Below are positions 1 through 64,000 of a DNA stretch of 64,000 nucleotides, piece after piece (position 1 is the stretch's first letter; each line of letters starts with the position of its first letter). The position numbers and the translations under genes are program-made. Below the pieces are notes generated by a model, which worked only from the letters and a program-made list of their open reading frames with translations, was not told the DNA's origin and did no database searches. The stretch is from Fibrobacter succinogenes (GTDB taxonomy: Bacteria > Fibrobacterota > Fibrobacteria > Fibrobacterales > Fibrobacteraceae), in the NCBI GenBank assembly GCA_902762305.1, contig CACWNW010000005.1:124001-188000 (forward strand), in the 5' to 3' direction.

Positions 1-3
1 TGT

Positions 4-100
4 TTTATATGCCCCCAAGGTGCCACACGGTGCATTGGGCTGCGGTTTTTCATGCGAAGGGGCATATAAATTGCTTGACATAGCTGAATTTATATGCCCC
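4..100. promoter_or_regulatory. Three copies of a 12-base motif, able to form two alternative hairpins
   Basis: The 12-mer TTTATATGCCCC is at 4-15 and 89-100, and its exact reverse complement is at 59-70. The middle copy can pair with either outer copy, so two 12-bp stems are mutually exclusive (loops of 43 and 18 nt). A TTGACA lies between the last two copies (75-80), but no -10 box is seen 16-18 bases downstream. The block sits just upstream of the first lipoprotein gene. It could be an operator with three sites or a conformational switch in a leader RNA; the sequence does not decide. Confidence 0.55.
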
Positions 101-162
101 AATGTGAAAAAAGAGGGTGTTTTTTTTATGTTTTATGTATATTGGTGTTTTATGGAGGATAT

Positions 163-960
163 ATGAAGAATTTATTCTCTAGGTTGCTGCTAGGGAACGT
201 GTCGATTGCGGCAATCGCTTGCCTGTTTCTTGTTCTTACCGCGTGTAGCGATGACGATAGCGATATTGTGACCCCGCCTTCGGGCGATTCGTCGTCCAGC
301 GTGTGCGAGAACTGCACCGATGAGTCATCGTCCAGCGTTACACCGCAGTCGAGCGATAGCGAGACAAGCGTGTCCAGCAGCTCGGTCTCATTGACGACTC
401 CGTGCAAAACAAAGTCGGAAGACAACTGCGAATACGGCGAATTGGTAGACGATCGCGATGGTCAGGCTTACAAGACGGTGAAAATTGGTGACCAGTGGTG
501 GATGGCAGAAAACTTGAACTACGAAGGGGTAAATAGTTATTGCTACAACGATTCCGCGGAATACTGCGAAGAATATGGTCGCCTATACACCTGGGAGCGT
601 GCGCGGGATGCCTGCCCCACGGGCTGGCGCTTGCCGACAAGGGAGGATTTCGACACCTTGCTTGCTGCCGTGGGTGGAGATTCCTTGGCTGGAAATGCAC
701 TTAAGTCTTTTGCTGGCTGGAATAGTGCAGAGGACGAAGGAAACGGTTTGGACTCTTATGGATTTTCCGGACGTCCTGCTGGCTGGAAGGATCTCACTGG
801 TGATTACTATCAAGTAGGTTTTTTCGGGCGTTTTTGGAGTATCTCGAATCGCAGTGATAAACACGCTTATACGTTACATTTAAAATATAACGCTGAAAGT
901 GGTAGCTTGGACTATACATCAAAGGAATCGGCAATCTCGGTTCGTTGCGTCAAGGAGTAG
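163..960 (+). CDS. Lipoprotein with Fibrobacter major paralogous domain
   Basis: Predicted 265-residue exported lipoprotein. The ATG at 163 is chosen over an in-frame ATG at 94 because GGAGG (154-158) precedes it and it gives a clean signal peptide (MKNLFSRL... then a hydrophobic run) ending in the lipobox LTAC. A Ser-rich linker follows (about residues 30-80), with short blocks such as DSSSSVCENC. The rest is the paralogous domain: the motifs WWMAENLNY, YGRLYTW, CPTGWRLPT and a C-terminal ISVRCVKE are visible, as in the family known from Fibrobacter (TIGR02145 type). The function of that domain is unknown; surface location is inferred from the lipobox. It is followed 15 bases later by a paralogue, so the two are probably co-transcribed. 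Its linker and domain start closely match the second domain of the gene at 2659, suggesting recent duplication or recombination. Confidence 0.85.
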   Translation: MKNLFSRLLLGNVSIAAIACLFLVLTACSDDDSDIVTPPSGDSSSSVCENCTDESSSSVTPQSSDSETSVSSSSVSLTTPCKTKSEDNCEYGELVDDRDGQAYKTVKIGDQWWMAENLNYEGVNSYCYNDSAEYCEEYGRLYTWERARDACPTGWRLPTREDFDTLLAAVGGDSLAGNALKSFAGWNSAEDEGNGLDSYGFSGRPAGWKDLTGDYYQVGFFGRFWSISNRSDKHAYTLHLKYNAESGSLDYTSKESAISVRCVKE

Positions 961-975
961 TTTTAAGGAGGAAAT

Positions 976-1779
976 ATGGCCAATTTATTCTCTAGATTGT
1001 CTCCCTGGATGGGAATATTCTTAAACTGTCATCCTGGAAGGAGCCGTAGGCGACTTATAGGATCCATTGCGCTTCTTTGTGCGGCTCTGATTGCCGCCTG
1101 TGGCGATGACGATGGTGGTTTTGCGACACGTCCTTCGGATGGTTCGCCTTCTGGTCCAAAAATAGGTTGCAAGACCGAAACGGAAGACAGCTGCGAATAT
1201 GGTGAATTGGCGGACGATCGCGATGGTCAGACATACAGGACCGTAAAGATTGGTGACCAGGTGTGGATGGCAGAAAACCTCAACTTCAAAACTGACTCCA
1301 GTTTCTGCTTCGACAACAAGGAAAGCAGTTGCGTTAAGTACGGAAGGCTTTATAAGTGGGCTGCTGCAGTTGGCGAGTCGGAGAGCGAATGTGGCTATGA
1401 AAAAAGTTGCTCGTTGCCGTCAGAAGATATTCAGGGAGTATGCCCGAGCGGGTGGCACTTGCCTAGTAGGGCGGAATGGGAAACATTGGTGACCGCAGTT
1501 GGCGACTCTTTGACGGCGGGCAAGATGCTCAAGTCTACGTCCGGTTGGAATAGCCGTGGCAACAGTACGGATGCTTTCGGGTTCTCGGCACTTCCGGTTG
1601 GCGACAGGTTCAACGATGGAAATTTCTCTGGAGAGGGCTATTCTGCGAACTTCTGGAGTTCTACGGAGAACGATAGCTACTATTCGTACAGCATGTGCTT
1701 TTCCCACAACCACGGCAAAGCGGAAGTGCGCCTCCTCGGCAAGTACTATGCGATGTCTGTCCGTTGCGTCAAGGATTAA
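976..1779 (+). CDS. Lipoprotein with Fibrobacter major paralogous domain, repeat-extended signal peptide
   Basis: Predicted 267-residue lipoprotein, second of the paralogous pair. AAGGAGG directly upstream supports the ATG at 976. The N-terminus MANLFSRL resembles the preceding gene, but about 14 extra residues (NCHPGRSRRRLIGS) come before the hydrophobic stretch and the lipobox IAAC; these are encoded by a REP-like palindrome (1028-1066). The arginine cluster SRRR precedes the hydrophobic core and loosely resembles a twin-arginine motif, though an ordinary positive n-region is equally possible. The Ser-rich linker is almost absent. The domain carries VWMAENLNF, YGRLYKW, CPSGWHLPS, FWSSTEN and SVRCVKD. 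Function unknown. Confidence 0.83.
   Translation: MANLFSRLSPWMGIFLNCHPGRSRRRLIGSIALLCAALIAACGDDDGGFATRPSDGSPSGPKIGCKTETEDSCEYGELADDRDGQTYRTVKIGDQVWMAENLNFKTDSSFCFDNKESSCVKYGRLYKWAAAVGESESECGYEKSCSLPSEDIQGVCPSGWHLPSRAEWETLVTAVGDSLTAGKMLKSTSGWNSRGNSTDAFGFSALPVGDRFNDGNFSGEGYSANFWSSTENDSYYSYSMCFSHNHGKAEVRLLGKYYAMSVRCVKD
1028..1066. repeat. REP-like palindromic repeat inside a coding region
   Basis: The segment has the same ends as two intergenic repeats in this window (5606-5638 and 12931-12974): GTCATCCTG at the left and AGGATCCA at the right, around a variable centre (here GCC-GTA-GGC). ATCCT and AGGAT are inverted complements, so the element can fold. Unlike the other two, it lies in frame within the lipoprotein gene at 976 and is translated as part of the signal peptide. 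Confidence 0.7.
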
Positions 1780-1794
1780 CAAGCCGAGTGAAGC

Positions 1795-1819
1795 GGTCGC
1801 CAAGTTTACTTGAGCGACC
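1795..1819. terminator. Hairpin in the gap between convergent genes
   Basis: GGTCGC-CAAGT pairs with ACTTG-A-GCGACC, giving 11 base pairs with one bulged A and a two-base apex. It lies 15 bases after the lipoprotein stop codon and between converging transcription units. No U-rich tract follows on either strand, so a Rho-independent terminator is uncertain; it may protect the 3' end instead. The next 70 bases to higA show only weak further dyads. Confidence 0.4.
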
Positions 1820-1891
1820 ATTTCCGAGGCGCAGTATCTGCGCTACGCAGTAGCGCCAAGACCTGCAGTGAGGGGCTCTGAAGACCCTTAG

Positions 1892-2188
1892 TTACGCAAC
1901 AGCAAAAGGCTTTATTTCGTCAAGTTCTTCCGAAAGCTCTGTCTTGAGATTTCGAATGTCGATGTCGTCTTGTAGGGAGATGAAATAGTCGTCGGATACG
2001 CCAAGAAACTTGGCGAGCCTCAAGGATGTATCAACGGTAATTCGCCTGCGGTCGTGAAGGATATCCTGAATCCTGGAAACGGGAACGTTGATTGCCTGGG
2101 CGACCTTGTAGGCGGAGAGCCCCATGGGTATGAAAAATTCTTCGTTCAGAATTTCTCCGATTGTCGGTGTCTTGATATGCTTTCTCAT
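1892..2188 (-). CDS. higA: HigA-type antitoxin (XRE-family helix-turn-helix)
   Basis: The 98-residue protein should bind and neutralise the HigB toxin encoded just upstream and repress the shared promoter. It opens with the usual family layout: a short N-terminus, then TPTIGEILNEEFFIPMGLS, followed by the helix-turn-helix YKVAQAINVPVSRIQDILHDRR (about residues 27-48) and ITVDTSLRLAKFLGVSDDYF, typical of HigA. It starts 9 bases after higB stops, so the pair forms an operon. In higBA systems the toxin gene comes first, as here. The acidic C-terminal extension (SEELDEIKPF) is probably the toxin-interacting or flexible part; this is inference. Confidence 0.87.
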   Translation of the reverse strand: MRKHIKTPTIGEILNEEFFIPMGLSAYKVAQAINVPVSRIQDILHDRRRITVDTSLRLAKFLGVSDDYFISLQDDIDIRNLKTELSEELDEIKPFAVA

Positions 2189-2197
2189 AACGTTCTC

Positions 2198-2479
2198 CTA
2201 GTGGTAATCAACAATTTCAACGTTGTAAAATTGCCCGTCGTTCATCGTGAAACAAATACGCCATTGGTCGTTAATCCGGATGGAATACTGCCCTTCTCTA
2301 TCGCCATGCAGTGACTCTAATCGGTTGTTTGGTGGAACGCGTAAATCATTCAATGATTTGGCGTTGTCTATCATCATCAACTTTCTCAAAGCGACTTTTT
2401 GGATTGTATTAGGTAATCGTCGCGAAAACTCCTGGTTGTAAATGAGTTTGGTTTCTCTGTCTGCAAAACTTTGTATCAT
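2198..2479 (-). CDS. higB: HigB-type toxin (RelE superfamily mRNA interferase)
   Basis: The 93-residue protein matches the HigB family in length and in its start (MIQSFADRETKLIYN...). RelE-fold landmarks are present: a basic helix (LPNTIQKVALRKLMMID), the segment LRVPPNNRLESLHGDREGQYSIRINDQWRICF with the conserved RxE/WR pattern, and the terminal VEIVDYH. HigB toxins are ribosome-dependent endoribonucleases, held inactive by HigA. The ATG at 2479 is supported by the family start, but a near-consensus promoter lies only 3 bases upstream of it, so the mRNA may be leaderless. The pair is antisense to the flanking lipoprotein genes and probably arrived by insertion. Confidence 0.88.
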   Translation of the reverse strand: MIQSFADRETKLIYNQEFSRRLPNTIQKVALRKLMMIDNAKSLNDLRVPPNNRLESLHGDREGQYSIRINDQWRICFTMNDGQFYNVEIVDYH

Positions 2480-2481
2480 GT

Positions 2482-2510
2482 AATATACCTATTTCGCGTG
2501 TATATGTCAA
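2482..2510 (-). promoter_or_regulatory. Near-consensus sigma70 promoter and operator dyad of higBA
   Basis: On the minus strand a perfect TTGACA (-35, 2505-2510) is followed after 17 bases by TATATT (-10, 2482-2487). An inverted repeat, ATATAC (2483-2488) with GTATAT (2500-2505), overlaps both elements and is a natural place for HigA to bind for autorepression. The -10 box ends 2 bases before the higB ATG, so the expected transcription start falls at or inside the start codon. Confidence 0.7.
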
Positions 2511-2604
2511 GCGGGTAGAATTTTAAGAGTCTTTGGGGCGGCCTCTATCCTTAAAACGGAAAAAGGGGGCAAAATGAGCCGAAAAACTTTGTTTACGCAT
2601 GCTT

Positions 2605-2635
2605 TTTACATTGCGGAAACGTAAGATGTTATATT
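2605..2635 (+). promoter_or_regulatory. Possible promoter for the two-domain lipoprotein gene
   Basis: TTTACA at 2605-2610 is followed after 18 bases by TTATAT (2629-2634), about 25 bases before the chosen start at 2659. It would fire away from the higBA promoter. The match is only moderate. Confidence 0.35.
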
Positions 2636-2658
2636 TAGCGCAGATAATAGGGGGAAAT

Positions 2659-4236
2659 ATGCGTTCCTTTGGGTTTGGTGTTTTTGCGTGTGCGGCACTC
2701 TTTGTCGCATGTAGCGATGATCATAGCGATTTTGCGACGCGGCCTTCGGACAGGTCGTCGTCGAGCGTGTGCGAGGACTGCGATGACGGGTTGTCGTCGA
2801 GCGTGTCCAGTAGCAGTTCGGCGGAGTCATCTTCCAGCGCAAAGTCGAGCAGCAGTTCGGCAGAGTCTTCGTCGAGTTCGGTCACTTTGGCAACGCCCTG
2901 CAAAACAGAGACAGAAGACAACTGCGAATACGGCGAATTAACTGATGACCGCGATGGCAAAAAATACAAGACGGTAAAGATCGGTGACCAGTGGTGGATG
3001 GCGGAGAACTTGAACTACGAAACTGGAAGTAACTTTTGCTTCAGTTATGGAGATACCAATTGCGTCAAGTACGGGCGCCTTTATGCTTGGGGTGATGCAA
3101 TGGATAGTGCAGGGACATGGAGCATGAACGGCAAGGGTTGTGGCCGTTTTGGGAAGGATTGCTCGCCGATTTATCCCGTGCGCGGGATATGCCCTAATGG
3201 TTGGCACCTGCCGGACACAACGGAATGGGCGACCTTGTTTGCCGCGGTTGGCGGTAGAGAAATCGCTGGAAAAAAACTCAAGTCCATGTCTGGTTGGTAT
3301 GATTACAAAGGTGAAAAAGGCGGCGGCACGGATGATTTTGGGTTCTCGGCGCTCCCTGCAGGCCTTTTGGGTGACGATGGGTATTACGACGAAGGCGAAG
3401 ACGCGTATTTCTGGAGTTCTATGCATCGCGGGAACCTTTCCGCGTATGATGTGTTCTTGTGTAACCAAAGGGATGCTGTGTCGACGACAGTTTCCTATGA
3501 CAATATAGATGCTCCTGTCTCAGTCCGTTGCGTCAAGGACGATGTTCCTGGGCAAACTGCGCAATTCAGCAGCAGTTCGGCGAAATCTTCTTCCAGCGTT
3601 ACACCGCAGTCGAGTTCCAGCGTCACACCGCTGTCGAGCGATAGCGAGACAAGTGTGTCTAGCAGCAGTTCGGTCACTTTGGCGACTCCGTGCAAAACAA
3701 AGTCGGAAGACAACTGCGAGTATGTCAAGTTGGTGGATGTGCGCGATGGTCAGGCTTACAAGACAGTGAAAATTGGTGACCAGTGGTGGATGGCAGAGAA
3801 TCTCAACTTCAGAACGGACTCTAGTTTTTGCTACAATGATTCTGCCGAGTATTGTGAAAAGTACGGCCGTCTTTACATGTGGGGTGCTGCGTCATCCGCT
3901 TGCCCTAGTGGTTGGCACCTGCCGGACACAACGGAATGGAAAACTTTGATCAATGCTGTCGGTGGACAATCGACCGCTGGCAATGTGCTCAAGTCTATGT
4001 CCGGAAGGAATAGTAGTGACAACGGTACGGATGATTTCGGGTTCTCGGCGCTCCCTACTGGTTACAGGAATGAAGATGGGGATTACTTCGGCGAGGGTAG
4101 CGACCCGGACTTCTGGAGTTCTACGGAGAACGGTAACAGCTACGCGTACCACATGGACTTGGGATCCGGCGACTATGCGTACTTGGGCTGCATCTATAAG
4201 GTCGACGGGTTCCCGGTCCGTTGCATCCAGGACTAA
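2659..4236 (+). CDS. Lipoprotein with two tandem Fibrobacter major paralogous domains
   Basis: Predicted 525-residue lipoprotein. The start at 2659 is preferred to the upstream in-frame ATG (2599): AGGGGGA precedes it and it gives a compact signal peptide, MRSFGFGVFACAALFVAC, with lipobox FVAC. A Ser-rich linker (about 30-75; runs of SSSSS with A, E, K) leads to domain 1 (about 80-295; WWMAENLNYE, YGRLYAWGDA, CPNGWHLPD, FWSSMH, SVRCVKD). A second Ser-rich linker (about 305-345) leads to domain 2 (about 350-525; WWMAENLNF, YGRLYMWG, CPSGWHLPD, FWSSTEN, PVRCIQD). Linker 2 and the start of domain 2 are nearly the same as in the gene at 163. Its stop codon overlaps that of the converging MATE gene by 4 bases. 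Function unknown. Confidence 0.85.
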   Translation: MRSFGFGVFACAALFVACSDDHSDFATRPSDRSSSSVCEDCDDGLSSSVSSSSSAESSSSAKSSSSSAESSSSSVTLATPCKTETEDNCEYGELTDDRDGKKYKTVKIGDQWWMAENLNYETGSNFCFSYGDTNCVKYGRLYAWGDAMDSAGTWSMNGKGCGRFGKDCSPIYPVRGICPNGWHLPDTTEWATLFAAVGGREIAGKKLKSMSGWYDYKGEKGGGTDDFGFSALPAGLLGDDGYYDEGEDAYFWSSMHRGNLSAYDVFLCNQRDAVSTTVSYDNIDAPVSVRCVKDDVPGQTAQFSSSSAKSSSSVTPQSSSSVTPLSSDSETSVSSSSSVTLATPCKTKSEDNCEYVKLVDVRDGQAYKTVKIGDQWWMAENLNFRTDSSFCYNDSAEYCEKYGRLYMWGAASSACPSGWHLPDTTEWKTLINAVGGQSTAGNVLKSMSGRNSSDNGTDDFGFSALPTGYRNEDGDYFGEGSDPDFWSSTENGNSYAYHMDLGSGDYAYLGCIYKVDGFPVRCIQD

Positions 4237-5573
4237 ACCACGGCCTTGCTTTTCCAGCGGCCGCTGCGCCAGCGCCAGATGTTGGCAAACGAGCGGTAGA
4301 ATTCGTCGCTTGCCATGCCGAGCCAGAGGCCGGGAAGGCCTAGTCCCACGACAAACGCGAGGATAAGCGAAGTCGCAAGCCCGAGTGTCCACATCATGCC
4401 ACTCCCGACAATAGCGGGGAACTTGGAATCGCCTGCGGCACGTAGCGACGTGGTGAGAATGAAGTTCACCGCCTTGAACGGCTGCACGGCCACGTCGCAC
4501 CAGAGGCATATCTTCCCGAGCCTGAGCACTTCCGGATTGTCGGTGTAGAGCCGTAGCAGGTGCTCGCCCAAGAGTGCGACGATTATCGAGAGCAAGAGTC
4601 CGCTTGTGATGCCCACGGCAAGCGTCTGGTAAACGCGGCGGTTCGCCATCACAAAGTCGTGCGCGCCCACGAGGTGCGCCACGAGAATCTGGTTTCCGCT
4701 GCCGAGGCCGACCCCGAGAATCACGGAAAGGGCCGCGAAGTTGCCCGCAAACACGCGGGCGGTCATCGCGGTGGTGCCTACGTACACGACCATCGCGGTG
4801 ATGAACACCTGGAAAAGCTGGAAGCTGATGGGTTCAGCGGCGGCGGGGAGGCCGATGCGGATCCAGTCGGGGAGGAGGATACGGGAGCGCTTCCAGTCGC
4901 GGGCCCTGCTCTGGTGCTTTACCTTGAACTTGAGCACCATCCACAAAATGCACGAAGATATCAGCCACGAGAGCGCGGTGGCGAGGGCCACGCCGTATAC
5001 GCCCATCTTGGGGAGCCCGAAGAGTCCTTCCAAAAAGACGACGTTCAGCGCGGCGTTGCTTGCGATGGTGAGCGTGTTGCCCACGAGGTTCCATACGGTA
5101 AGGCCGTGCGTAGCGATGAGGGCGGTGAGGATGGTCTGCAATGCGCGGAAGGCGAACCCGAACGAGACGACGCTCAGGAACATCATCGCGTATTTCGCGG
5201 GTTCTTCGGTGAGGCCCATCCATTGCGGGATATGCCCTGAAAGCGGGAAGATGACGAGCGTGAGGGCCACCCCGAGCAAGATGCTCCCGAAGAGGACCAT
5301 CGTCTGCGTGCTGCTTGCATGGCTGTTCTGCTTGGCGCCGATGTACTGCGAGACGATGCTTGCGCCGGACTGCGCGAAGGCGTGGAGCGCGGTAAAGAGC
5401 GCCCCGAGGATGGGGAGCATGGCGCCGACGCCGGCGGCTGCGGTTTCGGAAGTGCGCGAGAGGAACCAGCTGTCCATCATGGGCTGGATCATGCCCACGG
5501 CGAACGTGAGGATAAGCGGCCAGGAGAGGCTTATCAGGGAGCGGTCTTTGACGTCTTTTTGGGGTCCGCGCAT
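4233..5573 (-). CDS. MATE family efflux transporter
   Basis: The 446-residue, strongly hydrophobic protein has about 12 predicted membrane spans in two halves, the layout of multidrug and toxin extrusion exporters of the NorM/DinF kind, which use a Na+ or H+ gradient to expel cationic drugs or small metabolites. Landmarks include the N-terminal SLSWPLILTFAVGMIQPMMD with its WP-type first helix, SGASIVSQYIGAKQ, and the second-half counterpart GLGSGNQILVAHLVGA. The substrate cannot be read from sequence. The gene converges on, and overlaps by 4 bases, the lipoprotein gene at 2659. Confidence 0.85.
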   Translation of the reverse strand: MRGPQKDVKDRSLISLSWPLILTFAVGMIQPMMDSWFLSRTSETAAAGVGAMLPILGALFTALHAFAQSGASIVSQYIGAKQNSHASSTQTMVLFGSILLGVALTLVIFPLSGHIPQWMGLTEEPAKYAMMFLSVVSFGFAFRALQTILTALIATHGLTVWNLVGNTLTIASNAALNVVFLEGLFGLPKMGVYGVALATALSWLISSCILWMVLKFKVKHQSRARDWKRSRILLPDWIRIGLPAAAEPISFQLFQVFITAMVVYVGTTAMTARVFAGNFAALSVILGVGLGSGNQILVAHLVGAHDFVMANRRVYQTLAVGITSGLLLSIIVALLGEHLLRLYTDNPEVLRLGKICLWCDVAVQPFKAVNFILTTSLRAAGDSKFPAIVGSGMMWTLGLATSLILAFVVGLGLPGLWLGMASDEFYRSFANIWRWRSGRWKSKAVV

Positions 5574-5605
5574 GGCACAATTTTAGAAATGGGAAGGGGC
5601 AGAAC

Positions 5606-5638
5606 GTCATCCTGACCCTGTAAGGGGAAGGATCCAGA
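5606..5638. repeat. REP-like palindromic repeat
   Basis: GTCATCCTGA at the left and AAGGATCCAG at the right enclose the small dyad CCC-tgta-GGGG. It is one of three such elements in the window and lies in the 90-base gap between the minus-strand MATE gene and the end of the thioesterase gene. It could act as a 3'-end RNA stabiliser for the thioesterase transcript, by analogy with REP elements elsewhere. Confidence 0.65.
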
Positions 5639-5663
5639 CCCGATTCTTGTGGACTGGAGGGTG

Positions 5664-6176
5664 TTATTTAAGTTTACCCGCAAGCGCTATTCTTGCTTCG
5701 CGGCGGACAAGCGCCTGCTCGTAGCGGCGCTTTTCTTCGGCGGTTTCGGGCTCTACTGGGGCGACCGCGGTAGGGCGGCCGTCTTCGCCGATGGCGACGA
5801 ACGTGAAGTAGCCGTGCGCGATGGGCTGTTCCTGCTTGTTTACTGGGTCGGTCTCGGTAATCTTGAGGCCGATTTCCATCGAGGTGTTGAACGCGCGGTT
5901 CAGGCTCGCGTGGATGTTGAGGATTGTCCCGAGCGTTGCCGGGCGGAAGAACCGCACCCCGTCGATGGAGATGGTGTTCACCTTGCGGCCCGCATGGTTG
6001 AACGCGACTACGCAGGCGGCCACGTCCATGAGTCCCATCAGGTACCCGCCGAAGGCGTTGTGGAGCGCGTTCGTGTTGTCCGGATGCACGATGGCGTGCG
6101 TCTCCGTCTGCGAATCCCTCACCTTGCGCGGGGTCATGTCGTTCGCGATTTCGGGAATCAGGTCGGTGTTCTTCAT
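5664..6176 (-). CDS. Acyl-CoA thioesterase (hotdog fold, YciA/BFIT type)
   Basis: The 170-residue protein is a single hotdog domain of the acyl-CoA hydrolase family, which cleaves acyl-CoA thioesters to free acids and CoA in the cytosol. The central helix with its active-site segment reads NALHNAFGGYLMGLMDVAACVVA (shown here in part: HNAFGGYLMGLMD), followed by KVNTISIDGVRFFRPATLG, typical of the family. The C-terminal 40 residues are charged and helical (ETAEEKRRYEQALVRRE). Its ATG overlaps the stop of the upstream aminotransferase by 4 bases (ATGA type), so translation is probably coupled. Substrate chain length cannot be judged. Confidence 0.82.
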   Translation of the reverse strand: MKNTDLIPEIANDMTPRKVRDSQTETHAIVHPDNTNALHNAFGGYLMGLMDVAACVVAFNHAGRKVNTISIDGVRFFRPATLGTILNIHASLNRAFNTSMEIGLKITETDPVNKQEQPIAHGYFTFVAIGEDGRPTAVAPVEPETAEEKRRYEQALVRREARIALAGKLK

Positions 6177-7441
6177 AGGGCGGCCCTCAGTTTGTCAATG
6201 ATAAAGTCTACATCGGTAAAGGCGCAGACGGGGAGGCTCACGGCCTTCTTGCTCGCTTCGATGGCGTTCTTGTTCTCGCAGCCTTGCGCGAGGTCCCTGA
6301 AGCAGGGCTGTTCGTGCAGCGGTTGCGGGTAGTGGATGCAGTGCGGGATTCCCGCGGCATCCAGTTTCTTGATAAAGGCTTCGCGGTCATCTGCCAGCAC
6401 CGTATATTGCGCGTAGGTACTCGTGCAGTTTTCCCCGATGTACTGCGGCACGATTCTTGCACCGGCAGAAACGCGGAGGCCCGCAGAAGCACCGGCACCC
6501 GCATCGACTCTCGCGTTGTATTCTGCGAAAAATTCATCGTACTTGCGGGCGTTCTCGCGGCGCACCTTCAGTTCGTCCTCGAAGTGGCGGAGCTTGACCC
6601 GCAAGATGGCTGCCTGCAGGGCGTCGAGCCTGCTGTTCAGGCCCACGGTCTCGTGCAGGTAGCGATCCTTGCTCCCGTGGTTCGCGAGCATGCGAACCTT
6701 CTCGGCAAGCGATGCATCATGGGTAAAGATGGCGCCGCCGTCCCCGTAGCAGCCCAGCGGCTTGCTCGGGTAGAAACTAGTGATGGAAATGGTGGCGAGG
6801 GTGCAGGCGCGGCTCGTTATGATATCCGAATATGGCGGCACTCCGATGTCGTACTTCGCACCGAATGCCTGGGCCGCATCTTCCAGAAGCCACAAGTCGT
6901 TCGCGACGGCGATTTCCCATAGCGTTGTTTCGGTCAGATGCGCAAATGGCGCGCACTGCCCGAACAGGTCCACGCCGATAATCCCGCGCGTCTTGGGGCC
7001 AATCAGCGCCTTCACGCTTTCTGGGTCAATCAGCAGCGTCTCGGGGTCGATGTCGGCGAACCGCGGTATGCCGCCCAGGAATGCCACGCACTCTGCCGGT
7101 GCGATGAAGGTGAAGTCGGGGACTATGACCTCGTCCCCCGGTTTGAGCCCGAGGGCCATGAGCGCGATGGTGAGGGCGTCGGTGCCGCTTGCGCACGTTA
7201 TGGCGCTGGTTTTGGGTTCCGTGCGGTCTTTTCCCGTAAAAAGGCTTTCCTTTCCACCCCAAAAGCCTTTCTTTCCGGCGTCCGAACTGCTTGAATTGCA
7301 AAAATCCGCAAGTTCCGCCTCCAGGGCCTTGACTTCTGGCCCGCCGATGTAGCATCCGCTGTCCAAAACGTCGCGTTCTGCGGCCAGAAGTTCCTCGCGG
7401 TAGGCGTCCCGCTGCCCTGTAATGTTCACGAAAGGCATCAT
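6173..7441 (-). CDS. DegT/DnrJ/EryC1/StrS-type PLP aminotransferase
   Basis: The 422-residue protein belongs to the sugar aminotransferase family (fold type I PLP enzymes that aminate keto-sugars for surface polysaccharides). Visible landmarks: PFVNITGQ at the N-terminus, CASGTDALTIALMALGL, GDEVIVPDFTF, LLEDAAQAFGA with the PLP-ring Asp, and the Schiff-base Lys in SFYPSKPLGCYGDGGAI. Substrate-loop motifs NSRLDALQAAIL follow. Two segments are longer than usual and low in complexity: about residues 50-80 (four Ser, then G/K/F-rich) and about 325-345 (Ala/Gly-rich). The initiator may be the first or second of two adjacent ATG codons. The likely role is synthesis of an amino-sugar for a glycan; no sugar genes adjoin it. 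Confidence 0.85.
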   Translation of the reverse strand: MMPFVNITGQRDAYREELLAAERDVLDSGCYIGGPEVKALEAELADFCNSSSSDAGKKGFWGGKESLFTGKDRTEPKTSAITCASGTDALTIALMALGLKPGDEVIVPDFTFIAPAECVAFLGGIPRFADIDPETLLIDPESVKALIGPKTRGIIGVDLFGQCAPFAHLTETTLWEIAVANDLWLLEDAAQAFGAKYDIGVPPYSDIITSRACTLATISITSFYPSKPLGCYGDGGAIFTHDASLAEKVRMLANHGSKDRYLHETVGLNSRLDALQAAILRVKLRHFEDELKVRRENARKYDEFFAEYNARVDAGAGASAGLRVSAGARIVPQYIGENCTSTYAQYTVLADDREAFIKKLDAAGIPHCIHYPQPLHEQPCFRDLAQGCENKNAIEASKKAVSLPVCAFTDVDFIIDKLRAAL

Positions 7442-7480
7442 AATGCCTTAAATTTAGCAATTTTGACCAAATATAGGGAC

Positions 7481-7508
7481 TTGACAAATTTCCATTGTTT
7501 ACTATCTT
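7481..7508 (+). promoter_or_regulatory. Promoter of rpsT
   Basis: TTGACA at 7481-7486 and TATCTT at 7503-7508 are separated by 16 bases, about 46 bases before the rpsT start. The flanks are A/T-rich. This gives a transcription start near 7515 and a short leader with CGGAG as ribosome-binding site (7542-7546). Confidence 0.65.
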
Positions 7509-7553
7509 TGTCCCTACAAAAATTTATAAGTAGGTTTTACCCGGAGATTTAAG

Positions 7554-7814
7554 GTGCCTCAACATCAATCTTGCAAAAAGCGTTTGCGTCAGGCCGAAAA
7601 GGCCAATGCCATGAACCGTGCAGCCCGCGCCGAAATTCGCGCAAGCCTCAAGGTCATCCGTACGGCCACCACCAAGGATGCTGCCCTTGCCGAAATGCCG
7701 AAGCTTTTCCGTCTTCTCGACGTTGCTGCCAACAAGAGCCGCGCTGGCTTCAATGCCAACCGCGCTGCCAACTACAAGGCTAAGGTCGCAAAGCTCGTCA
7801 ACGGTTTCGCCTAA
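7554..7814 (+). CDS. rpsT: 30S ribosomal protein S20
   Basis: The 86-residue basic, all-helical protein binds 16S rRNA in the small subunit. It shows the S20 pattern: MPQHQSCKKRLRQAEKANAMNRAARAEIRASLK, then TKDAALAEMPKLFRLLDVAANK and the C-terminal NRAANYKAKVAKLVNGFA. It starts with GTG at 7554, with CGGAG about 8 bases upstream. GTG could hold expression down, as seen for rpsT starts in other bacteria. It stands alone with its own promoter and terminator. Confidence 0.95.
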   Translation: MPQHQSCKKRLRQAEKANAMNRAARAEIRASLKVIRTATTKDAALAEMPKLFRLLDVAANKSRAGFNANRAANYKAKVAKLVNGFA

Positions 7815-7846
7815 TCGGGCGGAACAAGGCTTGAATCGGTCTTAAA

Positions 7847-7884
7847 ACCGGTGCACTTCCGTGCATCGGTATTTTCTGTTTTTG
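7847..7884 (+). terminator. Rho-independent terminator of rpsT
   Basis: ACCGGTGCAC and GTGCATCGGT form a 10-bp stem with one G-T wobble around a TTCC loop (7847-7870), followed by ATTTTCTGTTTTT. The inner part also matches a TGCNC-N4-GTGCA pattern that I recall as a Fibrobacter LexA box, but a terminator explains it fully. Confidence 0.75.
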
Positions 7885-7932
7885 AAGAATGCGTCTAGCG
7901 TGGCCTTGAACACATTGGAGGCCCTGTTTGCG

Positions 7933-7962
7933 TTGACTCACATACAGATACGCAAATAATTT
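7933..7962 (+). promoter_or_regulatory. Possible promoter of the mglA-mglB unit
   Basis: TTGACT at 7933-7938 is followed after 18 bases by TAATTT (7957-7962), about 33 bases before the mglA start. It is the best match in the gap after the rpsT terminator. Confidence 0.45.
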
Positions 7963-7994
7963 ACTAGATTAATCGCAAGTATCAAGGATTAGTG

Positions 7995-8948
7995 ATGTCT
8001 TCAATCAATTTTGCAACACGCGAAATCAGTTGTAAGGTGGTCTATTACGGGCCGGGTCTTAGTGGTAAGACCACGAACCTGCAGGTGATCCACCAGAAGA
8101 TGCCCCAGGACAAGCGCACGGACATGGTGTCGCTTGCTACCGAAGGCGACCGTACTCTGTTTTTCGACTTCCTTCCTCTCAATCTTGGCGATATCAAGGG
8201 TTTCAAGACTCGTTTTCAACTTTATACGGTTCCCGGTCAGGTCTATTACAACAGTACGCGTAAGCTTGTGCTCCGCGGTGTGGATGGTATTGTCTTTGTG
8301 GCCGACTCGCAGCGCTCCCGCCAGGCCGAAAACCTGGAGAGCCTCCAGAACCTGCGCCAGAATTTGCAGGATTACGGCATGGACCTGGACGACATGCCCT
8401 TCGTGCTCCAGTACAACAAGCGCGACATGGAAAACGTTTTTACCCTCGACGAGATGAATGCGGAACTCAACCTCCGCAATGTCCCGTTCTTCCCGGCTAC
8501 GGCGCATAACGGCAAGGGTGTCGTCACGACGCTCAAGACCATCGCCATGCTGGTGATTGAAAAGTTCAACGTGAAGCAAGGGTTCCTGCGCAAGGCCGCC
8601 GAAAGCGTGAACAACACCGGCGTGCACGACGTGAGCCTCACCAAGGAAGGTGTTTCTGTTTCCCAGGCGGCGGCGCCCGCAGCTCCTGCGCAGCCTGCCG
8701 CTCCTGCAGCAGCGCCTGCAGCGGCGACTCCGTTCAAGATGCCCTCCTTTGCAGCAAAGCCCCCTGTCGGCGGAATGGCATCCGGTGGTGCCAGTCCGTT
8801 CCAGAAACCGGTATCTTCTCCCTTTGGACGTCCGCGTGCGACTCCGCAGCCGCCGCGTATGCCGACCTTCGGTAGGTCCGTGGATCGGGGCAACGCCGAT
8901 GTCTCGGATGACGAAATTGAACTGCGTCCGTACGTACCTAAGAAGTAA
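7995..8948 (+). CDS. mglA: MglA-type small GTPase with long Pro/Ala-rich tail
   Basis: Residues 1-195 form a complete bacterial Ras-like GTPase of the MglA family: P-loop GPGLSGKTTN, the switch region with VPGQVYYNSTRKLVLRGVDG, VFVADSQRSR, and NKRD in place of NKxD. In Myxococcus, MglA-GTP marks the leading pole and controls type IV pili and gliding. The next 120 residues are an Ala/Pro-rich, disordered tail (AAPAAPAQPAAPAAAPAAAT..., then PFGRPRATPQPPRMP), absent from the 195-residue Myxococcus protein. The ATG at 7995 is preferred over GTG at 7992, with AAGGA upstream. mglB follows after 31 bases. Given the pilus operon in this window, pilus polarity is a reasonable role, but that is inference. 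Confidence 0.9.
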   Translation: MSSINFATREISCKVVYYGPGLSGKTTNLQVIHQKMPQDKRTDMVSLATEGDRTLFFDFLPLNLGDIKGFKTRFQLYTVPGQVYYNSTRKLVLRGVDGIVFVADSQRSRQAENLESLQNLRQNLQDYGMDLDDMPFVLQYNKRDMENVFTLDEMNAELNLRNVPFFPATAHNGKGVVTTLKTIAMLVIEKFNVKQGFLRKAAESVNNTGVHDVSLTKEGVSVSQAAAPAAPAQPAAPAAAPAAATPFKMPSFAAKPPVGGMASGGASPFQKPVSSPFGRPRATPQPPRMPTFGRSVDRGNADVSDDEIELRPYVPKK

Positions 8949-8979
8949 TTAACGGATTTAAAGTCTATAGCAGGTTTGA

Positions 8980-9396
8980 ATGAGCGACTTTACGATTTTT
9001 TCAGATGATGTGGGAAAGGTTCGCCGGTTGATGCTTGCTTACCAGGCTAGCGTCAAGGCTGACTACATTGTCCTTTGCCACCGTGACGGTTCCATTATTG
9101 CCGAAGTCGGTACTCTCGGTATCGACGCCACACCGCTCGCCGTCCTCAGCACGGCATCGTTCGACTCTGCTCGCCAGGTGGGCATGATGCTTGGTGGCGA
9201 GAACTTCCAGTCCGTCTCCTATGCGGGCGAGAAGCGTTCCATCTACATTTCCCCCGTGGACGAGGCGCTCCTGCTGGTGCAGGTGTTCCCGGGCTCCAGG
9301 CTCCCGAACCGCATCGACGACTTCAACCGATTGCTTGTCGAAAAGTTGGTGGATGCCGTTCCCGCATTCACCCAGAACACAAGTAAACTCAGGTAA
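8980..9396 (+). CDS. mglB: MglB-type Roadblock/LC7 GTPase-activating protein
   Basis: The 138-residue protein is a single Roadblock/LC7 domain: VRRLMLAYQASVKADYIVLCHRDGSIIAEVG (partly quoted), TPLAVLSTASFDSARQVGMMLGG and EALLLVQVFPG. MglB homodimers stimulate GTP hydrolysis by MglA and sit at the lagging pole. Here mglB follows mglA, the reverse of the Myxococcus order. It lies 31 bases after mglA and 12 bases before the next gene, so one operon is likely. Confidence 0.87.
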   Translation: MSDFTIFSDDVGKVRRLMLAYQASVKADYIVLCHRDGSIIAEVGTLGIDATPLAVLSTASFDSARQVGMMLGGENFQSVSYAGEKRSIYISPVDEALLLVQVFPGSRLPNRIDDFNRLLVEKLVDAVPAFTQNTSKLR

Positions 9397-9408
9397 CAGG
9401 GGTTTCCC

Positions 9409-9918
9409 GTGGCCGGCATTCCGCCACTTCGCAATTTGAGGAAGACGACCATCGTTGTGGTGTTTGTCTTCCTTGTGTTTTTTGGACACCGAATCGTCAG
9501 TTTCTGGATGGACGATGCTTCCTTGCAGAGTTTTTCCGGTGCCGAACTTTCTCCCTCGCAGAGTGTAGTGTGCCGCGATGTGGTACGTGGTACTCCCTTC
9601 GGTGTCGATACAGTATTCGAAGAAAATACGAGACTTTATTTCTACTCCACGATATCGAACCCGGTGCGTTATTCTTCTGACACGCTGTTGCACATATGGT
9701 ACTGGGGTACAGACACCATACAGACAGTGCGCTGCGTTATAAAGGCAGCGGAATACCACAAGGGCATCGAAGACAAGGAATCTTCGCAGTCCGGAATTGG
9801 CGTGTGTCACACGGAGATTGCGCCGAAGCTGCTCAAGCCGGGCGAGTGGAGCGTTGACCTTGTTGCGGGGCGTAAGCTCCTGTCGAGCCGGCAGTTCCGC
9901 ATCGAATCCAATAGGTAG
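9409..9918 (+). CDS. DUF2914-like membrane-anchored protein
   Basis: The 169-residue protein starts with GTG at 9409 (GGGGT nearby). One membrane span (about residues 13-30, TTIVVVFVFLVFFGHRIV) is followed by an extracytoplasmic domain. This domain reads TRLYFYSTISNPVRYSSDTLLHIWYWGTD and ends KPGEWSVDLVAGRKLLSSRQFRI; this resembles the DUF2914 pattern (a beta-rich periplasmic domain of unknown role). Assignment is by pattern and only moderately secure. It lies between mglB and a very large outer-membrane protein, 5 bases before the latter, so it is probably part of the same transcript. Confidence 0.6.
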   Translation: MAGIPPLRNLRKTTIVVVFVFLVFFGHRIVSFWMDDASLQSFSGAELSPSQSVVCRDVVRGTPFGVDTVFEENTRLYFYSTISNPVRYSSDTLLHIWYWGTDTIQTVRCVIKAAEYHKGIEDKESSQSGIGVCHTEIAPKLLKPGEWSVDLVAGRKLLSSRQFRIESNR

Positions 9919-9923
9919 TCCCG

Positions 9924-12818
9924 ATGAGGCGTTTGCTGTGCGTAGGCGCCCTTATGGTCGGGAGGGCCTTTTCTCTCGATATTGATTCTCTCCCGGTATG
10001 GAATCCGGATATCCTTTCGCATAAGGCGGATGCTGCCGTCCCTGCCGATACGGCGCATGTAGAGAACCGCCTCGAGACGCATGGCTACAAGACCATGCAG
10101 GTGACTGTGGGCGATGGCGACACGCAGGTCGACCAGCAGCTCAAGCTTTCGATCCAGGGAACCGTGGGCGACAGCATTGTGATAGATGCGTTGCTGAGCG
10201 ATGTGGATAGGCGCGCGGGCGACCAGACGACAGCGACGCTCCAGGAGGTGGACCAGGTCTATTTCAAGGCGACATCCCGGCACTGGATGCTCCATCTTGG
10301 CGACTTCCTCTGGCAGGATGCCGACTTGGGACTTTTCTCGCTGGAACGGACCTCGCTCGGCGGTATGGTTGGATTTAGGACAAACTATTCTGATATTCGG
10401 GCCGCCGTAGGTACCGACGAGGTGAACCGCACCGTGCGTACGTTTGCGGGGGTGAACGGCCAGCGCGAAGGCTACGCCTTGAGTGGCGAAGGCGAATATA
10501 TCTCGGTCGTCCCGAATTCGGAATCCGTATGGATAAACGGCGAGAAGCTTGTACGCGGCAAGGACTATGAAGTCAATTACGCCGGTGGCCTGCTGAATTT
10601 CAAGGGGCTGCGCATGCCGGGCTCCGAAGACGAAATTCGCGTGGAGTACGATGCCTACGATGATGACAACGTAATGAGCCTCTATGCGGCCGCGGGCAAG
10701 TACCGCCATCCGAACCTCTATTTGGATGTATCGGGATTCAGGCTGGAAAACGACGTGGACCGCCTCAAGAAGGGCTTGTGGACCGACGACGACTATGCGA
10801 TGCTCAAGCGCGATGACGGCAGTGAATTTGTCCGTGACGATACGCTTGGTTCACTTTTGCGCCCGTCCAGGGTCGATATGGCCGGGGCCAGGTTGCGCAC
10901 GCAACTGCACAATCGCTACTATGCCGACTTGGAGCTGGCGTTTTCGAGGCGTGATTCCAATACCGTTTCCGATGATATCGGAGGCCCCGAAGGTCATGCT
11001 TTCCGCTGGTTCCTGACATCCGATTCCTCGTCGGCGATGAAGCGTTTCCCGGTGGCCTTTTCTGCATATGGCAACTATGTCCAGGAGGGGTTCGATATTT
11101 CGGGTTTCAAGGGCGGTGACGACGACTGGAATTCGTACAGGTTAAAGGACGAGTGGGATTTGGACAGCGCGCTGCTTGCAAACGGCAGCTTTAGGCATGA
11201 TGAGTTCGCAATGCGCTTGCGCCTGGGGCCAGGATGGTCCGGCAACCTCTCGTGGGGCTACCGTCAGGGAGACGATGAACGCTGGAATTCCTCGCGCGTG
11301 AAAGCGGGCGTGACAAAGGTTGCGCAGAATGGTAGCCAGTTCGATTTCGCGCTCGTGCATGTGCAGAGCCAGATGGATGTTGCCCGCGAAAGGTTTCAGG
11401 GTTATGCCAATGCAAAAAAGACGCACGGTTTTGTCCAGGGATTTATCGAGTCGGATGTACGTTATACCGAGCGCGACAGCGCGGCTCTTGACGACGGGGA
11501 ACTCTCTATACGTACGGATTTCGGCGTGAAGCTTTCGGAAAATTCCTGGAACGTGTACGAGTCCTTTGGAATCCTGGACGTGAGCCATGGGGGAGATTCG
11601 TATGCAGGCCGTGGCGGCAATACCGGGGGTTCCCTGAAAGATGACTGGATTGATTCGTTGAGGCAGTTCAAGTGGAGCCAGTCTGCCGAGATCCACTTGA
11701 AGGGTGTCGACCTTACGCACTTTTTGCAGTATACGCATCGGGACCTGACTGAATCGGGTGATGAGGATAGCTGGGCGGGCGATTTGAATGCGCGCTTCGG
11801 CAACGAACGCATCGGGATTCACGGGAATGTCGCGTATAAACTGGGGCTCACCGAGGAACAGACCTATACCGCCATCTACAAGGCGGTGGCGAAGGGCACG
11901 GGCGACGTGCGTTACGATAGCCTGACCGGTGCGTTTATCGAGGGTGTGGACAACGGCGATTTCGTCTACGAGGGAATGGGGCGAAACGATTCCGTCGGGG
12001 CGGTGCTCGCTTCGAATGCGTCCTTTAGCGCGAATCTGGAATGGAGCCCGGGCAAGACCTTCGGCATAGACCGCGGTATCCTCCGCGATATCAAGCTTTC
12101 CGGTACATTCAGCGCTGTTTCCGAGGACACTACGGGCAAGAAACTGTATGTCCCGAAGGTGCTTCCTTCCGGACTTCGCGAAGTATCCTCGGGCACGGTC
12201 TCGTGGACGGGTAATGTGGAATGGACGCACCCCTCGGGCGCGACTCTTGCCTACAGGCCCTCCGCCTCGTTCGACAAGAAGCTCTCTTCTATCGAGTACT
12301 ACGAGTCGCTCTTCCATCACGAACTCGTGGGCGCCTACAGGTTCAACGAGAATCACTACGTGGGTGCGGAAGCCTTCATGGAAGATGTGGAACTGCAGGC
12401 GCTCCAGGACCTGGAATGGAGCATCAGGAGTGTCGCGGGCAGGTACCGCCTGAACTTCCTGGAATCCTTCAGCGTAGAACCTGGCGGACGGTTCCGCTAT
12501 GGCTCGGGCGAGGAGGCTGCGGGCCGCGAATTCGACGCCTACCTCTGGGAGGCCTACCTGCGTCTGGGGTACAAGAAGCAGAAACGCTTCGACGGGTATG
12601 TGCGATTCTCGGCGGTTCAGGTGGAGACCGGCGACGATGTGGTGCCGTACCAGATGATGTCGGGCTACAGCGACGGGACTACGTTCCGCCTGGAAACCTC
12701 CCTCTCGTTTACTGTGAACCAGAGCATTTCCTTCGGGCTGCATTACATATTGCGCTTCGGCGATGCCGAGGAGAATATCTTCCAGAAACTTTCGACAGAA
12801 GCGAGGGCGGTGTTCTGA
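9924..12818 (+). CDS. Large predicted outer-membrane beta-barrel protein (964 residues)
   Basis: I do not recognise a named family. A signal peptide (MRRLLCVGALMVGRAFS) precedes an all-beta protein. Its N-terminal part (about 50-250) has a segment of the kind SESVWINGEKLVRGKDYEVNY (VWxNGxxLxxGxDYxxxY), found in several large outer-membrane barrels, followed by EIRVEYDAYD. The rest alternates aromatic and polar residues in many amphipathic strands (for example NLSWGYRQGDD, HGFVQGFIESDVRYTER, ISFGLHYILRFGD), as expected of a barrel. It should sit in the outer membrane. Position after mglAB and before an Omp85-type protein hints at a joint surface function, which is inference. Confidence 0.6.
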   Translation: MRRLLCVGALMVGRAFSLDIDSLPVWNPDILSHKADAAVPADTAHVENRLETHGYKTMQVTVGDGDTQVDQQLKLSIQGTVGDSIVIDALLSDVDRRAGDQTTATLQEVDQVYFKATSRHWMLHLGDFLWQDADLGLFSLERTSLGGMVGFRTNYSDIRAAVGTDEVNRTVRTFAGVNGQREGYALSGEGEYISVVPNSESVWINGEKLVRGKDYEVNYAGGLLNFKGLRMPGSEDEIRVEYDAYDDDNVMSLYAAAGKYRHPNLYLDVSGFRLENDVDRLKKGLWTDDDYAMLKRDDGSEFVRDDTLGSLLRPSRVDMAGARLRTQLHNRYYADLELAFSRRDSNTVSDDIGGPEGHAFRWFLTSDSSSAMKRFPVAFSAYGNYVQEGFDISGFKGGDDDWNSYRLKDEWDLDSALLANGSFRHDEFAMRLRLGPGWSGNLSWGYRQGDDERWNSSRVKAGVTKVAQNGSQFDFALVHVQSQMDVARERFQGYANAKKTHGFVQGFIESDVRYTERDSAALDDGELSIRTDFGVKLSENSWNVYESFGILDVSHGGDSYAGRGGNTGGSLKDDWIDSLRQFKWSQSAEIHLKGVDLTHFLQYTHRDLTESGDEDSWAGDLNARFGNERIGIHGNVAYKLGLTEEQTYTAIYKAVAKGTGDVRYDSLTGAFIEGVDNGDFVYEGMGRNDSVGAVLASNASFSANLEWSPGKTFGIDRGILRDIKLSGTFSAVSEDTTGKKLYVPKVLPSGLREVSSGTVSWTGNVEWTHPSGATLAYRPSASFDKKLSSIEYYESLFHHELVGAYRFNENHYVGAEAFMEDVELQALQDLEWSIRSVAGRYRLNFLESFSVEPGGRFRYGSGEEAAGREFDAYLWEAYLRLGYKKQKRFDGYVRFSAVQVETGDDVVPYQMMSGYSDGTTFRLETSLSFTVNQSISFGLHYILRFGDAEENIFQKLSTEARAVF

Positions 12819-12850
12819 TGTGTGGTGTGATGTGGAATGCGGTTTGCGGC

Positions 12851-12885
12851 GTCATTGCGAGGAGCGTAGCGACGAGGCAATCTAG
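12851..12885. repeat. Dispersed palindromic repeat, GTCATTGCGAGG type
   Basis: GTCATTGCGAGGAGC-GTA-GCGACGAGGCAATC forms an imperfect palindrome. I recall near-identical strings as dispersed repeats in many unrelated bacterial genomes. It differs from the GTCATCCTG family that occurs 45 bases downstream. Both lie in the gap between the large barrel gene and the Omp85-type gene. Confidence 0.65.
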
Positions 12886-12930
12886 GTATGAATGTGGAAT
12901 GTGAGATGAGTGATGAGGAATGTAGAGTGT

Positions 12931-12974
12931 GTCATCCTGAGCGCCGCAACATAGTTGCGGAGTCGAAGGATCCA
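12931..12974. repeat. REP-like palindromic repeat
   Basis: Same ends as the elements at 1028 and 5606 (GTCATCCTG ... AAGGATCCA), around a perfect 7-bp stem CCGCAAC-ATA-GTTGCGG. It ends 28 bases before the ATG of the Omp85-type gene, so it would be part of that gene's leader. Confidence 0.7.
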
Positions 12975-13002
12975 GACCAGAAGGATTTGTAGTTTAAAGA
13001 AG

Positions 13003-14439
13003 ATGAATCGATTGGTGTTGTACATATTGCTCTTTGTCTCCTTCGCGCTGGCGGAGGGCGTGGGCGTATGCACCGTCGACAGCATCGCATGGAGAGGCGA
13101 ACATTCCGGATTCGACGATTCGCAGATGAACGATGCGCTGGGCGCCCCCTGCGATGCGTGGAAAGGCGTTGCCGACAATCTTGTCCGCTACTACGAGGAC
13201 CAGGGATTCGTCGCGGCGCATGCTTCGGGAACGCTCCAGCCGGCAGGCGAAAGGCATGTGCTCGAACTTGAGATGGTGCGGGGAGCGCTTTACGTGTGGG
13301 CCCCGCCCGAAAATGCCGATTCCGCAGGGACGAAACGCGAGGTGTTCGCGAAACTCTCGGGCATCGAGGATGGAAAGCCCGTCTCGCTCACGGATCTGGA
13401 ACGCAGCGAACGCAGGCTTGCCCGCATGGGCTACTTCGAGAAGACTGCTCCCGCGCGCCTGTACCGCGATCCCTCGCGCAACAGGATATTCCCCGTGTTC
13501 AGCATGCGCAAGGCGAACATCTCTACGGCGGAAGGCGTCCTTACCTATTCGAGCGACGAGAATATCTGGGAAGGCAGGCTGGACGTGAGCCTCTACAATA
13601 TCGCGGGGACGGCGCGCGATTTGCAGCTCGAGGGCTTTACGGGAGAATCTTCGCGCCACCTCACGGGCTATTACAAGGAACCGTGGGTCCTGGGTTCCGC
13701 GTGGAATGTCGTCGTGCGCGGAAACTTCGACGAGGAGACTGTCGATGGGGATGCCGCCGGCGATTCGCTGGAATCCGATTCCACTTCGGGCGAAGTCGTG
13801 GAGAGGACCATCGTAGGCGAGGTGGGCGTCACGCGCGATATCGGGTTCGATTTCAGCATAGGCGTGTTTTTCGGCATGAGCGAAGACGACAAGCATTCCA
13901 CATTCGAGATTTCGTACGTGTCGCTGGACAGGTTTGTGCTTCCGCGCAGGGGCTGGCGCCTGAACGCCACGGCCACATGGAAGATGGCCCGTCCCGATTC
14001 GCTCGACAATTACCTCGGGGCCTCCGCTAGCGTCCTTGCGTACTTCCCGCTGTACGGCAACTTCATCAGCCGCTTCACGGGCATGGCCGGAGGAATCTTC
14101 CCGACGGGTGCTTCGCTTGCGCGCAAGGACTATTTCGCCTTGGGTGGTCCCGAAAACTTCAGGGGAATGCATTACCGCACGCTCCGCAGCCGCAGCTACG
14201 GCCTTTCGGAACTTGCCATCCTCTGGCAGTACGGCTACGACCTGAGCGTCGAGGCGTTCTATCAGCCCGGACTATACCGCAGGCTTGCACCGGGCCACGG
14301 CTGGGCCCGCGAACAGAACTACGGCATCGGCTTCACGCAGTACCGCGGCAACTGGAGCGTCAACCTGTACTATGCGCTGCGGAACGGCGAAAACTACCTT
14401 GACGGCGTCATCGGTTTCGGCCTGAAGACGCTGTTCTAG
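13003..14439 (+). CDS. Omp85-superfamily outer-membrane protein (BamA/TamA/FhaC-like)
   Basis: The 478-residue protein has a signal peptide (MNRLVLYILLFVSFALA), one or two POTRA-like modules (about 35-160: VRYYEDQGFVAAHASGTL; DLERSERRLARMGYFEKTAP) and a C-terminal barrel (about 170-478). The Omp85 signature is seen as FALGGPENFRGMHYR, corresponding to the G-G-x-x-x-x-RG(Y/F) motif. Members insert or export outer-membrane proteins. It is shorter than BamA, which has five POTRA modules, so TamA/FhaC-like or a specialised exporter is more likely. ATG 13003 is chosen because an earlier in-frame GTG or ATG would put a repeat in the coding region and lose the signal peptide; the ribosome-binding site (AAAGAAG) is weak. 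A partner may be the barrel encoded upstream. Confidence 0.75.
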   Translation: MNRLVLYILLFVSFALAEGVGVCTVDSIAWRGEHSGFDDSQMNDALGAPCDAWKGVADNLVRYYEDQGFVAAHASGTLQPAGERHVLELEMVRGALYVWAPPENADSAGTKREVFAKLSGIEDGKPVSLTDLERSERRLARMGYFEKTAPARLYRDPSRNRIFPVFSMRKANISTAEGVLTYSSDENIWEGRLDVSLYNIAGTARDLQLEGFTGESSRHLTGYYKEPWVLGSAWNVVVRGNFDEETVDGDAAGDSLESDSTSGEVVERTIVGEVGVTRDIGFDFSIGVFFGMSEDDKHSTFEISYVSLDRFVLPRRGWRLNATATWKMARPDSLDNYLGASASVLAYFPLYGNFISRFTGMAGGIFPTGASLARKDYFALGGPENFRGMHYRTLRSRSYGLSELAILWQYGYDLSVEAFYQPGLYRRLAPGHGWAREQNYGIGFTQYRGNWSVNLYYALRNGENYLDGVIGFGLKTLF

Positions 14440-14458
14440 ACAGGTCGTGGAATAAAGG

Positions 14459-15301
14459 CTAGATGAAGATCAGGCCGAGGATGCCGGCGACCCACAGGTA
14501 GTACGAGAAGTAGTGGAACTTTCCCTTCTGTACGAAGTTCATGAGCCACACGAGCGCGAAGATGCCCGCGACGAATGCGACGAGCATGCCTGCCAGGAGT
14601 TCGGGGCTGAAGTTGCCCGCATCGACGCATTTCAGTGCCTTTTCCGGGTCGAGCAGCGCTTTTTCGGGAGTCATGCCCTGGCACTTCGCCCACTTGATGC
14701 AGTCGAGGAGTGCAGCGCCCCCGACTGCGGGGATGCTCATGAGGAAACTGAATTCGCCGGCGTACTTGCGGTTCACGCCCATGAAGATCATGCCGCTGAT
14801 GGTCGAGCCGCTGCGGCTGATGCCCGGGATGCAGGCGATACCCTGGATGGTCCCTGTGAGGAGCGCGCGCCACCAGTTCATCTTGACGCCTTCGACTTCA
14901 GGGTGCTTGCTGCCGGTACGGCCCCACTGGCTTGCGAAAAGCAGGGTGGCGGTCACGAGCAGGGCGACGCATACGGCGCGCGGGTTTTCGAACAGGCTCT
15001 CGAGAGGCTTCTTGAATCCGATGCCGATAATCGCCGTCGGGATGCTCGCGAGTACGATATAGCCCGCTTCCTTGAGCTGCACGGGGTCGCGGTGGATGCT
15101 TCCCACGATGATGTCCACAATCTTCTTGCGGAACACGACGAAGATGGAAAGCAGCGTGCCGGCGTGGAGCATGATGTCGAAGAACATGCCCGCTTCGTTC
15201 ACGCCCAGGAGTTCTTTCCCGAGGACGAGGTGGCCGGAGCTGGAAATGGGGAGGAATTCGGCGAGGCCCTGCAACAGGCCCAAGATGATGGATTCAAGCA
15301 T
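14459..15301 (-). CDS. uppP: Undecaprenyl-diphosphatase
   Basis: The 280-residue integral membrane enzyme removes the distal phosphate from undecaprenyl diphosphate, recycling the lipid carrier for peptidoglycan and other glycans and giving bacitracin tolerance. Both signatures are present: the N-terminal GLLQGLAEFLPISSSGHLV (with the catalytic Glu and the SSSGH) and the PGISRSGSTISG loop with its Arg. About eight hydrophobic segments and the family length agree. It is divergent from the next gene, with a heptad-repeat hairpin between them. Confidence 0.93.
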   Translation of the reverse strand: MLESIILGLLQGLAEFLPISSSGHLVLGKELLGVNEAGMFFDIMLHAGTLLSIFVVFRKKIVDIIVGSIHRDPVQLKEAGYIVLASIPTAIIGIGFKKPLESLFENPRAVCVALLVTATLLFASQWGRTGSKHPEVEGVKMNWWRALLTGTIQGIACIPGISRSGSTISGMIFMGVNRKYAGEFSFLMSIPAVGGAALLDCIKWAKCQGMTPEKALLDPEKALKCVDAGNFSPELLAGMLVAFVAGIFALVWLMNFVQKGKFHYFSYYLWVAGILGLIFI

Positions 15302-15338
15302 GACGGGAAAGATAGAATAATGGGGCTTTGACCAAAGG

Positions 15339-15436
15339 CCGGTAATCGTTTGTTGTTGGAATAATCCATGTTATAATAGGAACAAACGACTAATAACCGG
15401 TGACCGATAACCGATAACTAGGAACTATTAACTATA
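15339..15436. repeat. Inverted repeat built from 7-base tandem units (copy 1)
   Basis: From 15381 to 15436 eight 7-base units run in register: aacaaac, gactaat, aaccggt, gaccgat, aaccgat, aactagg, aactatt, aactata (mostly RAC-YNNN). The left arm (15339-15354) is roughly complementary to the first units, so the whole can fold as an imperfect hairpin. It fills the gap between divergent uppP and the deacetylase-like gene, ending 8 bases before that gene's ATG and leaving no recognisable ribosome-binding site. Three more such elements occur at 18430, 19216 and 63252. Confidence 0.7.
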
Positions 15437-15444
15437 TTCATCGT

Positions 15445-16170
15445 ATGGCTCGCAAATTCCTTCTCTGTTTTCACGATTTTAGTGTCTGGAATTTCCGGAA
15501 GGTGTTGCCGTACCTGCGGGACCTCAGGGCCCTGGCGGGTGCGCCGTTCTGCATCCTCGTGATTCCCGATACCGAAGGGGCGTCCGCCGAATCTGTCGCG
15601 GCGTTCCGCTCCGCCCTCGCCGAACTCAAGGCGGAGGGGTTCGAACTGTCGCTCCACGGCTACAAGCACAAGGCTGAATTCAGCCAGGGCCGCAGCTACA
15701 TGGGACTTTTCGGCATGACCGTGACCCACAGGGAGGCGGAATTCGCCGGGCTCAGCGAGTATGAATCCGGCCGCCTGCTCGATGCCGGTATCGAGGCCTG
15801 GAACGCCCTGTTCGAGGGTACGCCGGATGTTGGCCTCAAGCCCGCGGCGTTTGTGCCTCCGACATGGTACAGCAACAAGTTCCTGCCCTTGCAGGTGCGC
15901 CGCATGAAGATGCTCTACGAAGACCGTTTCTCGCTCACGACCGTGGGCGGCAGGCGCTACGCTTCGCCGGTCGCGAGCTTTGCGGGAGTACCCGAATTCC
16001 TGGTGAAGCCCGCGTTCAAGTTCGGCGAGCTGATGCTGGATGCGCCCTTCGGCACTCCGCGTATCGCGCTGCACCCGGTGGATTTCCCCGAGCGCGACGA
16101 CCAGGTGCGCGACCTCGTGCGCATTGCCCTGAGCAGCGGCCGTAAGCTGGTACGCTACGGCGACCTGTAA
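15445..16170 (+). CDS. DUF2334-type polysaccharide-deacetylase-like protein
   Basis: The 241-residue protein has no signal peptide. It shows the start of the NodB-like/DUF2334 fold: KFLLCFHDFSVWNF (the H-D pair), then KAEGFELSLHGYKHKAEF with LHGYxH, and a late GTPRIALHPVDF. These are the places where metal-binding His and Asp occur in carbohydrate esterase family 4-like enzymes, so removal of acetyl groups from a glycan is plausible. The substrate and whether it is active are unknown. It begins right behind a heptad-repeat element and is followed by the converging M23 gene. Confidence 0.65.
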   Translation: MARKFLLCFHDFSVWNFRKVLPYLRDLRALAGAPFCILVIPDTEGASAESVAAFRSALAELKAEGFELSLHGYKHKAEFSQGRSYMGLFGMTVTHREAEFAGLSEYESGRLLDAGIEAWNALFEGTPDVGLKPAAFVPPTWYSNKFLPLQVRRMKMLYEDRFSLTTVGGRRYASPVASFAGVPEFLVKPAFKFGELMLDAPFGTPRIALHPVDFPERDDQVRDLVRIALSSGRKLVRYGDL

Positions 16171-16194
16171 CAGTTTCAATAAAATAGAATGCGG

Positions 16195-18183
16195 CTACAT
16201 GCCCGGAACGGGGATGGTGTAGCTCGCCTTGTGCTTGGCTTCGTCTTCGATCTGGATGGTGATGTTCTCGCCCTCGTCGGGGAGCCTTTCGCCTTCCAGG
16301 ATGATTTCGCGCGGTTCGGAATCGTATTCGGCGGCAATCCATTTCTTGCCGGCCTTCACCGTGATGGCGTTCCCGTTTTCGACCCCGTTGTACTTGAACA
16401 GCAGGGGAATCTTGAGTGCCGGCTGGTGGACGCCTCCGATGATGGCGTTGTCCCAGTAGGGGAACCCGAGCGTCGGTACGTCGCGGTTGTCAATCGATGC
16501 GATGTCGCGGAGCTCGTTCGTGTTCGCGCAGCGCTTCTTGCCGCTGGTCTGCTTGCTGAAGATGAACCAGTTGCGGCTCGTCTCGCCGAGCCAGTAGAGC
16601 GGAGCTTTCGCCGTCTGCGCGTCTATGCAGACTTCCCATTTGCCGCTGAACTGCAGTCCCTTCGGGTGGAACTCGTAGAAGTTCAGGCTGTCGGTGATGT
16701 TCCTTGTGAAGGCGAGCACCGGGGTGCCGTCGTTCGTCTTTACCGCCATCCCGGACACCTTCTGCGAAATCTCGAAGTCTTCGTCCGCGACGGTCCAGCT
16801 GGCCGACGAGGCTCCCGGACGGAGTACTGTCATGTAGATGGTCTTCTCTTCGTTGCCCGTGCCGTAGATGATTTTCTCGGCGGCGGGGAATGTTTCGGCA
16901 ATCTTGCCCAGGAAAGTGAGCTTGTGGCCGAATACCTTGCAGAGGTTCGCGCTGAGCGTCTGCCCGTCCTTGGCGCGGGCCGCGAACGTGTAGCCGGAAT
17001 CGCAGCGGGTAAGGTCGAGCGCCGGCCTGGAGAGGTAGGTGATGAGCGGTGTCGTCTGGAAATGCTGTTTCGGGAAGTCGGCGTTGCCCTTGCAGTGCGA
17101 ATGCAGGGAGAACTTCTTCGTGGTGATGTTTCCCGCGTAGTCTTCCACTTCAAGCCGGTATTCGGACTGGGGCGGCAACTTGGCGTTTATGAAATGCCAG
17201 TCGCCCGCGGTATCTGCCTCTTCGGCCCATAGCAGCTCGTCGCGAATCCTGAGCTGCTTCGACATCGGGATGGTATCCTGCACCTTGCTGTAGATTTTCT
17301 CGTCGTAACGGAAGAGTTCGAGCCTCCGGATGGACATCGGGTTTTCCTTGGGTTCGCGGCTGTAGTCCACGATCTTGAAGGCGACATGCACGGGGGCGTC
17401 GTTCTGGAAATTGTTCTTGATGGGCGTGACGACGCATTTCTTGTCGAGCGCTTCCGTGGAGGTGAACGCGACATCGTCCTTGTACAGGGCCGCCGCCGCG
17501 ACGACCTGCGGGGCGATGGTGTCCAGGCAGAGCGCGCCTTCGCCGCAGGGGGAGAGCGCCTTGTTGTCGGCGGTGCGGACTTCGAGGTGCAGGTGCGGGT
17601 TGCCGATTCCCGTACTACCGGCGAACGAGAGCGTGTCGCCTTTCTTGAACGAAACTTTCGGTGAAATCGAGATGTCGTTCTTCTTGCTGTCGTACATTTT
17701 TTTGTATACGATTTCATCTACGGCGGGGCTGAAACTGCTCTGGTGGGCGAATACCCACGTCTTGCCGCTTGCGCCCTTGAAGAAGAGAACCTTGCCGTAG
17801 CCGAAGGGCGATGTCTTCACTTCGCTTATCACGCCGTCTTCGGGGGCGTAGACGACCCAGCCTTCTTCCATTTGTGTGGAATAGTCGATACCCAGGTGGT
17901 ATCGCGTGCCGCGGTTCTCGCCGAAACTCGATGTGAGGTAGGCGTCGCGCCCGAATGGGCTGTACGAGAACGGCTTACTGCCGGTCTGTTCCGTGTTGCT
18001 TTCTTTTGCCGTGGCTGCTCCCGCGCTGGGCGTGATTCCCTTCGCTGCGAGGCAGTCCTCGTAGGCGAAGGCGTCCATGGTAACTTCGTTGCATTCTTCT
18101 GCGAAGGTGGTCGTGCCCGCTAACAGGGCAAACAGTAACGCGCTCCCAGCGGTACCGATGAGTTTGTTTGAATTCTTCTTCAT
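16195..18183 (-). CDS. Secreted M23 metallopeptidase (LytM-type) with long C-terminal region
   Basis: The 662-residue exported protein has a signal peptide (residues 1-28, cleaved after TTTFA) and an M23 domain at about 70-205. The zinc ligands are all present: His96 and Asp100 in HLGIDYS, and the HLHLE motif (His197, His199), with His147 in FAHQSS. M23 enzymes cut peptidoglycan cross-links or other peptides in the periplasm. Residues 210-662 are beta-rich (SIRRLELFRYDEKIYS, EYRLEVEDYAGNITTKKFSL) and unrecognised; they resemble immunoglobulin-like repeats. The Cys-rich segment just after the signal (ECNEVTMDAFAYEDC) may form a disulfide. The tRNA-Ala terminator lies upstream of it on the same strand. 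Confidence 0.85.
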   Translation of the reverse strand: MKKNSNKLIGTAGSALLFALLAGTTTFAEECNEVTMDAFAYEDCLAAKGITPSAGAATAKESNTEQTGSKPFSYSPFGRDAYLTSSFGENRGTRYHLGIDYSTQMEEGWVVYAPEDGVISEVKTSPFGYGKVLFFKGASGKTWVFAHQSSFSPAVDEIVYKKMYDSKKNDISISPKVSFKKGDTLSFAGSTGIGNPHLHLEVRTADNKALSPCGEGALCLDTIAPQVVAAAALYKDDVAFTSTEALDKKCVVTPIKNNFQNDAPVHVAFKIVDYSREPKENPMSIRRLELFRYDEKIYSKVQDTIPMSKQLRIRDELLWAEEADTAGDWHFINAKLPPQSEYRLEVEDYAGNITTKKFSLHSHCKGNADFPKQHFQTTPLITYLSRPALDLTRCDSGYTFAARAKDGQTLSANLCKVFGHKLTFLGKIAETFPAAEKIIYGTGNEEKTIYMTVLRPGASSASWTVADEDFEISQKVSGMAVKTNDGTPVLAFTRNITDSLNFYEFHPKGLQFSGKWEVCIDAQTAKAPLYWLGETSRNWFIFSKQTSGKKRCANTNELRDIASIDNRDVPTLGFPYWDNAIIGGVHQPALKIPLLFKYNGVENGNAITVKAGKKWIAAEYDSEPREIILEGERLPDEGENITIQIEDEAKHKASYTIPVPGM

Positions 18184-18251
18184 GCGTTAAAAATACAAAA
18201 ATCTTACAGCAGCACGAAGTTTGTTCTGCCGAAACACCTGTCGAACGGGCA

Positions 18252-18284
18252 TAAAAAAAGACCCGCTTTTTAGCGAGTCTTTTT
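18252..18284 (-). terminator. Terminator downstream of tRNA-Ala
   Basis: On the minus strand AGACTCGC-TAAAAA-GCGGGTCT (8 bp with a wobble) is followed by TTTTTTT, just 3 bases past the tRNA 3' end. It also has T-rich sequence on the other strand and may work in both directions. It separates the tRNA from the M23 gene. Confidence 0.8.
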
Positions 18285-18286
18285 CG

Positions 18287-18359
18287 TGGAGCTAAGGAGA
18301 GTCGAACTCCTGACCTCCTGCATGCCATGCAGGCGCTCTACCAACTGAGCTATAACCCC
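18287..18359 (-). tRNA. tRNA-Ala (anticodon GGC)
   Basis: The minus strand folds into a complete cloverleaf of 73 nt: acceptor GGGGTTA with TAGCTCC (two G-U pairs), D arm GCTC-AGTTGGTAGA-GCG, anticodon arm CCTGC-ATGGCAT-GCAGG with GGC at 34-36, variable loop AGGTC, and T arm AGGAG-TTCGACT-CTCCT. The discriminator base is A; the 3' CCA is not encoded (CGA follows), so it must be added by the nucleotidyltransferase. Confidence 0.95.
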
Positions 18360-18429
18360 GAAAGGTGCACCAAATATAGAATAAAAAATGGGCGTGTCAA
18401 GGGAAATTTTGAAAAAAAATATAAAAAAA

Positions 18430-18535
18430 GGTCACTGGTCATTAGTCAATGGTCACTGGCTCTAGAAAAAGGGGCCGAAGACCCAAATTGCAGAACTAAT
18501 GACTAATAACTAATGACCAATAACCAATAACTAAT
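18430..18535. repeat. Inverted repeat built from 7-base tandem units (copy 2)
   Basis: Six units in register at 18494-18535 (aactaat, gactaat, aactaat, gaccaat, aaccaat, aactaat) face four units of reverse polarity at 18430-18457 (ggtcact, ggtcatt, agtcaat, ggtcact), around a 36-base spacer. The arms are partly complementary. The right arm touches the stop codon of the cyclophilin gene (its TAA complement is at 18535-18537). It sits between that gene and tRNA-Ala, both on the minus strand. Confidence 0.75.
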
Positions 18536-19077
18536 TACGCCTTCTCGATGGTCACGGACTCGATAATCACGTCTTCGTAGGGGGCGTCGCGGCGGTCCGT
18601 CTTTACGTTTGCGATTTCGTCGAGCACGTCAAAGCCTTCGTAGAGCTGGCCGAACACGGAGTAACCGTCGGCCGGGCCGCCGTTGGCGGGGTGGTCCAGG
18701 AAGTGGACGTCGTCGCCGTGGACAATGAAGAACTGGCTGCCGATGGAGTTCGGCATGGCGGTCTTTGCCCAGCTGAGGGCGCCGCGCATGTGGGTGAGGC
18801 ACGGGTCGTACTTGTCGCCGATGGTGGTGCCCGGGCCCTTGGCGGAGTGTCCGCCGGTACCGTTCCTGCGGGTGAAGTCGCCGCCCTGGATCATGAACCC
18901 GCTGATGATGCGGTGGAAGGGGGCGCCGTCGTACTTGCCCTGCTTGGCGAGTTCGATGAAGTTCGTGGCGCATTCGCCCACGCGTTCTTCGAAGAGGCGG
19001 AGCTTCATGGTACCGTGGTTGGTTTTCATGATGGCGATGGTTTCGCCTGCCTGCGGTTTGTCGAGCTGGTTGAACAT
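18535..19077 (-). CDS. Peptidyl-prolyl cis-trans isomerase, cyclophilin type
   Basis: The 180-residue protein is a cyclophilin, catalysing cis-trans isomerisation of prolyl bonds. Core motifs: FHRIISGFMIQGGDFTRRNGTGG with the catalytic FHR and the QxGD segment, LSWAKTAMPNSIGSQFFI, and YSVFGQLYEGFDVLDEI. No signal peptide, so it should be cytoplasmic. The start at 19077 (MFNQLDKPQ) is supported by AGGAG 7-11 bases upstream; the longer in-frame extension to 19209 would add 44 unrelated residues. PpiA/PpiB cannot be told apart here. Its 3' end abuts heptad repeat copy 2 and its 5' side faces copy 3. Confidence 0.9.
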   Translation of the reverse strand: MFNQLDKPQAGETIAIMKTNHGTMKLRLFEERVGECATNFIELAKQGKYDGAPFHRIISGFMIQGGDFTRRNGTGGHSAKGPGTTIGDKYDPCLTHMRGALSWAKTAMPNSIGSQFFIVHGDDVHFLDHPANGGPADGYSVFGQLYEGFDVLDEIANVKTDRRDAPYEDVIIESVTIEKA

Positions 19078-19215
19078 AAAAATCTCCTGTAAAGGCCGGA
19101 TTCCGCCCGGGAATCCGGATGTTGGGTTTCTTGGGACATATATACAAATATCATGGGCTATTAAAAACGCCCTATGGCGAAAAATCGCAAAAAATGCTAG
19201 ATTAAACAAAAAAGG

Positions 19216-19299
19216 AGTTCTTAGTTCAGAGTTACCGAGGCCACTTCGTGGCAGTTACTAGTAACTAGGAACTAGTAACTATTAACTGCGGCGTAGCCG
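19216..19299. repeat. Inverted repeat built from 7-base tandem units (copy 3)
   Basis: Left arm units agttctt, agttcag, agttacc (19216-19236), then a small hairpin GCCAC-TTC-GTGGC (19239-19251), then right-arm units in the opposite polarity: aactagg, aactagt, aactatt, aactgcg (19263-19290). A further 5-bp hairpin GCGGC-GTA-GCCGC (19287-19299) ends 9 bases before the pyrR ATG. It lies between divergent cyclophilin and pyrR genes, so it forms the pyrR leader. Confidence 0.75.
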
Positions 19300-19308
19300 C
19301 GAGAAGAT

Positions 19309-19869
19309 ATGAAAGACAACTGCAAACGTATTCAGGAACTGCTTTCCGCACAGGCCATGGAGTTCGCTCTCGATGAAATGGCCGCGAAAATTGCGAAAAT
19401 GCATCCTTCCGCCGAGAACCTGATTGTTCTCGGCATGGCGAGCCGCGGTATTCCGCTGGCAAAGAAACTGACCGAAAGGCTTTCGCAGAAGTTCGGCAAG
19501 CCTATCGAGATGGGCTGCCTCGACGCGACATTCTACCGCGACGATTTCCACTACCGCAAGAAGACGGCTTCCACCGAGATGCGCTTCACCGAGATGCCCG
19601 CGACTGTCGAGGGCAAGACGGTCATCCTCGTCGACGACGTGCTCTACACGGGCCGCTCGGTTCGTGCCGCCATGCAGGCCATCCTCGACCTCGGTCGCCC
19701 TGCCGCCATCCGCCTCTGCGTGCTGGTGGACCGCGGGCACCGCGAACTCCCGATTGCGCCGGACTGCGTGGGCCTCACGGTAGAGACCGCGCAGAACCAG
19801 GAAGTACGCGTGATGATAGAACCTATTGACAACGAAAATTCAGTTTACCTCGTAGAAGTGGAGGCTTAG
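19309..19869 (+). CDS. pyrR: PyrR-type uracil phosphoribosyltransferase/regulator
   Basis: The 186-residue protein is a type I phosphoribosyltransferase. The PRPP loop reads VILVDDVLYTGRSVRAAMQAI, as in PyrR, with preceding MASRGIPLAKKL and the later CVLVDRGHRELPI, a PyrR hallmark. PyrR makes UMP from uracil and PRPP and in many bacteria controls pyr mRNA by attenuation. pyrB follows after one base, so the pair is coupled. The ribosome-binding site (GAGAAG) is weak and is preceded by a hairpin of repeat copy 3; this might couple leader folding to expression, but I see no PyrR binding loop I can name. Confidence 0.9.
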   Translation: MKDNCKRIQELLSAQAMEFALDEMAAKIAKMHPSAENLIVLGMASRGIPLAKKLTERLSQKFGKPIEMGCLDATFYRDDFHYRKKTASTEMRFTEMPATVEGKTVILVDDVLYTGRSVRAAMQAILDLGRPAAIRLCVLVDRGHRELPIAPDCVGLTVETAQNQEVRVMIEPIDNENSVYLVEVEA

Positions 19870-19870
19870 C

Positions 19871-20806
19871 TTGAGCGCCCTTGAGATTAAACACCTGTTC
19901 GGGCTGCGCGGAGTATCCAAGCACGATATCCGCCTGATTCTCGACAATGCAAAACAGTTCCGTGAAATTCTGGAACGCCCCGTGAAGAAGGTCCCGAGCC
20001 TGCGCGGCATGACGGTCGTGAACCTGTTCTTCGAGAACAGCACCCGCACCCGCACTAGCTTCGAACTCGCCGAGAAGCGACTCTCCGCCGATACGGTGAA
20101 CTTCACGAGTTCCAACTCCAGTGTGAAGAAGGGCGAAACGCTCGTCGATACGCTCCGTAACATCGAGGCGATGAAGATCGACATCGTGGTCGTTCGCCAC
20201 AAGGGGACGGGAGTCCCGAAGTTCCTCGCCGACAACAGCGACGCGATTATCGTGAACGCGGGCGACGGTGCGCACGAGCACCCCACGCAGGCGCTGCTCG
20301 ACATGCTCACTATCGAAGAAAAACTTGGAACCCTCGAAGGCAAGAACGTGACCATCGTGGGCGATATCCGCCACAGCCGCGTGGCCCGCAGTAACCTCTG
20401 GGGCATGACGACGATGGGTGCGCACGTGACGCTCTGCGGACCGAGCACCCTGGTCCCGCGCAATACCGAACTTATGGACAAGGTAACGTGGGAATCCGAC
20501 GTGAAGAAGGCCGTGAAGAACGCCGACGCCATTATCGCGCTCCGCCTGCAAAAAGAACGCATGGACGATGCTCTTTTGCCCAGCATGCGCGAATACCGCA
20601 ACACCTTCGGCATCACCCACGAGCTGCTGGAATGCGCGAAGGACAAGGTGCTCATTATGCATCCGGGTCCCATCAACCGCGGTGTCGAACTCGATAGCGA
20701 AATCGCCGATGGCGAGAATTCCGTCATCTTGAACCAGGTGACAAACGGAGTGGCCGTGCGTATGGCCGTGCTTTACCTTTTGGCTGGAGGCCGTGCAAAT
20801 GCCTAA
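19871..20806 (+). CDS. pyrB: Aspartate carbamoyltransferase, catalytic chain
   Basis: The 311-residue enzyme makes carbamoyl aspartate from carbamoyl phosphate and aspartate, the second step of pyrimidine synthesis. The carbamoyl-phosphate loop reads FFENSTRTRTSFE, followed by GETLVDTLRNIEAM, GDGAHEHPTQALLDMLTI, VGDIRHSRVARSN and HPGPINRGVELDSE. It starts with TTG at 19871, one base after the pyrR stop; GGAGG is upstream. Its 3' end overlaps the next gene by 8 bases. No regulatory chain gene (pyrI) is seen; the pseudo-dihydroorotase downstream fits the class of ATCases that need such a partner. Confidence 0.96.
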   Translation: MSALEIKHLFGLRGVSKHDIRLILDNAKQFREILERPVKKVPSLRGMTVVNLFFENSTRTRTSFELAEKRLSADTVNFTSSNSSVKKGETLVDTLRNIEAMKIDIVVVRHKGTGVPKFLADNSDAIIVNAGDGAHEHPTQALLDMLTIEEKLGTLEGKNVTIVGDIRHSRVARSNLWGMTTMGAHVTLCGPSTLVPRNTELMDKVTWESDVKKAVKNADAIIALRLQKERMDDALLPSMREYRNTFGITHELLECAKDKVLIMHPGPINRGVELDSEIADGENSVILNQVTNGVAVRMAVLYLLAGGRANA

Positions 20807-22046
20807 TATGGTTTTGAACAACGTTCGCCCGTTCGTGGACGGGAAGTTCGGTGAACCGACGAAAATGTGCCTTGTCGATGGAAAGTGGGCCGACAGCGCT
20901 CCCGAAGGTACACCCGAATTCGACGCGAAGGGCGCGCTTGCGCTCCCCGCGCTCTTCGGCCTCGGTCTCGATTTTAAGGAACCCCTGCGTGACGACATCT
21001 ACACGTTCAAGGATGGCGTGAGTGCCATGCGCCGCGGCGGGTTCTTCGGCGGGCTTTACGAAAGCTCCGCGAACCCGATTGACGATTCGCAGAAGCTCAC
21101 CGCGATGCAGCAGCTGGCTTCGAAGTCCGGTCTCGAGTTCGCGTTCCTCGGCGCCTTCAGCATGGGTTACCAGTGCAAAGATTTGGCCGAGATGATGGAA
21201 CTTGCGCAGGGCGGCGCCGTCGGCTTCGGCGACGGCAACCAGGACGCTTCCCGCACGCGCTTCTTGCGCCTTGCGATGGAATACGGTTCCATGACGGGCA
21301 AGCGCTTCTTCTTCATGCCGCTCGACGATTCGCTGCGCCACCACGGGCTCGTGCACGAGGGCTGCTATTCCGACACGCTCGGCATGAAGGGCATTCCGCG
21401 TATCGCAGAAACTATCGCCGCCTTCAGGATTCTCGAAATGGCACGCTTCCTCAAGGTTCCGGTGCATTTTAAACAAGTTAGCTGTGGCGAGACGCTTAAG
21501 CTCGTCGAGACCGCGCGCGCCCAGGGCGTCGATGTCACATGCGATGTGGATATCTACCACCTGCTCCTGGACGATAGTTGCCTGTTCGACCTTGATTCGC
21601 ATTGCAATGTGCCCATGCCGTTCCGTTCCGCTGAAGACCGCGAGGCCTTGTGGAAGGGGCTCGAATCGGAAACCGTGAAAGCGATTAGCGTGAACCACGA
21701 CCCGGTGCTCAGGCAGGACAAGGAAGTGAACTTCGAGGATGCGGTGCCGGGAGCGGTTTCTTTGGAAGTCGCGCTCGGGGCCATCTGGAAACCGCTCAGC
21801 GGGCGGCTCGGCGCCGCACGCGCGGTGGAACTGCTTTCCACCGCCCCAGCACAGCTTGCGGGCGTGGAACCTGCGGCTCTCCGCAAGGGTGGACAGGCGA
21901 GCCTAGTCCTCCTCGACCAGGACCGCCCGACGAAGGTCGTTCCCGCCATGTTCGCGGGCAAGACCCGCAATACTCCGCTCCTCGGCAAGGAACTGCCGTC
22001 TTCCATTGTCGCCTCCTATATCAACGGGGTGTGGACCGAGGTGTAG
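20799..22046 (+). CDS. Dihydroorotase-like protein without its zinc site (PyrX-like)
   Basis: The 415-residue protein has the overall plan of dihydroorotase (amidohydrolase fold) but has lost the metal ligands. Where active enzymes have DxHxHxRxP, it reads LFGLGLDFKEP (G56 and D58 in place of the two His). The H-V-S-T segment is QVSCGETLKLV (Gln for His), and the ATDHAPH segment is SVNHDPV (Asn for Asp). PyrX of Pseudomonas is an inactive homologue required to assemble the ATCase complex; direct coupling to pyrB (8-base overlap) fits that role. ATG 20799 is chosen over GTG 20793 because GGAGG (20786-20790) is then at a proper distance. An active dihydroorotase must be encoded elsewhere. Confidence 0.85.
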   Translation: MPNMVLNNVRPFVDGKFGEPTKMCLVDGKWADSAPEGTPEFDAKGALALPALFGLGLDFKEPLRDDIYTFKDGVSAMRRGGFFGGLYESSANPIDDSQKLTAMQQLASKSGLEFAFLGAFSMGYQCKDLAEMMELAQGGAVGFGDGNQDASRTRFLRLAMEYGSMTGKRFFFMPLDDSLRHHGLVHEGCYSDTLGMKGIPRIAETIAAFRILEMARFLKVPVHFKQVSCGETLKLVETARAQGVDVTCDVDIYHLLLDDSCLFDLDSHCNVPMPFRSAEDREALWKGLESETVKAISVNHDPVLRQDKEVNFEDAVPGAVSLEVALGAIWKPLSGRLGAARAVELLSTAPAQLAGVEPAALRKGGQASLVLLDQDRPTKVVPAMFAGKTRNTPLLGKELPSSIVASYINGVWTEV

Positions 22047-22049
22047 CCC

Positions 22050-23069
22050 GTGATACTGCCTTATCAGTTAGCGTGGATCGTCGGCCTTATTCTGCTGGGA
22101 CTGCTGCTTGTAGTCCTGGTCGAAATACATCGGTCGAATTACCGTCGCGAGCACGAAGAAATGTTCGGGACAAAGGAATTCGACACGAAGGTGGCGCTTT
22201 ACGACTTGACTCCTAAGGAAATCAGGACCCTCGAGAAACTGGTCCGTGCTTCCAAGTTCGAGAACAAGGACGCTGTTCTCAATTCTTCGCACCTGTTCGA
22301 GGCCGCGGTCTTTGACTTTTACGAAATGCGCGTTGTCGACACGATTCGCGACGAGACTCTCGATGCGGTATCGCGCCTGCGCCAGAAGCTCGGGTTCGAT
22401 GCGTCGAATCCGCTCACCGTAATCGTGAGTACGCGCCAGTTCAATATCGGGAACAGGGTCGACCTGCTCCTGGACGGTGTAAGTAAATTAAAACATTCCG
22501 AAATCATTTCGCAGAAGGAAAAGATTTGGAAGGTTTCCTACGACGACAGCTTCGGCCCCGGTAGCGCCTATGTGGGCAAGGATGTGCGCGTCCGCTGGAC
22601 CCGTCCTGAGGATGCGGTCTATTCCACGAACGTGCGCGTTTTTGCGAGTGAACCTGGACGGCTGGTCCTTCGCCATTCCCAGCAGCTCGACAAGCAGCAG
22701 CTGCGCCGTTGGCTGCGTGAAGTCGTGAATTTCCCGGTCGAAGCCGTCTTTGCGGACGGCAGCACCTGCCAAGGTGTGCTGTACGACCTTTCTGCCGGCG
22801 GTATCCTCATCGGGCTGCCGATAGAATGCGAAAGCGGGTTGCACATCCGTATCAAGTTCGATCTCCCGAGCTTCGGTCCCGAAGACGTGGAAATTGAGAT
22901 TTTGCGCAATTTGGGCCATAAAAACCCCGATTTCCCCGAATATTTCTCCACGACAGCCTCGTTCAGCGGCGCCTTCGGGTGGACCCAGGAACGTGTTCTG
23001 CAGTACATATTCGAGGTCAACAAGAAAAAAAAGGCCAATGAAACCGCAAAAAATACGCTAACTAGTTAA
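22050..23069 (+). CDS. PilZ-domain (YcgR-like) c-di-GMP effector, membrane anchored
   Basis: The 339-residue protein starts with GTG at 22050, 3 bases after the previous stop. A membrane span (about residues 8-24) is followed by a charged helical segment, a YcgR-N-like beta domain (about 140-220), and a C-terminal PilZ domain (about 220-320). c-di-GMP binding residues look intact: RRWLR (RxxxR, just before the domain) and DLSAGGILIGLP (D/NxSxxG). PilZ proteins transmit c-di-GMP levels to pili, motility or polysaccharide. The gene sits just ahead of the pilM-Q promoter, so control of the pilus is plausible. Confidence 0.8.
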   Translation: MILPYQLAWIVGLILLGLLLVVLVEIHRSNYRREHEEMFGTKEFDTKVALYDLTPKEIRTLEKLVRASKFENKDAVLNSSHLFEAAVFDFYEMRVVDTIRDETLDAVSRLRQKLGFDASNPLTVIVSTRQFNIGNRVDLLLDGVSKLKHSEIISQKEKIWKVSYDDSFGPGSAYVGKDVRVRWTRPEDAVYSTNVRVFASEPGRLVLRHSQQLDKQQLRRWLREVVNFPVEAVFADGSTCQGVLYDLSAGGILIGLPIECESGLHIRIKFDLPSFGPEDVEIEILRNLGHKNPDFPEYFSTTASFSGAFGWTQERVLQYIFEVNKKKKANETAKNTLTS

Positions 23070-23097
23070 TTTTCAATGACTTAGGTGCATTTTCCGC

Positions 23098-23126
23098 TTG
23101 ACATTTCTCTTTTATAAAGGTAGAAT
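23098..23126 (+). promoter_or_regulatory. Promoter of the pilM-pilQ operon
   Basis: Perfect TTGACA (23098-23103), 17 bases, then TAGAAT (23121-23126). The expected start near 23133 leaves a 27-base leader with GGAG (23149-23152) before the TTG of pilM. It is one of the two best sigma70-type promoters in the window. Confidence 0.75.
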
Positions 23127-23159
23127 TAAGGTAGTACAGTTTCCGATCGGAGTTATACT

Positions 23160-24308
23160 TTGGCACTTGATTTGTTAGCTCGAATTCGCGGTGAGCGCGA
23201 GACTATCGGCATAGATGTTGGCCATTACAGCATCAAATACGTGAAGGTTTACCATAACAGTCGCGGTGGCAAGGTTGTCGTCGAGATTGATACGGAACCA
23301 GTGCCCGACGGCGCCATTATCAATGGTGAAATCCAGCGCCGCGATGGCGAACCCGTTACCGGCCCCGACGGCAAGAAGGAAAAGGACGGTTACGAACTTT
23401 TGAACGAGGCCCTCACCAAGATGATGATGAGGCATACTCGCGATAGCAATACGGACATTGTCGCCTGCGTGAACTGCTGTGCCGGTGCGGGCGGCGTGCT
23501 GGTCGACAGGATCAGCGTGAAGGTCCCGAAAAACGGCAACGAGTCGGCAATTATCCTCCAGACCGCGCAGTCCCGTCCGCCTTTCGACGACCAGGACAAC
23601 GTTATCGACTTTGAAATCGAATCCCGCGAGGGCGACGACGTGAAGGCTAACGTGGTGGCGGCGAAGAACGCCCTGCTCGATTCCTGGGCGCAGTTCTTTA
23701 CCATCAAGGGGCTCAAGCTTACCGCGATGGACGTCGATATTTTCGGCCTCTTGAACGCCTATACGGCGACGGCCTCCGAAGAAGACCTCAAGCAGACTAC
23801 CGCCGTCATCAACATCGGTGAAAAGAAGATGAGCATCGGGTTCATCCAGGCGGGCAAGTTCCATTCCATGCGTGCCATGACCGGCGGTGCGATTGACATT
23901 ATCATCGCCAAGCTGAACGATACCCTCGGGATCGACGCCGCGAAGTGCCACGAGATTTTCGAGACGGGCGATTTGGGCATTGTGGACGGGTATGCCGAGG
24001 CCGAAGTCGAACAGGCTATGCAGATTGCGTTCGAAGACATCATGGCCCAGGTGGATTTCGGCTTGCGCTACTACTCTTCTTCGGAAGATTCCGAACCGCT
24101 CGACAAGATTCTGCTTGGCGGCGGCGGTGCCTCCATTAAGGGATTGAAGGAATTCATTGCCGAACGTTCCGGCATCGAAACCGATACGGTCAACCCGTTC
24201 CGTTACGTTGAATGTGATTCGAGCGTGGTGGGCGAATCGGGCGTGTCCCTTGCTCTTTCTAACATCCTTGCGCCAGCGCTTGGGCTTGCAATGAGGAAGT
24301 TTGACTAA
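23160..24308 (+). CDS. pilM: Type IV pilus assembly protein PilM
   Basis: The 382-residue cytoplasmic protein has the actin-like (FtsA/MreB) fold of PilM: TIGIDVGHYSIKYVKV (phosphate 1), DIFGLLNAY, TAVINIGEKKMSIGFI (phosphate 2), GGAIDIIIAKL and ILLGGGGASIKGLKEFI (adenosine motif). PilM binds ATP and the N-terminal tail of PilN, linking the inner-membrane platform to the motor. Start is TTG 23160, with GGAG 8-11 bases upstream. Its stop overlaps the pilN ATG by one base. Confidence 0.92.
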   Translation: MALDLLARIRGERETIGIDVGHYSIKYVKVYHNSRGGKVVVEIDTEPVPDGAIINGEIQRRDGEPVTGPDGKKEKDGYELLNEALTKMMMRHTRDSNTDIVACVNCCAGAGGVLVDRISVKVPKNGNESAIILQTAQSRPPFDDQDNVIDFEIESREGDDVKANVVAAKNALLDSWAQFFTIKGLKLTAMDVDIFGLLNAYTATASEEDLKQTTAVINIGEKKMSIGFIQAGKFHSMRAMTGGAIDIIIAKLNDTLGIDAAKCHEIFETGDLGIVDGYAEAEVEQAMQIAFEDIMAQVDFGLRYYSSSEDSEPLDKILLGGGGASIKGLKEFIAERSGIETDTVNPFRYVECDSSVVGESGVSLALSNILAPALGLAMRKFD

Positions 24309-24952
24309 TGGCTGATAAGAAAACAAAGACAAAGGAAAAGGCCAAGGCGAAGAATTCGCCGAAGAAGTCGAAACGCGATATTTGCATTTCGATAAACCTT
24401 TTGCCTCCGGAATATCGAAAGGTCAAGAAGGACCTGTCGTGGGTTACGGACCGTCGCATTATTTGGCCCACGGTGGCGCTGATTGTCGCGATTATCGGAT
24501 TCTTGTATGCCCACATACAGATGGAGGAAAAAATCACGGACCTCCAGAACGATGTAAACCGCGTCAAGGCCGAAGTCGAACGCGATCGCCCGTTGCTCAC
24601 CAAGATTGGCGAACTGGAGCAGAAGCAGGCTGTCGTCAATACGAAGATTAACGCGCTCAAGAGCATCCAGGTGAGCAAGAAGCGCTGGGTCGTGCTCTTC
24701 GAGAATGTCTCGTCGGTGCTGCCGCCCAACATGTGGCTCACGAGTTTGAACCAGGTGTCCGAAGACAACCTGGAAATGAAGGGCATGACCTTCGACTTTT
24801 CCGAGGTGGCCGAATACATGGTCAAACTCGAGAAGCAGGTCAGTATAGAGAAGGTTTCGCTGTTGACCATTTCTACTACGAAGGTCGATGGCGAAGAGGC
24901 GTACAGCTTCACCATCAAGGTTGTCCTGAAGCAGGACTTGGGGGATGGCTAG
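24308..24952 (+). CDS. pilN: Type IV pilus assembly protein PilN
   Basis: The 214-residue protein has a cytoplasmic N-terminus with the PilM-binding motif INLLPPEYRK (about residues 30-39), one membrane span (about 57-72), a coiled coil (about 75-120) and a ferredoxin-like periplasmic domain. PilN forms the inner-membrane complex with PilO and PilM. The Lys-rich first 25 residues are longer than usual. ATG overlaps the pilM stop by one base. Confidence 0.9.
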   Translation: MADKKTKTKEKAKAKNSPKKSKRDICISINLLPPEYRKVKKDLSWVTDRRIIWPTVALIVAIIGFLYAHIQMEEKITDLQNDVNRVKAEVERDRPLLTKIGELEQKQAVVNTKINALKSIQVSKKRWVVLFENVSSVLPPNMWLTSLNQVSEDNLEMKGMTFDFSEVAEYMVKLEKQVSIEKVSLLTISTTKVDGEEAYSFTIKVVLKQDLGDG

Positions 24953-24953
24953 T

Positions 24954-25553
24954 ATGGGAAATTTCGATTTTAAAGACAAGAAGAATATATACGCGATTGT
25001 CATAGCCGTGCTGATTCTGGCGATGGGCTACTACATGTACGACTACATGTGGGTCCCGTTTGACGCTGAGAGCAAAGGGCTTGAAAGCGAACTCAAGTCT
25101 GCGCAGGCGGAACTCGACAAGATCGAGGCGAAGAAGCACCGTATCGCCGAACTTGAACTGCAGCTCGTTCAGGCTGAGAAGGACTTCGAGAAACTCAAGG
25201 AAATGTTCCCCGAAGAGGAGAAGGTCCCCCTGCGCCTGCAGGATCTCTACGCCGTGCTCCGCAGTTCGGGCGTGCAGATCCAGAAGTTCAACCCGGAAGG
25301 CTCTTCCGAGAAGGAACACTATATCGAGAACCGCTATTCTATCGCGGTCAACTCCGGCTACCACATGCTGGGTTACCTGTTCGCCGAAATTGCGAACTTC
25401 AATTACCCGACGGCCATTACGAACTTGAGACTCAACCGGTACTCGGGCATCGCTGCCGAACTCCAGAAGGCCGAAACCCACGGCTGGACGCCTATCACGG
25501 TGTCGGTGTCGTTTAACCTGACCACCTATACATCCAAGAAGGTTGCCAAATGA
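24954..25553 (+). CDS. pilO: Type IV pilus assembly protein PilO
   Basis: The 199-residue protein has one membrane span (about residues 12-28), a coiled coil (about 35-85: ELKSAQAELDKIEAKKHR) and a PilO-type periplasmic domain (FEKLKEMFPEEEKVP, LYAVLRSSGVQIQKFNPEG, HMLGYLFAEIANF). It pairs with PilN in the alignment complex. ATG 24954 is preferred over ATG 24945 because GGGGGA lies 9 bases upstream. It overlaps the next gene by 4 bases. Confidence 0.9.
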   Translation: MGNFDFKDKKNIYAIVIAVLILAMGYYMYDYMWVPFDAESKGLESELKSAQAELDKIEAKKHRIAELELQLVQAEKDFEKLKEMFPEEEKVPLRLQDLYAVLRSSGVQIQKFNPEGSSEKEHYIENRYSIAVNSGYHMLGYLFAEIANFNYPTAITNLRLNRYSGIAAELQKAETHGWTPITVSVSFNLTTYTSKKVAK

Positions 25554-27373
25554 TGAAGAACAAATTAATAGTTTTGTTCCTGTTCGTTGCGGTGGCCGTC
25601 AATGCAGCCCAGATTAAGGACATGTCCCTTGATTGCGGTGCGAAGGGCTGTGCGCTCACGTTCAAGTTTGCTTCGGACAAGGATCTGCCCTCGTTCTACC
25701 AGAAGTTCGATGCGAAGTCCCACAAGCTCTCGCTCGGGTTCTCCGCTACGTCTTTTGCGCTCGGTGAAGGCCATTTCGAAATCGATGCGACAAGTAGTTT
25801 TGTGAAGTCGATGAGTGTGTACAAGGAACCCTACCGCGGTGCCGAATTCCTGAAAATCGATTTGATTGTCGGTTCTGCAATTACTACCGACAAGAACGCT
25901 ATCGCGCTCAACAAGTCTGACTTCATGCTGAAGCTCGCGAGCAAGGGCGGCAAGTCCTGGACGCTTTCCAAGCTGTTTGCCGACAAGAAGAAGGCCGCAG
26001 AGAAGGCTGCCGAGAAGGCTGCGCTTGAAAACAAAAAGCAGGCTGCGCTCGACAAGAAGGCCGCCGAGAAGGCCGCGCTCGAAGAGAAGAAACGCCTCGC
26101 CGAAGAAAAGAAGGCTGCCGAAAAGGCTGCGCTCGAAGAACGCAAGCGCGAAGCCGCCGAGAAGAAGGCCGCCGAAAAGCGTGCCCTCGAAGAGAAGAAG
26201 GCCGCAGAGAAGGCCGCCAAGGAAGAAGAGAAGCGCATCGCCGAAGAACAGAAGAACCTGGACAAGGCTATCCTGGAAGGCGGCAAGATTTCGGCGCTCC
26301 TCCCGAACTTGAAAGAAATGACTGTGCTCGTCGGTTCCGGCATGGAACAGTTCCGCCTTGTCGCTACGACGGCAATCGAACTGCAGCACGTAATCGGCCC
26401 GGACAAGGCGTCTACCATTACGGTCGGGCTTGCCGGCCCGCAGAAGTCCCCCGTGTTCAAGATTGGCGCGGGTTCGCTCGTGAAGCATGTGACCTGGGGT
26501 GCAAACGGCCTCAAGATCCAGCTGCAGCCGAACGCGAAGCCTGTTATCGTGGTGCAGGAAGGCGCCCTGATTCTGCAGGCCGCCGAGAAGACCATCAAGA
26601 AGGACGGTTTCCTTTTCTGGTCCGCGCACCCGGATGGAATTTTCGTACGTGACTGGATGAGGGCTTCCGAAGAGAAACCGAACTTCGAGACCTTCGTGAA
26701 CAAGTTTGACAAGGACAGCAAGAAGATTGTTTCTGGAGCGCAGACGTTCCACCTCCGCCCGATTGTGCGTGAACTTATCGTGGTCGCCGACGAAATCGAA
26801 CTTTTTGCCGCTCCCAACGACAACGCGCAGGTGCTGAAGCGCCTCACCTTCGGGGATCGCCTCGTGAGCCTCGACGTGAAGGGCCTTTACTGCAAGGTGC
26901 AGCACGGGAGCCATATCGGCTTCGTGAACAAGCGCGCCGTGAGCTACATGGACGAACTCTCCGCCGTACAGACGGAACGCCTCAAACAGGTCGACAAGGA
27001 AAGGGGTGAAGTCGTTGCCGATGGCGGTGAAGTTGCCGGAAGCCAGCTCGATGGCCTCTACGACGACCGCGTGACTTACAGTTCGTTCGGCCGCCGTGAC
27101 CCGTTCGTCGAAATCAAGGGTCTGGTGGAAGAAGGTATCAATATCGACCAGGTCGAACTTGTCGGTATCATCTGGGAATCCGATGTCCCGATGGCAATCC
27201 TCGTAGAATCCAAGAATCCGTCCATCTCCTACACGCTCAAGGAAGGCGACAAGATTCTCAACGGAAAAGTTCTTAAAATCACACAAACAGACGTGCTCTT
27301 CCTTATCCAGGAATTTGGCGTGAGCCGTCGCTACTCCATGGGTCTTCCCGATAAATTTGGGGGTCAAAAGTGA
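25550..27373 (+). CDS. pilP: PilP-type pilus protein fused to AMIN, coiled-coil and SH3-like domains
   Basis: The 607-residue protein is far longer than PilP (about 175 residues). Order seen: signal peptide (1-19); AMIN-like beta domain (20-125); Lys/Ala/Glu coiled coil of TolA type (about 144-242); a second beta-rich, possibly AMIN-like domain (250-365); an SH3-like domain (405-468; ELFAAPNDNAQVLKRLTFGD, then CKVQHGSHIGFVNK); and a C-terminal PilP domain (about 500-600; YSSFGRRDPFVEIKG, ELVGIIWE, YTLKEGDKILNGKV). PilP normally tethers the PilNO complex to the secretin PilQ. AMIN domains bind peptidoglycan and usually sit at the N-terminus of PilQ, which here lacks one. The coiled coil could span the periplasm. 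Start may be either of two adjacent ATG codons; the gene overlaps both neighbours. Confidence 0.82.
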   Translation: MMKNKLIVLFLFVAVAVNAAQIKDMSLDCGAKGCALTFKFASDKDLPSFYQKFDAKSHKLSLGFSATSFALGEGHFEIDATSSFVKSMSVYKEPYRGAEFLKIDLIVGSAITTDKNAIALNKSDFMLKLASKGGKSWTLSKLFADKKKAAEKAAEKAALENKKQAALDKKAAEKAALEEKKRLAEEKKAAEKAALEERKREAAEKKAAEKRALEEKKAAEKAAKEEEKRIAEEQKNLDKAILEGGKISALLPNLKEMTVLVGSGMEQFRLVATTAIELQHVIGPDKASTITVGLAGPQKSPVFKIGAGSLVKHVTWGANGLKIQLQPNAKPVIVVQEGALILQAAEKTIKKDGFLFWSAHPDGIFVRDWMRASEEKPNFETFVNKFDKDSKKIVSGAQTFHLRPIVRELIVVADEIELFAAPNDNAQVLKRLTFGDRLVSLDVKGLYCKVQHGSHIGFVNKRAVSYMDELSAVQTERLKQVDKERGEVVADGGEVAGSQLDGLYDDRVTYSSFGRRDPFVEIKGLVEEGINIDQVELVGIIWESDVPMAILVESKNPSISYTLKEGDKILNGKVLKITQTDVLFLIQEFGVSRRYSMGLPDKFGGQK

Positions 27374-28932
27374 AAAAGCTGATAAACATTCTCGCAGTCC
27401 TGTTACTCGTTGCAGGCCTCACCTCTGTCTGGGCAGCCCCCGCTTCGGGTTCGATCGAACCGAACAAGAAGCTATATGACTTCTCGTTTGTGGATACCGA
27501 CTTCAGTGCCGTGTTCCGTTCCGTTTCTATTGTCGCTGGTGTGGATATCTTGCTTGCTCCCGATGTTAAGGGCAAGATGAGCCTCAAGGTCACCAAGAAG
27601 ACTTGGCAGGAGACTCTCGACATTATCTGCGAAATCAACGACCTCACCTGGGTCATCCAGGACAAGTACATTGTGGTGCAGCGCCAGAGTACCTACCAGG
27701 CGAAGCAGAAGAAGATGGCCGACGAGGAGAAGCAGCAAGAAGAAAATGCGCCGCTCGTCCGTAAGAACTTCCAGATTCATCATGCGAAGGCCGATGAACT
27801 CGTTAAGGTGCTCGAAAGCATGAAGAGCGGCCGCGGCAAGATTACCGTCGTGGAACGTACGAACTCCATCATTGTCTACGATACCGATGCGAAAATCGAG
27901 CAGATGGAAAATGCACTTACCGAACTCGACGTGGAAACCCTCCAGATCATGATTACCGCGAAGCTCGTGGTGGTGAACAGCCAGCGCGCCCGCGAACTTG
28001 GTGTGGACTGGAGCGCCATGCTTGGCAACAACGTGGCCATGACTCCGGGAGCTGCTTCCGGCGAATTCGGCAGCGAGTCTGGAGCTAGCCGTAACGGTGC
28101 CATGATTACATCTTTCCCGAACAACGGTACGACTCCTGCTGTAAGCAATGCCGCGACGACGATTACCACAAGCCTCTTCGACAACAACCTGAAGCTCGCC
28201 GTCTCGAGCCTCATGGGCGACGCTTCTACCGAAGTGCTTGCTTCTCCGCAGGTTTCGACCCTCGACAATACCGAAGCCCAGGTGTTCATGGGTGACAAGG
28301 TTTCCATCCGCGTGATTGACGACAGCGGTGAATCTTCTACGCAGCTCGTCGAGACGGGTATCAAGCTGACGGTGACCCCGCACGTTTCGGGCGACAACCG
28401 CATCTTGCTTGACCTGCATCCGGAAAACAACTCCTACGATTACGACTCCAAGGGCGAAATCGTGATCAGTACCCAGGAAGCCAAGACGAAGGTCGTGGTG
28501 GCCGATGGCGAGACCGTGATTATCGGCGGCCTGACCCGCAACGAGACCCAGGAATCCGAAAGCGGCATCCCGTTCCTCAAGGATATCCCGTTCTTCGGTA
28601 ACCTCTTCAAGTATACGCGTCATTCCGTGGTCAAGAAGGACCTCGTGATTTTCGTGACTCCGCGCATTATCCGCAACTACATCGGCAATGTGGAACTTTC
28701 TGAACCTTCCAGCGAAACGCAGGGCGCTGCCGCCCCGCAGGCGCAGAAGGTGGAAAAGCCCGCTGCCCAGAGCGCCCCGGCTGCACAGCCTGCTGCTCAG
28801 AGCGCTCCTGCCGCCGAACCGGAAAGTGCCGAGGAAAGTTTCCCGGCTGAGGAGACCCCTGCCGAGGAACCTGCCGTAGAAACGCCCGCCGCACCGGAGC
28901 CTTCCGAAGAAGTCCAGGACGAGTGGAACTAA
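27370..28932 (+). CDS. pilQ: Type IV pilus secretin PilQ
   Basis: The 520-residue outer-membrane secretin begins with GTG (27370), 4 bases into the end of pilP. Signal peptide (1-22), an STN/N0 domain (35-95: FVDTDFSAVFRSVSIVAGVDILLAPDVKGKMSL, partly), an N1 domain (about 130-190), then the secretin core (200-445) with VVVADGETVIIGGLTRNE, GIPFLKDIPFFGNLFK and VKKDLVIFVTPRII. PilQ oligomers form the pore through which the pilus passes. No AMIN domain precedes the STN domain. The last 65 residues are a Pro/Ala/Glu-rich tail (PAAQSAPAAEPESAEE), an unusual end for a secretin that may be unordered. A terminator follows. Confidence 0.93.
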   Translation: MKKLINILAVLLLVAGLTSVWAAPASGSIEPNKKLYDFSFVDTDFSAVFRSVSIVAGVDILLAPDVKGKMSLKVTKKTWQETLDIICEINDLTWVIQDKYIVVQRQSTYQAKQKKMADEEKQQEENAPLVRKNFQIHHAKADELVKVLESMKSGRGKITVVERTNSIIVYDTDAKIEQMENALTELDVETLQIMITAKLVVVNSQRARELGVDWSAMLGNNVAMTPGAASGEFGSESGASRNGAMITSFPNNGTTPAVSNAATTITTSLFDNNLKLAVSSLMGDASTEVLASPQVSTLDNTEAQVFMGDKVSIRVIDDSGESSTQLVETGIKLTVTPHVSGDNRILLDLHPENNSYDYDSKGEIVISTQEAKTKVVVADGETVIIGGLTRNETQESESGIPFLKDIPFFGNLFKYTRHSVVKKDLVIFVTPRIIRNYIGNVELSEPSSETQGAAAPQAQKVEKPAAQSAPAAQPAAQSAPAAEPESAEESFPAEETPAEEPAVETPAAPEPSEEVQDEWN

Positions 28933-28952
28933 GCGACAAGCGAGAACTTTAG

Positions 28953-28976
28953 AAGAGCCCTGCGGGGCTCTTTTTA
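28953..28976 (+). terminator. Terminator of the pil operon
   Basis: AGAGCCC-TGC-GGGGCTCT followed by TTTT, 22 bases after the pilQ stop. A typical Rho-independent terminator that ends the pil operon. Confidence 0.85.
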
Positions 28977-29015
28977 CATTATGCGCGAAAGGAATTTTAA
29001 AAGGATTATTGCAAT

Positions 29016-29507
29016 ATGCCGGAACAGGTTTTGACGCGTGAGTCTTTGGTGGAGTTCTTCGGGGAAGAGGAATTCCGGAAGTTGTGCAATCACGAGGCGG
29101 GACACGCCCTGGTGGCGTTCCTGTTCAAGCGCCCGCTCGATTACGTGAAGATGGATCGGTCGAAGGAACGCCCGGGCATTACGCATATCGCGGGTAGCGA
29201 ACTCGAAGGTGATGCGCACATCGCGATGGCGGGCCACCTGGCGGAATTCCTGATACGTCACGAGTTCAAGTGCGACCTCGATACCGTCATGAAGGACTTG
29301 CCGATGGAACTCTACAAGAGCGATGCGGACTACCAGCGGTTCCAGGCCGCATGCTACTACTTCCAGCTGGCCGAGACGAACGTGGTCGAGCAGGACTACA
29401 ACATCCTGATGGCATGCCAAAAACAGCTCTGCGAAATAGCGAGAGCCTTAAACGAGCGGGCGTACTTGAGCCGCGCTGAAATTGAAGGTATTGTGAAAAA
29501 CGCCTAG
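29016..29507 (+). CDS. M41-like small protein with HEAGH zinc motif
   Basis: The 163-residue protein is cytoplasmic, with no signal peptide and no AAA domain. It has CNHEAGHALVAFLF (His26, Glu27, His30), the zinc motif of FtsH-type (M41) peptidases, and LKRP-like features follow: AGSELEGDAHIAMAGHLAEFLI matches the second half of the M41 domain (LAGRAAE region), with the third ligand probably Asp in CDLDTVMKD. It is like a peptidase domain of FtsH without the ATPase. The closest known activity is proteolysis, but independent function is unproven. Its end overlaps the converging holA gene by 4 bases. Confidence 0.55.
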   Translation: MPEQVLTRESLVEFFGEEEFRKLCNHEAGHALVAFLFKRPLDYVKMDRSKERPGITHIAGSELEGDAHIAMAGHLAEFLIRHEFKCDLDTVMKDLPMELYKSDADYQRFQAACYYFQLAETNVVEQDYNILMACQKQLCEIARALNERAYLSRAEIEGIVKNA

Positions 29508-30472
29508 CGCACTACGAGGGCGGCGAGGGCGAGTTCCTGCGACATCCTGGTGCTGCACAGGCCGCTCTTGATTTCGTAGTCGAGGTCGGCGAGGCGGCGG
29601 ATGACCCTGCAGAGCAGAGGCTTGCCCCAGCGGCGTGCGCATTCGGGAGCCTTGCCCTTCACGTTGAAGATGAAGTCGTTCTTGCCCAGGGTGGCCGCAG
29701 CGTCTTTCGGGGTCATGCCCTTGGCGAGCAGTGCCGAGAAGTTCATCAGGTCGACCGCGTAGCGGTAGAGCGAACCCACAATCTGGATGGCGTTCACGCC
29801 GTTGTTGAGCATTTCGTTCAGCATGCGGGCATACGTTTTCGCGTCGCGCATCCCGAAGGAATCGTTTATCTCGAACGAGACCATCTCGCGTTGCGGCACC
29901 ACCATGGTGCGCACGAGTTCACCTGTAATCTTCTTGCAGTCGGGGGCGTACAGCAGCACCTTCTCGACTTCCTCGCACACGAGCTTCGTGTCGGTGCCGA
30001 GCGCCTCGGCCAGGTACTGGCAGGCGTCCGAATCAATTGCCTTCTTGAAGTGCGTCGGGATGGCGGATGCAATCCATTCGGCCATCTTGTACTGCTTGGG
30101 GACGTCGTACTTCTCGATGGTACCCGCGGCCTTGATCGCCTTGAAGAGTTCCCCGCGGGCGTCGAGCTTGCTGAATTCCAGCAGGAGCTTGCAGTTGGGC
30201 CCGTGGCTCATCCACTTGGCGAGACTCTTGGAATCGTCGGCCTTGAGCGCCTCGCACTTGCGGACGACCACGACCTGTTCCGGCGCGAACATCGAGACCG
30301 AGTCGCAGGCGGTGATGACCGCATCCGCGATGGACGGAATGTTCGAATCCGTAGCGAACAGTATCTGGCGCGACATCGGGTCGTCCTTGAGGTCGCCGAG
30401 GGCGTCTTCGAGGAAGCGCTCGATGCACTTGTCCTTAGTGAACTGGTCTTCGCCGATGATTGCGGTTATCAT
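29504..30472 (-). CDS. holA: DNA polymerase III subunit delta
   Basis: The 322-residue protein resembles the clamp-loader delta subunit, which opens the beta clamp. It has an N-terminal domain with the pattern ITAIIGEDQFTKDKCIERFLEDAL, then VDAVITACDSVSMFAPEQVVVVRKCEALK (partly), a middle EWIASAIPTHFKKAIDSDACQYLAEALG and C-terminal EINDSFGMRDAKTYARMLNEML and IVGSLYRYAVDLMNFSALLAKG. Similarity to HolA is moderate, as usual for this fast-evolving family. greA lies 15 bases upstream, in the same orientation. Confidence 0.78.
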   Translation of the reverse strand: MITAIIGEDQFTKDKCIERFLEDALGDLKDDPMSRQILFATDSNIPSIADAVITACDSVSMFAPEQVVVVRKCEALKADDSKSLAKWMSHGPNCKLLLEFSKLDARGELFKAIKAAGTIEKYDVPKQYKMAEWIASAIPTHFKKAIDSDACQYLAEALGTDTKLVCEEVEKVLLYAPDCKKITGELVRTMVVPQREMVSFEINDSFGMRDAKTYARMLNEMLNNGVNAIQIVGSLYRYAVDLMNFSALLAKGMTPKDAAATLGKNDFIFNVKGKAPECARRWGKPLLCRVIRRLADLDYEIKSGLCSTRMSQELALAALVVR

Positions 30473-30487
30473 TGGGGGCGTTTCGAC

Positions 30488-30955
30488 TTAGTTGATGTCG
30501 AGAATTTCGAACTTGTTGATGCCTCTCGGGGTCGTGACCTCGATGGTCTCGCCCTTCTTCTTGCCCATGAGGGCGGCGCCGATGGGGCTCTTGAAGCTGA
30601 TCTTGCCGTTGAGAGCGTCCGCTTCTTCGGGGCTCACCAGCTGGTAAACGACATTCTTCTTGGTCTTCGCGTTGAGGAGCGTCACCTTTGCACCGAACTT
30701 GATGGTATCGCAGTTCGGGTCGAACGCGACGACTTCGGCACGGGCAATCTGGTCCTGGAGCCTCGGCATCTCGATATTGTCGATCGAGGAGAGGCGTTCC
30801 TTAGCGGCATGGTATTCGGCGTTTTCGCTCAAATCGCCCTGTGCACGGGCATCAACCAGTTCTTGCAATACGCGCGGACGTTCCACATTTTTTAAATTTT
30901 CAAGGTCTTTGACGAGCTTGTCGAAAGCTTCCTGTGTAAACTTGATCTTTTCCAT
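30488..30955 (-). CDS. greA: Transcription elongation factor GreA
   Basis: The 155-residue protein rescues backtracked RNA polymerase by stimulating transcript cleavage. The coiled-coil tip with its two acidic residues reads GDLSENAEYHAAKE, flanked by the helices FTQEAFDKLVKDLENLK and LQDQIARAEVV. The C-terminal FKBP-like domain ends with SPIGAALMGKKKGETIEVTTPRG. Length and motifs match the family. It is followed on the same strand by holA. Confidence 0.94.
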   Translation of the reverse strand: MEKIKFTQEAFDKLVKDLENLKNVERPRVLQELVDARAQGDLSENAEYHAAKERLSSIDNIEMPRLQDQIARAEVVAFDPNCDTIKFGAKVTLLNAKTKKNVVYQLVSPEEADALNGKISFKSPIGAALMGKKKGETIEVTTPRGINKFEILDIN

Positions 30956-31029
30956 GCTCTACAAAGTACAAATTTTAACGAGGCTTCGCGGGCCATTAAT
31001 CGCGAAAGAACATCTTTTTAGGAGATAGT

Positions 31030-32247
31030 ATGTACAATCTGCTGGATAAGGGTGGCGTATGTTCCCCCAAGGGGTTCACTGCTTCTGGAATTTGCGCTGG
31101 CATCAAGGCTAGCGGCAACGCCGACATGGCGCTCCTCAGGAGCGAGAAGGCTGCGCGCTGCTTCGCCGTTTTTACCACCAACAAGGTGAAGGCCGCCCCG
31201 GTATTGTACGACAAGGCTGCACTTGAACACGCCCACTTCGCGACCGCGGTCGTGGTGAACAGCGGCAACGCTAACGCCTGTACCGGCGAACAGGGCTACA
31301 AGGATGCCGAACGCATGGCGACCCTTACCGAAGAGGCTCTGGGCCTTACCCCGAAGAGCGTGCTCGTCTGCAGCACGGGCGTGATTGGCCACCTGATGCC
31401 GATGGACAAGATCGAGGCGGGCATTCCGAAACTCGTCGAGAAGCTGCATGCCGATGCTTCCGAGGAATTCGGCCGCGCCATCCTCACGACCGACCTTGCC
31501 CTCAAGAGCCATGCCGTTGAAATCCACACCGAGAAGGGCGTGGTGACGATTGGCGGCGCCTGCAAGGGCTCGGGCATGATCCACCCGAACATGGCGACCA
31601 TGCTTGCCTTCATTACGACCGACATTTCGCTCCCCATCGACTTCTTCGCCGAATTCCGCGCCGACATCGCGGATTCCTTCAATGCGATTACCGTCGATGG
31701 CGACACGAGCACGAACGACACGTGCATCTTGCTGGCCAACGGCATGAGCGGGCTTCGCTACGAAGACCTGAGCCTTACCGAGCAGGGAGAATTCCGTGCG
31801 GCGCTGATGCTCATTATGCAGAGTCTCGCGAAGGACATCGTGCGTGATGGCGAAGGCGCCACCAAGCTTATCGAACTGCGCATCGAGAAGGCCGAAAGCC
31901 ACGAAGAAGCCCTCCGCATGGCGCGCTTCATCGGTACCAGCAACCTCGCGAAGTGCGCTATGTTCGGTGAAGACCCGAACTGGGGCCGCATCCTCAGCAG
32001 CGCGGGTTCCAGCGGCTGCAACATGGTGGCCGAACACACCGACCTGTACTTCGGCGACGTGAAGGTCTTGGAAGGCGGTCGCCCCATCCAGCTCGACGAA
32101 GCCCAGACGGCGGCACTCCATGCCGTTGTTCGCCAGCGTGAATACAAAGTAACGCTCGTGCTCAACATCGGGCAGGCATCCGCAAGCGCGTTTACCTGCG
32201 ACTTGAGCTACGGCTACGTGAAGATCAACGCTGAGTACATAACGTAA
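31030..32247 (+). CDS. argJ: Bifunctional glutamate N-acetyltransferase/ornithine acetyltransferase
   Basis: The 405-residue enzyme transfers acetyl between N-acetylornithine and glutamate (and may use acetyl-CoA) in arginine synthesis. ArgJ is made as a precursor that cleaves itself before a Thr: the site is seen as KGSGMIHPNMATMLAFI (A-TML). Other motifs: GGVCSPKGFTASGICAGIK at the N-terminus, VVVNSGNANACTG, LVCSTGVIG and AMFGEDPNWGRI. AGGAGA precedes the start. The gene ends 3 bases before a structured repeat that supplies its terminator. Confidence 0.96.
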   Translation: MYNLLDKGGVCSPKGFTASGICAGIKASGNADMALLRSEKAARCFAVFTTNKVKAAPVLYDKAALEHAHFATAVVVNSGNANACTGEQGYKDAERMATLTEEALGLTPKSVLVCSTGVIGHLMPMDKIEAGIPKLVEKLHADASEEFGRAILTTDLALKSHAVEIHTEKGVVTIGGACKGSGMIHPNMATMLAFITTDISLPIDFFAEFRADIADSFNAITVDGDTSTNDTCILLANGMSGLRYEDLSLTEQGEFRAALMLIMQSLAKDIVRDGEGATKLIELRIEKAESHEEALRMARFIGTSNLAKCAMFGEDPNWGRILSSAGSSGCNMVAEHTDLYFGDVKVLEGGRPIQLDEAQTAALHAVVRQREYKVTLVLNIGQASASAFTCDLSYGYVKINAEYIT

Positions 32248-32250
32248 GCG

Positions 32251-32345
32251 ACCGCTTGTTCGTCGTTTCGGGTGATGAAACCTCCGGTTACTCACTCGCT
32301 CTCACTGCAAAGGCTCGTTGATACGAGCCTTTTCCGTTCACGAAA
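32251..32345 (+). repeat. Solitary copy of the two-hairpin repeat, acting as argJ terminator
   Basis: The element begins accgcttgttcgtcg, like the units of the array at 51630. It contains AACC-TCC-GGTT (32279-32289) and, at the matching distance, a strong hairpin AAAGGCTCG-TTGATA-CGAGCCTTT (32309-32332; 9 bp). The hairpin stem is unlike the stems of the array, but lies in the same place in the unit. It starts 3 bases after the argJ stop, so it probably ends argJ transcription. Confidence 0.6.
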
Positions 32346-32361
32346 GCGATTGCTAGTGTTA

Positions 32362-32398
32362 GAAAAAAAATCGCTCCGGTTTAGTCGGGGCGATTTTC
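32362..32398 (-). terminator. Terminator between argJ and the MORN lipoprotein gene
   Basis: A 12-bp stem (AAAATCGCTCCG at 32367-32378 with CGGGGCGATTTT at 32386-32397, one wobble) lies 23 bases beyond the stop of the minus-strand lipoprotein gene and is followed on that strand by eight T. It could also stop plus-strand read-through. Confidence 0.8.
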
Positions 32399-32420
32399 GT
32401 CTGTTTGAAAGGTTTGTTGC

Positions 32421-33347
32421 CTAGTCCTTCAGGCAGCGGAGGCTGGCACCGAATTCGGGATTGAACTTCTCGAACTTCGCGATGTCCTTGTCGTGGTAGA
32501 ACACGAGGACTTCGCCTTCGGCTGTCCAGAGGTAGGCTTTCTTGCCGGCATCTTCGAACTTGCGTTCCTTCAGCGGGACGTCGCTCTTCGCGAAGTGGGC
32601 GCCGCCGGCCTTCACGCCGAATCCGAGTTCATCCTTGCCGTTGCCGTAGTCGTTTCCGCCTTCCTTGATGGGATCCCAGCCGAAACCGGCCTTGAGCACG
32701 GTGCCGACCTTGCCGGTTGCTTCGGCGAAGGTGAGGAGCGTCTTCCATTCATCCTTGGTGGGCATGTGGAAACCTTCGAGGCAGGCCTTCTTCGCATTCT
32801 CGAAATTGTAGAGGCGGCCCCAGTGGTTGCACTGGTTGCACACGGAACCTTCATAGGTACCGAAGTTCATGTTTTCGGCCGTCCAGAGCTGCGTGCCGAT
32901 GCGAATCCACTGGTAGGCGTATCCGTCGCGCGGGTCCTTGTAGCTGCCATCGGTGGCGGGGCTTCCATCGGGGTCGAACACTTCGCCGAATTCAATCTGC
33001 TTGTTCTTCTGGTACTTGGCCTTGGAAGCGAGCTTGCCGTTCTTGTGGTACTTGGAGACTTCACCCTCGATGTAGCCATCGGCGTAGGGTGTTTCGGCCT
33101 GGAGCGTGCCGTCGTCGTAGTATTCCTTTTGAACGCCTTCCTTGCGGTCTTCGTTGTAGTTGGTCTCGCGCTTGAGCGTACCGTTGTTGTAGTACTCCTT
33201 TTCGAGTCCCTGCTTCTTGTCTTTGACGTAGGTTGTTTCCATGCGCACCGAGCCGTCGGGGAATTCCTGCACGCGGATGTCCTCGCAGGCGGTGAGGGCG
33301 AAGGCTGCCATCATGGCGAGAAGTGTAGTGGTGGTTCTCTTTTGCAT
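32421..33347 (-). CDS. Lipoprotein: MORN-2 repeats fused to Fibrobacter major paralogous domain
   Basis: The 308-residue lipoprotein (lipobox LTAC, Cys21) has five roughly 22-residue repeats of MORN-2 type (about 25-135: KEYYNNGTLKRETNYNEDRKEG, then KEYYDDGTLQAETPY...). The C-terminal 170 residues are the paralogous domain, in a diverged form: WTAENMNF, WGRLYNFENAKKAC, GFHMPTKDEWKTLL and a final SLRCLKD. MORN-2 repeats occur in antitoxin-like and membrane-associated proteins; the function is unknown. The gene follows the GH8 gene on the same strand after 14 bases, so the two may be co-transcribed. Confidence 0.8.
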   Translation of the reverse strand: MQKRTTTTLLAMMAAFALTACEDIRVQEFPDGSVRMETTYVKDKKQGLEKEYYNNGTLKRETNYNEDRKEGVQKEYYDDGTLQAETPYADGYIEGEVSKYHKNGKLASKAKYQKNKQIEFGEVFDPDGSPATDGSYKDPRDGYAYQWIRIGTQLWTAENMNFGTYEGSVCNQCNHWGRLYNFENAKKACLEGFHMPTKDEWKTLLTFAEATGKVGTVLKAGFGWDPIKEGGNDYGNGKDELGFGVKAGGAHFAKSDVPLKERKFEDAGKKAYLWTAEGEVLVFYHDKDIAKFEKFNPEFGASLRCLKD

Positions 33348-33361
33348 AGGTCCTCCATTTA

Positions 33362-34474
33362 TTAGATGATAATCTTGCCGGCTGTTGCCAGTAATCCGAT
33401 GATGTAGAGCATTCCGTCGTAGTAGCGCCAGAAGCGGAACGGTACGGAGAGTGCCGCGAGGTCCTTGACGAAGGGCCTGATGAGCGGGTCTTCACTCGGA
33501 AGTACTTGTGTGGCGGCGGCGTTCATCGCGATGATTCCGGGAGTCGCGTTGCGGCCCTGGCGCGGGTAGGGGCTGCCGTCTGTCGCATAGTCCGAAAGGT
33601 AGGGCCTGCGGCTTTCGAAGAAGTTCAGCAGGCGTGTACAGATTTCCCTTTCGCTTTCGTCACCGCGGTTGAGTGCATAGTCGAGGCTCAGGTTGAGCGC
33701 CACGCGCCATGCATCGCCACTGAAGCAGTTGCTTTCGGGGAACCAGGGCATGGCCTTCGGGGTGCCGTCGTATTCGGAGTAGTCTCCGCAGAGCCCGGTG
33801 ACCGGGTGCGCGGCCTTTTTCAGGTATTCAATACTTTTCTTTGCGATTTCGAGCCATTCGTTGTCGCCGGTAGCCTCTGCGAATGCGCGGTAGAAGGCGA
33901 TGGTGTGGTAGCTCGGGTCGGTAAAGTCGTTGCCGAGCACGGGCGAGAACTTGACGAGCTTTGTTGTTGGGTCGATCATCGGGCCCACGAGCTCGTTGAA
34001 CGGCTTATTCTTGATGCAGTTGATGAGTTCGATGGCTTCTTGCTTGTAGTCGTCGCGCTTGAATTCCCTTGCGGCGATGAGGAGGGCTGCGGCGATGTAT
34101 TCTTCGCCGTCGGGGGCGGCCCCCGGGTCCATCATCGAGAAGTCGGTGGTGGATACTTGCCAGGAGAAGTATCCCTTGTGCGGGCCTTCGTTGTTCCTCA
34201 GGTATTTCTTTGCGAAGTTCCACAGTTTCTGGAACAGCTTGTCGTGGCCGGTGAGGGCTGCGATGAACATGCCGTAGCTCATGCCCTCGGAACGGATGTC
34301 GTCGTGCCCGATATCGATGATGTAGGCCATGTCGTCGGAGGCGTCGAAGCAGACCCGCTCGTCGATGGGGTCGCCTTCAAAAAGTTTGCTGAATGCATTC
34401 TGGATTAACTGGTCGGCGAAGTTCGGGCCGTAGCCTGCTTCGACGAACATGTCGCGTGGCTTTTTGCAATCCAT
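33362..34474 (-). CDS. Glycoside hydrolase family 8, probable reducing-end xylose-releasing exo-oligoxylanase
   Basis: The 370-residue protein has the alpha/alpha-barrel plan of GH8. HDDIRSEGMSYGMFIAAL holds the catalytic acid Glu, APDGEEYIAAALL the Asp, and further motifs are YSEYDG and QGRNATPGIIAMNA. There is no signal peptide, as in the Rex enzymes that split xylose from the reducing end of imported xylo-oligosaccharides in the cytoplasm. GH8 also includes endoglucanases and chitosanases, which are usually secreted. The conclusion depends on the missing signal peptide; the start ATG is preceded by AGGA. Confidence 0.78.
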   Translation of the reverse strand: MDCKKPRDMFVEAGYGPNFADQLIQNAFSKLFEGDPIDERVCFDASDDMAYIIDIGHDDIRSEGMSYGMFIAALTGHDKLFQKLWNFAKKYLRNNEGPHKGYFSWQVSTTDFSMMDPGAAPDGEEYIAAALLIAAREFKRDDYKQEAIELINCIKNKPFNELVGPMIDPTTKLVKFSPVLGNDFTDPSYHTIAFYRAFAEATGDNEWLEIAKKSIEYLKKAAHPVTGLCGDYSEYDGTPKAMPWFPESNCFSGDAWRVALNLSLDYALNRGDESEREICTRLLNFFESRRPYLSDYATDGSPYPRQGRNATPGIIAMNAAATQVLPSEDPLIRPFVKDLAALSVPFRFWRYYDGMLYIIGLLATAGKIII

Positions 34475-34539
34475 GGTTATAGTCCTTTTGTATATACACT
34501 AAAATAAATTTTTTTCGTATTTTTGGAATGGAGGTTCTT

Positions 34540-35409
34540 ATGTCAGATGTAATTATTATCGGTTATGGGCCGGCAGGTGTGTCGGCTAGCTTGTACGCAT
34601 TGAGGTCCGGATTGGACGTCGTGCTGGTAGGCAAGGATTCCGGGGCGCTCGAAAAGGCGCACATGATAGAGAATTACTATGGCCTGGAACGCCCGCTGAG
34701 CGGGTCGGATCTTTTTGCCGTAGGGAAGGCTCAGGCCGCACGCCTCGGGGCGCAAATCGTCGACGACGAGGTGACGGACCTGTACTTTGACGGCAAGATG
34801 TTCGTGGCGACCGGCCTCTCGGGCGAATATCGCGGTCGCGCCTGCATCATGGCGACGGGTTCTGCCCGCAAAAAGCAACCGCTCCCGAAGATGGCCGAAC
34901 TGGAAGGCCACGGGGTGAGCTACTGCGCAATCTGCGATGCCTTCTTCTACCGCGGGAAGGATGTCGCGGTGCTCGGCGCGGGCGAATATGCCCTCCACGA
35001 ATGCAAGGAACTCCTGAATGTCGCGGGCAGCGTGACGCTCCTTACCAACGGGGCCGAAGTCACGGCGGAATTCCCGGAGACGGTAAAGATCGACAGGCGC
35101 CCGCTCAAGACGCTGCTTGGCGAAGGCCAGCTTGCCGGAGCCGTGTTCATGGACGAATCCGAGATAAAGCTCGACGGGCTGTTCGTCGCCCTCGGGAGCG
35201 CAAGCGCGATGGACCTTGCCCGCAAGGCGGGTGCTGCATTCGAGAATGGTGACGTGGTGCTCGACAAGAACTTCATGACGACGGTTCCCGGGCTGTTTGC
35301 CGCGGGTGACTGTACCGGAGGCACGTTGCAGGTGGCCGTCGCCGTAGGCGAGGGCGCGATTGCGGGCCTTGCTGCCATCAAGTATTTGCGGGAGACGCGG
35401 GAAGGCTAG
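34540..35409 (+). CDS. Thioredoxin-reductase-like flavoprotein
   Basis: The 289-residue protein has an FAD-binding start (VIIIGYGPAGVSASLYALRSG), the redox pair CAIC (Cys129 and Cys132, in GVSYCAICDAFFY), a second Rossmann loop (VAVLGAGEYALHE) and the FAD end motif TVPGLFAAGDCTGG. NADPH-dependent thioredoxin reductases carry HRRxxxR after the second loop; here the corresponding region is LLTNGAEVTAEFPE, lacking it. It could therefore use another donor, such as ferredoxin, or act in a different pathway. ATG 34540 is chosen because GGAGG ends 5 bases upstream. The radical SAM gene starts 24 bases after its stop. Confidence 0.8.
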   Translation: MSDVIIIGYGPAGVSASLYALRSGLDVVLVGKDSGALEKAHMIENYYGLERPLSGSDLFAVGKAQAARLGAQIVDDEVTDLYFDGKMFVATGLSGEYRGRACIMATGSARKKQPLPKMAELEGHGVSYCAICDAFFYRGKDVAVLGAGEYALHECKELLNVAGSVTLLTNGAEVTAEFPETVKIDRRPLKTLLGEGQLAGAVFMDESEIKLDGLFVALGSASAMDLARKAGAAFENGDVVLDKNFMTTVPGLFAAGDCTGGTLQVAVAVGEGAIAGLAAIKYLRETREG

Positions 35410-35433
35410 GACTACACCCGCGGTATCTGTGCG

Positions 35434-36342
35434 ATGCGCCGGCTTACGCTCCTCACGAATCCGGACAAGTGCAACCTGCGCTGCCCGTTGTGTTTCTTGA
35501 ACCAGCGGGGAAGGCCTTTCGGGATGGGCGAGATGCCTCTCGAAGTCGCGAAGGCCGCTATCGAAAAATATGCGGAGAGCGGGCTTCGCGAGGTCATCCC
35601 GAGCACGATGGGGGAGCCGTTACTTTATTCAAAATTTTCCGAGCTGCTCGATTTTTGCGGGGCAGTGGACATCCCGCTGAACCTCACGACAAACGGTAGC
35701 TTCCCCGGAATATGGGGCACGGCTGCAGGGATGGAGCGGCTGCTCCTTGCCTGCAGCGACATCAAGGTGAGCTGCATGGGTTTCGATGGCTCGGCCTTCG
35801 ACGAGATGATGCCGGGATTATCCTTCGGTTGCTGGCGCGCCAACGTGGAAAAGTTGCTTGCCCTCGCGGGCGATTTGCAGAAAAGTGATAACAGCGCGCG
35901 GGTCGCGACCGTCTCGCTTCAGGTGACTGTGCAAAAAAAAATTCTGCGTAGCGTTCCGGAAATTCTGCGCTGGGCGGAAACTGTCGGTATCGCGCGCATC
36001 AAGTGGAACCTGCCGGTGTTTATTTCGGCGGGGGAGCGCCTCCGCGGGGAATACGGAATCTCGGGCCCTGTTGCAAACGAAATCCGCCGGGAGTTGGAGT
36101 CGCTGCAGGCGCAGTACCCGCGGGTGCGTTGCGAAGGCAGCCTCTTTTTCGGGGCTGATACCGCCGGCGCCATGCCTGTTCGTAAAATTGCCTCGGGCGA
36201 GGGCCCCTGCGACTTTTTCAAGGATGAAATCTGGATTCTTCCCGACGGTACGGAAGAACGTTGCCCGAATCCGGAACGCCGTTTCGGTGACCGCACAAAA
36301 AAAGGAGCAGCATGCGAAAACTGCATGCTGCTCGGTCGCTAA
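35434..36342 (+). CDS. Radical SAM enzyme
   Basis: The 302-residue protein has the radical SAM cluster motif CNLRCPLC (Cys13, Cys17, Cys20) near its start, the GEP-type motif (MGEPLLYSKF) and later TTNGSFPG. A C-terminal Cys set (GPCDFF ... CPNPERRF ... CENC) suggests a second Fe-S cluster, as in SPASM/twitch proteins. Substrate unknown. It probably is transcribed with the upstream flavoprotein, which might supply electrons. The last codons overlap a perfect 11-bp hairpin that functions as a terminator for the opposite strand. Confidence 0.8.
   Translation: MRRLTLLTNPDKCNLRCPLCFLNQRGRPFGMGEMPLEVAKAAIEKYAESGLREVIPSTMGEPLLYSKFSELLDFCGAVDIPLNLTTNGSFPGIWGTAAGMERLLLACSDIKVSCMGFDGSAFDEMMPGLSFGCWRANVEKLLALAGDLQKSDNSARVATVSLQVTVQKKILRSVPEILRWAETVGIARIKWNLPVFISAGERLRGEYGISGPVANEIRRELESLQAQYPRVRCEGSLFFGADTAGAMPVRKIASGEGPCDFFKDEIWILPDGTEERCPNPERRFGDRTKKGAACENCMLLGR
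36297..36333 (-). terminator. Terminator of the outer-membrane protein gene, located inside the radical SAM gene
   Basis: GAGCAGCATGC (36305-36315) and GCATGCTGCTC (36323-36333) make a perfect 11-bp stem with a 7-base loop. On the minus strand it is followed by seven T (A tract 36297-36303). The stem lies in the last codons of the plus-strand radical SAM gene and 45 bases past the stop of the converging gene. Confidence 0.75.
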
Positions 36343-36378
36343 AGTTTTGACTTGCCCCGATGATGGGGGGCGGAAATC

Positions 36379-37320
36379 TTACCTGCGGAGTGCAACCAGG
36401 CTGAGGCCGATGGTGAAGCAGTCGGTATTGTTGCCGCTCGTACCATCGCGGACGGTGCCGTCGAGAGAACCCTTGGCCACGATACCGGCGTTCCAGTTTT
36501 CGCTCAGGCGCCAGACTTTTCCGATTTCCATAGCGAAGGCGAGACCGGTTTCGTCGATTTCGAGTTCTTCGTTATCGGGGTTAATCTTGCCGGCTTCTCC
36601 AACAAACAGGCTGGCCGAAACGCCAACGAATGTTCCGTAGAGGGCGCTGGCCGTGTCGGAGCTCAAGAAGAGCGCGGTGCCGCCGCCCAACGTGAAGCGG
36701 ATTGCGTCCGTATTGAATTCCACGTCTTTGCTGGGCTCGTTATAATTGAGCTTCACGTTGGTGGCCTCGAATGTACCATCGAGCGTGGCGAATTCCATGG
36801 TGAAGTACATGGCGAGACGGCCGGCGATGACGCCACCGATCTTGAGGCCGAGATCAGGACCGAAACCACTGAATTTGCTGGTGGTGGCGTTATCCTTACT
36901 GAGACTTTCGATATCGTCGAGAGACTGGTATGCGAGTCTCATATAGCGGACACCGAAGTTCGTGCTGAAGAAGAAAGCGCCGCGATTGGGGGACTTGGCC
37001 GGCTTTACGACCAAGGGCTTTTCCTGGATCAGGACTGCCGTGGGTGCGGGGGCAGGTTCTGTGGCCTCGGCTTGGACGGGTTCAGGTGCGGGCTTCTGTG
37101 CCGGAATAATAATAATGGGCGCTGAAGCCTGAGGCTGTTCCTGGACCTGGGTTTCTGTTGCGGCAGGGGCGGGAGCTTCGGCTGCTGCCGGTGCTGCAGG
37201 TTGAGCCGTTGCTTCGACTTGTGCCGGAGCCTCAGCTACAGGAGTTTCTGTTGTGCCGTCATTCACGTTAGCGAAAGCGGCGGTGGCAAGAGAGAGAAGT
37301 ATAAGTTTGTATTTACGCAT
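36379..37320 (-). CDS. Predicted outer-membrane protein with Pro/Ala-rich N-terminus
   Basis: The 313-residue protein has a signal peptide (MRKYKLILLSLATAAFA), then an Ala/Pro/Glu-rich stretch (about 20-110; short repeats such as PAAPAAAEAPAPA), which should be disordered and periplasmic or cross the wall, and a C-terminal beta-rich domain (about 115-313) with GAFFFSTNFGVRYMRLAYQ, LAMYFTMEFATLDG and ending DCFTIGLSLVALRR. The alternation is that of an eight-strand barrel (OmpA- or porin-like). Function unknown. Confidence 0.6.
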   Translation of the reverse strand: MRKYKLILLSLATAAFANVNDGTTETPVAEAPAQVEATAQPAAPAAAEAPAPAATETQVQEQPQASAPIIIIPAQKPAPEPVQAEATEPAPAPTAVLIQEKPLVVKPAKSPNRGAFFFSTNFGVRYMRLAYQSLDDIESLSKDNATTSKFSGFGPDLGLKIGGVIAGRLAMYFTMEFATLDGTFEATNVKLNYNEPSKDVEFNTDAIRFTLGGGTALFLSSDTASALYGTFVGVSASLFVGEAGKINPDNEELEIDETGLAFAMEIGKVWRLSENWNAGIVAKGSLDGTVRDGTSGNNTDCFTIGLSLVALRR

Positions 37321-37602
37321 GTCAATAATATAACAAACAAATTATTGAAAAACTCTTCCAAAACATGAAAAAAAGATGAGCGCCCCTGAAATGCCGATTA
37401 ATGGGAAAATCGTGTGATGAATCTCTCTGGAATATGGTTTTTTCAGTCGAATTGATGTCCGAAACGTTTCATATGGGTGCTTTTATATTAGTGTATGATG
37501 TAAATAAGTGAACTAATGTTCACCAAAACAAGGCCAGACTAGGGGTCGAAGTATGTTTTTTGTATGCTTCGAGTGTGAAAATTGGGCTTATCTCTTGCCA
37601 AG
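37321..37602. other. Gap upstream of mraZ with an operator-like dyad
   Basis: No gene is seen in the 338 bases between the divergent outer-membrane protein gene and mraZ. The gap holds a perfect dyad GTGAAC-TAAT-GTTCAC at 37508-37523, resembling an operator for a dimeric repressor; its location is some 150 bases before mraZ. It is otherwise A/T-rich, and no strong promoter stands out. Confidence 0.5.
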
Positions 37603-37648
37603 GTGGTAGAAAGTGGGTAGATTTGATACTGTTGTGGTAAAATGTGTC
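37603..37648 (+). promoter_or_regulatory. Candidate MraZ operator upstream of mraZ
   Basis: GTGGT (37603), GTGGG (37613), GTGGT (37634) and GTGTC (37644) lie on one face of the helix, with a period of about 10 bases. MraZ in other bacteria binds tandem TGGG-type repeats spaced in this way just upstream of its own gene. A weak promoter (TTGCCA 37596-37601, 16 bases, TAGATT 37618-37623) overlaps them, consistent with autorepression. Confidence 0.55.
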
Positions 37649-37658
37649 AAAAATTAGT

Positions 37659-38135
37659 ATGAACTTTACGTCTTTCATAGGTCAGGCCCAGACGGCTATC
37701 GATGGAAAGGGAAGGACTTCCTTCCCCAGGGAATTCCGTCGTCAGCTGTTGGGAACCGATGGGAACGAGTTCGTGGTCACACGAGGCCCCGATCAGACCC
37801 TGAGGTTCTTTACTGTACCTGAATACGAGAAGTTCATGGCGGACCTGGACACGAGGTCCGACCGCCGTCAAGCCGACCTAGTTCGGAGAGGCCTGCACCC
37901 CACTGTGGTGGAGTTGGATGGTCAGAACCGCATTTTACTTCCCAAGGCATTGTTGGAGTATGCTGGTCTAAGGGGCGAAGTCCTTTACGTACAAGCTAGC
38001 GGAAAAACTCTCGAACTATGGAATCCTGAACGTTTTAACGAAAAGTATGGTTTGCAGACAAGTGAAGATATTGCTGCATTCGATGCCGCGTTCTATGGAG
38101 AGAGCTTGACGGAGGGTGGCGATGTCAATCGTTGA
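37659..38135 (+). CDS. mraZ: Transcriptional regulator MraZ
   Basis: The 158-residue protein has two SpoVT/AbrB-like halves: IDGKGRTSFPREFRRQLLG and LDGQNRILLPKALLEYAGLRGEVLYVQASGKTLELW (partly). MraZ represses or tunes the dcw operon. ATG 37659 gives the usual start; an in-frame GTG at 37644 lies in the putative operator. The ribosome-binding site is weak. It is the first gene of the cluster and overlaps rsmH by 14 bases. Confidence 0.92.
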   Translation: MNFTSFIGQAQTAIDGKGRTSFPREFRRQLLGTDGNEFVVTRGPDQTLRFFTVPEYEKFMADLDTRSDRRQADLVRRGLHPTVVELDGQNRILLPKALLEYAGLRGEVLYVQASGKTLELWNPERFNEKYGLQTSEDIAAFDAAFYGESLTEGGDVNR

Positions 38136-39078
38136 CGAAAGCGCTTTCTACCATGCTCCCGTAATGCTCCAGGAATGCCTGGATGCCTTGAACATCAAGG
38201 CTGACGGCACCTATGCGGACTGCACCCTTGGTGGTGGCGGACATTCCTACGCAATTGCAAACAAATTAAATTCCTCGGGGACGCTCCATGCCTTCGACCG
38301 TGACGAAGAAGCCGTGGCCTATGCGACAAAGCGCCTTGCAGGAGTAGCCCCGAAGTTCATTGTGCATCCGGTGCGCTTTGGCGAACTGAAAAACGAAATT
38401 CCCGCCGATACGCTGGATGGTATTCTGTATGATCTTGGAATCAGCAGCCACCAGGTTGATGATTCTGAACGCGGGTTTACCTTCGTTGGCAATAACCCGC
38501 TCGACCTGCGCATGGATCGCCGGGAAGGGGTCTCTGCGCAGGCTTGGATGTGCAACGTGGATGCCGATACGCTTGCTGCCGCACTGCGCAAGAATGCGGA
38601 TATGGACCGGGCGTTCAAGCTTGCTACCCGCCTTGTCGAAATGGCTGCGGATATCAAGAGGCAGGACCGCGCTATACTCCCGAACGATGTGAAATCTGTG
38701 GTGGAATCCGTTTTCCCGGACAAGCGGCGCGAGGTGAATGGCCTCCTGGCCCGCGTGTTTCAGGCTATCCGCATGGAAGTGAACGGGGAACTGAAAGAGA
38801 TTGAAGACAGCCTGCGCGCTGCGGTGGATTGCCTCAAGGTGGGCGGCCGCCTGGTGGTGATGAGCTACCATTCCGTGGAAGACCGCTGCGTCAAGGAGAC
38901 TGCTGCCGAATTCGAGAAGGCATGCATCTGTCCCGAGAACCTGCCCGTATGCATGTGCGGCGGGAACCACCAGAAGTTAAGAAAGGTCAACCGCAAGCCG
39001 ATTCTGCCGACTGGCGAAGAAATTGCGAAGAACAGCAGGGCGCGCTCTGCGAAACTGAGGGTTTACGAACGAGTATGA
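38122..39078 (+). CDS. rsmH: 16S rRNA (cytosine(1402)-N(4))-methyltransferase
   Basis: The 318-residue SAM enzyme methylates C1402 of 16S rRNA. Motif I reads ADCTLGGGGHSYAI, followed by LDGILYDLGISSHQVDDSERGFTF and GGRLVVMSYHSVEDR. The start is ATG 38122, 6 bases after GGAGG, rather than GTG 38116. It overlaps ftsL by 4 bases (ATGA). Confidence 0.95.
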   Translation: MSIVDESAFYHAPVMLQECLDALNIKADGTYADCTLGGGGHSYAIANKLNSSGTLHAFDRDEEAVAYATKRLAGVAPKFIVHPVRFGELKNEIPADTLDGILYDLGISSHQVDDSERGFTFVGNNPLDLRMDRREGVSAQAWMCNVDADTLAAALRKNADMDRAFKLATRLVEMAADIKRQDRAILPNDVKSVVESVFPDKRREVNGLLARVFQAIRMEVNGELKEIEDSLRAAVDCLKVGGRLVVMSYHSVEDRCVKETAAEFEKACICPENLPVCMCGGNHQKLRKVNRKPILPTGEEIAKNSRARSAKLRVYERV

Positions 39079-39392
39079 GCGTAAGCGAGAAGATACCACT
39101 GCCGAAGACAAACAGGTCGATTGTCGTAATCGTCCTGCTTGCCGTTGTCGCGGTCGTTTCGGGGCTCATGACTCCTCTGTACCTGCAGAACCGTATCAAC
39201 AGCCTTTATTCCAAGTACACCAAGCTCACCAACGAGGTGGTGTTCCTGGAAAGCGACCTGATGCGGCTGGAACTGAAGATAAACCAACTGTCCACTTTGG
39301 AACACTTGCGCGGCTATGCCGAACAGACCGGACTCGGGCTGAACGCGGTTCCCGTGAAGATCAAGGGCGAGGGAGGGTCTTATGAATGGTAA
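39075..39392 (+). CDS. ftsL: FtsL-like septum protein
   Basis: The 105-residue protein has a cytoplasmic start, one membrane span (about residues 16-36, SIVVIVLLAVVAVVSGLM) and a periplasmic coiled coil (about 40-85; NRINSLYSKYTKLTNEVVFLE, partly). Size, topology and position between rsmH and ftsI identify it as FtsL, although the sequence is poorly conserved. FtsL bridges FtsB/FtsQ and the septal synthase. ATG overlaps the stop of rsmH; its stop overlaps the ftsI start by 11 bases. Confidence 0.75.
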   Translation: MSVSEKIPLPKTNRSIVVIVLLAVVAVVSGLMTPLYLQNRINSLYSKYTKLTNEVVFLESDLMRLELKINQLSTLEHLRGYAEQTGLGLNAVPVKIKGEGGSYEW

Positions 39393-41328
39393 GATCAAGA
39401 TAGAACCGCTCGCCTTCCTCAAGTGGCTCGTGATGAGCCTTGTCGGTGTGCTCCTGTGGCAGACCTTCAGCATCCAGGTGCTGAACCGCGAAGTGTACCA
39501 GACCAAGGCCAAGAACATGGTGACGAGTACGCGCAATGTCTATGCCGACCGCGGCCGCATCATGGACAGGAACGGCGTGGTGCTTGCGGATAACTTCAGG
39601 GATACGACCAACAAGATTGATTATAGCCGCATATTCCTGCATGGGCAGCTTGCAAGCCAGGTGGTAGGCAAGGTCGACTTCAACGGCCACGGGAATATGG
39701 GCCTCGAGAGGACTTTCGACACGAAGCTGAGCGGCATTACCGGAATCCGCGTGGGTGTCGACGGCCAGGCGGTCGAAACCGTCACTGCGACCGAGGGCGA
39801 CTCGGTGAAAAAGGTAAAGGTGTTCGTGAAACGCGAAATCTATGCGCGTACCCGCGAGGTGGCGAAGGCCGAACCCGGCTTGAATCTTGTGCTGACGATT
39901 GACGGCAACATGCAGGAGATTGTGGAGAAGGCGCTGAAGGATGGCGTGAACGAGTTCGAGGCGAAGAGCGCGAGCGCTGTCGTTGTCGAACCCTATACAG
40001 GCGAAATTCTTGCCATGGCGAGCTACCCGACGTTTGACCCGAATTCAAAGACGCAGGGCGTGGGTCGCATGTCGAAAAATGAAATCGTTTCGCTCTCGTA
40101 CGAACCGGGTTCCACGTTCAAGGTGATTACCGCGGCTGCCGCCCTCGAGAACAAGATTGTCTCCCCGACGCGCGTGTTCGAGAACGAAGGGCGCTGCTGG
40201 ACATGGAACCCGAAATCCGAGAAGATTTGCGATACGCACGTCTACGGCGACATGGACATGTCGGAAGCGATGGTGCAGTCTTCGAACATCGTGTTTGCGA
40301 AAATTGCCGCGGAAGTCGGCGCGGAGAAGCTCTACTTTATGGCGCGCAATTTCGGCTTCGGCATGCCGACTTCGGAATATTTCCAGGGCGAAGAGAAGGG
40401 CCGCCTGCTCATGCCCTACGAGCTTACGCGCGATGACCGTACGCTCAAGACTATGGGCTTTGGCCATGCTATTTCTGTTACGCCAATCCAGATGGCGATG
40501 GCCTATGCGGCGGTCGCGAATGGCGGCGTGCTGATGGAACCGATGATTGTACGTGAATGGCTCGATGCCAACGGGAATGTGGTCGAGAAGAACAAGCCTA
40601 CGGAAGTGCGCCGCGTGATTTCGGAAAGTACGGCGGCGACAATCCGTTCCATGCTGTTCCGCGTGGTGAACAGCGGTACGGCGAAGAAGGTCGTTTCGAA
40701 GAAGCTCCCCGACGTGTTCTTCGGAGGCAAGACGGGTACTGCCGAGAAGTTCAACCAGGAAACGCAGAAATACGACCGCGACCATCAGGTGGCTTCGTTC
40801 ATCGGGCTTGCGCCTGTCGAGAATACGCGCTATGTATGCCTTGTGCTGGTAGACGACCCGCAGGGCAAGCACGTGGGCGGCCTTACCGCGGGCCCGATTT
40901 TCCGCCGCATTATGGAAGGTATCTACTACCATCCGGAAATTTCGCCGCCTTCGTACAACCTTGCGCAGGTGAAGACGAGCAATGCCTGCGATGTGGACTT
41001 TATGGGACTCACGGTGGATGCTGCCAAGAAGCTCGCTTCGGATAAGGGCTGCAAGGTGGCTTTCACGGGTGCCGGCGTCCGCGTGGTTTCGCAGAACCTG
41101 GATGTGACGGGGGAATCGGGCGTTGTGCTTTCCCTCGGCGAGATGGTGGCATCGAAGATGCCCGACCTGAAGGGACTTTCTTTGCGCGACGCGATGGAAA
41201 TCATGGGCAATATTCGCGTGAATGTCGAATATGAAGGCAAGGGCCGCGTTGTGGCGCAGTCGCCCCAGCCCGAGGAATTGCTCCAGAAGGGAACGACGTG
41301 CAAGCTTACGCTTAAGGAGAGAGGCTAA
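39382..41328 (+). CDS. ftsI: Septal transpeptidase FtsI (class B PBP) with PASTA-like repeats
   Basis: The 648-residue protein has an N-terminal membrane span, a pedestal domain (DRGRIMDRNGVVLADNF, ending at the dimerisation region) and a transpeptidase domain with the active-site SxxK in YEPGSTFKVI, SSN in MVQSSNIVFAK and KTGT in GGKTGTAEKF. Two PASTA-like modules (about 540-648; DFMGLTVDAAKKLASDKG and MPDLKGLSLRDAMEIMGN) end it. PASTA modules are usual in Gram-positive and spirochaete-type enzymes and mean a longer protein than E. coli FtsI. It cross-links septal peptidoglycan, in complex with FtsW. Confidence 0.93.
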   Translation: MNGKIKIEPLAFLKWLVMSLVGVLLWQTFSIQVLNREVYQTKAKNMVTSTRNVYADRGRIMDRNGVVLADNFRDTTNKIDYSRIFLHGQLASQVVGKVDFNGHGNMGLERTFDTKLSGITGIRVGVDGQAVETVTATEGDSVKKVKVFVKREIYARTREVAKAEPGLNLVLTIDGNMQEIVEKALKDGVNEFEAKSASAVVVEPYTGEILAMASYPTFDPNSKTQGVGRMSKNEIVSLSYEPGSTFKVITAAAALENKIVSPTRVFENEGRCWTWNPKSEKICDTHVYGDMDMSEAMVQSSNIVFAKIAAEVGAEKLYFMARNFGFGMPTSEYFQGEEKGRLLMPYELTRDDRTLKTMGFGHAISVTPIQMAMAYAAVANGGVLMEPMIVREWLDANGNVVEKNKPTEVRRVISESTAATIRSMLFRVVNSGTAKKVVSKKLPDVFFGGKTGTAEKFNQETQKYDRDHQVASFIGLAPVENTRYVCLVLVDDPQGKHVGGLTAGPIFRRIMEGIYYHPEISPPSYNLAQVKTSNACDVDFMGLTVDAAKKLASDKGCKVAFTGAGVRVVSQNLDVTGESGVVLSLGEMVASKMPDLKGLSLRDAMEIMGNIRVNVEYEGKGRVVAQSPQPEELLQKGTTCKLTLKERG

Positions 41329-42752
41329 TGGTATCTGAAGGATTAATGCGCAATTTGGATGTGAAGGGACTTTGCGATGACTCCCGCCGCGTGAAGGCGC
41401 AGGACCTGTTCTTCTCGATGCCTGCGGAAGGCTACGAGGAATTCGCCCGCAACGCGGTCGCCTCGGGCGCAGTCGCGGTAGTGAGCGAGCAGGCGGCTCC
41501 CGAAGGGCTTGCCTCCAAGTGGATTCAGGTGGCCGACGTGAAGGCCGCCCGCCTGGAAGCGGCGAAGCTCTTCTACAAGGATCCGTTCTCGAAACTCAAG
41601 TGCCATGCGGTTACCGGGACCAACGGGAAGACGACCAGTGCTTTCCTCATGAACGCGATGCTCGAATCTGCGGGCAGGAAGACTGCGCTCCTCGGGACCA
41701 TCAAGAACAAGATTGGCGATTCGTCGGTGCCGGCGACGCTCACGACTCCGGGCCTTCTGGACCTCTTTGCCTTTGCGGCGAAGGCGGTGGCGGCGGGTTG
41801 CACCGACCTCGTGATGGAAACTTCCAGCCATTCCCTGCATCAAGGGCGCGTTGCCGGAATTTCGTTCAGGAGCGCGCTGTTCAGCAACCTCACGCAGGAC
41901 CATCTCGATTATCACAAGACGATGGAGGCCTATTTCGAGGCGAAGAAACTCCTGTTCACGAAGTACCTTGCCGAGGACGGCGTGGCCGTGGTGAATATCG
42001 ACGATGCTCATGGCGAAAAGATTTACGATGAGCTGAAGGCGGCTGGCCGCAACGTGGTAGCCGTGTCGAGGCTCGGCAATGCGAAGGCCTTCGTGAAGCC
42101 CGAGGGAAGCGTCGTCAATACCGAAAACGGGCTCGAGTTTACGCTCCCGATGGTTGCGAAGGAAAAGTTCGAGACGCCCTTGTGCGGCGACTTCAATGTG
42201 GATAACGTGCTGCTCGTGCTCGCCTGGGCGAATGCGCTCCAGGTACCGGAACTCTCGATGCGTGCTGCGCTTGCGAGCGTGCGTGTGCCCGGCCGTTTCG
42301 AGAAGGTCTGGAACAGGGACGGAAAGCATGTGGTCGTCGATTACGCGCATACGCCCGACGCTCTGGAGCGCGTGCTTACGACGGCCCGCAAGCTCTGCCG
42401 TGGGAAGCTTTCGACGGTGTTCGGTTGCGGCGGTGACCGTGACCGCACCAAGCGGCCGATTATGGGCCATATCGCCGAGACGATAGCCGATACGGCATGG
42501 CTCACCTCGGATAACCCGCGAACCGAAGACCCGCTTGCCATCATCGAGGACGTGCGCGCGGGCATGAGTACGGACAAGTTTGTCGTTGTTGCCGACCGTG
42601 CCGAGGCAATTCGCAAGGCATGCGCTGCCCTGAAGGACGGCGACTGGCTCGTGATTGCCGGCAAGGGTCACGAAGACTACCAGATAGTCGGCAAGACGAA
42701 ACATCATTTTGACGACCGCGAAGAGGCGGTGAAGGCAATGGAAGAATGCTGA
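41328..42752 (+). CDS. murE: UDP-N-acetylmuramoyl-tripeptide synthetase (meso-DAP adding)
   Basis: The 474-residue ATP-dependent ligase adds the third residue to the muropeptide. P-loop VTGTNGKTTSAFL, then METSSHSLHQGRV, the mid-domain YAHTPDALERVL and the terminal SDNPRTEDPLAII. The DNPR motif marks meso-diaminopimelate-specific MurE. The protein starts on the last base of the ftsI stop codon and overlaps murF by 7 bases. Confidence 0.95.
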   Translation: MVSEGLMRNLDVKGLCDDSRRVKAQDLFFSMPAEGYEEFARNAVASGAVAVVSEQAAPEGLASKWIQVADVKAARLEAAKLFYKDPFSKLKCHAVTGTNGKTTSAFLMNAMLESAGRKTALLGTIKNKIGDSSVPATLTTPGLLDLFAFAAKAVAAGCTDLVMETSSHSLHQGRVAGISFRSALFSNLTQDHLDYHKTMEAYFEAKKLLFTKYLAEDGVAVVNIDDAHGEKIYDELKAAGRNVVAVSRLGNAKAFVKPEGSVVNTENGLEFTLPMVAKEKFETPLCGDFNVDNVLLVLAWANALQVPELSMRAALASVRVPGRFEKVWNRDGKHVVVDYAHTPDALERVLTTARKLCRGKLSTVFGCGGDRDRTKRPIMGHIAETIADTAWLTSDNPRTEDPLAIIEDVRAGMSTDKFVVVADRAEAIRKACAALKDGDWLVIAGKGHEDYQIVGKTKHHFDDREEAVKAMEEC

Positions 42753-44134
42753 AACTCGATTTGACAGTTCAGGAGATGCTGGACATTCTGGAGACGGCCC
42801 CGGTGGGCGTCCCGGCCCGCACTCTCAAACGCAAGGTGAATCTGTGCCTGGATTCACGCGAAAAGGCCAAGGGCGTGGTGTTCTGGCCTATCAAGGGCGC
42901 ACGTTTCGATGCGCACAAGTTTGTTTCTCAAATGGAAAAGGATGGTGCACTGATGAGTGTAGTGAACCAGGAATCTGTTGAACAGAATGCCATCAAGATG
43001 TACGCCCCGGTGGACGATACCACCAAGGCTCTCCTGAAACTCGCCAAGGGCTACCAGCGCCTTTTCAAGTTGAAGAAGGTCGCCATTACCGGCAGCAACG
43101 GCAAGACGACTACCAAGGAGATGACGAAGGCCGTACTCTCGATGAAGTTCAACACCCATGCGACGCAGGGAAACTTCAACAACCACATCGGTGTCCCGAT
43201 GACGCTTTTCCAGCTGAAGCACAGCCACGAGGCTGCAGTCGTCGAGATGGGCACGAGCGGCCCTGACGAGATCCGTCCGCTTTCGCTTGCGACCGAACCC
43301 GATGTTGCCGTGATTACCAATATCGGCGCAAGCCACCTGGAACGCCTCAAGAATCTGGACGGCGTGTTCAACGAGAAGATTACCATCAAGGATGGCCTCA
43401 AGGCCGGCGGGACGCTTATCGTGAATGCTGACGATGCTCACCTCTGCAAGGTCCGTTCGACGAAGAACATGAAGGTGGTGACCTTCGGTGTGCGTCGCGG
43501 GATGGTGAAGCCCGAAAAGCTTACCTGGAACGCGAACGCCTGTGCCGATTTCTACGTTGGCCGTACGCATTTCGAACTGGGTGTCCCGGGAATCCATAAC
43601 CTTTACAACGCGCTCGCGGCCATTGCCGTGGGTACCGCGTTCCGTGTCCCGAAGGCCGATATCGCGAAGGCGCTCAAGTCCTTCCGCGCGACCAACATGC
43701 GCATGGAAATCCGCAAGGGCAACGGCTTCAAGATTGTTTCGGACTGCTACAACGCGAACCCGTCTTCTACCCGCATGGCGCTCCAGACCATCGGGAACAT
43801 GAACGTGCAGGGCAGCCGCATCGCGGTGCTCGGCGACATGCTCGAACTCGGTGTGGCGAGCAAGGATTTGCACAGGGAAATCGGCAGGCTCGTTCCCGAA
43901 ATGAACTTTGACCTCCTGCTTGCCGTGGGCGAACAGGCGAAGGAATTTATCAAGGGTGCGGAAGAACGCGGCATGGCGCATGCGTTCCATTTCGATACCG
44001 TGAAAGATGCCATCGAGTTCCTGGGCGACGTCGTTTCTGAAGGCGACGTGCTCCTGGTGAAGGGCAGCCGCGGAATGAAAATGGAGCAGGTGGTGGATGC
44101 CCTCATGAACTTCACTCCCGCGAAGGTGAAATAG
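42746..44134 (+). CDS. murF: UDP-N-acetylmuramoyl-tripeptide-D-alanyl-D-alanine ligase
   Basis: The 462-residue ligase adds D-Ala-D-Ala. P-loop ITGSNGKTTTKEM, then TQGNFNNHIGVPMTLFQL, EMGTSGPDEIRPL, and SDCYNANPSSTRMAL and VLGDMLELG, all typical of MurF. It is followed after 15 bases by ftsW rather than by mraY and murD. Confidence 0.95.
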   Translation: MLKLDLTVQEMLDILETAPVGVPARTLKRKVNLCLDSREKAKGVVFWPIKGARFDAHKFVSQMEKDGALMSVVNQESVEQNAIKMYAPVDDTTKALLKLAKGYQRLFKLKKVAITGSNGKTTTKEMTKAVLSMKFNTHATQGNFNNHIGVPMTLFQLKHSHEAAVVEMGTSGPDEIRPLSLATEPDVAVITNIGASHLERLKNLDGVFNEKITIKDGLKAGGTLIVNADDAHLCKVRSTKNMKVVTFGVRRGMVKPEKLTWNANACADFYVGRTHFELGVPGIHNLYNALAAIAVGTAFRVPKADIAKALKSFRATNMRMEIRKGNGFKIVSDCYNANPSSTRMALQTIGNMNVQGSRIAVLGDMLELGVASKDLHREIGRLVPEMNFDLLLAVGEQAKEFIKGAEERGMAHAFHFDTVKDAIEFLGDVVSEGDVLLVKGSRGMKMEQVVDALMNFTPAKVK

Positions 44135-44149
44135 CAGAGATTAGGAATT

Positions 44150-45352
44150 ATGAGTAACACCCAGGCGACAGGCGTAAACAAATTGCTGATGCTGTCAACG
44201 ATGCTGTTGATAGTGTTCGGCATATTTGTCGTGTACACGGCGACTTCGCCGCGTGCGGTGCTTGACGGCAGGTCTCCGGAGTACTATCTGGTGCAGCATT
44301 GTACCAAGGTGGTCGCATGCCTTGTCGCCATGTTCTTCGGCGCCCGTGTCGATTATTCCATCTGGAAGAAGAGTTCCCGCATCATCTTCTTCTTGGGTTG
44401 TGCGCTTACGTTTGCTGCTATTCTCAAGGGCTGGATTCATCCGTCTGCTGCCGTGAAGGGTGCAAACCGCTGGATTCTGGGCATACAGCCTTCCGAAATC
44501 ATGAAGCTCGGTTTTATCCTGATGATTGCGACCAAGGTGTCCGATGCCGGAGCCGATATCAAGTCCATCAGGTGCAGCCTCAAACAACCTGCTGTTCCGC
44601 TGGTTATCGTTTCCGCCTTGCTTGTGGCGCAGCCGAACTACTCCATGCTCATCATGTTCTGCGGAATCATGCTGTCGATGCTGTTCGTTGCTGGGGCTAG
44701 GCTCAAGTATGTCGCTGCTGGGTTCGGTGTCTATGGGGCCGTTGGCATCTTGGGTCTCGTTTTGAAATCGGCGTTCTCCGAGAAGGGCTTCCATGTGGCG
44801 AACCGTATCGGTGCGTTCTTCAATCCGGATGAGCACAAGAACGGCGTCGAACAGGTCGAGCGCTCGCTGGAGGCTCTCGGGAACGGAGGATTCTTCGGTG
44901 CGGGTGTCGGAAACGGGTCCGTGAAGTTCGGGTACCTGCCCGAGGCGCACAAGGACGTGGTCTACAGCGTTATTGGCGAGGAATTCGGTTTCGTGGGAAC
45001 GGCTGCCGTTCTCGGCATATTTGCGGTTATTTTCTACCAGGGTTTCGAAATCGCGAGGAACTGCCCGACGCGATTCGGCAAGTGCCTCTCGGTGGCGCTG
45101 ACTATTTCGCTTTTCTTGAATTTCATCGTGCACGTCTGCGTGAGTACGGGGCTTGGCCCGACTACGGGGCAGCCGCTGCCCTTCTTGAGCTTCGGTGGCA
45201 CGAACCTGATTATTTCCGGACTGTTCATTGGCATCTTGCTGAACATCTCGAAGGCGGGTACCGGAAAGAAGATTGACGAGGCGTATTCGGGCGGAGACCG
45301 CACGAACGTCTATACGTTTGGTGGATTTGATATTGCGAGGACTGAAACATGA
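44150..45352 (+). CDS. ftsW: Lipid II glycosyltransferase FtsW
   Basis: The 400-residue membrane protein (SEDS family) polymerises septal glycan, with about 10 spans. It carries the start STMLLIVFGIFVVYTATSP, GANRWILGIQPSEIMKLGFIL and the C-terminal signature GQPLPFLSFGGTNLI. The gene falls between murF and murG, as is typical for ftsW. Its end overlaps the murG start by 4 bases. Confidence 0.94.
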   Translation: MSNTQATGVNKLLMLSTMLLIVFGIFVVYTATSPRAVLDGRSPEYYLVQHCTKVVACLVAMFFGARVDYSIWKKSSRIIFFLGCALTFAAILKGWIHPSAAVKGANRWILGIQPSEIMKLGFILMIATKVSDAGADIKSIRCSLKQPAVPLVIVSALLVAQPNYSMLIMFCGIMLSMLFVAGARLKYVAAGFGVYGAVGILGLVLKSAFSEKGFHVANRIGAFFNPDEHKNGVEQVERSLEALGNGGFFGAGVGNGSVKFGYLPEAHKDVVYSVIGEEFGFVGTAAVLGIFAVIFYQGFEIARNCPTRFGKCLSVALTISLFLNFIVHVCVSTGLGPTTGQPLPFLSFGGTNLIISGLFIGILLNISKAGTGKKIDEAYSGGDRTNVYTFGGFDIARTET

Positions 45353-46419
45353 AAAAGTTCCTGTTTGTATGCGGTGGCACCGGTGGCCACATTTTCCCGG
45401 CGGTAGCTATCGCCGAAAGTCTCAAGAAAATGGGCGTGACAGACATTACGTTTGCCGGCCGTAAGGACTCCATGGAAGAACGCCTTGTGGCTGCCAACTG
45501 GCCTTATGAATACATTACGGCGGAACCGCTGCACCGTGGGCCGTTCCTCAAGAACTTGGCGCTCCCCTTCAAGCTCTCGAAGTCGCTGGTGCGCGCGAAG
45601 AGCGTGGTGAAGAAGGTGAACCCCGACGTGGTCGTCGCTACCGGCGGTTACGTTTCGCTCCCGATTGTGCTTGCTGCGGGTTCGTTCGGGATACCCGTCT
45701 ACCTGCAGGAACAGAATGCTGTGGCCGGCGTTGCGAACAAGTTCGGTTCTCGTTACGCGAAGACGATTTTCGTGACCTCCGAGGCGGCGGCGAAGTTTTT
45801 CCCCGCAGGGAGGTGCATGGTGTTCGGTAACCCGGTGCGCAAACTGCCCGATGGCGATTCGCTTGCCCGCCCTGCCGAATTTGCGGAAGGCAAGAAGGCC
45901 GTGTTTATCGTGGGCGGTTCGCAGGGAGCCGCTGGTATCAACGCGAAAATCGAGGAAAGCATCAAGCAGATTGCTGCCCGTGATGACGTGAGCGTCGTGT
46001 GGCAGGTGGGCGTGAAGAACGTGGAAGCCATTTCCCAGCGTGTCGGAAATGTGCCGAATGTCGCTATCCGCGGGTTTCTCGACGGTATCTATGCCTACAT
46101 GAAGTATGCCGATTTGATTATCAGCCGTGCAGGCGCTTCGGCACTTGCCGAGATTCTCGCCTTCGGCAAACCCTCGATTCTGCTTCCGTTCCCGCATGCG
46201 ACTGCGAACCACCAGGAACACAATGCCCGCGTGGTCGAGAAGGCGGGTGCGGCCCTGGTCGAACTGGATAGCGACCCGAACGATCTGTGGAACAAGGTGG
46301 AACAGCTTTTGGCCGATGAACCTCGCTTGAGCGCGATGGCTTCTGCCGCGAAGGGCCTCGGAATGCCCGATGCTGCGGACCAGATTGCGCAGGCCATTTT
46401 GGAAAAGGAAAATCTCTAA
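45349..46419 (+). CDS. murG: UDP-N-acetylglucosamine transferase MurG
   Basis: The 356-residue glycosyltransferase makes lipid II from lipid I. G-rich loop CGGTGGHIFPAVAIAESL, QEQNAVAGVANK, IVGGSQGAAGINAKI and the donor-binding SRAGASALAEILAFGKPSILLP. It shares one base with the murC start. Confidence 0.96.
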   Translation: MKKFLFVCGGTGGHIFPAVAIAESLKKMGVTDITFAGRKDSMEERLVAANWPYEYITAEPLHRGPFLKNLALPFKLSKSLVRAKSVVKKVNPDVVVATGGYVSLPIVLAAGSFGIPVYLQEQNAVAGVANKFGSRYAKTIFVTSEAAAKFFPAGRCMVFGNPVRKLPDGDSLARPAEFAEGKKAVFIVGGSQGAAGINAKIEESIKQIAARDDVSVVWQVGVKNVEAISQRVGNVPNVAIRGFLDGIYAYMKYADLIISRAGASALAEILAFGKPSILLPFPHATANHQEHNARVVEKAGAALVELDSDPNDLWNKVEQLLADEPRLSAMASAAKGLGMPDAADQIAQAILEKENL

Positions 46420-47801
46420 TGCAGATTAATGATTGTAAACGAGTCCGTCGCCTGCACTTTGTGGGCATCGGTGGTGCCGGAATGTCGGGCATCGCGGAAG
46501 TGTTGCATGTGAACGGCTTCGAGGTGAGCGGTTCCGATACGGGCGAGAGTCCGGTTATCGATTACCTCAAGGGCTTGGGCATCAAGATTGCGCCGAAACA
46601 CGAGGCGAAGAATGTGGAAAGCGCCGACCTGGTCGTCTATTCCTCTGCAGTGCCGCACGACAATCCCGAACTGGTCGAGGCGCGCAATCGCCGTATTCCG
46701 GTTATCCGCCGCGCCGAGATGCTCGGCGAGCTCATGCGCATGAAGTACACGCTTTCGATTTGCGGTACGCACGGCAAGACCACGACGACTTCCATTGTCG
46801 GCGAAATCTGGGAACAGGCCGGCCTCGACCCGACTATCATCGTGGGCGGTGTCGTGAAGGGCAAGGGCTCTGGCGCCAAGGTGGGCAAGGGTGATTACCT
46901 GATTGCCGAGAGCGACGAGTTCGACCGCAGCTTCCTTTCGATGATGCCGTCTTCGGCCATCGTCACGAATATCGATGCCGATCACCTGGACACCTACGAG
47001 AATATCGAGGAAATCAAGGATGCGTTCGTGCAGTTCGTGAACAAGATCCCGTTCTACGGGCAGGCGATTTTGTGCCTTGACGACCCGAACGTGCAGGCAA
47101 TCCTTTCGCGCGTGCGCAAGCCGGTGATTACCTACGGCTTCAGCCGCCAGGCCAAGTACCGCGTGGACAACCTGCGTTTTGAAAAGGGATATCCCGTATT
47201 TGAAATTTTGAACGATGGCGAGAATCTCGGTGAATTTAGGTTGCAGATTCCGGGCCGCCATAACGTGCTCAACGCGACTGCCGCGGTGGCGCTCGCTATC
47301 GAGGAAGGCATTTCTGCCGATATCGCACGCAAGGCATGCGCCGCGTTCCAGGGTGTTACCCGCCGCTTCGAATTCATGGGCGAGAAGAACGGCGTGATGG
47401 TGTTCAACGATTACGCGCACCACCCGACGGAATCGACCGCGACGCTTCTCGGGTTCCGCGAGGCCTTCCCGGACAAGCGCATTGTCGTCGCGTTCCAGCC
47501 GCACCTTTATTCCCGTACGCGTGACCAGCACGAAGCCTTCGGTATGGCTTTCGCCAACTGCGACGTGCTTCTCGTGACCGACATTTATGCAGCCCGCGAA
47601 CGCCCGATCGAGGGCGTCACCGGGGCGCTTGTGGCGAATAGCGCAAGCGACCGCGGTCACCGCAATGCGCGGTTCGTGGGCGACCAGATGAACCTGCTCC
47701 CGATTCTCAAGGCGGAACTCCGCGAGAATGACGTGGTCGTCTTGATGGGCGCGGGCAACATCTACAAGCTTGGGACCCGAATCCTGGAGGAATGCGTTTG
47801 A
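46419..47801 (+). CDS. murC: UDP-N-acetylmuramate-L-alanine ligase
   Basis: The 460-residue enzyme adds L-Ala to UDP-MurNAc. FVGIGGAGMSGIAEVL at the N-terminus, P-loop CGTHGKTTTTSIVGEI, ESDEFDRSFL, PGRHNVLNATAAVALA and NDYAHHPTESTATL. It overlaps the ftsQ start by 10 bases. No murB or ddl follows. Confidence 0.96.
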   Translation: MQINDCKRVRRLHFVGIGGAGMSGIAEVLHVNGFEVSGSDTGESPVIDYLKGLGIKIAPKHEAKNVESADLVVYSSAVPHDNPELVEARNRRIPVIRRAEMLGELMRMKYTLSICGTHGKTTTTSIVGEIWEQAGLDPTIIVGGVVKGKGSGAKVGKGDYLIAESDEFDRSFLSMMPSSAIVTNIDADHLDTYENIEEIKDAFVQFVNKIPFYGQAILCLDDPNVQAILSRVRKPVITYGFSRQAKYRVDNLRFEKGYPVFEILNDGENLGEFRLQIPGRHNVLNATAAVALAIEEGISADIARKACAAFQGVTRRFEFMGEKNGVMVFNDYAHHPTESTATLLGFREAFPDKRIVVAFQPHLYSRTRDQHEAFGMAFANCDVLLVTDIYAARERPIEGVTGALVANSASDRGHRNARFVGDQMNLLPILKAELRENDVVVLMGAGNIYKLGTRILEECV

Positions 47802-48640
47802 CCGAATCCAAGACGACATTCTTGGGACGCCGTATAGGCTACAACGAAGGCAAGCGGAAGCAGGCCCGTGCGCAGAAGATTAGGCGCCGTGCCCAGGGTG
47901 CTTTCCGCTGGTTCAGGCGTCGTGGCTGGATTCTTTGCGTCCTCTTGATTGTTGCCGGGGTTGCTCTCTGGACGAACCGGTTCTATGTGCAGCGCTTCAA
48001 CCCGCTGGAACTGCGTCACCTGCGCTATATCGATATCGAAGGGAACCGCATGCTTTCGTGGGAAGATGTCATCCAGAACGCACAGGTGGAACCGGGCATG
48101 CTCATGTCCGAAGTTTACCCGGATTCTATAGAGAAGATGCTCATCCAGGTTCCGCTAATCCGTTCGGTGCAGGTCAAGAAGCATTTCCCGTCTTCGATGT
48201 CTATAGTGCTCGAGGAATCGAAGGCGGTGGCCTCCTTCTTCGATGGCGGTAAGGCAACCGTGTATTCCGAAAGGGGAGTGCCGCTCCCGCTTTCGACATC
48301 GACAGCGCTCCGCCTGCCTATTGTGGAACGCGAATCGATGACAGAAATCAAGCCCATCTGCAGGTTCCTCGCCGAGATGAAGAAGGCGGACCCGAACCAG
48401 TACGCGCTCGTTTCGCAGATTGGCTGGTCGCAGAAGGACAAAGCTTTCGAGGTTATTTTCAGGGACGTGGAATTCCACGTGCTCTACCCGGCGACGGGAT
48501 GGAATGGAGATTTGTTCACCCTGTACGACATGGTGAAGGTGGGTTTCCCGCAGGATTTGCGTTGCGCTGGAGAAGTTGATTTGCGATATGCCGGTTTCGC
48601 TTATGTAAGGAATTTCGACAAGAGGTGTGTCAATGGATGA
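47792..48640 (+). CDS. ftsQ: Cell division protein FtsQ/DivIB-like
   Basis: The 282-residue protein has a basic cytoplasmic N-terminus (RRIGYNEGKRKQARAQKIRRR), one membrane span (about 48-65) and a POTRA domain (about 72-140: LRYIDIEGNRMLSWEDVIQ ... IEKMLIQVPLIRSVQVKKHFP), followed by a beta domain. FtsQ recruits FtsL/FtsB and gates the divisome. It lies between murC and ftsA, with 8 bases of overlap with ftsA. Confidence 0.87.
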   Translation: MRLTESKTTFLGRRIGYNEGKRKQARAQKIRRRAQGAFRWFRRRGWILCVLLIVAGVALWTNRFYVQRFNPLELRHLRYIDIEGNRMLSWEDVIQNAQVEPGMLMSEVYPDSIEKMLIQVPLIRSVQVKKHFPSSMSIVLEESKAVASFFDGGKATVYSERGVPLPLSTSTALRLPIVERESMTEIKPICRFLAEMKKADPNQYALVSQIGWSQKDKAFEVIFRDVEFHVLYPATGWNGDLFTLYDMVKVGFPQDLRCAGEVDLRYAGFAYVRNFDKRCVNG

Positions 48641-49874
48641 ACCTAAAAATGAAATAAGGAAAGAAGATCTGATATTCGGGTTGGATATCGGTGCCTCAAA
48701 AATCAATCTGTTCGCGGGAGTGGCGAATGGAGAGTCCGTGCGCGTGCTGGAATGCGGTGATTTCCCGCTGACCAATGCCGACGAATTCGACCATGTGGTC
48801 GAAATGCTGAAGCAGGCCGCACAGACAGTCGAATCTATTACCGGAGTGGATGTCCACGATGTGTACGTGGGCATTGCGGGAATGCATGTTTCCGCCGTTA
48901 ATTACAAGGGGCTGATTACGCTCCCGACCGGCGAAGTCCGCAGCCAGGATATTGAAATGGTGAAGGACCAGGCGAGTACCATTCCCGAGTCCGCGGGCCA
49001 GATTATCCACGTGTTCCCGGGCGAATACACTCTCGACGACCAGACGGGTATCAGGAATCCGAAGGGGCTCAACGGACGCCGCCTCGGTGTGGAAGTTCAG
49101 GTGGTCACCTCACGCCCGAGCGCCATCCAGAACCTGGACAAGTGCGTGCGTAGCGCCGGCCTGCATACCGTCGAGTTTGTCTGGGAACCTCTTGCTGCCG
49201 CATACGCCGTGCTTACCGCCGATGAAAAGGAACTGGGCGTCGCCCTTGTCGATGTGGGTGCGGGAACTGCCGATGTCGCCGTTTTCGTGGGCGAATCGCT
49301 GCGCTATACCGCGTCGCTCGATATCGCGGGCAACAGCATCACGAGCGATATCAGCAAGTGCCTCAAGGTGCCTATTTCGCTTTCGAAGGCCGAAGAAATC
49401 AAGAAGAAATATGGTACATGCAAGATTACTAACCTGAATGCGGACGAGACGTTCCCGGTTCCCGGTGTCGGTGAACGCGGCGATGTCCTGTGCTCGCGCA
49501 ACCTGCTTGCTCGCGTGATTACCGCCCGCGTCGAAGAAATCTTCAAGCTCCTGAAGAAGGACCTCGAGAAACACGGGATTGTCGGGCTCATCAACGGCGG
49601 CATCGTGCTTACCGGTGGGTGCTGCGCCCTTGACGGTATCGACGAGGTTGCCGAGAAGGTGTTTGAGAAGCCGGTCCGTATTGGGCGCCCGAAGGGTGTG
49701 AGCGGAATCCAGGACGCATTCCGCAAGCCTTCGTACGCGACAGGCATCGGTCTTTTGCATTATGCTGCGCGCCAGCGCAACGAAAACAAGAAGTACGAGA
49801 CGGGGAAACAGCTTACGGTCTCCGTCAAGAAGGGCCTCCAATGGCTCAAGGATCTTGTTCGCACATACTTTTAA
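48633..49874 (+). CDS. ftsA: Cell division protein FtsA
   Basis: The 413-residue actin-like protein anchors FtsZ to the membrane. FGLDIGASKINLFAGV (phosphate 1), VALVDVGAGTADVAVF (phosphate 2), INGGIVLTGGCCALDGI (adenosine) and a 1C subdomain insertion. It ends in an amphipathic helix (KKGLQWLKDLVRTYF) that should insert in the membrane. ATG 48633 is chosen over GTG 48627 for better spacing from GAGG. Confidence 0.94.
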   Translation: MDEPKNEIRKEDLIFGLDIGASKINLFAGVANGESVRVLECGDFPLTNADEFDHVVEMLKQAAQTVESITGVDVHDVYVGIAGMHVSAVNYKGLITLPTGEVRSQDIEMVKDQASTIPESAGQIIHVFPGEYTLDDQTGIRNPKGLNGRRLGVEVQVVTSRPSAIQNLDKCVRSAGLHTVEFVWEPLAAAYAVLTADEKELGVALVDVGAGTADVAVFVGESLRYTASLDIAGNSITSDISKCLKVPISLSKAEEIKKKYGTCKITNLNADETFPVPGVGERGDVLCSRNLLARVITARVEEIFKLLKKDLEKHGIVGLINGGIVLTGGCCALDGIDEVAEKVFEKPVRIGRPKGVSGIQDAFRKPSYATGIGLLHYAARQRNENKKYETGKQLTVSVKKGLQWLKDLVRTYF

Positions 49875-49914
49875 CAAAAACAGACACTCAAAATCAAATA
49901 CAGGGAGATAAACC

Positions 49915-51513
49915 ATGAGTGAATTCATAAACGGGGCGACCCATATCGAAATGGATGAATCCATCCTCAACAACGCCAAGGTGAAAGTGTTTGGCGTCGG
50001 CGGTGCCGGCGGAAACACGGTGAACCGCATGGTTGGCATGAACATCGAAGGCGTGGAATACTACGCCGTCAATACCGACGCGAAGGCTCTCGAACTGAGC
50101 CTTGCCGATCACAAGATCCAGATTGGCAAGAAGCTCACGAAGGCTCTCGGTGCAGGCATGAAGCCCGAAGTCGGTCGCAAGGCCGCCGAAGAGAATATCG
50201 AGGAAATCAAGGAAGCCATGAAGGGCGCCGACATGATCTTCATTACCGCGGGCATGGGCGGTGGAACCGGTACGGGTGCTGCTCCTGTCGTGGGTAATGT
50301 CGCCCGCGAAATGGGTATCCTCACGGTTGCAGTCGTCACCAAGCCGTTCAAGTTCGAAGGCAAGCGTCGCGGCACTCTCGCTTCTGAAGGTATCGCGAAC
50401 CTCCGCACTTCCGTGGACACCATGATTGTGGTGGACAACGAGAAGCTCATGAACGTCGTGCAGAACACCGACAAGGCGCTCACTCTTGATGGTGCCTTCA
50501 AGCTCACCGACGAAATCCTCGGCAATGCCGTGCGCAGCATCTGCGACATCATGTTCCGTCATGGCCTCATCCACGTCGACTTTGCCGACATCAAGACCGT
50601 GATGACCAACGGCGGCTCTGCCCTCATGGGTACCGGTATCGCCGAAGGCGAAGGCCGCGGCATCCGCGCTACCGACATGGCCCTTTCTTCTCCGCTTCTC
50701 GAAGACATCAACGTGGATGGCGCTACTGGCGTGCTCGTGAACGTTTCCCATGGCGAAAACTTCTCCATGCTCGAATACAACGAGGCGATGGAACACATCC
50801 ACGAAGCGGTCAGCGACAAGAACGACCCGAACATCATCATGGGCGATATCCTGCTCCCGGAACTCGGCGACAAGGTGTGCATCACCATCATCGCTACCGG
50901 CTGTGGCAATACCGGCTACCAGCAGGTGCCCCAGGCTCAGGTTGCCCCGATGCAGCAGACTTACACTGCTCCGGCAGCACCCCGCGCAAGTGACCTCGTG
51001 AATTCCCTCGGCGCTCCGGCAGCGCCCGCACCGCAGGCTGCCCCGATACAGCCGCAGCCCGTCGCCGCTACTCCGCGTCCGACGTCGCTCAACTTTGTCG
51101 CCCTCGCGCAGACAGTTCCCATGCCTGCCGTAAGGCCCGAAGCTCCTGCCGCACCGCAGTCCGTGTTCACGCAGCATGGCGCCGTGCAGGGCTCTTCTTC
51201 GGCTTTTGCCGCCCCCGGATTCTCGGCGACGGCTCCTGCAGAAGAAGTGATTCTCGGAACTCCGAACGCATCGCTTCCGGAAACCCAGGAATTCTCTCCT
51301 GTTGCCGACATGGATATCATGAACACGGTTTCTGAAAAGTCTGCTCCGATGCAGGAAGAACCGTCGCTCGACACTCCGACGTTCATCCGCAACACGATGG
51401 CCGAAAAGAGCATCCCTGCTGCAGTTACGGGTGCCCACGAAGCTTGCGCTCTCAGGAGCCGTGGCGTTGACTACGACGTGCCGGCATTCCTCCGCGGAAG
51501 CGACGTGTTTTAG
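49915..51513 (+). CDS. ftsZ: Cell division GTPase FtsZ with long linker
   Basis: The 532-residue protein polymerises to form the Z ring. GTPase core (about 15-330): VGGAGGNTVNRM, the T4 signature AGMGGGTGTGAAPVV, and NVDFADIKTVMTNGGSALMG-like T7 loop (DFADIKTVM). A Pro/Ala-rich linker of about 180 residues separates it from the conserved C-terminal peptide DYDVPAFLRGS that binds FtsA. Most FtsZ have linkers of 50 residues; the total of 532 is large. GGGAG lies 9 bases upstream of the ATG. A terminator follows. Confidence 0.96.
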   Translation: MSEFINGATHIEMDESILNNAKVKVFGVGGAGGNTVNRMVGMNIEGVEYYAVNTDAKALELSLADHKIQIGKKLTKALGAGMKPEVGRKAAEENIEEIKEAMKGADMIFITAGMGGGTGTGAAPVVGNVAREMGILTVAVVTKPFKFEGKRRGTLASEGIANLRTSVDTMIVVDNEKLMNVVQNTDKALTLDGAFKLTDEILGNAVRSICDIMFRHGLIHVDFADIKTVMTNGGSALMGTGIAEGEGRGIRATDMALSSPLLEDINVDGATGVLVNVSHGENFSMLEYNEAMEHIHEAVSDKNDPNIIMGDILLPELGDKVCITIIATGCGNTGYQQVPQAQVAPMQQTYTAPAAPRASDLVNSLGAPAAPAPQAAPIQPQPVAATPRPTSLNFVALAQTVPMPAVRPEAPAAPQSVFTQHGAVQGSSSAFAAPGFSATAPAEEVILGTPNASLPETQEFSPVADMDIMNTVSEKSAPMQEEPSLDTPTFIRNTMAEKSIPAAVTGAHEACALRSRGVDYDVPAFLRGSDVF

Positions 51514-51587
51514 CAAGTCTTCCCGTTTACGGGATCAACAATAACACACACAGGGTGCGCCTCTCTAGCGCACTCACCACAACAACA

Positions 51588-51625
51588 AGGGACTACCTGG
51601 GTCTCCCTGCCTGGGTAGTCCTTTT
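51588..51625 (+). terminator. Terminator of the dcw cluster
   Basis: GGACTACC (51590-51597) and GGTAGTCC (51614-51621) form an 8-bp stem extended by a TGGG/CCTG region, followed by TTTTG. It is 75 bases after the ftsZ stop. A smaller hairpin (GTGCGC ... GCGCAC) lies at 51555-51573. Confidence 0.8.
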
Positions 51626-51629
51626 GTAT

Positions 51630-52125
51630 ACCGTTCGCGCTACGTCTGTGGATAGATACCTCAGGTATGCACTCACTCTCGCCACCACGGCACGCTTGCA
51701 CCGTGCCGCTTGTGGCTCACGATGCGACCGTTCGTGCTACGTCTGAGGAAAGATTCCTCCGGTATGCGCTCACTCTCGCCACCACGGCACGCTTGCGCCA
51801 TGCCGCTTGTGGCTCACGGGTATATCGCTTGCTCGTCGTCTCGGGGACAGAACCTCCGAAATCTCGCTCGCTCTCGCGTCCGCGCCTGGTTAATACTAGG
51901 CGCTTGCCGCTTACGGAATACCGCTCGCGCTAAGTCTGAGGAAAGATACCTCCGGTATGCACTCGCTCTCGCGACCGCCACGGCTTAACGCCTGTGGCTT
52001 TGTCGCTTATGGTGTGACCGCTCGCGCTACGTCTGTGGATAGATACCTCCGGTATGCGCTCACTCTCGCCACCACGGCACGCTTGCGCCGTGCCGCTTGT
52101 GGCTCACGGGCGTCCGCTCGGTATA
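51630..52125. repeat. Tandem array of 97-bp two-hairpin units
   Basis: Five units begin at 51630, 51727, 51824, 51920 and 52017 (spacing 97, 97, 96, 97), with a truncated sixth at about 52113. Each starts (a)CCGCTCGCGCTACG, has the mini-hairpin ATACC-TCC-GGTAT, then CTCGC-rich sequence, then a second hairpin, then CTTGTGGCTCACGG. Units 1, 2 and 5 share the stem CGGCACG/CGTGCCG (one mismatch in unit 2). Unit 3 has GCGCCT/AGGCGC and unit 4 GCCAC-GGC/GCC-GTGGC: different bases but still paired. No long reading frame is supported across it. It lies between the ftsZ terminator and the next gene's start at 52176. Confidence 0.8.
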
Positions 52126-52175
52126 TAGGCGTTCTGCTCGCATTTTTTCTTTTTTTATTTACTATTTTACTTGGC

Positions 52176-53732
52176 ATGAAGTCCTGCGGTTACATCCTTG
52201 GCTTTTGCATGCTGTCTATGGCGGTCTTGTGCAATGCGGCTCCGGCTCATCCGGAGTCAGGCAAGAACGGCTATTTCCAGATTGGCGCCGATGCCGATTT
52301 CGGGTTTAACGGCGGTCCGACGGAGTCCTATTTCGCGGTGGATACCGCCGACTGGTACGGGTCCAACTGGCGCGGCCTGCAAATCCCGCTCGAAAACGCC
52401 CGCAGTTACGAGGAACACGTGTCGCCCTTCTTCACGCTCAGTTTCCGCGCTGCCTACAAGGATTTCCACGTATTGCTGGACCTGCCTCTCCGGCGCGATC
52501 TCGAAGCCTGGTACCAGGATGACCTGCACAAGAATTTCACGTACAAGCCGAGCGAACTCGATATCAACGTGCCGAACAATGCTTATGCCGTTTGGGAAAA
52601 TCCCGTGGGTTACGTGCAGTTCGGCCGCTTTGCGGTTGACGAACTGAAGGTTTCGAAGAATGATATCCTCGTGGGTGGCGCTCCGTACCACGACGGCCTC
52701 TACTGGAAATTTGCGCCGAGCATATTCCGTTACGATTTCTTGTTCAGTTCCCTCAATGCTTGGCTCTACGGCGATATGCGTGGCGAAAACGGTTGCCCGC
52801 CCGTTGGTACCGAGGCGTATGCGCAGAAATGCACGGATCCCGGCAACCAGGTGGCAAACCAGCGTAACCGCGTCTACGACGACAATGTCAAGACGTTCGT
52901 ATTCCACCGCTTCGGCATCGAGACAGACAAGTTCTGGATATACGTGGCTGAGCAGAGCATGATAGGCGGCAAGGCGCCCGAGTTCCGCTCCATAAGCCCC
53001 TTCATCTACTGGCACGACAACTATGCCAACGGTTACACCTCCGCGGCGACTTCCGTGGAACTGGGCTACAAGACTTCGAACGGGGCGCGGTTCTACGGTC
53101 AGGTGAACATGGAAGACATCAATAGCCCGGTGGGCGAGGATGACAATTTTGGCACGAGCCGTTCCGTCATCAACTACCTTGTCGGCTACTATCACGAGAT
53201 GCAGATGCGCGATATGGGCAAGTTCAGCTGGAGACTCGACGTGGTGCGTACCGACCCGGTGGCCAACAACAGCAGGCTTCCGCTCCTCAAGTACACGAGC
53301 CGCCGCAACTACCGCAGTAACTTCCGTGCACAGGAAGACTCCGATTATGCCGACGCCTATTTCGTGGATTATTCGATTGGCTACCGTCGTGGTGCAGATG
53401 CTCTCGACATGTGGTTCGATTTCGGCTGGCAATATGGCAGGCATTCGCTTTCGCTGACATTCGCCTGGCTCCGCCAGGGCGACAAGGAAATGTACACCGA
53501 TTACAATGTTGCGCTCGCGGGTAGCGAAAATTCCCCCTCCGGCGTGGAAGAGGCGCAGTATCTGGTAGACGGGCTCTACCGCATGAAGGTGAACGGCTGG
53601 TTCAGTTTCTATCTGGGTGGTGGCCTTCGCAGGTACGAAAACCTCGCGCACGAAAACGACAATGACGGTGTCGACGGATGGCTGCGTTCCGGCATCAAGT
53701 TCAACTTCAGTCCTGTCGACGTGAAGTTCTAG
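52176..53732 (+). CDS. Predicted outer-membrane beta-barrel protein
   Basis: The 518-residue protein starts at ATG 52176, which gives a signal peptide (MKSCGYILGFCMLSMAVLCNA). An in-frame extension back to 51957 would run through the repeat array and is rejected. It is rich in aromatic, amphipathic strands (DFHVLLDLPLRRDLEAWY, YVQFGRFAVDELKVSK, KTFVFHRFGIETDKFWIYVAEQ in part) and ends in a typical strand (SGIKFNFSPVDVKF), with terminal Phe. The layout resembles Wzi-type or porin-like barrels, but I cannot name it. The array forms a long leader ahead of it. Confidence 0.65.
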   Translation: MKSCGYILGFCMLSMAVLCNAAPAHPESGKNGYFQIGADADFGFNGGPTESYFAVDTADWYGSNWRGLQIPLENARSYEEHVSPFFTLSFRAAYKDFHVLLDLPLRRDLEAWYQDDLHKNFTYKPSELDINVPNNAYAVWENPVGYVQFGRFAVDELKVSKNDILVGGAPYHDGLYWKFAPSIFRYDFLFSSLNAWLYGDMRGENGCPPVGTEAYAQKCTDPGNQVANQRNRVYDDNVKTFVFHRFGIETDKFWIYVAEQSMIGGKAPEFRSISPFIYWHDNYANGYTSAATSVELGYKTSNGARFYGQVNMEDINSPVGEDDNFGTSRSVINYLVGYYHEMQMRDMGKFSWRLDVVRTDPVANNSRLPLLKYTSRRNYRSNFRAQEDSDYADAYFVDYSIGYRRGADALDMWFDFGWQYGRHSLSLTFAWLRQGDKEMYTDYNVALAGSENSPSGVEEAQYLVDGLYRMKVNGWFSFYLGGGLRRYENLAHENDNDGVDGWLRSGIKFNFSPVDVKF

Positions 53733-53854
53733 TTTTTCCTGGTGGAAAATCGCCTGACCCGCCGAAAAGGTACTCTTTCTTTCTTTTTTCCTTCCGGCTT
53801 TTGTATTTTGCCTCTTGTCTATTCCTATATTATTCCTAAATCAAGGAGTTTTGT

Positions 53855-55039
53855 ATGGCAGAAATCGGTACACCTCTAAGTTCTAGCGCCACAAGGGTGC
53901 TGTTTTGCGGAGCTGGCGAACTCGGCAAGGAAGTCATCATCGAGATGATGCGTCTCGGCGTCGAAGTCATCGCCGTGGATCGTTACGCCAACGCCCCTGG
54001 CATGCAGGTGGCTCATCGTAGCCACGTCATCAACATGCTCGACGGTGCCGAACTCCGCCGCGTGATTGAACTCGAGAAGCCCGACTACATCGTTCCCGAG
54101 GTCGAGGCGATTGCCACCGATACGCTTGTCGAGATGGAGAAGGAAGGCTTTACCGTCATCCCGACCGCGAAGGCCACCAAGCTTACCATGAACCGCGAAG
54201 GTATCCGCCGCCTTGCCGCCGAGGAACTCGGCATCAAGACGAGCCCGTACCGCTTCGCCGACAATTTTGAAGATTTCAAGGCCGCGGTCAAGGAAATCGG
54301 CATTCCGTGCGTGGTGAAGCCGGTGATGAGCTCTTCGGGCCATGGCCAGAGCGTCATCAAGACCGAAGCCGATGTGCAGAAGTCCTGGGACATCTCGCAG
54401 CACGAAGGCCGTACGGGCCACGCTAGCCGCGTGATTGTCGAAGGTTTTGTGCCGTTCGATTACGAAATTACCTTGCTCACGGTGCGTCATGTGGCGGGTA
54501 CGAGCTTCCTGGAACCGATCGGCCACCACCAGGTGGGCGGTGACTACCAGGAATCCTGGCAGCCGCAGCCGATGAAGCCGGAACTGCTGGAACAGGCGAA
54601 GGTGATCGCGAAGAAGGTGACAGACGCTTTGGGTGGTCGTGGCATCTTTGGCGTGGAACTCTTCGTGTGCAAGGACGAGGTGCTGTTCAGCGAAGTTTCC
54701 CCGCGCCCGCACGATACCGGCATGGTAACGCTTATCAGCCAGGACCTTTCCGAATTTGCTCTGCATGCGCGCGCTATTCTCGGCCTGCCCATCCCGAACA
54801 TCGCGTTCCACGGCCCGAGTGCCTCGAAGGCTATCGTGGTGGATGGCAACTCCGACCACATGAAATTTGGCGGCCTCGAAGAAGTTCTCGCTGAACCGGA
54901 TACGGCGCTCCGCCTGTTCGGCAAGCCTGAGCTCAAGGGCCACCGCCGTCTGGGCGTGCTGCTTGCCCGCCGCAACACCGTGGAAGAAGCCAAGGCGCAG
55001 GTTATGGCCATGCGCGAAAAGGTAAAGGTTACGCTGTAG
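53855..55039 (+). CDS. purT: Phosphoribosylglycinamide formyltransferase 2 (formate-dependent)
   Basis: The 394-residue ATP-grasp enzyme forms FGAR from GAR, formate and ATP in purine synthesis, an alternative to folate-dependent PurN. Motifs: [49 protein letters not shown] (ATP-grasp), [18 protein letters not shown] and [21 protein letters not shown] precedes the ATG. Formate use suits an anaerobic fermenter. The next gene starts directly after its stop. Confidence 0.96.
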
Positions 55040-56221
55040 ATGAAGAAACTATTTGGATTGTTGATTGCGATGCTCGCGCTTGCCGCGTGCTATTCCCCGG
55101 AGCCGTTCGAGGCCGAGGATTCTGGCGAGTCGGCTGTGTCTGGCCAGTCTTCCAAGATTGGAAAGATGTTCCATGTCAACGGCATGGAGCAGACTTGCAA
55201 CCCCTCGGTGAGTCAGGATGCGGAAAAATACCCGGCGTCGATGCTCTGGTTGAATTTTGGCGGTACGCTGCATGTAAACGCTCCTGATTCCGCCTACACG
55301 ACCAAGCACGTGAAACAGCACGACCGCCTTACCGTGAGCGATACCGCGGGCAACGTGAAATGGTACATGATGGTCGGCAAGGATGAGTGCCAGTTCCAGG
55401 ACCCGGAATGGAGTACGCATGGCGGCTTCATTGTGGCTCTCCGTGGCAACGCCTTCAAGGACGGTAAGCTGAATTGCGGTGGCGCCCTGGATTACAAGAT
55501 ATTCGCGGTGCGCATGGCAGACCAGAAGAAGTTCTGGTTCTTCGACAAGGATATCAGCGAAGAAGCGACCCCGCACCTGTGGGTCGATGAATCGGCGACT
55601 CCTGACACCTCCGCTTCGGATTCGACTGTGGAGGGATTCTTCGGTACAGACAAGGTTCGCCTGACTTATGTTTCCGATGATGATGAAATTGTTTTTGTCG
55701 ACTTTGCAAACGGTGGCTTGAAGAAGGCGAAAAAGCTGAAGAAGCCGTCTGGCCGCAGCAACTGGCGAATCGATAGCCCGCTTATTTCTCCGGACGGAAA
55801 CTTTGTCGTCTATAACGTTTATGACAACCCGAAGACTTGGGAAGCCTATATTCAGGAACTCTCGGAGAATTCGACCCCGATCAAGATTGAACGGACGGCA
55901 GGCATGATGTCGGATCCGGCTCAGCCGCACTGGTTTGAATTTAAGGGGCGCCTGTTTGTGCTGTGGGCCGAATTCCCGTCGAACTCGCAGATGCTCAACA
56001 AAGCTGACTTGGCGAATGAGAGCGTGCAAGATGGTTCTGCTGGGCGCACGGTGATGCGTGAACTCCGTTTGACTCCGGATGCCCCGACGAGCGACCTCGC
56101 TTTCGAATGGATTGGCGCCGCGCGTGAAATCGCTCCGATTCCCATGACGGGAGGCCGGTCTCCGGATGGGAAGTTCCTTGCGACTGGTACTAACCCTGCA
56201 TTCCTGCTTAAACTTCCGTGA
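55040..56221 (+). CDS. Lipoprotein with possible beta-propeller (TolB/PD40-like) repeats
   Basis: The 393-residue lipoprotein (LAAC lipobox, Cys17) begins at the base after the purT stop. I cannot assign it to a family. Two stretches recall WD40-like PD40 repeats (SPLISPDGNFVVYNVYDNP and GGRSPDGKFLATGTNPAF), with an Asp-rich or aromatic pattern between. It should be anchored to a membrane on the periplasmic side. Its stop overlaps a GTG in front of the next gene, so the two genes are likely co-transcribed. Confidence 0.55.
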   Translation: MKKLFGLLIAMLALAACYSPEPFEAEDSGESAVSGQSSKIGKMFHVNGMEQTCNPSVSQDAEKYPASMLWLNFGGTLHVNAPDSAYTTKHVKQHDRLTVSDTAGNVKWYMMVGKDECQFQDPEWSTHGGFIVALRGNAFKDGKLNCGGALDYKIFAVRMADQKKFWFFDKDISEEATPHLWVDESATPDTSASDSTVEGFFGTDKVRLTYVSDDDEIVFVDFANGGLKKAKKLKKPSGRSNWRIDSPLISPDGNFVVYNVYDNPKTWEAYIQELSENSTPIKIERTAGMMSDPAQPHWFEFKGRLFVLWAEFPSNSQMLNKADLANESVQDGSAGRTVMRELRLTPDAPTSDLAFEWIGAAREIAPIPMTGGRSPDGKFLATGTNPAFLLKLP

Positions 56222-56229
56222 GGCGCGAC

Positions 56230-57351
56230 ATGAAAAGAAAAGTCTTGACAAAGTGTTGTGCCCTTGCCGCCGTTGCGGCACTCTCCTTCTTTGCGGGTTT
56301 TGAATCTCCCGTGGAAACATCGACTCCGTGGGAGTCCATCGGCGGTTGCGGTGCCGGCGGTTCCGGAGGCGGTTCCGGCGATGGCATCAAATGGATTGGC
56401 CAGGGCGTTTCGGGTGGCTACCTCGAGACGGAAGTGTTTACCAAGTTCAATTCGGGCCAGAACTTTTCGGCCTTGACGCTTACTCCGCATTTCTCGGTGA
56501 AGCCTACGTGGTCTACCAAGCTGGGCGTCTCCATCCCGTTCGTTTCGCATCAGGGCGAAGTGCAGTACCGCAGTAACCAGTCCCCGACCGATCGCAGTAC
56601 CGGCGGGCTCGGCGATATTTCGTTTGACTTCAGCAAGACCATCGGCAGTGGTGGCGCAGCATCGCTTTCGGCATCCCTCACGATACCTACCGGCCAGTAC
56701 GACATCAAGCGCGGTACGGATGCGGGCCAGGAAATTCTGCCGTCGAGTTTCCAGAAGGGCTCCGGCCTTTATTCCCTCACGCTAGGCTGGGATTACAGCC
56801 GCGATACGGATAAGGGAATCTGGCTGTATAGCCTGAGTTACACGCATCCGTTCGCGATGCACCTGATTTCGGGCGAGAACGAATTCAACGACACTTACTG
56901 GAAGAATATTGAACACGATGGCAAACGCTTCGAATACAGTTTCAAGCCTTATGGCGAAAACGATTTGGGCGCCTTCACTCCGCCTTCTGTGAGTGCATCC
57001 GTCGCTTACGGCTACCGCGGCCGTCCGGGAATCGTGCAGAGCCTAGGCCTGAACTTCTCCGTACCTCTCGGTGTCGCATGGATCAGTTCCGAGAAAGCGG
57101 GGACGTATGACCCGCGCCCCGACCCCGATCATCAGGCTTGGTCGCTGGCGATTGCCTACGGTATCGAATTCTCGAATGCGGATTTCCCGGTGTTCCTCGC
57201 GTTCTCCGTGCCCATCCACGACAAGGCGAATGCGGCTGACCCGAAAAACGAATACGATGATTCTCCGATGCGCGAATGGAATGCGCCCGACTGGGGAGAC
57301 ATTATGCAGCAGTGGACTATCGCTGTCGGCATCAAGGGAAGCTTCTTCTAA
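56230..57351 (+). CDS. Predicted outer-membrane transporter-like barrel protein
   Basis: The 373-residue protein begins at ATG 56230 (GAGG 7-10 bases upstream). A signal peptide with a hydrophobic core (ALAAVAALSFFAGF) leads to a Gly-rich segment (GGCGAGGSGGGSGDG, about 40-54) and then a barrel with strands such as FSALTLTPHFSVKPTWSTKLGV (partly), ASLSASLTIPTGQYDI and WTIAVGIKGSFF at the C-terminus. It resembles the MetA-pathway/phenol-degradation barrel group. It directly follows the lipoprotein gene, with which it may work. Confidence 0.6.
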   Translation: MKRKVLTKCCALAAVAALSFFAGFESPVETSTPWESIGGCGAGGSGGGSGDGIKWIGQGVSGGYLETEVFTKFNSGQNFSALTLTPHFSVKPTWSTKLGVSIPFVSHQGEVQYRSNQSPTDRSTGGLGDISFDFSKTIGSGGAASLSASLTIPTGQYDIKRGTDAGQEILPSSFQKGSGLYSLTLGWDYSRDTDKGIWLYSLSYTHPFAMHLISGENEFNDTYWKNIEHDGKRFEYSFKPYGENDLGAFTPPSVSASVAYGYRGRPGIVQSLGLNFSVPLGVAWISSEKAGTYDPRPDPDHQAWSLAIAYGIEFSNADFPVFLAFSVPIHDKANAADPKNEYDDSPMREWNAPDWGDIMQQWTIAVGIKGSFF

Positions 57352-57353
57352 AA

Positions 57354-57390
57354 AAATAAGCCCGCGGGAATTTGCCTGCGGGATTTTTTT
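57354..57390. terminator. Bidirectional terminator between outer-membrane gene and xerC
   Basis: CCCGCGGG (57361-57368) and CCTGCGGG (57375-57382), with one wobble, form an 8-bp stem followed by A-T8 on the plus strand, and preceded by an A tract serving the minus strand. It lies between convergent genes. Confidence 0.8.
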
Positions 57391-57414
57391 TGTGGGAATT
57401 TGTGCCCGCAGGTG

Positions 57415-58347
57415 TTATGCCCGCGGGTGTGTCTTCTTGAAGGCGGCGCGCAGGCGTTCTGCATTTACATGCGTGTAGACTTGAGTGGTGGAGATGTTCG
57501 AATGCCCGAGCATCTCCTTCACGCTCATGATTTCGGCGCCGTTTTCGAGCAGGTGCGTGGCGAAGCTGTGCCGCAGCACATGCGGGGACGCCTTGCCTTC
57601 CCAGCCGATTTCGCGCAGCAGGTCGTGGATGTCGTTCCGGAGCGTGCGAAGCCCGAATGGCTTGCCGTCTTCGCTTAGGAATACGTAGCCTGTCGCGGTG
57701 GGCAGGTGGCCCGCTTCAACTTCCATCTGCTTGAATGTCGCGATGCGCTCGATGAAGCTTTCGGTGAGCGGTACGATGCGCTCCTTGTTGCCCTTGCCGA
57801 GCACGCGCACGAGCTTTGCGCTTGTGTCTATGCGGTCCCACGTGAGGCTCTGGCATTCCGAGATGCGCAGCCCCGAGCCGTAGATGAGTTCGAGCAGTAT
57901 GCGTGCACGCACCTGCTGTAGCGTCGGAGGGTCGGGCAGCTCCGGAAACTTTTCTTCGGCGAGGTCCTTTTGCCCGAGTACGTTCACGAGCCGTTTGGGG
58001 CGCTTGGGCATGGGCACGTTCTCGGCGGGATTCTTCTCGAGTGTCTTACTCTTGATGAGGTACTTGCCGAAACTCTTTAGAGCGGCGAGGTGCTCGCAGA
58101 TGCTCGTGGGGGCGAGTTTCTGCTTCATCTTCAAGTCCCACACGAATCCTTTCACGTTCATCTCGGAGAATGCGGAAAGTGCCGGCGCATTTCCGGCATC
58201 TGCATTGGTTGCGGGGGAGGGCGCGCCGCCCAGGTGCTCGAGGAACTTCACGAGCGACTTGCGGTAGGTATCCACCGTACGCGGCGAAAAGCGTCGCCTC
58301 TCCGCGATGTACTGCAGGAACTGCTCGATGTATTCCGGAAGGTTCAT
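57415..58347 (-). CDS. xer: Tyrosine recombinase, XerC/XerD type
   Basis: The 310-residue site-specific recombinase has a SAM-like N-terminal DNA-binding domain (SPRTVDTYRKSLVKFLEHLG) and a catalytic domain with the complete set: Arg in YGSGLRISE, Lys in GKGNKERIVPL, HVLRHSFATHLL (H-x-x-R), GHSNISTTQ (His) and the nucleophile Tyr in VYTHV. It should resolve chromosome dimers at dif. No phage or integron genes adjoin, so it is a housekeeping enzyme. XerC and XerD cannot be told apart here. An insertion of about 18 residues (about 42-60, PSPATNADAGNAPA) lies in the N-domain. Confidence 0.87.
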   Translation of the reverse strand: MNLPEYIEQFLQYIAERRRFSPRTVDTYRKSLVKFLEHLGGAPSPATNADAGNAPALSAFSEMNVKGFVWDLKMKQKLAPTSICEHLAALKSFGKYLIKSKTLEKNPAENVPMPKRPKRLVNVLGQKDLAEEKFPELPDPPTLQQVRARILLELIYGSGLRISECQSLTWDRIDTSAKLVRVLGKGNKERIVPLTESFIERIATFKQMEVEAGHLPTATGYVFLSEDGKPFGLRTLRNDIHDLLREIGWEGKASPHVLRHSFATHLLENGAEIMSVKEMLGHSNISTTQVYTHVNAERLRAAFKKTHPRA

Positions 58348-58547
58348 GCTGCGTAATTTAATAAACGGCTGGTGGCGCTAGGTCGCAGGGCACCGGCTTT
58401 ACCCGCTTTGCCAGCCCTGCATGCGACATGCGCTCGGCTTGTTCGTGAGATGCGCTTGCGAAAACATGCCGAATTGTCCCGAAATGTGCGAGAAGGGCTC
58501 TTTGGGTTGGTCTCGAAATGGTGAAAAATCTATTTTATGGGCAGAAT

Positions 58548-59759
58548 ATGAGAATCGCGAGTTTTTTTGAAATGTTTGTCGGCATGGTGGCGTTGGTATC
58601 GGCGCCAGTTCTGGCCGTCGACCGTGTGGCGGGCGCGAACGCCTCTCTCGATATTGAACCGGGGGCACGCTCTGCCGCGCTCGGTTCTGCTACGATGGCG
58701 ATTGATGGCGATTACCTTGGGCTCGTTTCCAACCCGTACCAGCTTTCCAATGTGCGCTACATGTGGGCGAGTTTCTCGCATACGGAGTATTTCGAGGACA
58801 CGCGGTACGATTATGCGTCGGTGACTGTCCCGCTTGGCTTGGACCAGGGGCTCGGCATTTCGTTTGCACGTTTTGGCGCCGACGACATTCCTTACATTCG
58901 CGAGGGCGATGCCTTGCCCGAGGGGAGCGACTACGAAACGCTCTCGATTGCAGACTGGATGCTTTCGGCTACATGGGGCCGCCGTATTTTTGAAAGGTTC
59001 GAACTGGGTGTAGGGTTCCACTTGCTATACCGCGACATGGACCAGTCCGGTTTCGGTTTCCGTGGCGATGTCGGCTTGCGTTACCGCATCATGGATGACC
59101 TCTATGTTTCGGGCCTCCTGAAGGGCTGGACCTCCTCTGCCACGAAATGGGATTCGGGCGAGTTCGAGTATTCCGCCCCGGACCTCTTCCTTGCGGCGAG
59201 CTATGGTCTGGACATCCGCTACCTCTACGGGAAGCTCGGGCTCTACTGGCAGAGTGCAGGCGTGTTCAGGCACGAGGCGCGCGACCTCGGGTTCGAGACC
59301 GACGAATCACGTGGCGATCCACTCTGGAGAAATCCGCTGGATTGGCTCTCGGGTGGCCGCGGCGGTATCGAGTTTTCTTTCGATTTCGGGCTCAGCCTGC
59401 GTGCGGGCCTGTCGAGCTTCACGACGTTCCGGAGCTTTACCGCGGGTGCGGGTCTTGTTATCGCGAAGTTCCTGCGGGTCGACTATGCGTTTGAATCGCA
59501 CCCGGTGCTTTCGCCGGTGCACCGCGTGAGCATAAGTGTTAGCCCGTACCTGTTCTCGCATGCGCCCAGGCCCGAACCGGTAAGGCCCGCGGCTGCGGCC
59601 CCGACCACGCTTCTCGGTGCGGAGGCGGAAGAACCCGAAGTGCAGGCCGAGGATGAACCGGCCCCGCAGGAGAACGCTCCGGCTGCTCCGGTCGTGGAGG
59701 AGACTTCTGAAGAGGTCTTCGAAACGCGTTCCTCCGGTGGAATACAGTGGGAAGAGTAG
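58548..59759 (+). CDS. PorV/PorQ-like outer-membrane protein
   Basis: The 403-residue protein starts at ATG 58548, giving a signal peptide ending SAPVLA; an in-frame ATG at 58518 is an alternative. The first strands read ASLDIEPGARSAALGSATMAI and GLVSNPYQLSN, as in PorV/UPF0164-type barrels (xxxPGARAxGMG). A barrel of about 340 residues is followed by a Pro/Glu/Ala tail (PEPVRPAAAAPTTL ... EEVFETRSSGG). PorV proteins act in type IX secretion in Bacteroidetes; that role is only a possibility here. Confidence 0.6.
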   Translation: MRIASFFEMFVGMVALVSAPVLAVDRVAGANASLDIEPGARSAALGSATMAIDGDYLGLVSNPYQLSNVRYMWASFSHTEYFEDTRYDYASVTVPLGLDQGLGISFARFGADDIPYIREGDALPEGSDYETLSIADWMLSATWGRRIFERFELGVGFHLLYRDMDQSGFGFRGDVGLRYRIMDDLYVSGLLKGWTSSATKWDSGEFEYSAPDLFLAASYGLDIRYLYGKLGLYWQSAGVFRHEARDLGFETDESRGDPLWRNPLDWLSGGRGGIEFSFDFGLSLRAGLSSFTTFRSFTAGAGLVIAKFLRVDYAFESHPVLSPVHRVSISVSPYLFSHAPRPEPVRPAAAAPTTLLGAEAEEPEVQAEDEPAPQENAPAAPVVEETSEEVFETRSSGGIQWEE

Positions 59760-59835
59760 CAAAATGTTGCCTGATTTTAACAATTTTCGAGCGAATTTTT
59801 ACACATCCCCTGTTTTTTAGTTTATATTTCTGCAT

Positions 59836-60492
59836 ATGACGCAATTGAAGAACTATCGCGAAGTTGGCATTTTTGACTTGTTGTCCGCACCGCTCAATCC
59901 GATTGGGGCGTTTGACGCAGAGCAGTTCAAGAAGGACGTTCGCAAGTTGATCGATGACAATCCCGATGATAAGTTCGTGGCGGTCGACCTGACGGGGCTT
60001 GATTTCGTCTATAGCGACGCCTACAATGCCTTTGTCCAGTTCCAGAGCGAACTTTCGAGTAAGGGCGGTATGCTTGCCCTTCTCAGCAACAGTCCGAGCA
60101 TAGTCGATGGCCTCAGGAAGGCCGGCCTTGACCGTTCGCTCAAGGTATTTTCGTTCGAAGCCGAGATGATGTCCTTCTCTCTGCATAGCCGCGGTCCGGC
60201 GGATTCTTCTGCACAGGAACCTGCACCTGCCGCTCCGGCAGAGCCGGAACCATCTCCGGTCGCTTCGCAGAACGGCTCCATGACAGAAACCGATCTGAGG
60301 GCCGAACGCCGTACGGGCCACAACCGCCGCTTTACCAAGAGTTTCAATGCTGTCGTGAAGGACGAGAAGAAGCTTGCCGCGAAGGGGATGAACATGCCCT
60401 TCGAGGAAGAATCCTCCTCGGGCAAGACGGTTTTCTTCATTATCCTTATCCTTCTGGTGCTTGGCGGAGTCGCCGCCTATTTCCTGATGTAA
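59836..60492 (+). CDS. STAS-domain protein with C-terminal membrane anchor
   Basis: The 218-residue protein has an N-terminal STAS-like domain (about 8-115; FVAVDLTGLDFVYSDAYNAFV and GGMLALLSNSPSIVDGLRKAGLD), an Ala/Pro linker, a basic segment (AERRTGHNRRFTKSFN) and a single C-terminal membrane span (about 197-217, VFFIILILLVLGGVAAYFLM). In anti-anti-sigma factors the loop has a phospho-Ser (DSSG); here it is YSDAY, with Ser present. The tail anchor would hold it on the cytoplasmic face. Its role is unknown. Confidence 0.7.
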   Translation: MTQLKNYREVGIFDLLSAPLNPIGAFDAEQFKKDVRKLIDDNPDDKFVAVDLTGLDFVYSDAYNAFVQFQSELSSKGGMLALLSNSPSIVDGLRKAGLDRSLKVFSFEAEMMSFSLHSRGPADSSAQEPAPAAPAEPEPSPVASQNGSMTETDLRAERRTGHNRRFTKSFNAVVKDEKKLAAKGMNMPFEEESSSGKTVFFIILILLVLGGVAAYFLM

Positions 60493-60500
60493 TCTGACGG

Positions 60501-61424
60501 ATGGCAGAAGGTTTTTCGGAACATCGCTGCAAAAAGAAGTACAAGTCCAAACGGCGAAACTATCCGGTTGTCCGGATTTTCTTGCTGTGCCTTTCCTTTT
60601 TCCTTTTCATAAAGCTCGGCTTTGCCGAGAAACTGGTGAACATGCTCCCACTCCCGGAAAACGAGGAAGTGGTGGTGAACGACTGGAAGTCGAAGTGCGA
60701 GTCGATGCGCGGTACGCCGTTCGAGCTGAAGGGCGAGCTCGGGCAGTGCTCGTGGGTTGTCGGTGATTCCGTATTCTTCTTGCCGAACGATTTTTTGCGG
60801 TATGTCGCATCGCAGGCGAAGTCCCCGCATTCCAAGCTCCATTGGATTGCTCCGCGCGATGATTTTTCGAACGCCATCCTTGTCCAGCGTGAAGATTCGT
60901 TAGTTTATACGTACGTCCATGTGATGGGCCAGGATTCGCTCTACTACTGGGTGAGCCTTGATAACGGTTGTCGCTATCCGGGAATTTGCCCCAGGCAGCC
61001 ACTCGACTGGTCGGCGGTCACCATCACCGGAGATTTCGACTTCGAAGGCAAGGAATCGATGCTGACGATGGATGCCATGCTCGGTATAGGCGAGGCTCCC
61101 ATCCATCCGATTCTTCCGGGCTACGTGCTCTCTACGGGAAGGGATTCCTTGGGGCATTTCGTGGAACTCGATCACGGGAACAACATCACTTCGCGCATGT
61201 CGGGCATGTATCCGGTGAACCCCGCCGATACGGTTCCCTTCATCGTTGGCGAATACCTCGACATGAATTCTACTGTCGGGCGCCTCGCTCCGCGGGACAG
61301 CGCGGAGTTCTTCCTCACCGTGCGGCAGAACGGTTTCTTTGTGCGCTGGGCCGATCTCTACGCGCAGACGCATCCGCTTGACAGTGCCGAAATTGCTAAA
61401 TTCGTAAAGCAGATAAAGCTTTAG
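60501..61424 (+). CDS. Degenerate LytM/M23-fold protein, membrane anchored
   Basis: The 307-residue protein has a basic start, a membrane span (about 24-41), a poorly conserved middle, and an M23-like fold at about 195-285. HPILPGYVLSTGRDSLGHFVELDHGNN looks like the LytM core in which HG..T follows, and SAEFFLTVRQNGFFVRW aligns with G-P-H-L-H-F-E-V-R-x-N-G, with Glu269 and Phe271 in place of the two His. It should not be an active peptidase. In E. coli such dLytM proteins (EnvC, NlpD) activate cell-wall amidases. That role is possible. The gene is 8 bases after the STAS gene. Confidence 0.6.
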   Translation: MAEGFSEHRCKKKYKSKRRNYPVVRIFLLCLSFFLFIKLGFAEKLVNMLPLPENEEVVVNDWKSKCESMRGTPFELKGELGQCSWVVGDSVFFLPNDFLRYVASQAKSPHSKLHWIAPRDDFSNAILVQREDSLVYTYVHVMGQDSLYYWVSLDNGCRYPGICPRQPLDWSAVTITGDFDFEGKESMLTMDAMLGIGEAPIHPILPGYVLSTGRDSLGHFVELDHGNNITSRMSGMYPVNPADTVPFIVGEYLDMNSTVGRLAPRDSAEFFLTVRQNGFFVRWADLYAQTHPLDSAEIAKFVKQIKL

Positions 61425-61440
61425 CATTTTCGGAGAGTTT

Positions 61441-62511
61441 GTGTCGAATAGAAATCCAATAGTAGTCCTCCTCATGGCGCTTGTTGCGCTGTCTTTCTGC
61501 GTAACCGCATGTACGCAGGGCGACGATGGCGTGCTCCCGCTTTCGTCGGGCGACGACTACTTTACGGGCAAGGGATTTTTCCGCCAGGCGGAACTTGATT
61601 CCGGTGCGCGCATTCATCTTGCTTCCGATACGCTCTTTTTGAAGATGGGGGAACTCTGGACTTTTGCCAATTGCGCCCTCAAGGAAATTGAGGTCGAGAA
61701 GAGCAGGGACGGGGAATCGCTTGTGCTTTCGCCCACGGTAGTCCTCGAATACGATGGGGAGGATTGCCCTGCGCCGTACTACCATCCGGATACGGTTCTC
61801 GCGCTTGTCTTCGATGACGACGACATGGAAGGAGCTTCGCGTATTTTGGTGCGCAACGACGAGGGCTCGCTGCTCGATTCCATACTCCTGCGCCGCGGGA
61901 ACTTTGAACTCGATACGTTCAACATCTTTGTGGATTCCCTTTTCGATTCTGTGCATGCGCTCCCGCTGCGCACGAAGGATTCTCCCTCGATTTTGAGGGT
62001 GCTGGATAGCATTACGCCCCGCGTGTTCTATTGGCGGCCGATGAAGTCGGATTGCGAATTGCGCGTCGACATGTGCGATTCGGTGGTGAACGATACGCTG
62101 TTCCCGTCTTCTTGGAACCTGAATGATACGGCGCTTGTGCCCATGCGCAAGGCCTGCGCTATCGGTGATTCCGTGTACTGCGTGAGCTCCCGCTGGGTGA
62201 ATGATTCCGCCTCTTTGGACGGCGTGCAGGAACGCGCCGATACGGTGTGGCACACGAGCCTCTACTATGTGGAGAAGATTCCCGAATGCGCTTCGGTGAA
62301 CTCCATCTCCTTCGGGTCGCTTGTCTTGGGCAAAAAGTTTACCATAGTGCGCGAACTCATGGTCCCCGACGAGAGCGAGACGTCTTGCGGGCCTTCGACA
62401 AAGAAGGATCTGTTCGTTTACGATATCCAGCGTATGCGCTTTTTCCCCGATACCTTGGATGTCGATTCCCTTTACGGAATCTGGAAGTCCAAGGCGACGG
62501 TCGTAAAGTAG
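61441..62511 (+). CDS. Lipoprotein of unknown function
   Basis: The 356-residue lipoprotein (GTG start; lipobox VTAC, Cys24) is 16 bases downstream of the LytM-like gene. It is Asp-rich (VFDDDDMEGAS), has several Cys (ANCALKE, DGEDCP, SDCELRVDMC, KACAIGDSVYC) that may form disulfides in the periplasm, and contains no motif I know. The near genes suggest a cell-envelope role. Confidence 0.6.
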   Translation: MSNRNPIVVLLMALVALSFCVTACTQGDDGVLPLSSGDDYFTGKGFFRQAELDSGARIHLASDTLFLKMGELWTFANCALKEIEVEKSRDGESLVLSPTVVLEYDGEDCPAPYYHPDTVLALVFDDDDMEGASRILVRNDEGSLLDSILLRRGNFELDTFNIFVDSLFDSVHALPLRTKDSPSILRVLDSITPRVFYWRPMKSDCELRVDMCDSVVNDTLFPSSWNLNDTALVPMRKACAIGDSVYCVSSRWVNDSASLDGVQERADTVWHTSLYYVEKIPECASVNSISFGSLVLGKKFTIVRELMVPDESETSCGPSTKKDLFVYDIQRMRFFPDTLDVDSLYGIWKSKATVVK

Positions 62512-62529
62512 TATTGGCGAGGTTTTCAC

Positions 62530-63267
62530 ATGCTTGTTGATGGTGTCGAATTTACGTTTGCTCCCGAGATTGCGGCAGACGATTATCAGGTCATTCTGGA
62601 TTGCAACTTTTTTTGCGATTGGCTTACGGCGGTAAAGTCCAGATTCAAGGTGCAGAAAGTTCACTTTGCGTCTGTCGATTTCTTGCGGAAAGTCCATAGG
62701 CCACTATTTATTAAGTTGTCTGCAACGGCGACACTTCCCGACGGTCGCCCGGTCAACGGGATTGTGGTGCTGCGCGGGAACGCCGTGGGTGTGCTTGTGG
62801 TGCTGCGCTGCGAAGGCGAAAAGTACCTGCTGCTCGTGCGCCAGCCCCGCTTGGCCATCTCCGAGACGACGTCCCTCGAGATACCTGCCGGAATTCTCGA
62901 CTGGAGCGGCGACTACCGCAAGGTGGCGCTCTCGGAACTCGAAGAGGAAGCGCAGATTGTCGCCGACGAGTCGGAACTGATCGACCTTACCGAGTTCTGG
63001 TGGAAGGGCTCGACTCCCGGTTTTGCCGGCAGCTGCGGGCTCTTGGACGAGCGGATTCGTTTGTATGCAATAGAGCGCGATGTGACCCGCGAACAGCTCG
63101 CCGCCATGAACGGAAAGAACCAGACGTATGTCGACGAGAACGAGTGGATACGCACGGAAGTGCTCCCCTACGAAGAAGCCGCCCACAAGTTCGTGGACGG
63201 CAAGAATCTGATAGCCTTGTTCCTTTACGAACGCTGGCTGGAAGCTAACGCGGTTACTAGTTGCTAG
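62530..63267 (+). CDS. Nudix hydrolase-like protein with atypical Nudix box
   Basis: The 245-residue protein has a Nudix region EIPAGILDWSGDYRKVALSELEEEAQI. The end matches RExxEE with Ser for Arg, the first Glu of the box is not at its place, and the G after EE is Gln. ELEEE, which supplies metal ligands, is intact. ADP-ribose pyrophosphatase types share PAG...D in front. The protein may hydrolyse a nucleoside diphosphate derivative or may have diverged. The last codons (V-T-S-C-stop) fall in a heptad-repeat element. Confidence 0.65.
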   Translation: MLVDGVEFTFAPEIAADDYQVILDCNFFCDWLTAVKSRFKVQKVHFASVDFLRKVHRPLFIKLSATATLPDGRPVNGIVVLRGNAVGVLVVLRCEGEKYLLLVRQPRLAISETTSLEIPAGILDWSGDYRKVALSELEEEAQIVADESELIDLTEFWWKGSTPGFAGSCGLLDERIRLYAIERDVTREQLAAMNGKNQTYVDENEWIRTEVLPYEEAAHKFVDGKNLIALFLYERWLEANAVTSC

Positions 63268-63345
63268 TGACTAGAATTTCTATTATCAAGAGGCTTCTAG
63301 ATTAAGGCTTTACTAGTAACTCAGAACTTGGAACTAGGAACTGTG
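63252..63345. repeat. Inverted repeat built from 7-base tandem units (copy 4)
   Basis: Left arm: ggttact, agttgct, agtgact, agaattt (63252-63279). Right arm, in the opposite polarity: aactcag, aacttgg, aactagg, aactgtg (63318-63345). The left arm includes the Nudix gene stop codon, and the right arm ends one base before the end of the small membrane protein gene. It separates convergent genes. Confidence 0.7.
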
Positions 63346-63346
63346 C

Positions 63347-63559
63347 TTACCAGTTCCCCAGGTTATTGACGGTGAGGCCTACGAAGAATACGAGCAGGTA
63401 GCCGTACCAGAGTCCGGTGAGGATGTAGTTCGAGGCTCGCTTGTACGCCTTCGGTTCGTTCTTGTTCTTTTCGCGTATGCGGATGATGTTCTTGCGCAGG
63501 TAGAATACGGAGACGGCGATGCCGATGAGGGATGCAATTATCAGAAGTACGTAAGCCAT
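63347..63559 (-). CDS. Small membrane protein of unknown function
   Basis: A 70-residue protein with two membrane spans (about 2-20, AYVLLIIASLIGIAVSVFYL; and about 46-64, GLWYGYLLVFFVGLTV) and a basic loop (RKNIIRIREKNKNEPKAYKR) between. ATG 63559 is chosen since a longer in-frame extension (to 63595) runs into a terminator. No homologue comes to mind. Confidence 0.6.
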   Translation of the reverse strand: MAYVLLIIASLIGIAVSVFYLRKNIIRIREKNKNEPKAYKRASNYILTGLWYGYLLVFFVGLTVNNLGNW

Positions 63560-63583
63560 GCTTTTAATATAGAAAATTTCCCC

Positions 63584-63608
63584 AAAAGCCCTCATTTCGG
63601 GCTTTTTT
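63584..63608 (+). terminator. Terminator-like hairpin upstream of rimP
   Basis: AAAAGCCC (63584-63591) and GGGCTTTT (63599-63606), an 8-bp stem with a 7-base loop and TT following. It would stop plus-strand read-through before rimP; the minus strand also ends with four T. Confidence 0.6.
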
Positions 63609-63730
63609 GGTTGCCTAGGGGCGAAAAAATTTCTCTATTTGGTGTGTCTTGACGTTCGTGGACCCGATTTCGGCTTAAATGAGCAGATTTCGGGGCCGTA
63701 TACGAACGCCGTTTATTATACGAGGTCTAT

Positions 63731-64000
63731 TTGGTTAACCAGAAGTTGGATACGCTTATCGCCGAGGCATGTGAGGCTGTGGGCGTGACGTTGGTGGAAC
63801 AGGACATGTTCCGTGCCGGGAAGCGTAAGACGCTCCGCTTATACATTGACAAGCCCGAAGGCGTTACGATTGACGATTGCTCCAATGTAAGCCGCCACCT
63901 TTCCGACGCGCTGGACCTCGATCCGGATATTATCGAAGGTGCCTACACGCTCGAGGTGTCGTCGCCGGGGTTAGACCGCCCCCTCAAGTCGGTTGCCGAT
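63731..64000 (+). CDS. rimP: Ribosome maturation factor RimP (partial, runs off the window)
   Basis: The first 90 codons of a RimP homologue, needed for 30S assembly. Start is TTG 63731, with CGAGG 6-10 bases upstream ([19 protein letters not shown] as translated). Motifs: [31 protein letters not shown] (partly quoted) and [12 protein letters not shown], with the SSPGLDRPL hallmark. In most bacteria rimP is followed by nusA, infB, rbfA and truB, so that operon probably continues beyond the window. Confidence 0.93.

Follow-up and report, generated by a model that had tools for sequence, protein, structure and literature searches.

Among small structured repeats, BOX is modular in its build. 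REP and BIME elements are short, dispersed, palindromic and extragenic, and some of them are placed just 3' of stop codons (PMC12306157, PMC3733652). The BOX, RUP and SPRITE repeats of Streptococcus pneumoniae are structured and narrowly distributed, show a low insertion rate and were judged to be parasites without a host role (PMC3049150). In Neisseria, paired DNA uptake sequences double as rho-independent terminators and sometimes lie just 3' of a stop codon (PMC2397512).

Here we show that the DNA 3' of argJ in Fibrobacter succinogenes is a repeat unit that belongs to a large family. The argJ reading frame ends with TAA at 32245-32247, and on the far side of the unit lies a convergent minus-strand gene at 32421-33314. 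Coordinates are those of the window, the whole 64,000-nucleotide stretch of DNA that was analysed. The family was followed with two covariance models: R1, built from the five units of an array at 51630-52110 alone, and R2, a wider model of 33 copies, the argJ copy being excluded from both. The features at argJ, with the basis of each in brackets, are as follows.

32248..32258, plus strand: 5' start motif L, GCGACCGCTTG, adjoining the argJ stop codon (sequence, L motif statistics)
32251..32347, plus strand: repeat unit 3' of argJ (R1 40.4 bits, R2 73.3 bits)
32279..32289, plus strand: hairpin I of the left half, AACC-TCC-GGTT, weak (sequence; arm-swap support slight)
32295..32303, plus strand: constant block K2, CTCGCTCTC, joining the two halves (sequence; nearly invariant alignment columns)
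32309..32333, plus strand: hairpin II with TTTT, terminator-like, of the AAAGG..CCTTT subtype (arm-swap, terminator rule, T-tract count)
32346..32356, plus strand: degenerate second L copy, GCGATTGCTAG, at the closing end of the unit (sequence)
32367..32397, no strand assigned: distinct terminator-like hairpin in the interval from argJ to the convergent gene (terminator scan; cross-species counterpart)

The first letters of the unit read ACCGCTTG, and GCGACCGCTTG and GCGATTGCTAG form its L pair. Hairpin II pairs AAAGGCTCG (32309-32317) with CGAGCCTTT (32324-32332) around the loop TTGATA, in 9 bp with 0 mismatches, and is followed by one further T and then CC; its subtype is found in 13 of 99 copies. 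Hairpin I has 4 bp, a 3-nt loop and an A.A mismatch outside, and an earlier note on this DNA, in stating that both stems pair perfectly, was right about the second hairpin and generous about the first. Folded alone, the argJ stretch is more stable than its shuffles (z -2.38). The G+C-rich stem with an immediate sense-strand T-tract that is a feature of intrinsic terminators is present, and a simple terminator rule calls hairpin II terminator-like at 32311-32330; the tract is weak (TTTT then CC, with 5 T among the 8 nt after the GC core), and a stricter terminator scan tool did not list this hairpin. The description of the unit as the argJ terminator therefore needs a qualification, since hairpin II has terminator-like features and a second hairpin, at 32367-32397, follows it.

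Membership of the argJ copy in the family stands, because the array-only model scores it significantly: R1 finds it at full length, over model positions 1-97, with 40.4 bits and E 2.8e-8 in the window (E 1.6e-6 in a genome-wide search). The alignment keeps the order of constant blocks and hairpins of the array at 51630, as the earlier note had proposed. R2, whose training set included four copies with argJ's right-half subtype, gives 73.3 bits, with the next window match at 10.1 bits, and the 35 copies aligned first include four other units with near-identical right halves. The copy is far from being the lone member that it had been taken for. At E<=0.001 the genome holds at least 94 copies by R1 and at least 95 by R2 (95 of 99 R2 matches), both counts being lower bounds from the best 150 of about 770 candidates. 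The 99 R2 matches fall into 65 clusters, 21 of them multi-copy, and all but two are unidirectional. Two contigs start with near-identical half-units (G000:C8:1-60 and G000:C24:1-60), so that the assembly probably breaks at the repeats and copy counts are low.

The argJ repeat family is a Fibrobacter repeat: all 25 genomes of the genus that were searched gave R2 matches, and none of 16 from outside the genus did. The named relatives that carry it are Fibrobacter, and the closest argJ in the named collection, 97% identical, comes from an F. succinogenes MAG. Rfam 15 has no match at gathering score at the argJ unit or at the units in 20 loci of the same genome, the sole Rfam match around those 20 loci being a neighbouring tmRNA; an Rfam identity for the argJ region was rejected, as the matches at E<=10 are at chance level (cow-rumen-1, for example, has 12.6 bits where its gathering score is 53.4). 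A search of the open-access full-text literature found no description of the family.

The array from which R1 was built is laid out as follows.

51553..51625, plus strand: ftsZ-DE RNA (Rfam RF02985), a different element that precedes the array (Rfam scan)
51630..51726, plus strand: array unit 1 (TRF, R1)
51727..51823, plus strand: array unit 2 (TRF, R1)
51824..51919, plus strand: array unit 3, with a type B left half and the layout closest to argJ (R1/R2 scans)
51920..52016, plus strand: array unit 4 (TRF, R1)
52017..52113, plus strand: array unit 5 (TRF, R1)
52114..52121, plus strand: partial L copy at the closing end of the array (sequence)

Instead of the six units once counted there are five full ones (TRF, 5.0 copies) and a partial start. 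Unit 3 is missed by R1 in the window scan and scores 80.5 bits genome-wide. The array lies directly 3' of the ftsZ-DE RNA (window 51553-51625), and R2 matches occur in 15 of 30 ftsZ loci of the genus that were scanned.

A typical unit is about 95 nt long and runs from ACCGYTCG through a variable left half, the constant block CTCRCTCTCGC, a variable hairpin II and GCTCAC to a local second start block. Hairpin II covaries strongly and hairpin I does not. When hairpin arms were swapped between copies (78 of 99, the other 21 being dropped for an unrecognisable K2 or an odd length), the mean energy of hairpin II was -19.65 kcal/mol with its own arms and -11.87 kcal/mol with swapped ones; for hairpin I the values were -8.4 and -7.5 kcal/mol, a slight difference that gives almost no support, and hairpin I was dropped as a conserved structure. 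Across a structure-blind alignment of 33 copies, hairpin II together with a 3-bp left stem has a covariation score of 0.321 against 0.129 when shuffled. In hairpin II, 90.9% of outer-stem cells are paired and 4 of the 5 pairs there show two-sided changes; the inner stem is paired in only 54.4%, in an alignment that registers the variable arms poorly.

The start block recurs at the 3' end of 33 of 63 clusters (two of the 65, of mixed strand, were dropped); solitary units account for 21 of these, out of 44, and random spans show such a copy in 7% of cases. This 3' copy matches the start of its own cluster better than the starts of others, the observed match being reached in 3 and 6 of 5000 permutations. 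A local direct repeat of this kind, in 33 of 63 clusters, is expected equally from tandem duplication and from target-site duplication. We also considered whether many L sites stand empty and discarded this, since of the 68 matches to GACCGYTCGYKC (control, 6) only five lie apart from the listed units. Some units carry a palindromic insert, CACCTAAAGGTGGCCATG..GTGTCCAAAGGT, between K2 and hairpin II (L059 and L236, 3' of argJ and ftsZ, and G000:C8 before 37017). Inverted, nearly identical pairs of units about 120 nt apart lie at G000:C4:18974-19283 and G000:C16:7890-8198, the usual arrangement being a same-strand tandem.

The units are anchored to the ends of genes, genes being predicted here by a simple codon-based caller. 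The upstream neighbour shares the strand of the unit in 51 of 62 clusters (p=2.8e-7; 3 of the 65 clusters, one of them also overlapping a gene call, had no called upstream gene and were dropped), and the downstream neighbour shows no strand preference (28 of 58). Forty-eight clusters could be placed, with the upstream gene on the same strand and the downstream gene known, and 25 of these begin within 10 nt of the stop codon, where uniform placement gives a mean of 3.7 and a maximum of 10 in 5000 trials; a few members of this near class have a called gene that runs over the start of the unit. The strand preference was replicated in G003, G005 and G010 (59 of 69 clusters, p=1.4e-9, with 43 near clusters; 6 of 75 without a called upstream gene were dropped), for which hits matching model positions 1-97 were kept and G020 and partial hits excluded. 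Of the 22 clusters that start more than 20 nt behind the stop, 17 have a terminator-like hairpin between stop and unit. One unit sits 3' of a tmRNA gene. At G000:C2:144316-144356 an apparent tRNA 3' fragment on the opposite strand, possibly the remnant of an integrated element, abuts a unit.

Position relative to the gene goes together with the presence of a T-tract, defined as at least 5 T in the 8 nt behind the G+C core of hairpin II and scored on the first unit of each cluster. It is found in 22 of 27 near, 3 of 15 far and 1 of 8 antisense clusters (near against far, p 1.8e-4). The replicate in G003, G005 and G010 gave 34 of 38, 4 of 15 and 1 of 8, respectively (near against the rest, p 1.2e-7), after removal of clusters with an unscorable hairpin (5 of 43 near; 3 of 26 in the far and antisense classes); with one record per upstream gene over the four genomes the tract is present in 39 of 45 near clusters against 4 of 21 of the rest (p=1.4e-7). 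Copies able to act as the first terminator thus appear to keep terminator features that the others tend not to keep. As a correlation at the level of sequence, the contrast supports the word terminator for the class of units, and together with position and strand it lends indirect support, in four species, to the suggestion that the unit is a domesticated terminator. The difference could also reflect module types that spread in different contexts. The tracts themselves, such as TTTGTTGC and TTTTCCGT, are weak by the standard of ordinary terminators in the same genomes and, in the majority of copies, share bases with the 3' arm of the outer stem of hairpin II. A separate downstream terminator follows 14 of 25 near clusters, argJ included, so that the unit is often not needed. 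Of 10 control gene ends taken from the window, the simple terminator rule is positive at 3; either its sensitivity is low or many of these ends lie inside operons.

Occupancy of the argJ slot is variable across the genus. We classed 36 loci from different genomes by their start and K2 blocks and by reading: a full unit is present at 5 (G000, G042, G050, G005 and G020), and the start block alone or a decayed left part at another 5 (G045, G041, G052, G003 and G046). Three further loci share another left part, L202 and L209 with an R2 match to the right half and L206 with the same start. The remaining loci have plain terminators or unrelated repeats; start-block flags raised under a two-mismatch rule at L187, L192 and L194 were judged false by eye. 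The hairpin at 32367-32397 has a counterpart at 6 of 35 other loci of the genus, 1 with a unit and 5 without, by a strict pattern that misses the window's own copy with its changed arm. That this hairpin is kept with and without the unit led us to reject the unit as the sole argJ terminator, and suggests an older terminator in front of which the unit has been either gained or lost.

Other repeats were seen in the same slot. A second family, AGACGAAAGAACGC-hairpin-TATAGACGAAAGA, framed by direct repeats, occurs in other Fibrobacter species (L187, L190, L192 and L199), and a third type has TGAGGTATGAG, short hairpins and TTTGAGG words (L193, L195, L196, L200 and L207). Tandem units some 75 nt long, TTTTTGTCGTTCRTC..CCTCCGGTCACAAAAATTACCGTC..GAGAACAGCGCGTACTCTCGGG, start near the stop codon at L062, L119, L211 and L325, and their CCTCCGGT part recalls hairpin I.

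Where a site is occupied in two genomes, the two halves of the unit are exchanged independently. The 21 pairs of orthologous sites from G000, G003, G005 and G010 kept both halves in 5 cases, the left only in 3, the right only in 4 and neither in 9; a half was counted as conserved at about 0.9 identity, applied by eye, the pairs are not independent (some are three-way sites), and the downstream flanks of G003, G005 and G010 differ at some sites. At one site, where the last 60 residues of the gene match at full score, G003 and G010 have identical right halves and different left halves, and G003 and G005 a common left half and different right halves. At argJ itself the units of G000 and G005 lie at equal distance from the stop and differ in their halves. 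Left halves are 0.54-0.69 identical within a genome, modestly above the between-genome value, and 0.74-0.91 identical in orthologous pairs of G003, G005 and G010. Concerted evolution of the left halves was accordingly rejected, and module exchange rather than homogenisation is claimed.

A search for a mobilising enzyme found Y1_Tnp (PF01797) in 5 of 16 genus genomes, units being present in all, and RAYT mobilisation was dropped; in G000 it lies on contig C18, where there are no units among the matches listed. The description of the unit as mobile is consistent with turnover at the argJ slot and with half-swapping at orthologous sites, but a tie to a transposase was not found. We propose that recombination, or template switching, from one short constant block to another may copy or delete halves and whole units, a route that would explain the tandem arrays, the sites with a bare L and the mosaics.

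Taken together, these observations make it somewhat probable, judged from sequence, that the family is a modular, Fibrobacter-specific repeat that serves as a spreadable and replaceable intrinsic terminator and spreads by recombination at its constant blocks. According to this model, hairpin II would form in the transcript 3' of the gene when a unit adjoins the stop codon, and the U-tract behind it would release RNA polymerase; at argJ two terminators would stand in series, the unit being the upstream one.

A selfish short dispersed repeat of the REP, MITE or BOX kind, without host function and tolerated only in the slot between stop and terminator, with its orientation set by a directional target such as TAAG-ACCG, is an unlikely explanation, albeit one of some substance. 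Occupancy of the argJ slot is patchy, with most species lacking the unit, unrelated repeat families fill that slot in other species, copies also exist behind terminators and in antisense, and direct repeats flank clusters, all as such an element would predict. However, a concentration of T-tracts in stop-proximal sense copies, seen in four species, is not expected of a neutral element, and the distribution of Y1_Tnp gives no transposase link. It is rather improbable that the unit instead acts in the 3' UTR on translation or mRNA stability, as might stop-proximal REPs of E. coli. The distance of 0-9 nt from the stop in many clusters would suit such a role, but hairpin I, the nearest to the stop, is the poorly supported one in the arm-swap test, and the near/far contrast resides in the T-tract, which favours termination. 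Finally, AAAGGCTCG..CGAGCCTTTT is by itself a common form of terminator, yet an ordinary, unrelated terminator that resembles the family by chance can be set aside almost entirely, given E 2.8e-8 over all 97 positions with an argJ-free R1, the 73.3 bits from R2 and the four near-identical right halves on other units.

The terminator reading can be extended, tentatively and at something short of even chances, to the genus as a whole: the units may be swappable terminator cassettes anchored to stop codons, with two hairpin modules exchanged independently between genes by recombination at the constant blocks; gene ends would then change much more quickly than genes, and the repeat would be a shared, mobile 3'-end part for the whole genome. 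If this is right, a short repeat can become a standard gene-end part throughout a genus, evolving by the exchange of modules, and the turnover of terminators becomes measurable at orthologous genes. Annotation of the DNA 3' of Fibrobacter genes should treat the units as repeats.

How does the unit compare with described systems? The ftsZ-DE RNA (RF02985), reportedly from a 2017 structured-RNA paper, is likewise a structured element 3' of a Fibrobacter gene and here abuts the array; it has its own Rfam family and matches none of the 20 unit loci of the same genome scanned (E<=1). Like the REPs and BIMEs of enterobacteria and pseudomonads, the unit is short, dispersed and extragenic, with some copies near stop codons. 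In contrast to them, it is about 95 nt long, has two variable modules between constant blocks and forms direct tandem arrays with a spacing of about 97 nt. The GTAG foot, a REP feature (PMC3733652), is absent from the consensus of 33 copies, and the tie to a RAYT transposase is lacking (Y1_Tnp in 5 of 16 genus genomes). Unlike a MITE, the unit has no terminal inverted repeats: few bases match between the start, ACCGYTCG, and the reverse complement of the end, GCTCACGG. With BOX, RUP and SPRITE, compared by description and not by sequence, it shares narrow distribution and structure, and with BOX also modularity, and it stands out from them by its anchoring to stop codons and the exchange of halves at orthologous sites. 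The Neisseria uptake sequences resemble it in being a repeated genomic word that is also terminator-like; there the fixed word lies in the stem, whereas in Fibrobacter the stems vary and covary and the constant words lie outside. With its terminator-like features and a spread like that of REP and BOX, the Fibrobacter unit may, on the sequence evidence, be filed among the small structured repeats as a variant.

Follow-up and report, generated by a model that had tools for sequence, protein, structure and literature searches.

The tandem array behind ftsZ in this Fibrobacter genome belongs to a repeat family that is previously unreported and absent from Rfam. We consider it probable that the family is a non-autonomous interspersed DNA repeat specific to Fibrobacter, of the general kind of REP, BOX and MITE elements, with the architecture R-(X-R)n and a fold that is maintained while its sequence changes. 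A literature search returned no described Fibrobacter repeat of such kind. To what the preliminary description had read from the letters alone, our analysis adds the dispersal of the units through the genome, their rapid exchange and their fixed position at gene ends. The family is structured and spans the genus, in a phylum of fibre-degrading gut bacteria that has been little studied.

Within the window (the whole 64,000-nucleotide stretch of DNA that was analysed), Tandem Repeats Finder reported 51630-52110 as a tandem array with a period of 97, 5.0 copies and a score of 462. A covariance model placed five head-to-tail units across 51629-52107 (E 4e-17 to 2e-12) at spacings of 97, 97, 96 and 97, so that both methods agree with the five units at 96-97-base spacing plus a truncated one described at first (Table 1). 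A trailing R of this sort is present behind many clusters. The array had also been placed behind a terminator of ftsZ; its position was correct, and the preceding element was identified instead as the known ftsZ-DE RNA (RF02985). An Rfam search of the window with E values up to 10 yielded ftsZ-DE and one tRNA only, leaving the array without a match. Although adjacent in the window, ftsZ-DE and the array bear no relation in sequence or structure, and in those relatives for which this locus was read, ftsZ-DE follows ftsZ whether or not an array is present. The array's most likely role here is that of a passenger lying between ftsZ-DE and the promoter of the next gene, perhaps serving as an insulator, rather than that of a regulator of ftsZ.

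Table 1. Positions of the repeat units and associated features. Plain numbers are window coordinates; the nested module is given by locus and position.
Feature	Position	Strand	Basis and remarks
ftsZ-DE RNA (RF02985)	51553..51625	+	Rfam match; array abuts its T-run
Leading R direct repeat (TACCGTTCGCGCTAC)	51629..51643	+	directly after the ftsZ-DE T-run
Unit 1	51629..51720	-	covariance model, E 4.7e-16; R at low-coordinate end, GTGAGC at high end
Unit 2	51726..51817	-	covariance model, E 1.2e-15
Unit 3	51823..51914	-	covariance model; inner stem divergent (GCGCCT/AGGCGC), pairing retained
Unit 4	51919..52010	-	covariance model; inner stem divergent (GCCAC/GTGGC), pairing retained
Unit 5	52016..52107	-	covariance model, E 3.6e-17
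Unit 5, domain 1	52068..52103	-	outer stem H1 = 52099-52103 with 52068-52072; inner stem H2 between
Unit 5, domain 2	52020..52063	-	helix H3 = 52056-52063 with 52020-52027; contains GA/GA tandem mismatch
Truncated trailing R (GTCCGCTCG), start of a sixth unit	about 52112..52120	+	read from sequence
Single dispersed copy	32250..32341	-	covariance model; right after the argJ stop codon (TAA-GC-GACCG)
Nested module of ~50 nt	L128:2622	-	
Nested module of ~50 nt	L129:2361, L094:2670, L142:864, L176:625, L183:598, L191:679, L203:847		

Each unit is ~92 nt long (89-95), comprises two domains and begins, on the folded strand, with GTGAGC. On the minus strand it reads GTGAGC-xxx-AAA-[inner stem, loop TATTAA]-G-x'x'x'-GCGAGAG-YGAG...CCGGAG...-CGARCGGTC, with H1 as outer and H2 as inner stem, and with H3 formed between the mid-part of the unit and its 3' end. 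R is a direct repeat of ~15 bp (GACCGYTCGCGCTA or GACCGYTCGTTCGTC) and X spans ~80 bp, with n ranging from 0 to 5; the count begins at 0 because some sites lacking a unit carry exactly one R between the same flanks. H3 forms where R base-pairs with the central part of X, and tandem G-A mismatches lie within this helix. Of the two hairpins per unit in the preliminary description, the second is not a simple local hairpin but a long-range helix with tandem GA mismatches, and the covarying structure is on the minus strand.

Pairing is kept where sequence is not. The inner stems of units 3 (GCGCCTaGTATTAACCAGGCGC) and 4 (GCCACaGGCGTTAAGCCGTGGC) are unrelated in sequence, yet both pair, and so does that of the argJ copy (AAAGGCTCG/CGAGCCTTT), as had been noticed initially. 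Across 97 distinct copies, in an alignment fitted to the structure and compared with shuffles that ignore the relatedness of copies, 88.5% of pair cells were standard against 67.3% in the shuffles, double-change (compensated) cells numbered 377 against 121 +/- 10, and the covariation score was 0.508 against 0.162, with slid partners reaching at most 0.091. An unfitted MAFFT alignment of 18 units gave the same covariation picture. The H1 triplets alone include AAC/GTT, CAC/GTG, AAA/TTT, CAA/TTG, GAC/GTC, CAT/ATG and other complementary ones. The family thus displays the covarying secondary structure by which structured RNAs are recognised, and the early suggestion of selection on structure is strongly supported.

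Compensatory change can also be followed at single sites between near-identical genomes, namely in the inner stem at L132/L178 and L093/L190, and as one change from GA/GA to GC/GC at L133/L177. This makes the repeat a natural case in which compensation, including switches between GA/GA and GC/GC, is visible at one site. Beside the H3 mismatch the two sides switch together: 43 copies carry GA/GA, 34 carry GC/GC and one carries a mixed GC/GA. The GA/GA tandem mismatches themselves occur in H1 and in H3 in 83 of 98 copies each. The folding strand is most likely the minus strand of the window, since the reverse strand would have TC/TC at these positions.

Neutral upkeep of palindromes, in which one arm is rewritten from its partner by template switching (quasipalindrome correction) or by gene conversion and no selection is involved, appears highly improbable as the source of this pattern. 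Quasipalindrome correction is an established DNA-level process, and the units do exchange. Such upkeep, however, would erase the GA/GA mismatches that are kept at both places as well as the asymmetric AAA side of domain 1, and the arms of H3 covary despite enclosing a long loop. Because the mismatches are kept and the long-range arms covary, we argue that the fold is selected and is not a mere by-product of palindrome repair.

Some units are interrupted. The units at L106:2267-2438, L185:772-942 and L218:609-780 carry an insert of ~80 nt within the inner hairpin, in its loop or stem region, which may be a further small element nested there. Separately, a dispersed hairpin module of ~50 nt (CCATGCCCACGTAAGCGCTAAAGCGCTAAGTGGTCAAAG) is nested at one constant position inside units at many loci in several species (Table 1).

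The preliminary description had proposed a covariance-model search of Fibrobacter genomes, and extra copies were indeed found. BLAST with one unit as query located 26 places in the genome. The covariance model R1, built from 18 units, gave at least 97 matches, at least 91 of them at E<0.001, in 66 clusters defined on one strand, which is a lower bound, 150 of 879 first-look candidates having been scored. Twenty same-strand clusters contain 2-5 units, mostly ~97 bp apart, and start-to-start distances within clusters fall at 93-99 bp in 24 of 31 intervals; just two loci have neighbours on opposite strands, spaced by about 130 bp. Under stricter filters, all 24 other genomes of the genus were positive, with 2 to 51 matches each, and the covariance model detected copies in 0 of 16 genomes outside the genus. 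An exact-pattern scan of 84,980 species genomes returned 94 stretches, and all 80 among the matches listed were from Fibrobacter or Fibrobacterales, while the same kind of scan of viral contigs (IMG/VR) returned none. Many dispersed non-coding copies, restriction to one lineage and variation in presence and absence place the family among small interspersed repeats in the broad sense. Of the outcomes named in advance as counting against the element, a lack of further copies and a loss of pairing in relatives were not observed.

The units favour gene ends. Read in the direction of the preceding gene, the element starts 0-6 nt past a stop codon in 24 of 62 clusters, against 2.2 expected from random placement within the same intergenic spaces, and another 12 clusters start where a terminator T-run ends, against 2.3 expected; these counts are approximate, as genes were called with a simple codon-usage model. 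The preceding gene is in sense in 49 clusters. The remaining 26 of the 62 clusters adjoin neither a stop codon nor a terminator, although the tests miss some cases, such as that at ftsZ-DE. At some sites, including L106 and L086, though not at all, the element itself supplies a new stop codon; at L106 the unit lies inside the gene end and the old tail remains behind it. At L214:619-804 in G070, the preceding gene's coding tail (AKSKSKK*) contains the 5' arm of H3, whose partner follows the stop, and a second tandem unit repeats that tail. Another abundant Fibrobacter repeat, GTCATCCCCGGCTTxGCCGGGGATCTCC or similar, often adjoins the elements (L228, L142, L146 and L151).

This placement, with most preceding genes in sense and many starts within 6 nt of the stop, is what would be expected of an mRNA 3' UTR element that acts in the sense strand on processing or termination of the upstream transcript, and one sub-type has a GC stem that ends in CCTTTT in sense (L135, window 32250). 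We nevertheless regard that reading as rather improbable. An ordinary terminator follows many of the stop-adjacent copies, the terminator-adjacent copies, including the one behind ftsZ, lie outside the transcript, and in sense the conserved GA/GA mismatches would read UC/UC.

Relative to the gene that usually lies before the element, the folding strand is antisense. The gene 5' of the folding strand reads into the element in 33 clusters and away from it in 31, which speaks against consistent transcription and hence against a functional structured RNA, in which the minus-strand transcript of each unit would fold and act as a small RNA or 3'-end element, with arrays providing dosage. Tandem GA is a stable RNA motif and is present in the fold. 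Within the inner stem on the folding strand, G-U outnumbers A-C by 28 to 10 in the less biased count, which mildly favours the minus strand, and that strand folds more stably as RNA than the plus strand in three of four units tested. In the model-fitted alignment, a model-biased count, G-U and A-C are about equal (38 and 35). Further, the family has no Rfam match, sites exchange units with one another, and the closest relative lacks the copies at ftsZ and argJ. An RNA function of this kind is thus possible yet unlikely. A single-stranded DNA or hairpin substrate fits at least as well as RNA, because the folding strand is antisense to the usual preceding gene and the neighbour on the other side shows no preference for reading it. 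From inter-site exchange, empty sites in near relatives and the apparent lack of consistent transcription, we tentatively favour a function in DNA over one in RNA.

Turnover was followed chiefly against G070, a very close relative whose FtsZ is 98% identical and which carries 84 copies. Flanks from 40 of 62 clusters could be placed in G070, and about 24 sites are occupied in both genomes. A comparison of unit number across strains, as the preliminary description had proposed, shows that numbers differ between genomes, with some sites carrying a solo R and others empty. A solo R faces a unit between the same flanks at L128/L166, L116/L170, L199/L220 and L206/L224, and the sites at ftsZ, argJ and L137 are empty in the comparison with G070. 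The gene bordering the single dispersed copy is presumably argJ, a name taken from the preliminary description and from reading the 405-aa sequence; in G070 its stop codon is identical and the element absent. The unit at L137 lacks a trailing R and interrupts the motif GTACTAAAACGTACG, and any target-site duplication at this one precise insertion, judged against G070 and the nearby motif, is at most 1-2 bp. Clean insertion events of this sort are very few, and most absent sites differ in their flanks too.

At the ftsZ locus, G070 lacks the element and its ftsZ-DE stem is different; among the relatives read there, G061, G049, G058 (two), G044 and G014 carry elements and at least nine have none. 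Since the stem in the window differs from that of G070 and equals that of the more distant relatives G075, G061 and G049, the 3' segment of ftsZ may, judging from sequence, have been exchanged between lineages. At shared sites, 18 of 37 units find a closer match at some other locus than among the units of the counterpart site, and at L135/L184 and L124/L186 the type of domain 2 changes while domain 1 stays. The repeat turns over faster than its flanks, which makes it a possible marker for strain typing and a possible origin of new gene tails. The idea that solo R often stands by itself elsewhere in this genome was considered and rejected: about six matches were found against 27 for a reversed-pattern control, which is not above chance.

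Taken with the dispersal of the units, these comparisons suggest that the element would spread as a non-autonomous repeat of the REP, BOX or MITE kind. The fold would be kept through recognition of the folded single strand by some enzyme or host protein, and recombination between R copies together with ectopic exchange would build and remodel the arrays. The position at gene ends would reflect an insertion preference, often after TA in TAA or in T-runs, combined with tolerance. From the units being both folded and exchanged, we infer that a protein recognising the folded strand mobilises them, although local gene conversion together with horizontally exchanged gene ends could account for much of the turnover with no need for transposition.

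REP/BIME and REPIN elements are palindromic hairpins of 20-40 nt tagged by GTAG or CGTC (PMC3733652, PMC2817692, PMC3116915). The Fibrobacter repeat resembles them in being dispersed, intergenic, hairpin-forming, present in many copies, close to gene 3' ends and clustered. It differs in its ~92-nt, two-domain unit, which has neither a GTAG/CGTC tag nor a dedicated RAYT (the Y1 transposase that REP/BIME repeats flank), and in its head-to-tail order, whereas inverted (head-head or tail-tail) dimers predominate in REP/BIME; the cited REP survey does not mention Fibrobacter. BOX elements of streptococci have the form boxA-(boxB)n-boxC (PMC3049150) and are similarly modular, folded and non-autonomous, with a variable number of inner modules and modules common to several loci. 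By contrast, R borders each Fibrobacter unit in place of distinct A and C end modules, the host phylum is different, and the one precise insertion of the Fibrobacter repeat shows no clear target-site duplication.

Several candidate movers were examined and rejected. PF01797, which covers Y1 transposases including RAYTs, was found in 20 of 61 genomes of the genus and not in the other 41, among them G070 and G045 (25 copies of the repeat). RAYT/IS200 enzymes were dismissed as a general mover, Y1 being too sparse and this genome's copy having other hairpins. A single IS200-like Y1 transposase at L027:886-1242 (G000 C18) is flanked by its own hairpins of the AACCACCAGC/GCTGGTGGTT type, unrelated to the repeat. 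The mobiliser is apparently not the enzyme known for REPs. An autonomous version with an internal open reading frame was likewise set aside, given 234 complete units against one lone domain 1 in the sequence examined, and none with an inserted gene.

Integron attC sites conserve structure over sequence, have one folded strand and stand in head-to-tail units, all of which the Fibrobacter repeat shares. It differs from them in its 66 dispersed places and in having no cassette genes, no single platform and no integrase above cut-off. An integron integrase was rejected as mover: six genomes gave none above the TIGR02249 cut-off, and matches below it also occurred in all 14 control genomes. It is a speculative and quite unlikely extension that the units are minimal gene-less cassettes, on whose single folded strand an undiscovered Fibrobacter recombinase would act, inserting, removing and swapping X-R units at R sites at gene ends.

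Two further stretches of tandem repeats were observed in the window. At 3591-3646, a 24-bp tandem repeat (TTCCAGCGTCACACCGCAGTCGAG) resembles TCACACCGCAGT repeats at the L216/L227 site. The stretch 25989-26233 has repeat periods of 54 and 108 bp in tandem and many Lys/Ala/Glu codons, and probably encodes a coiled coil.
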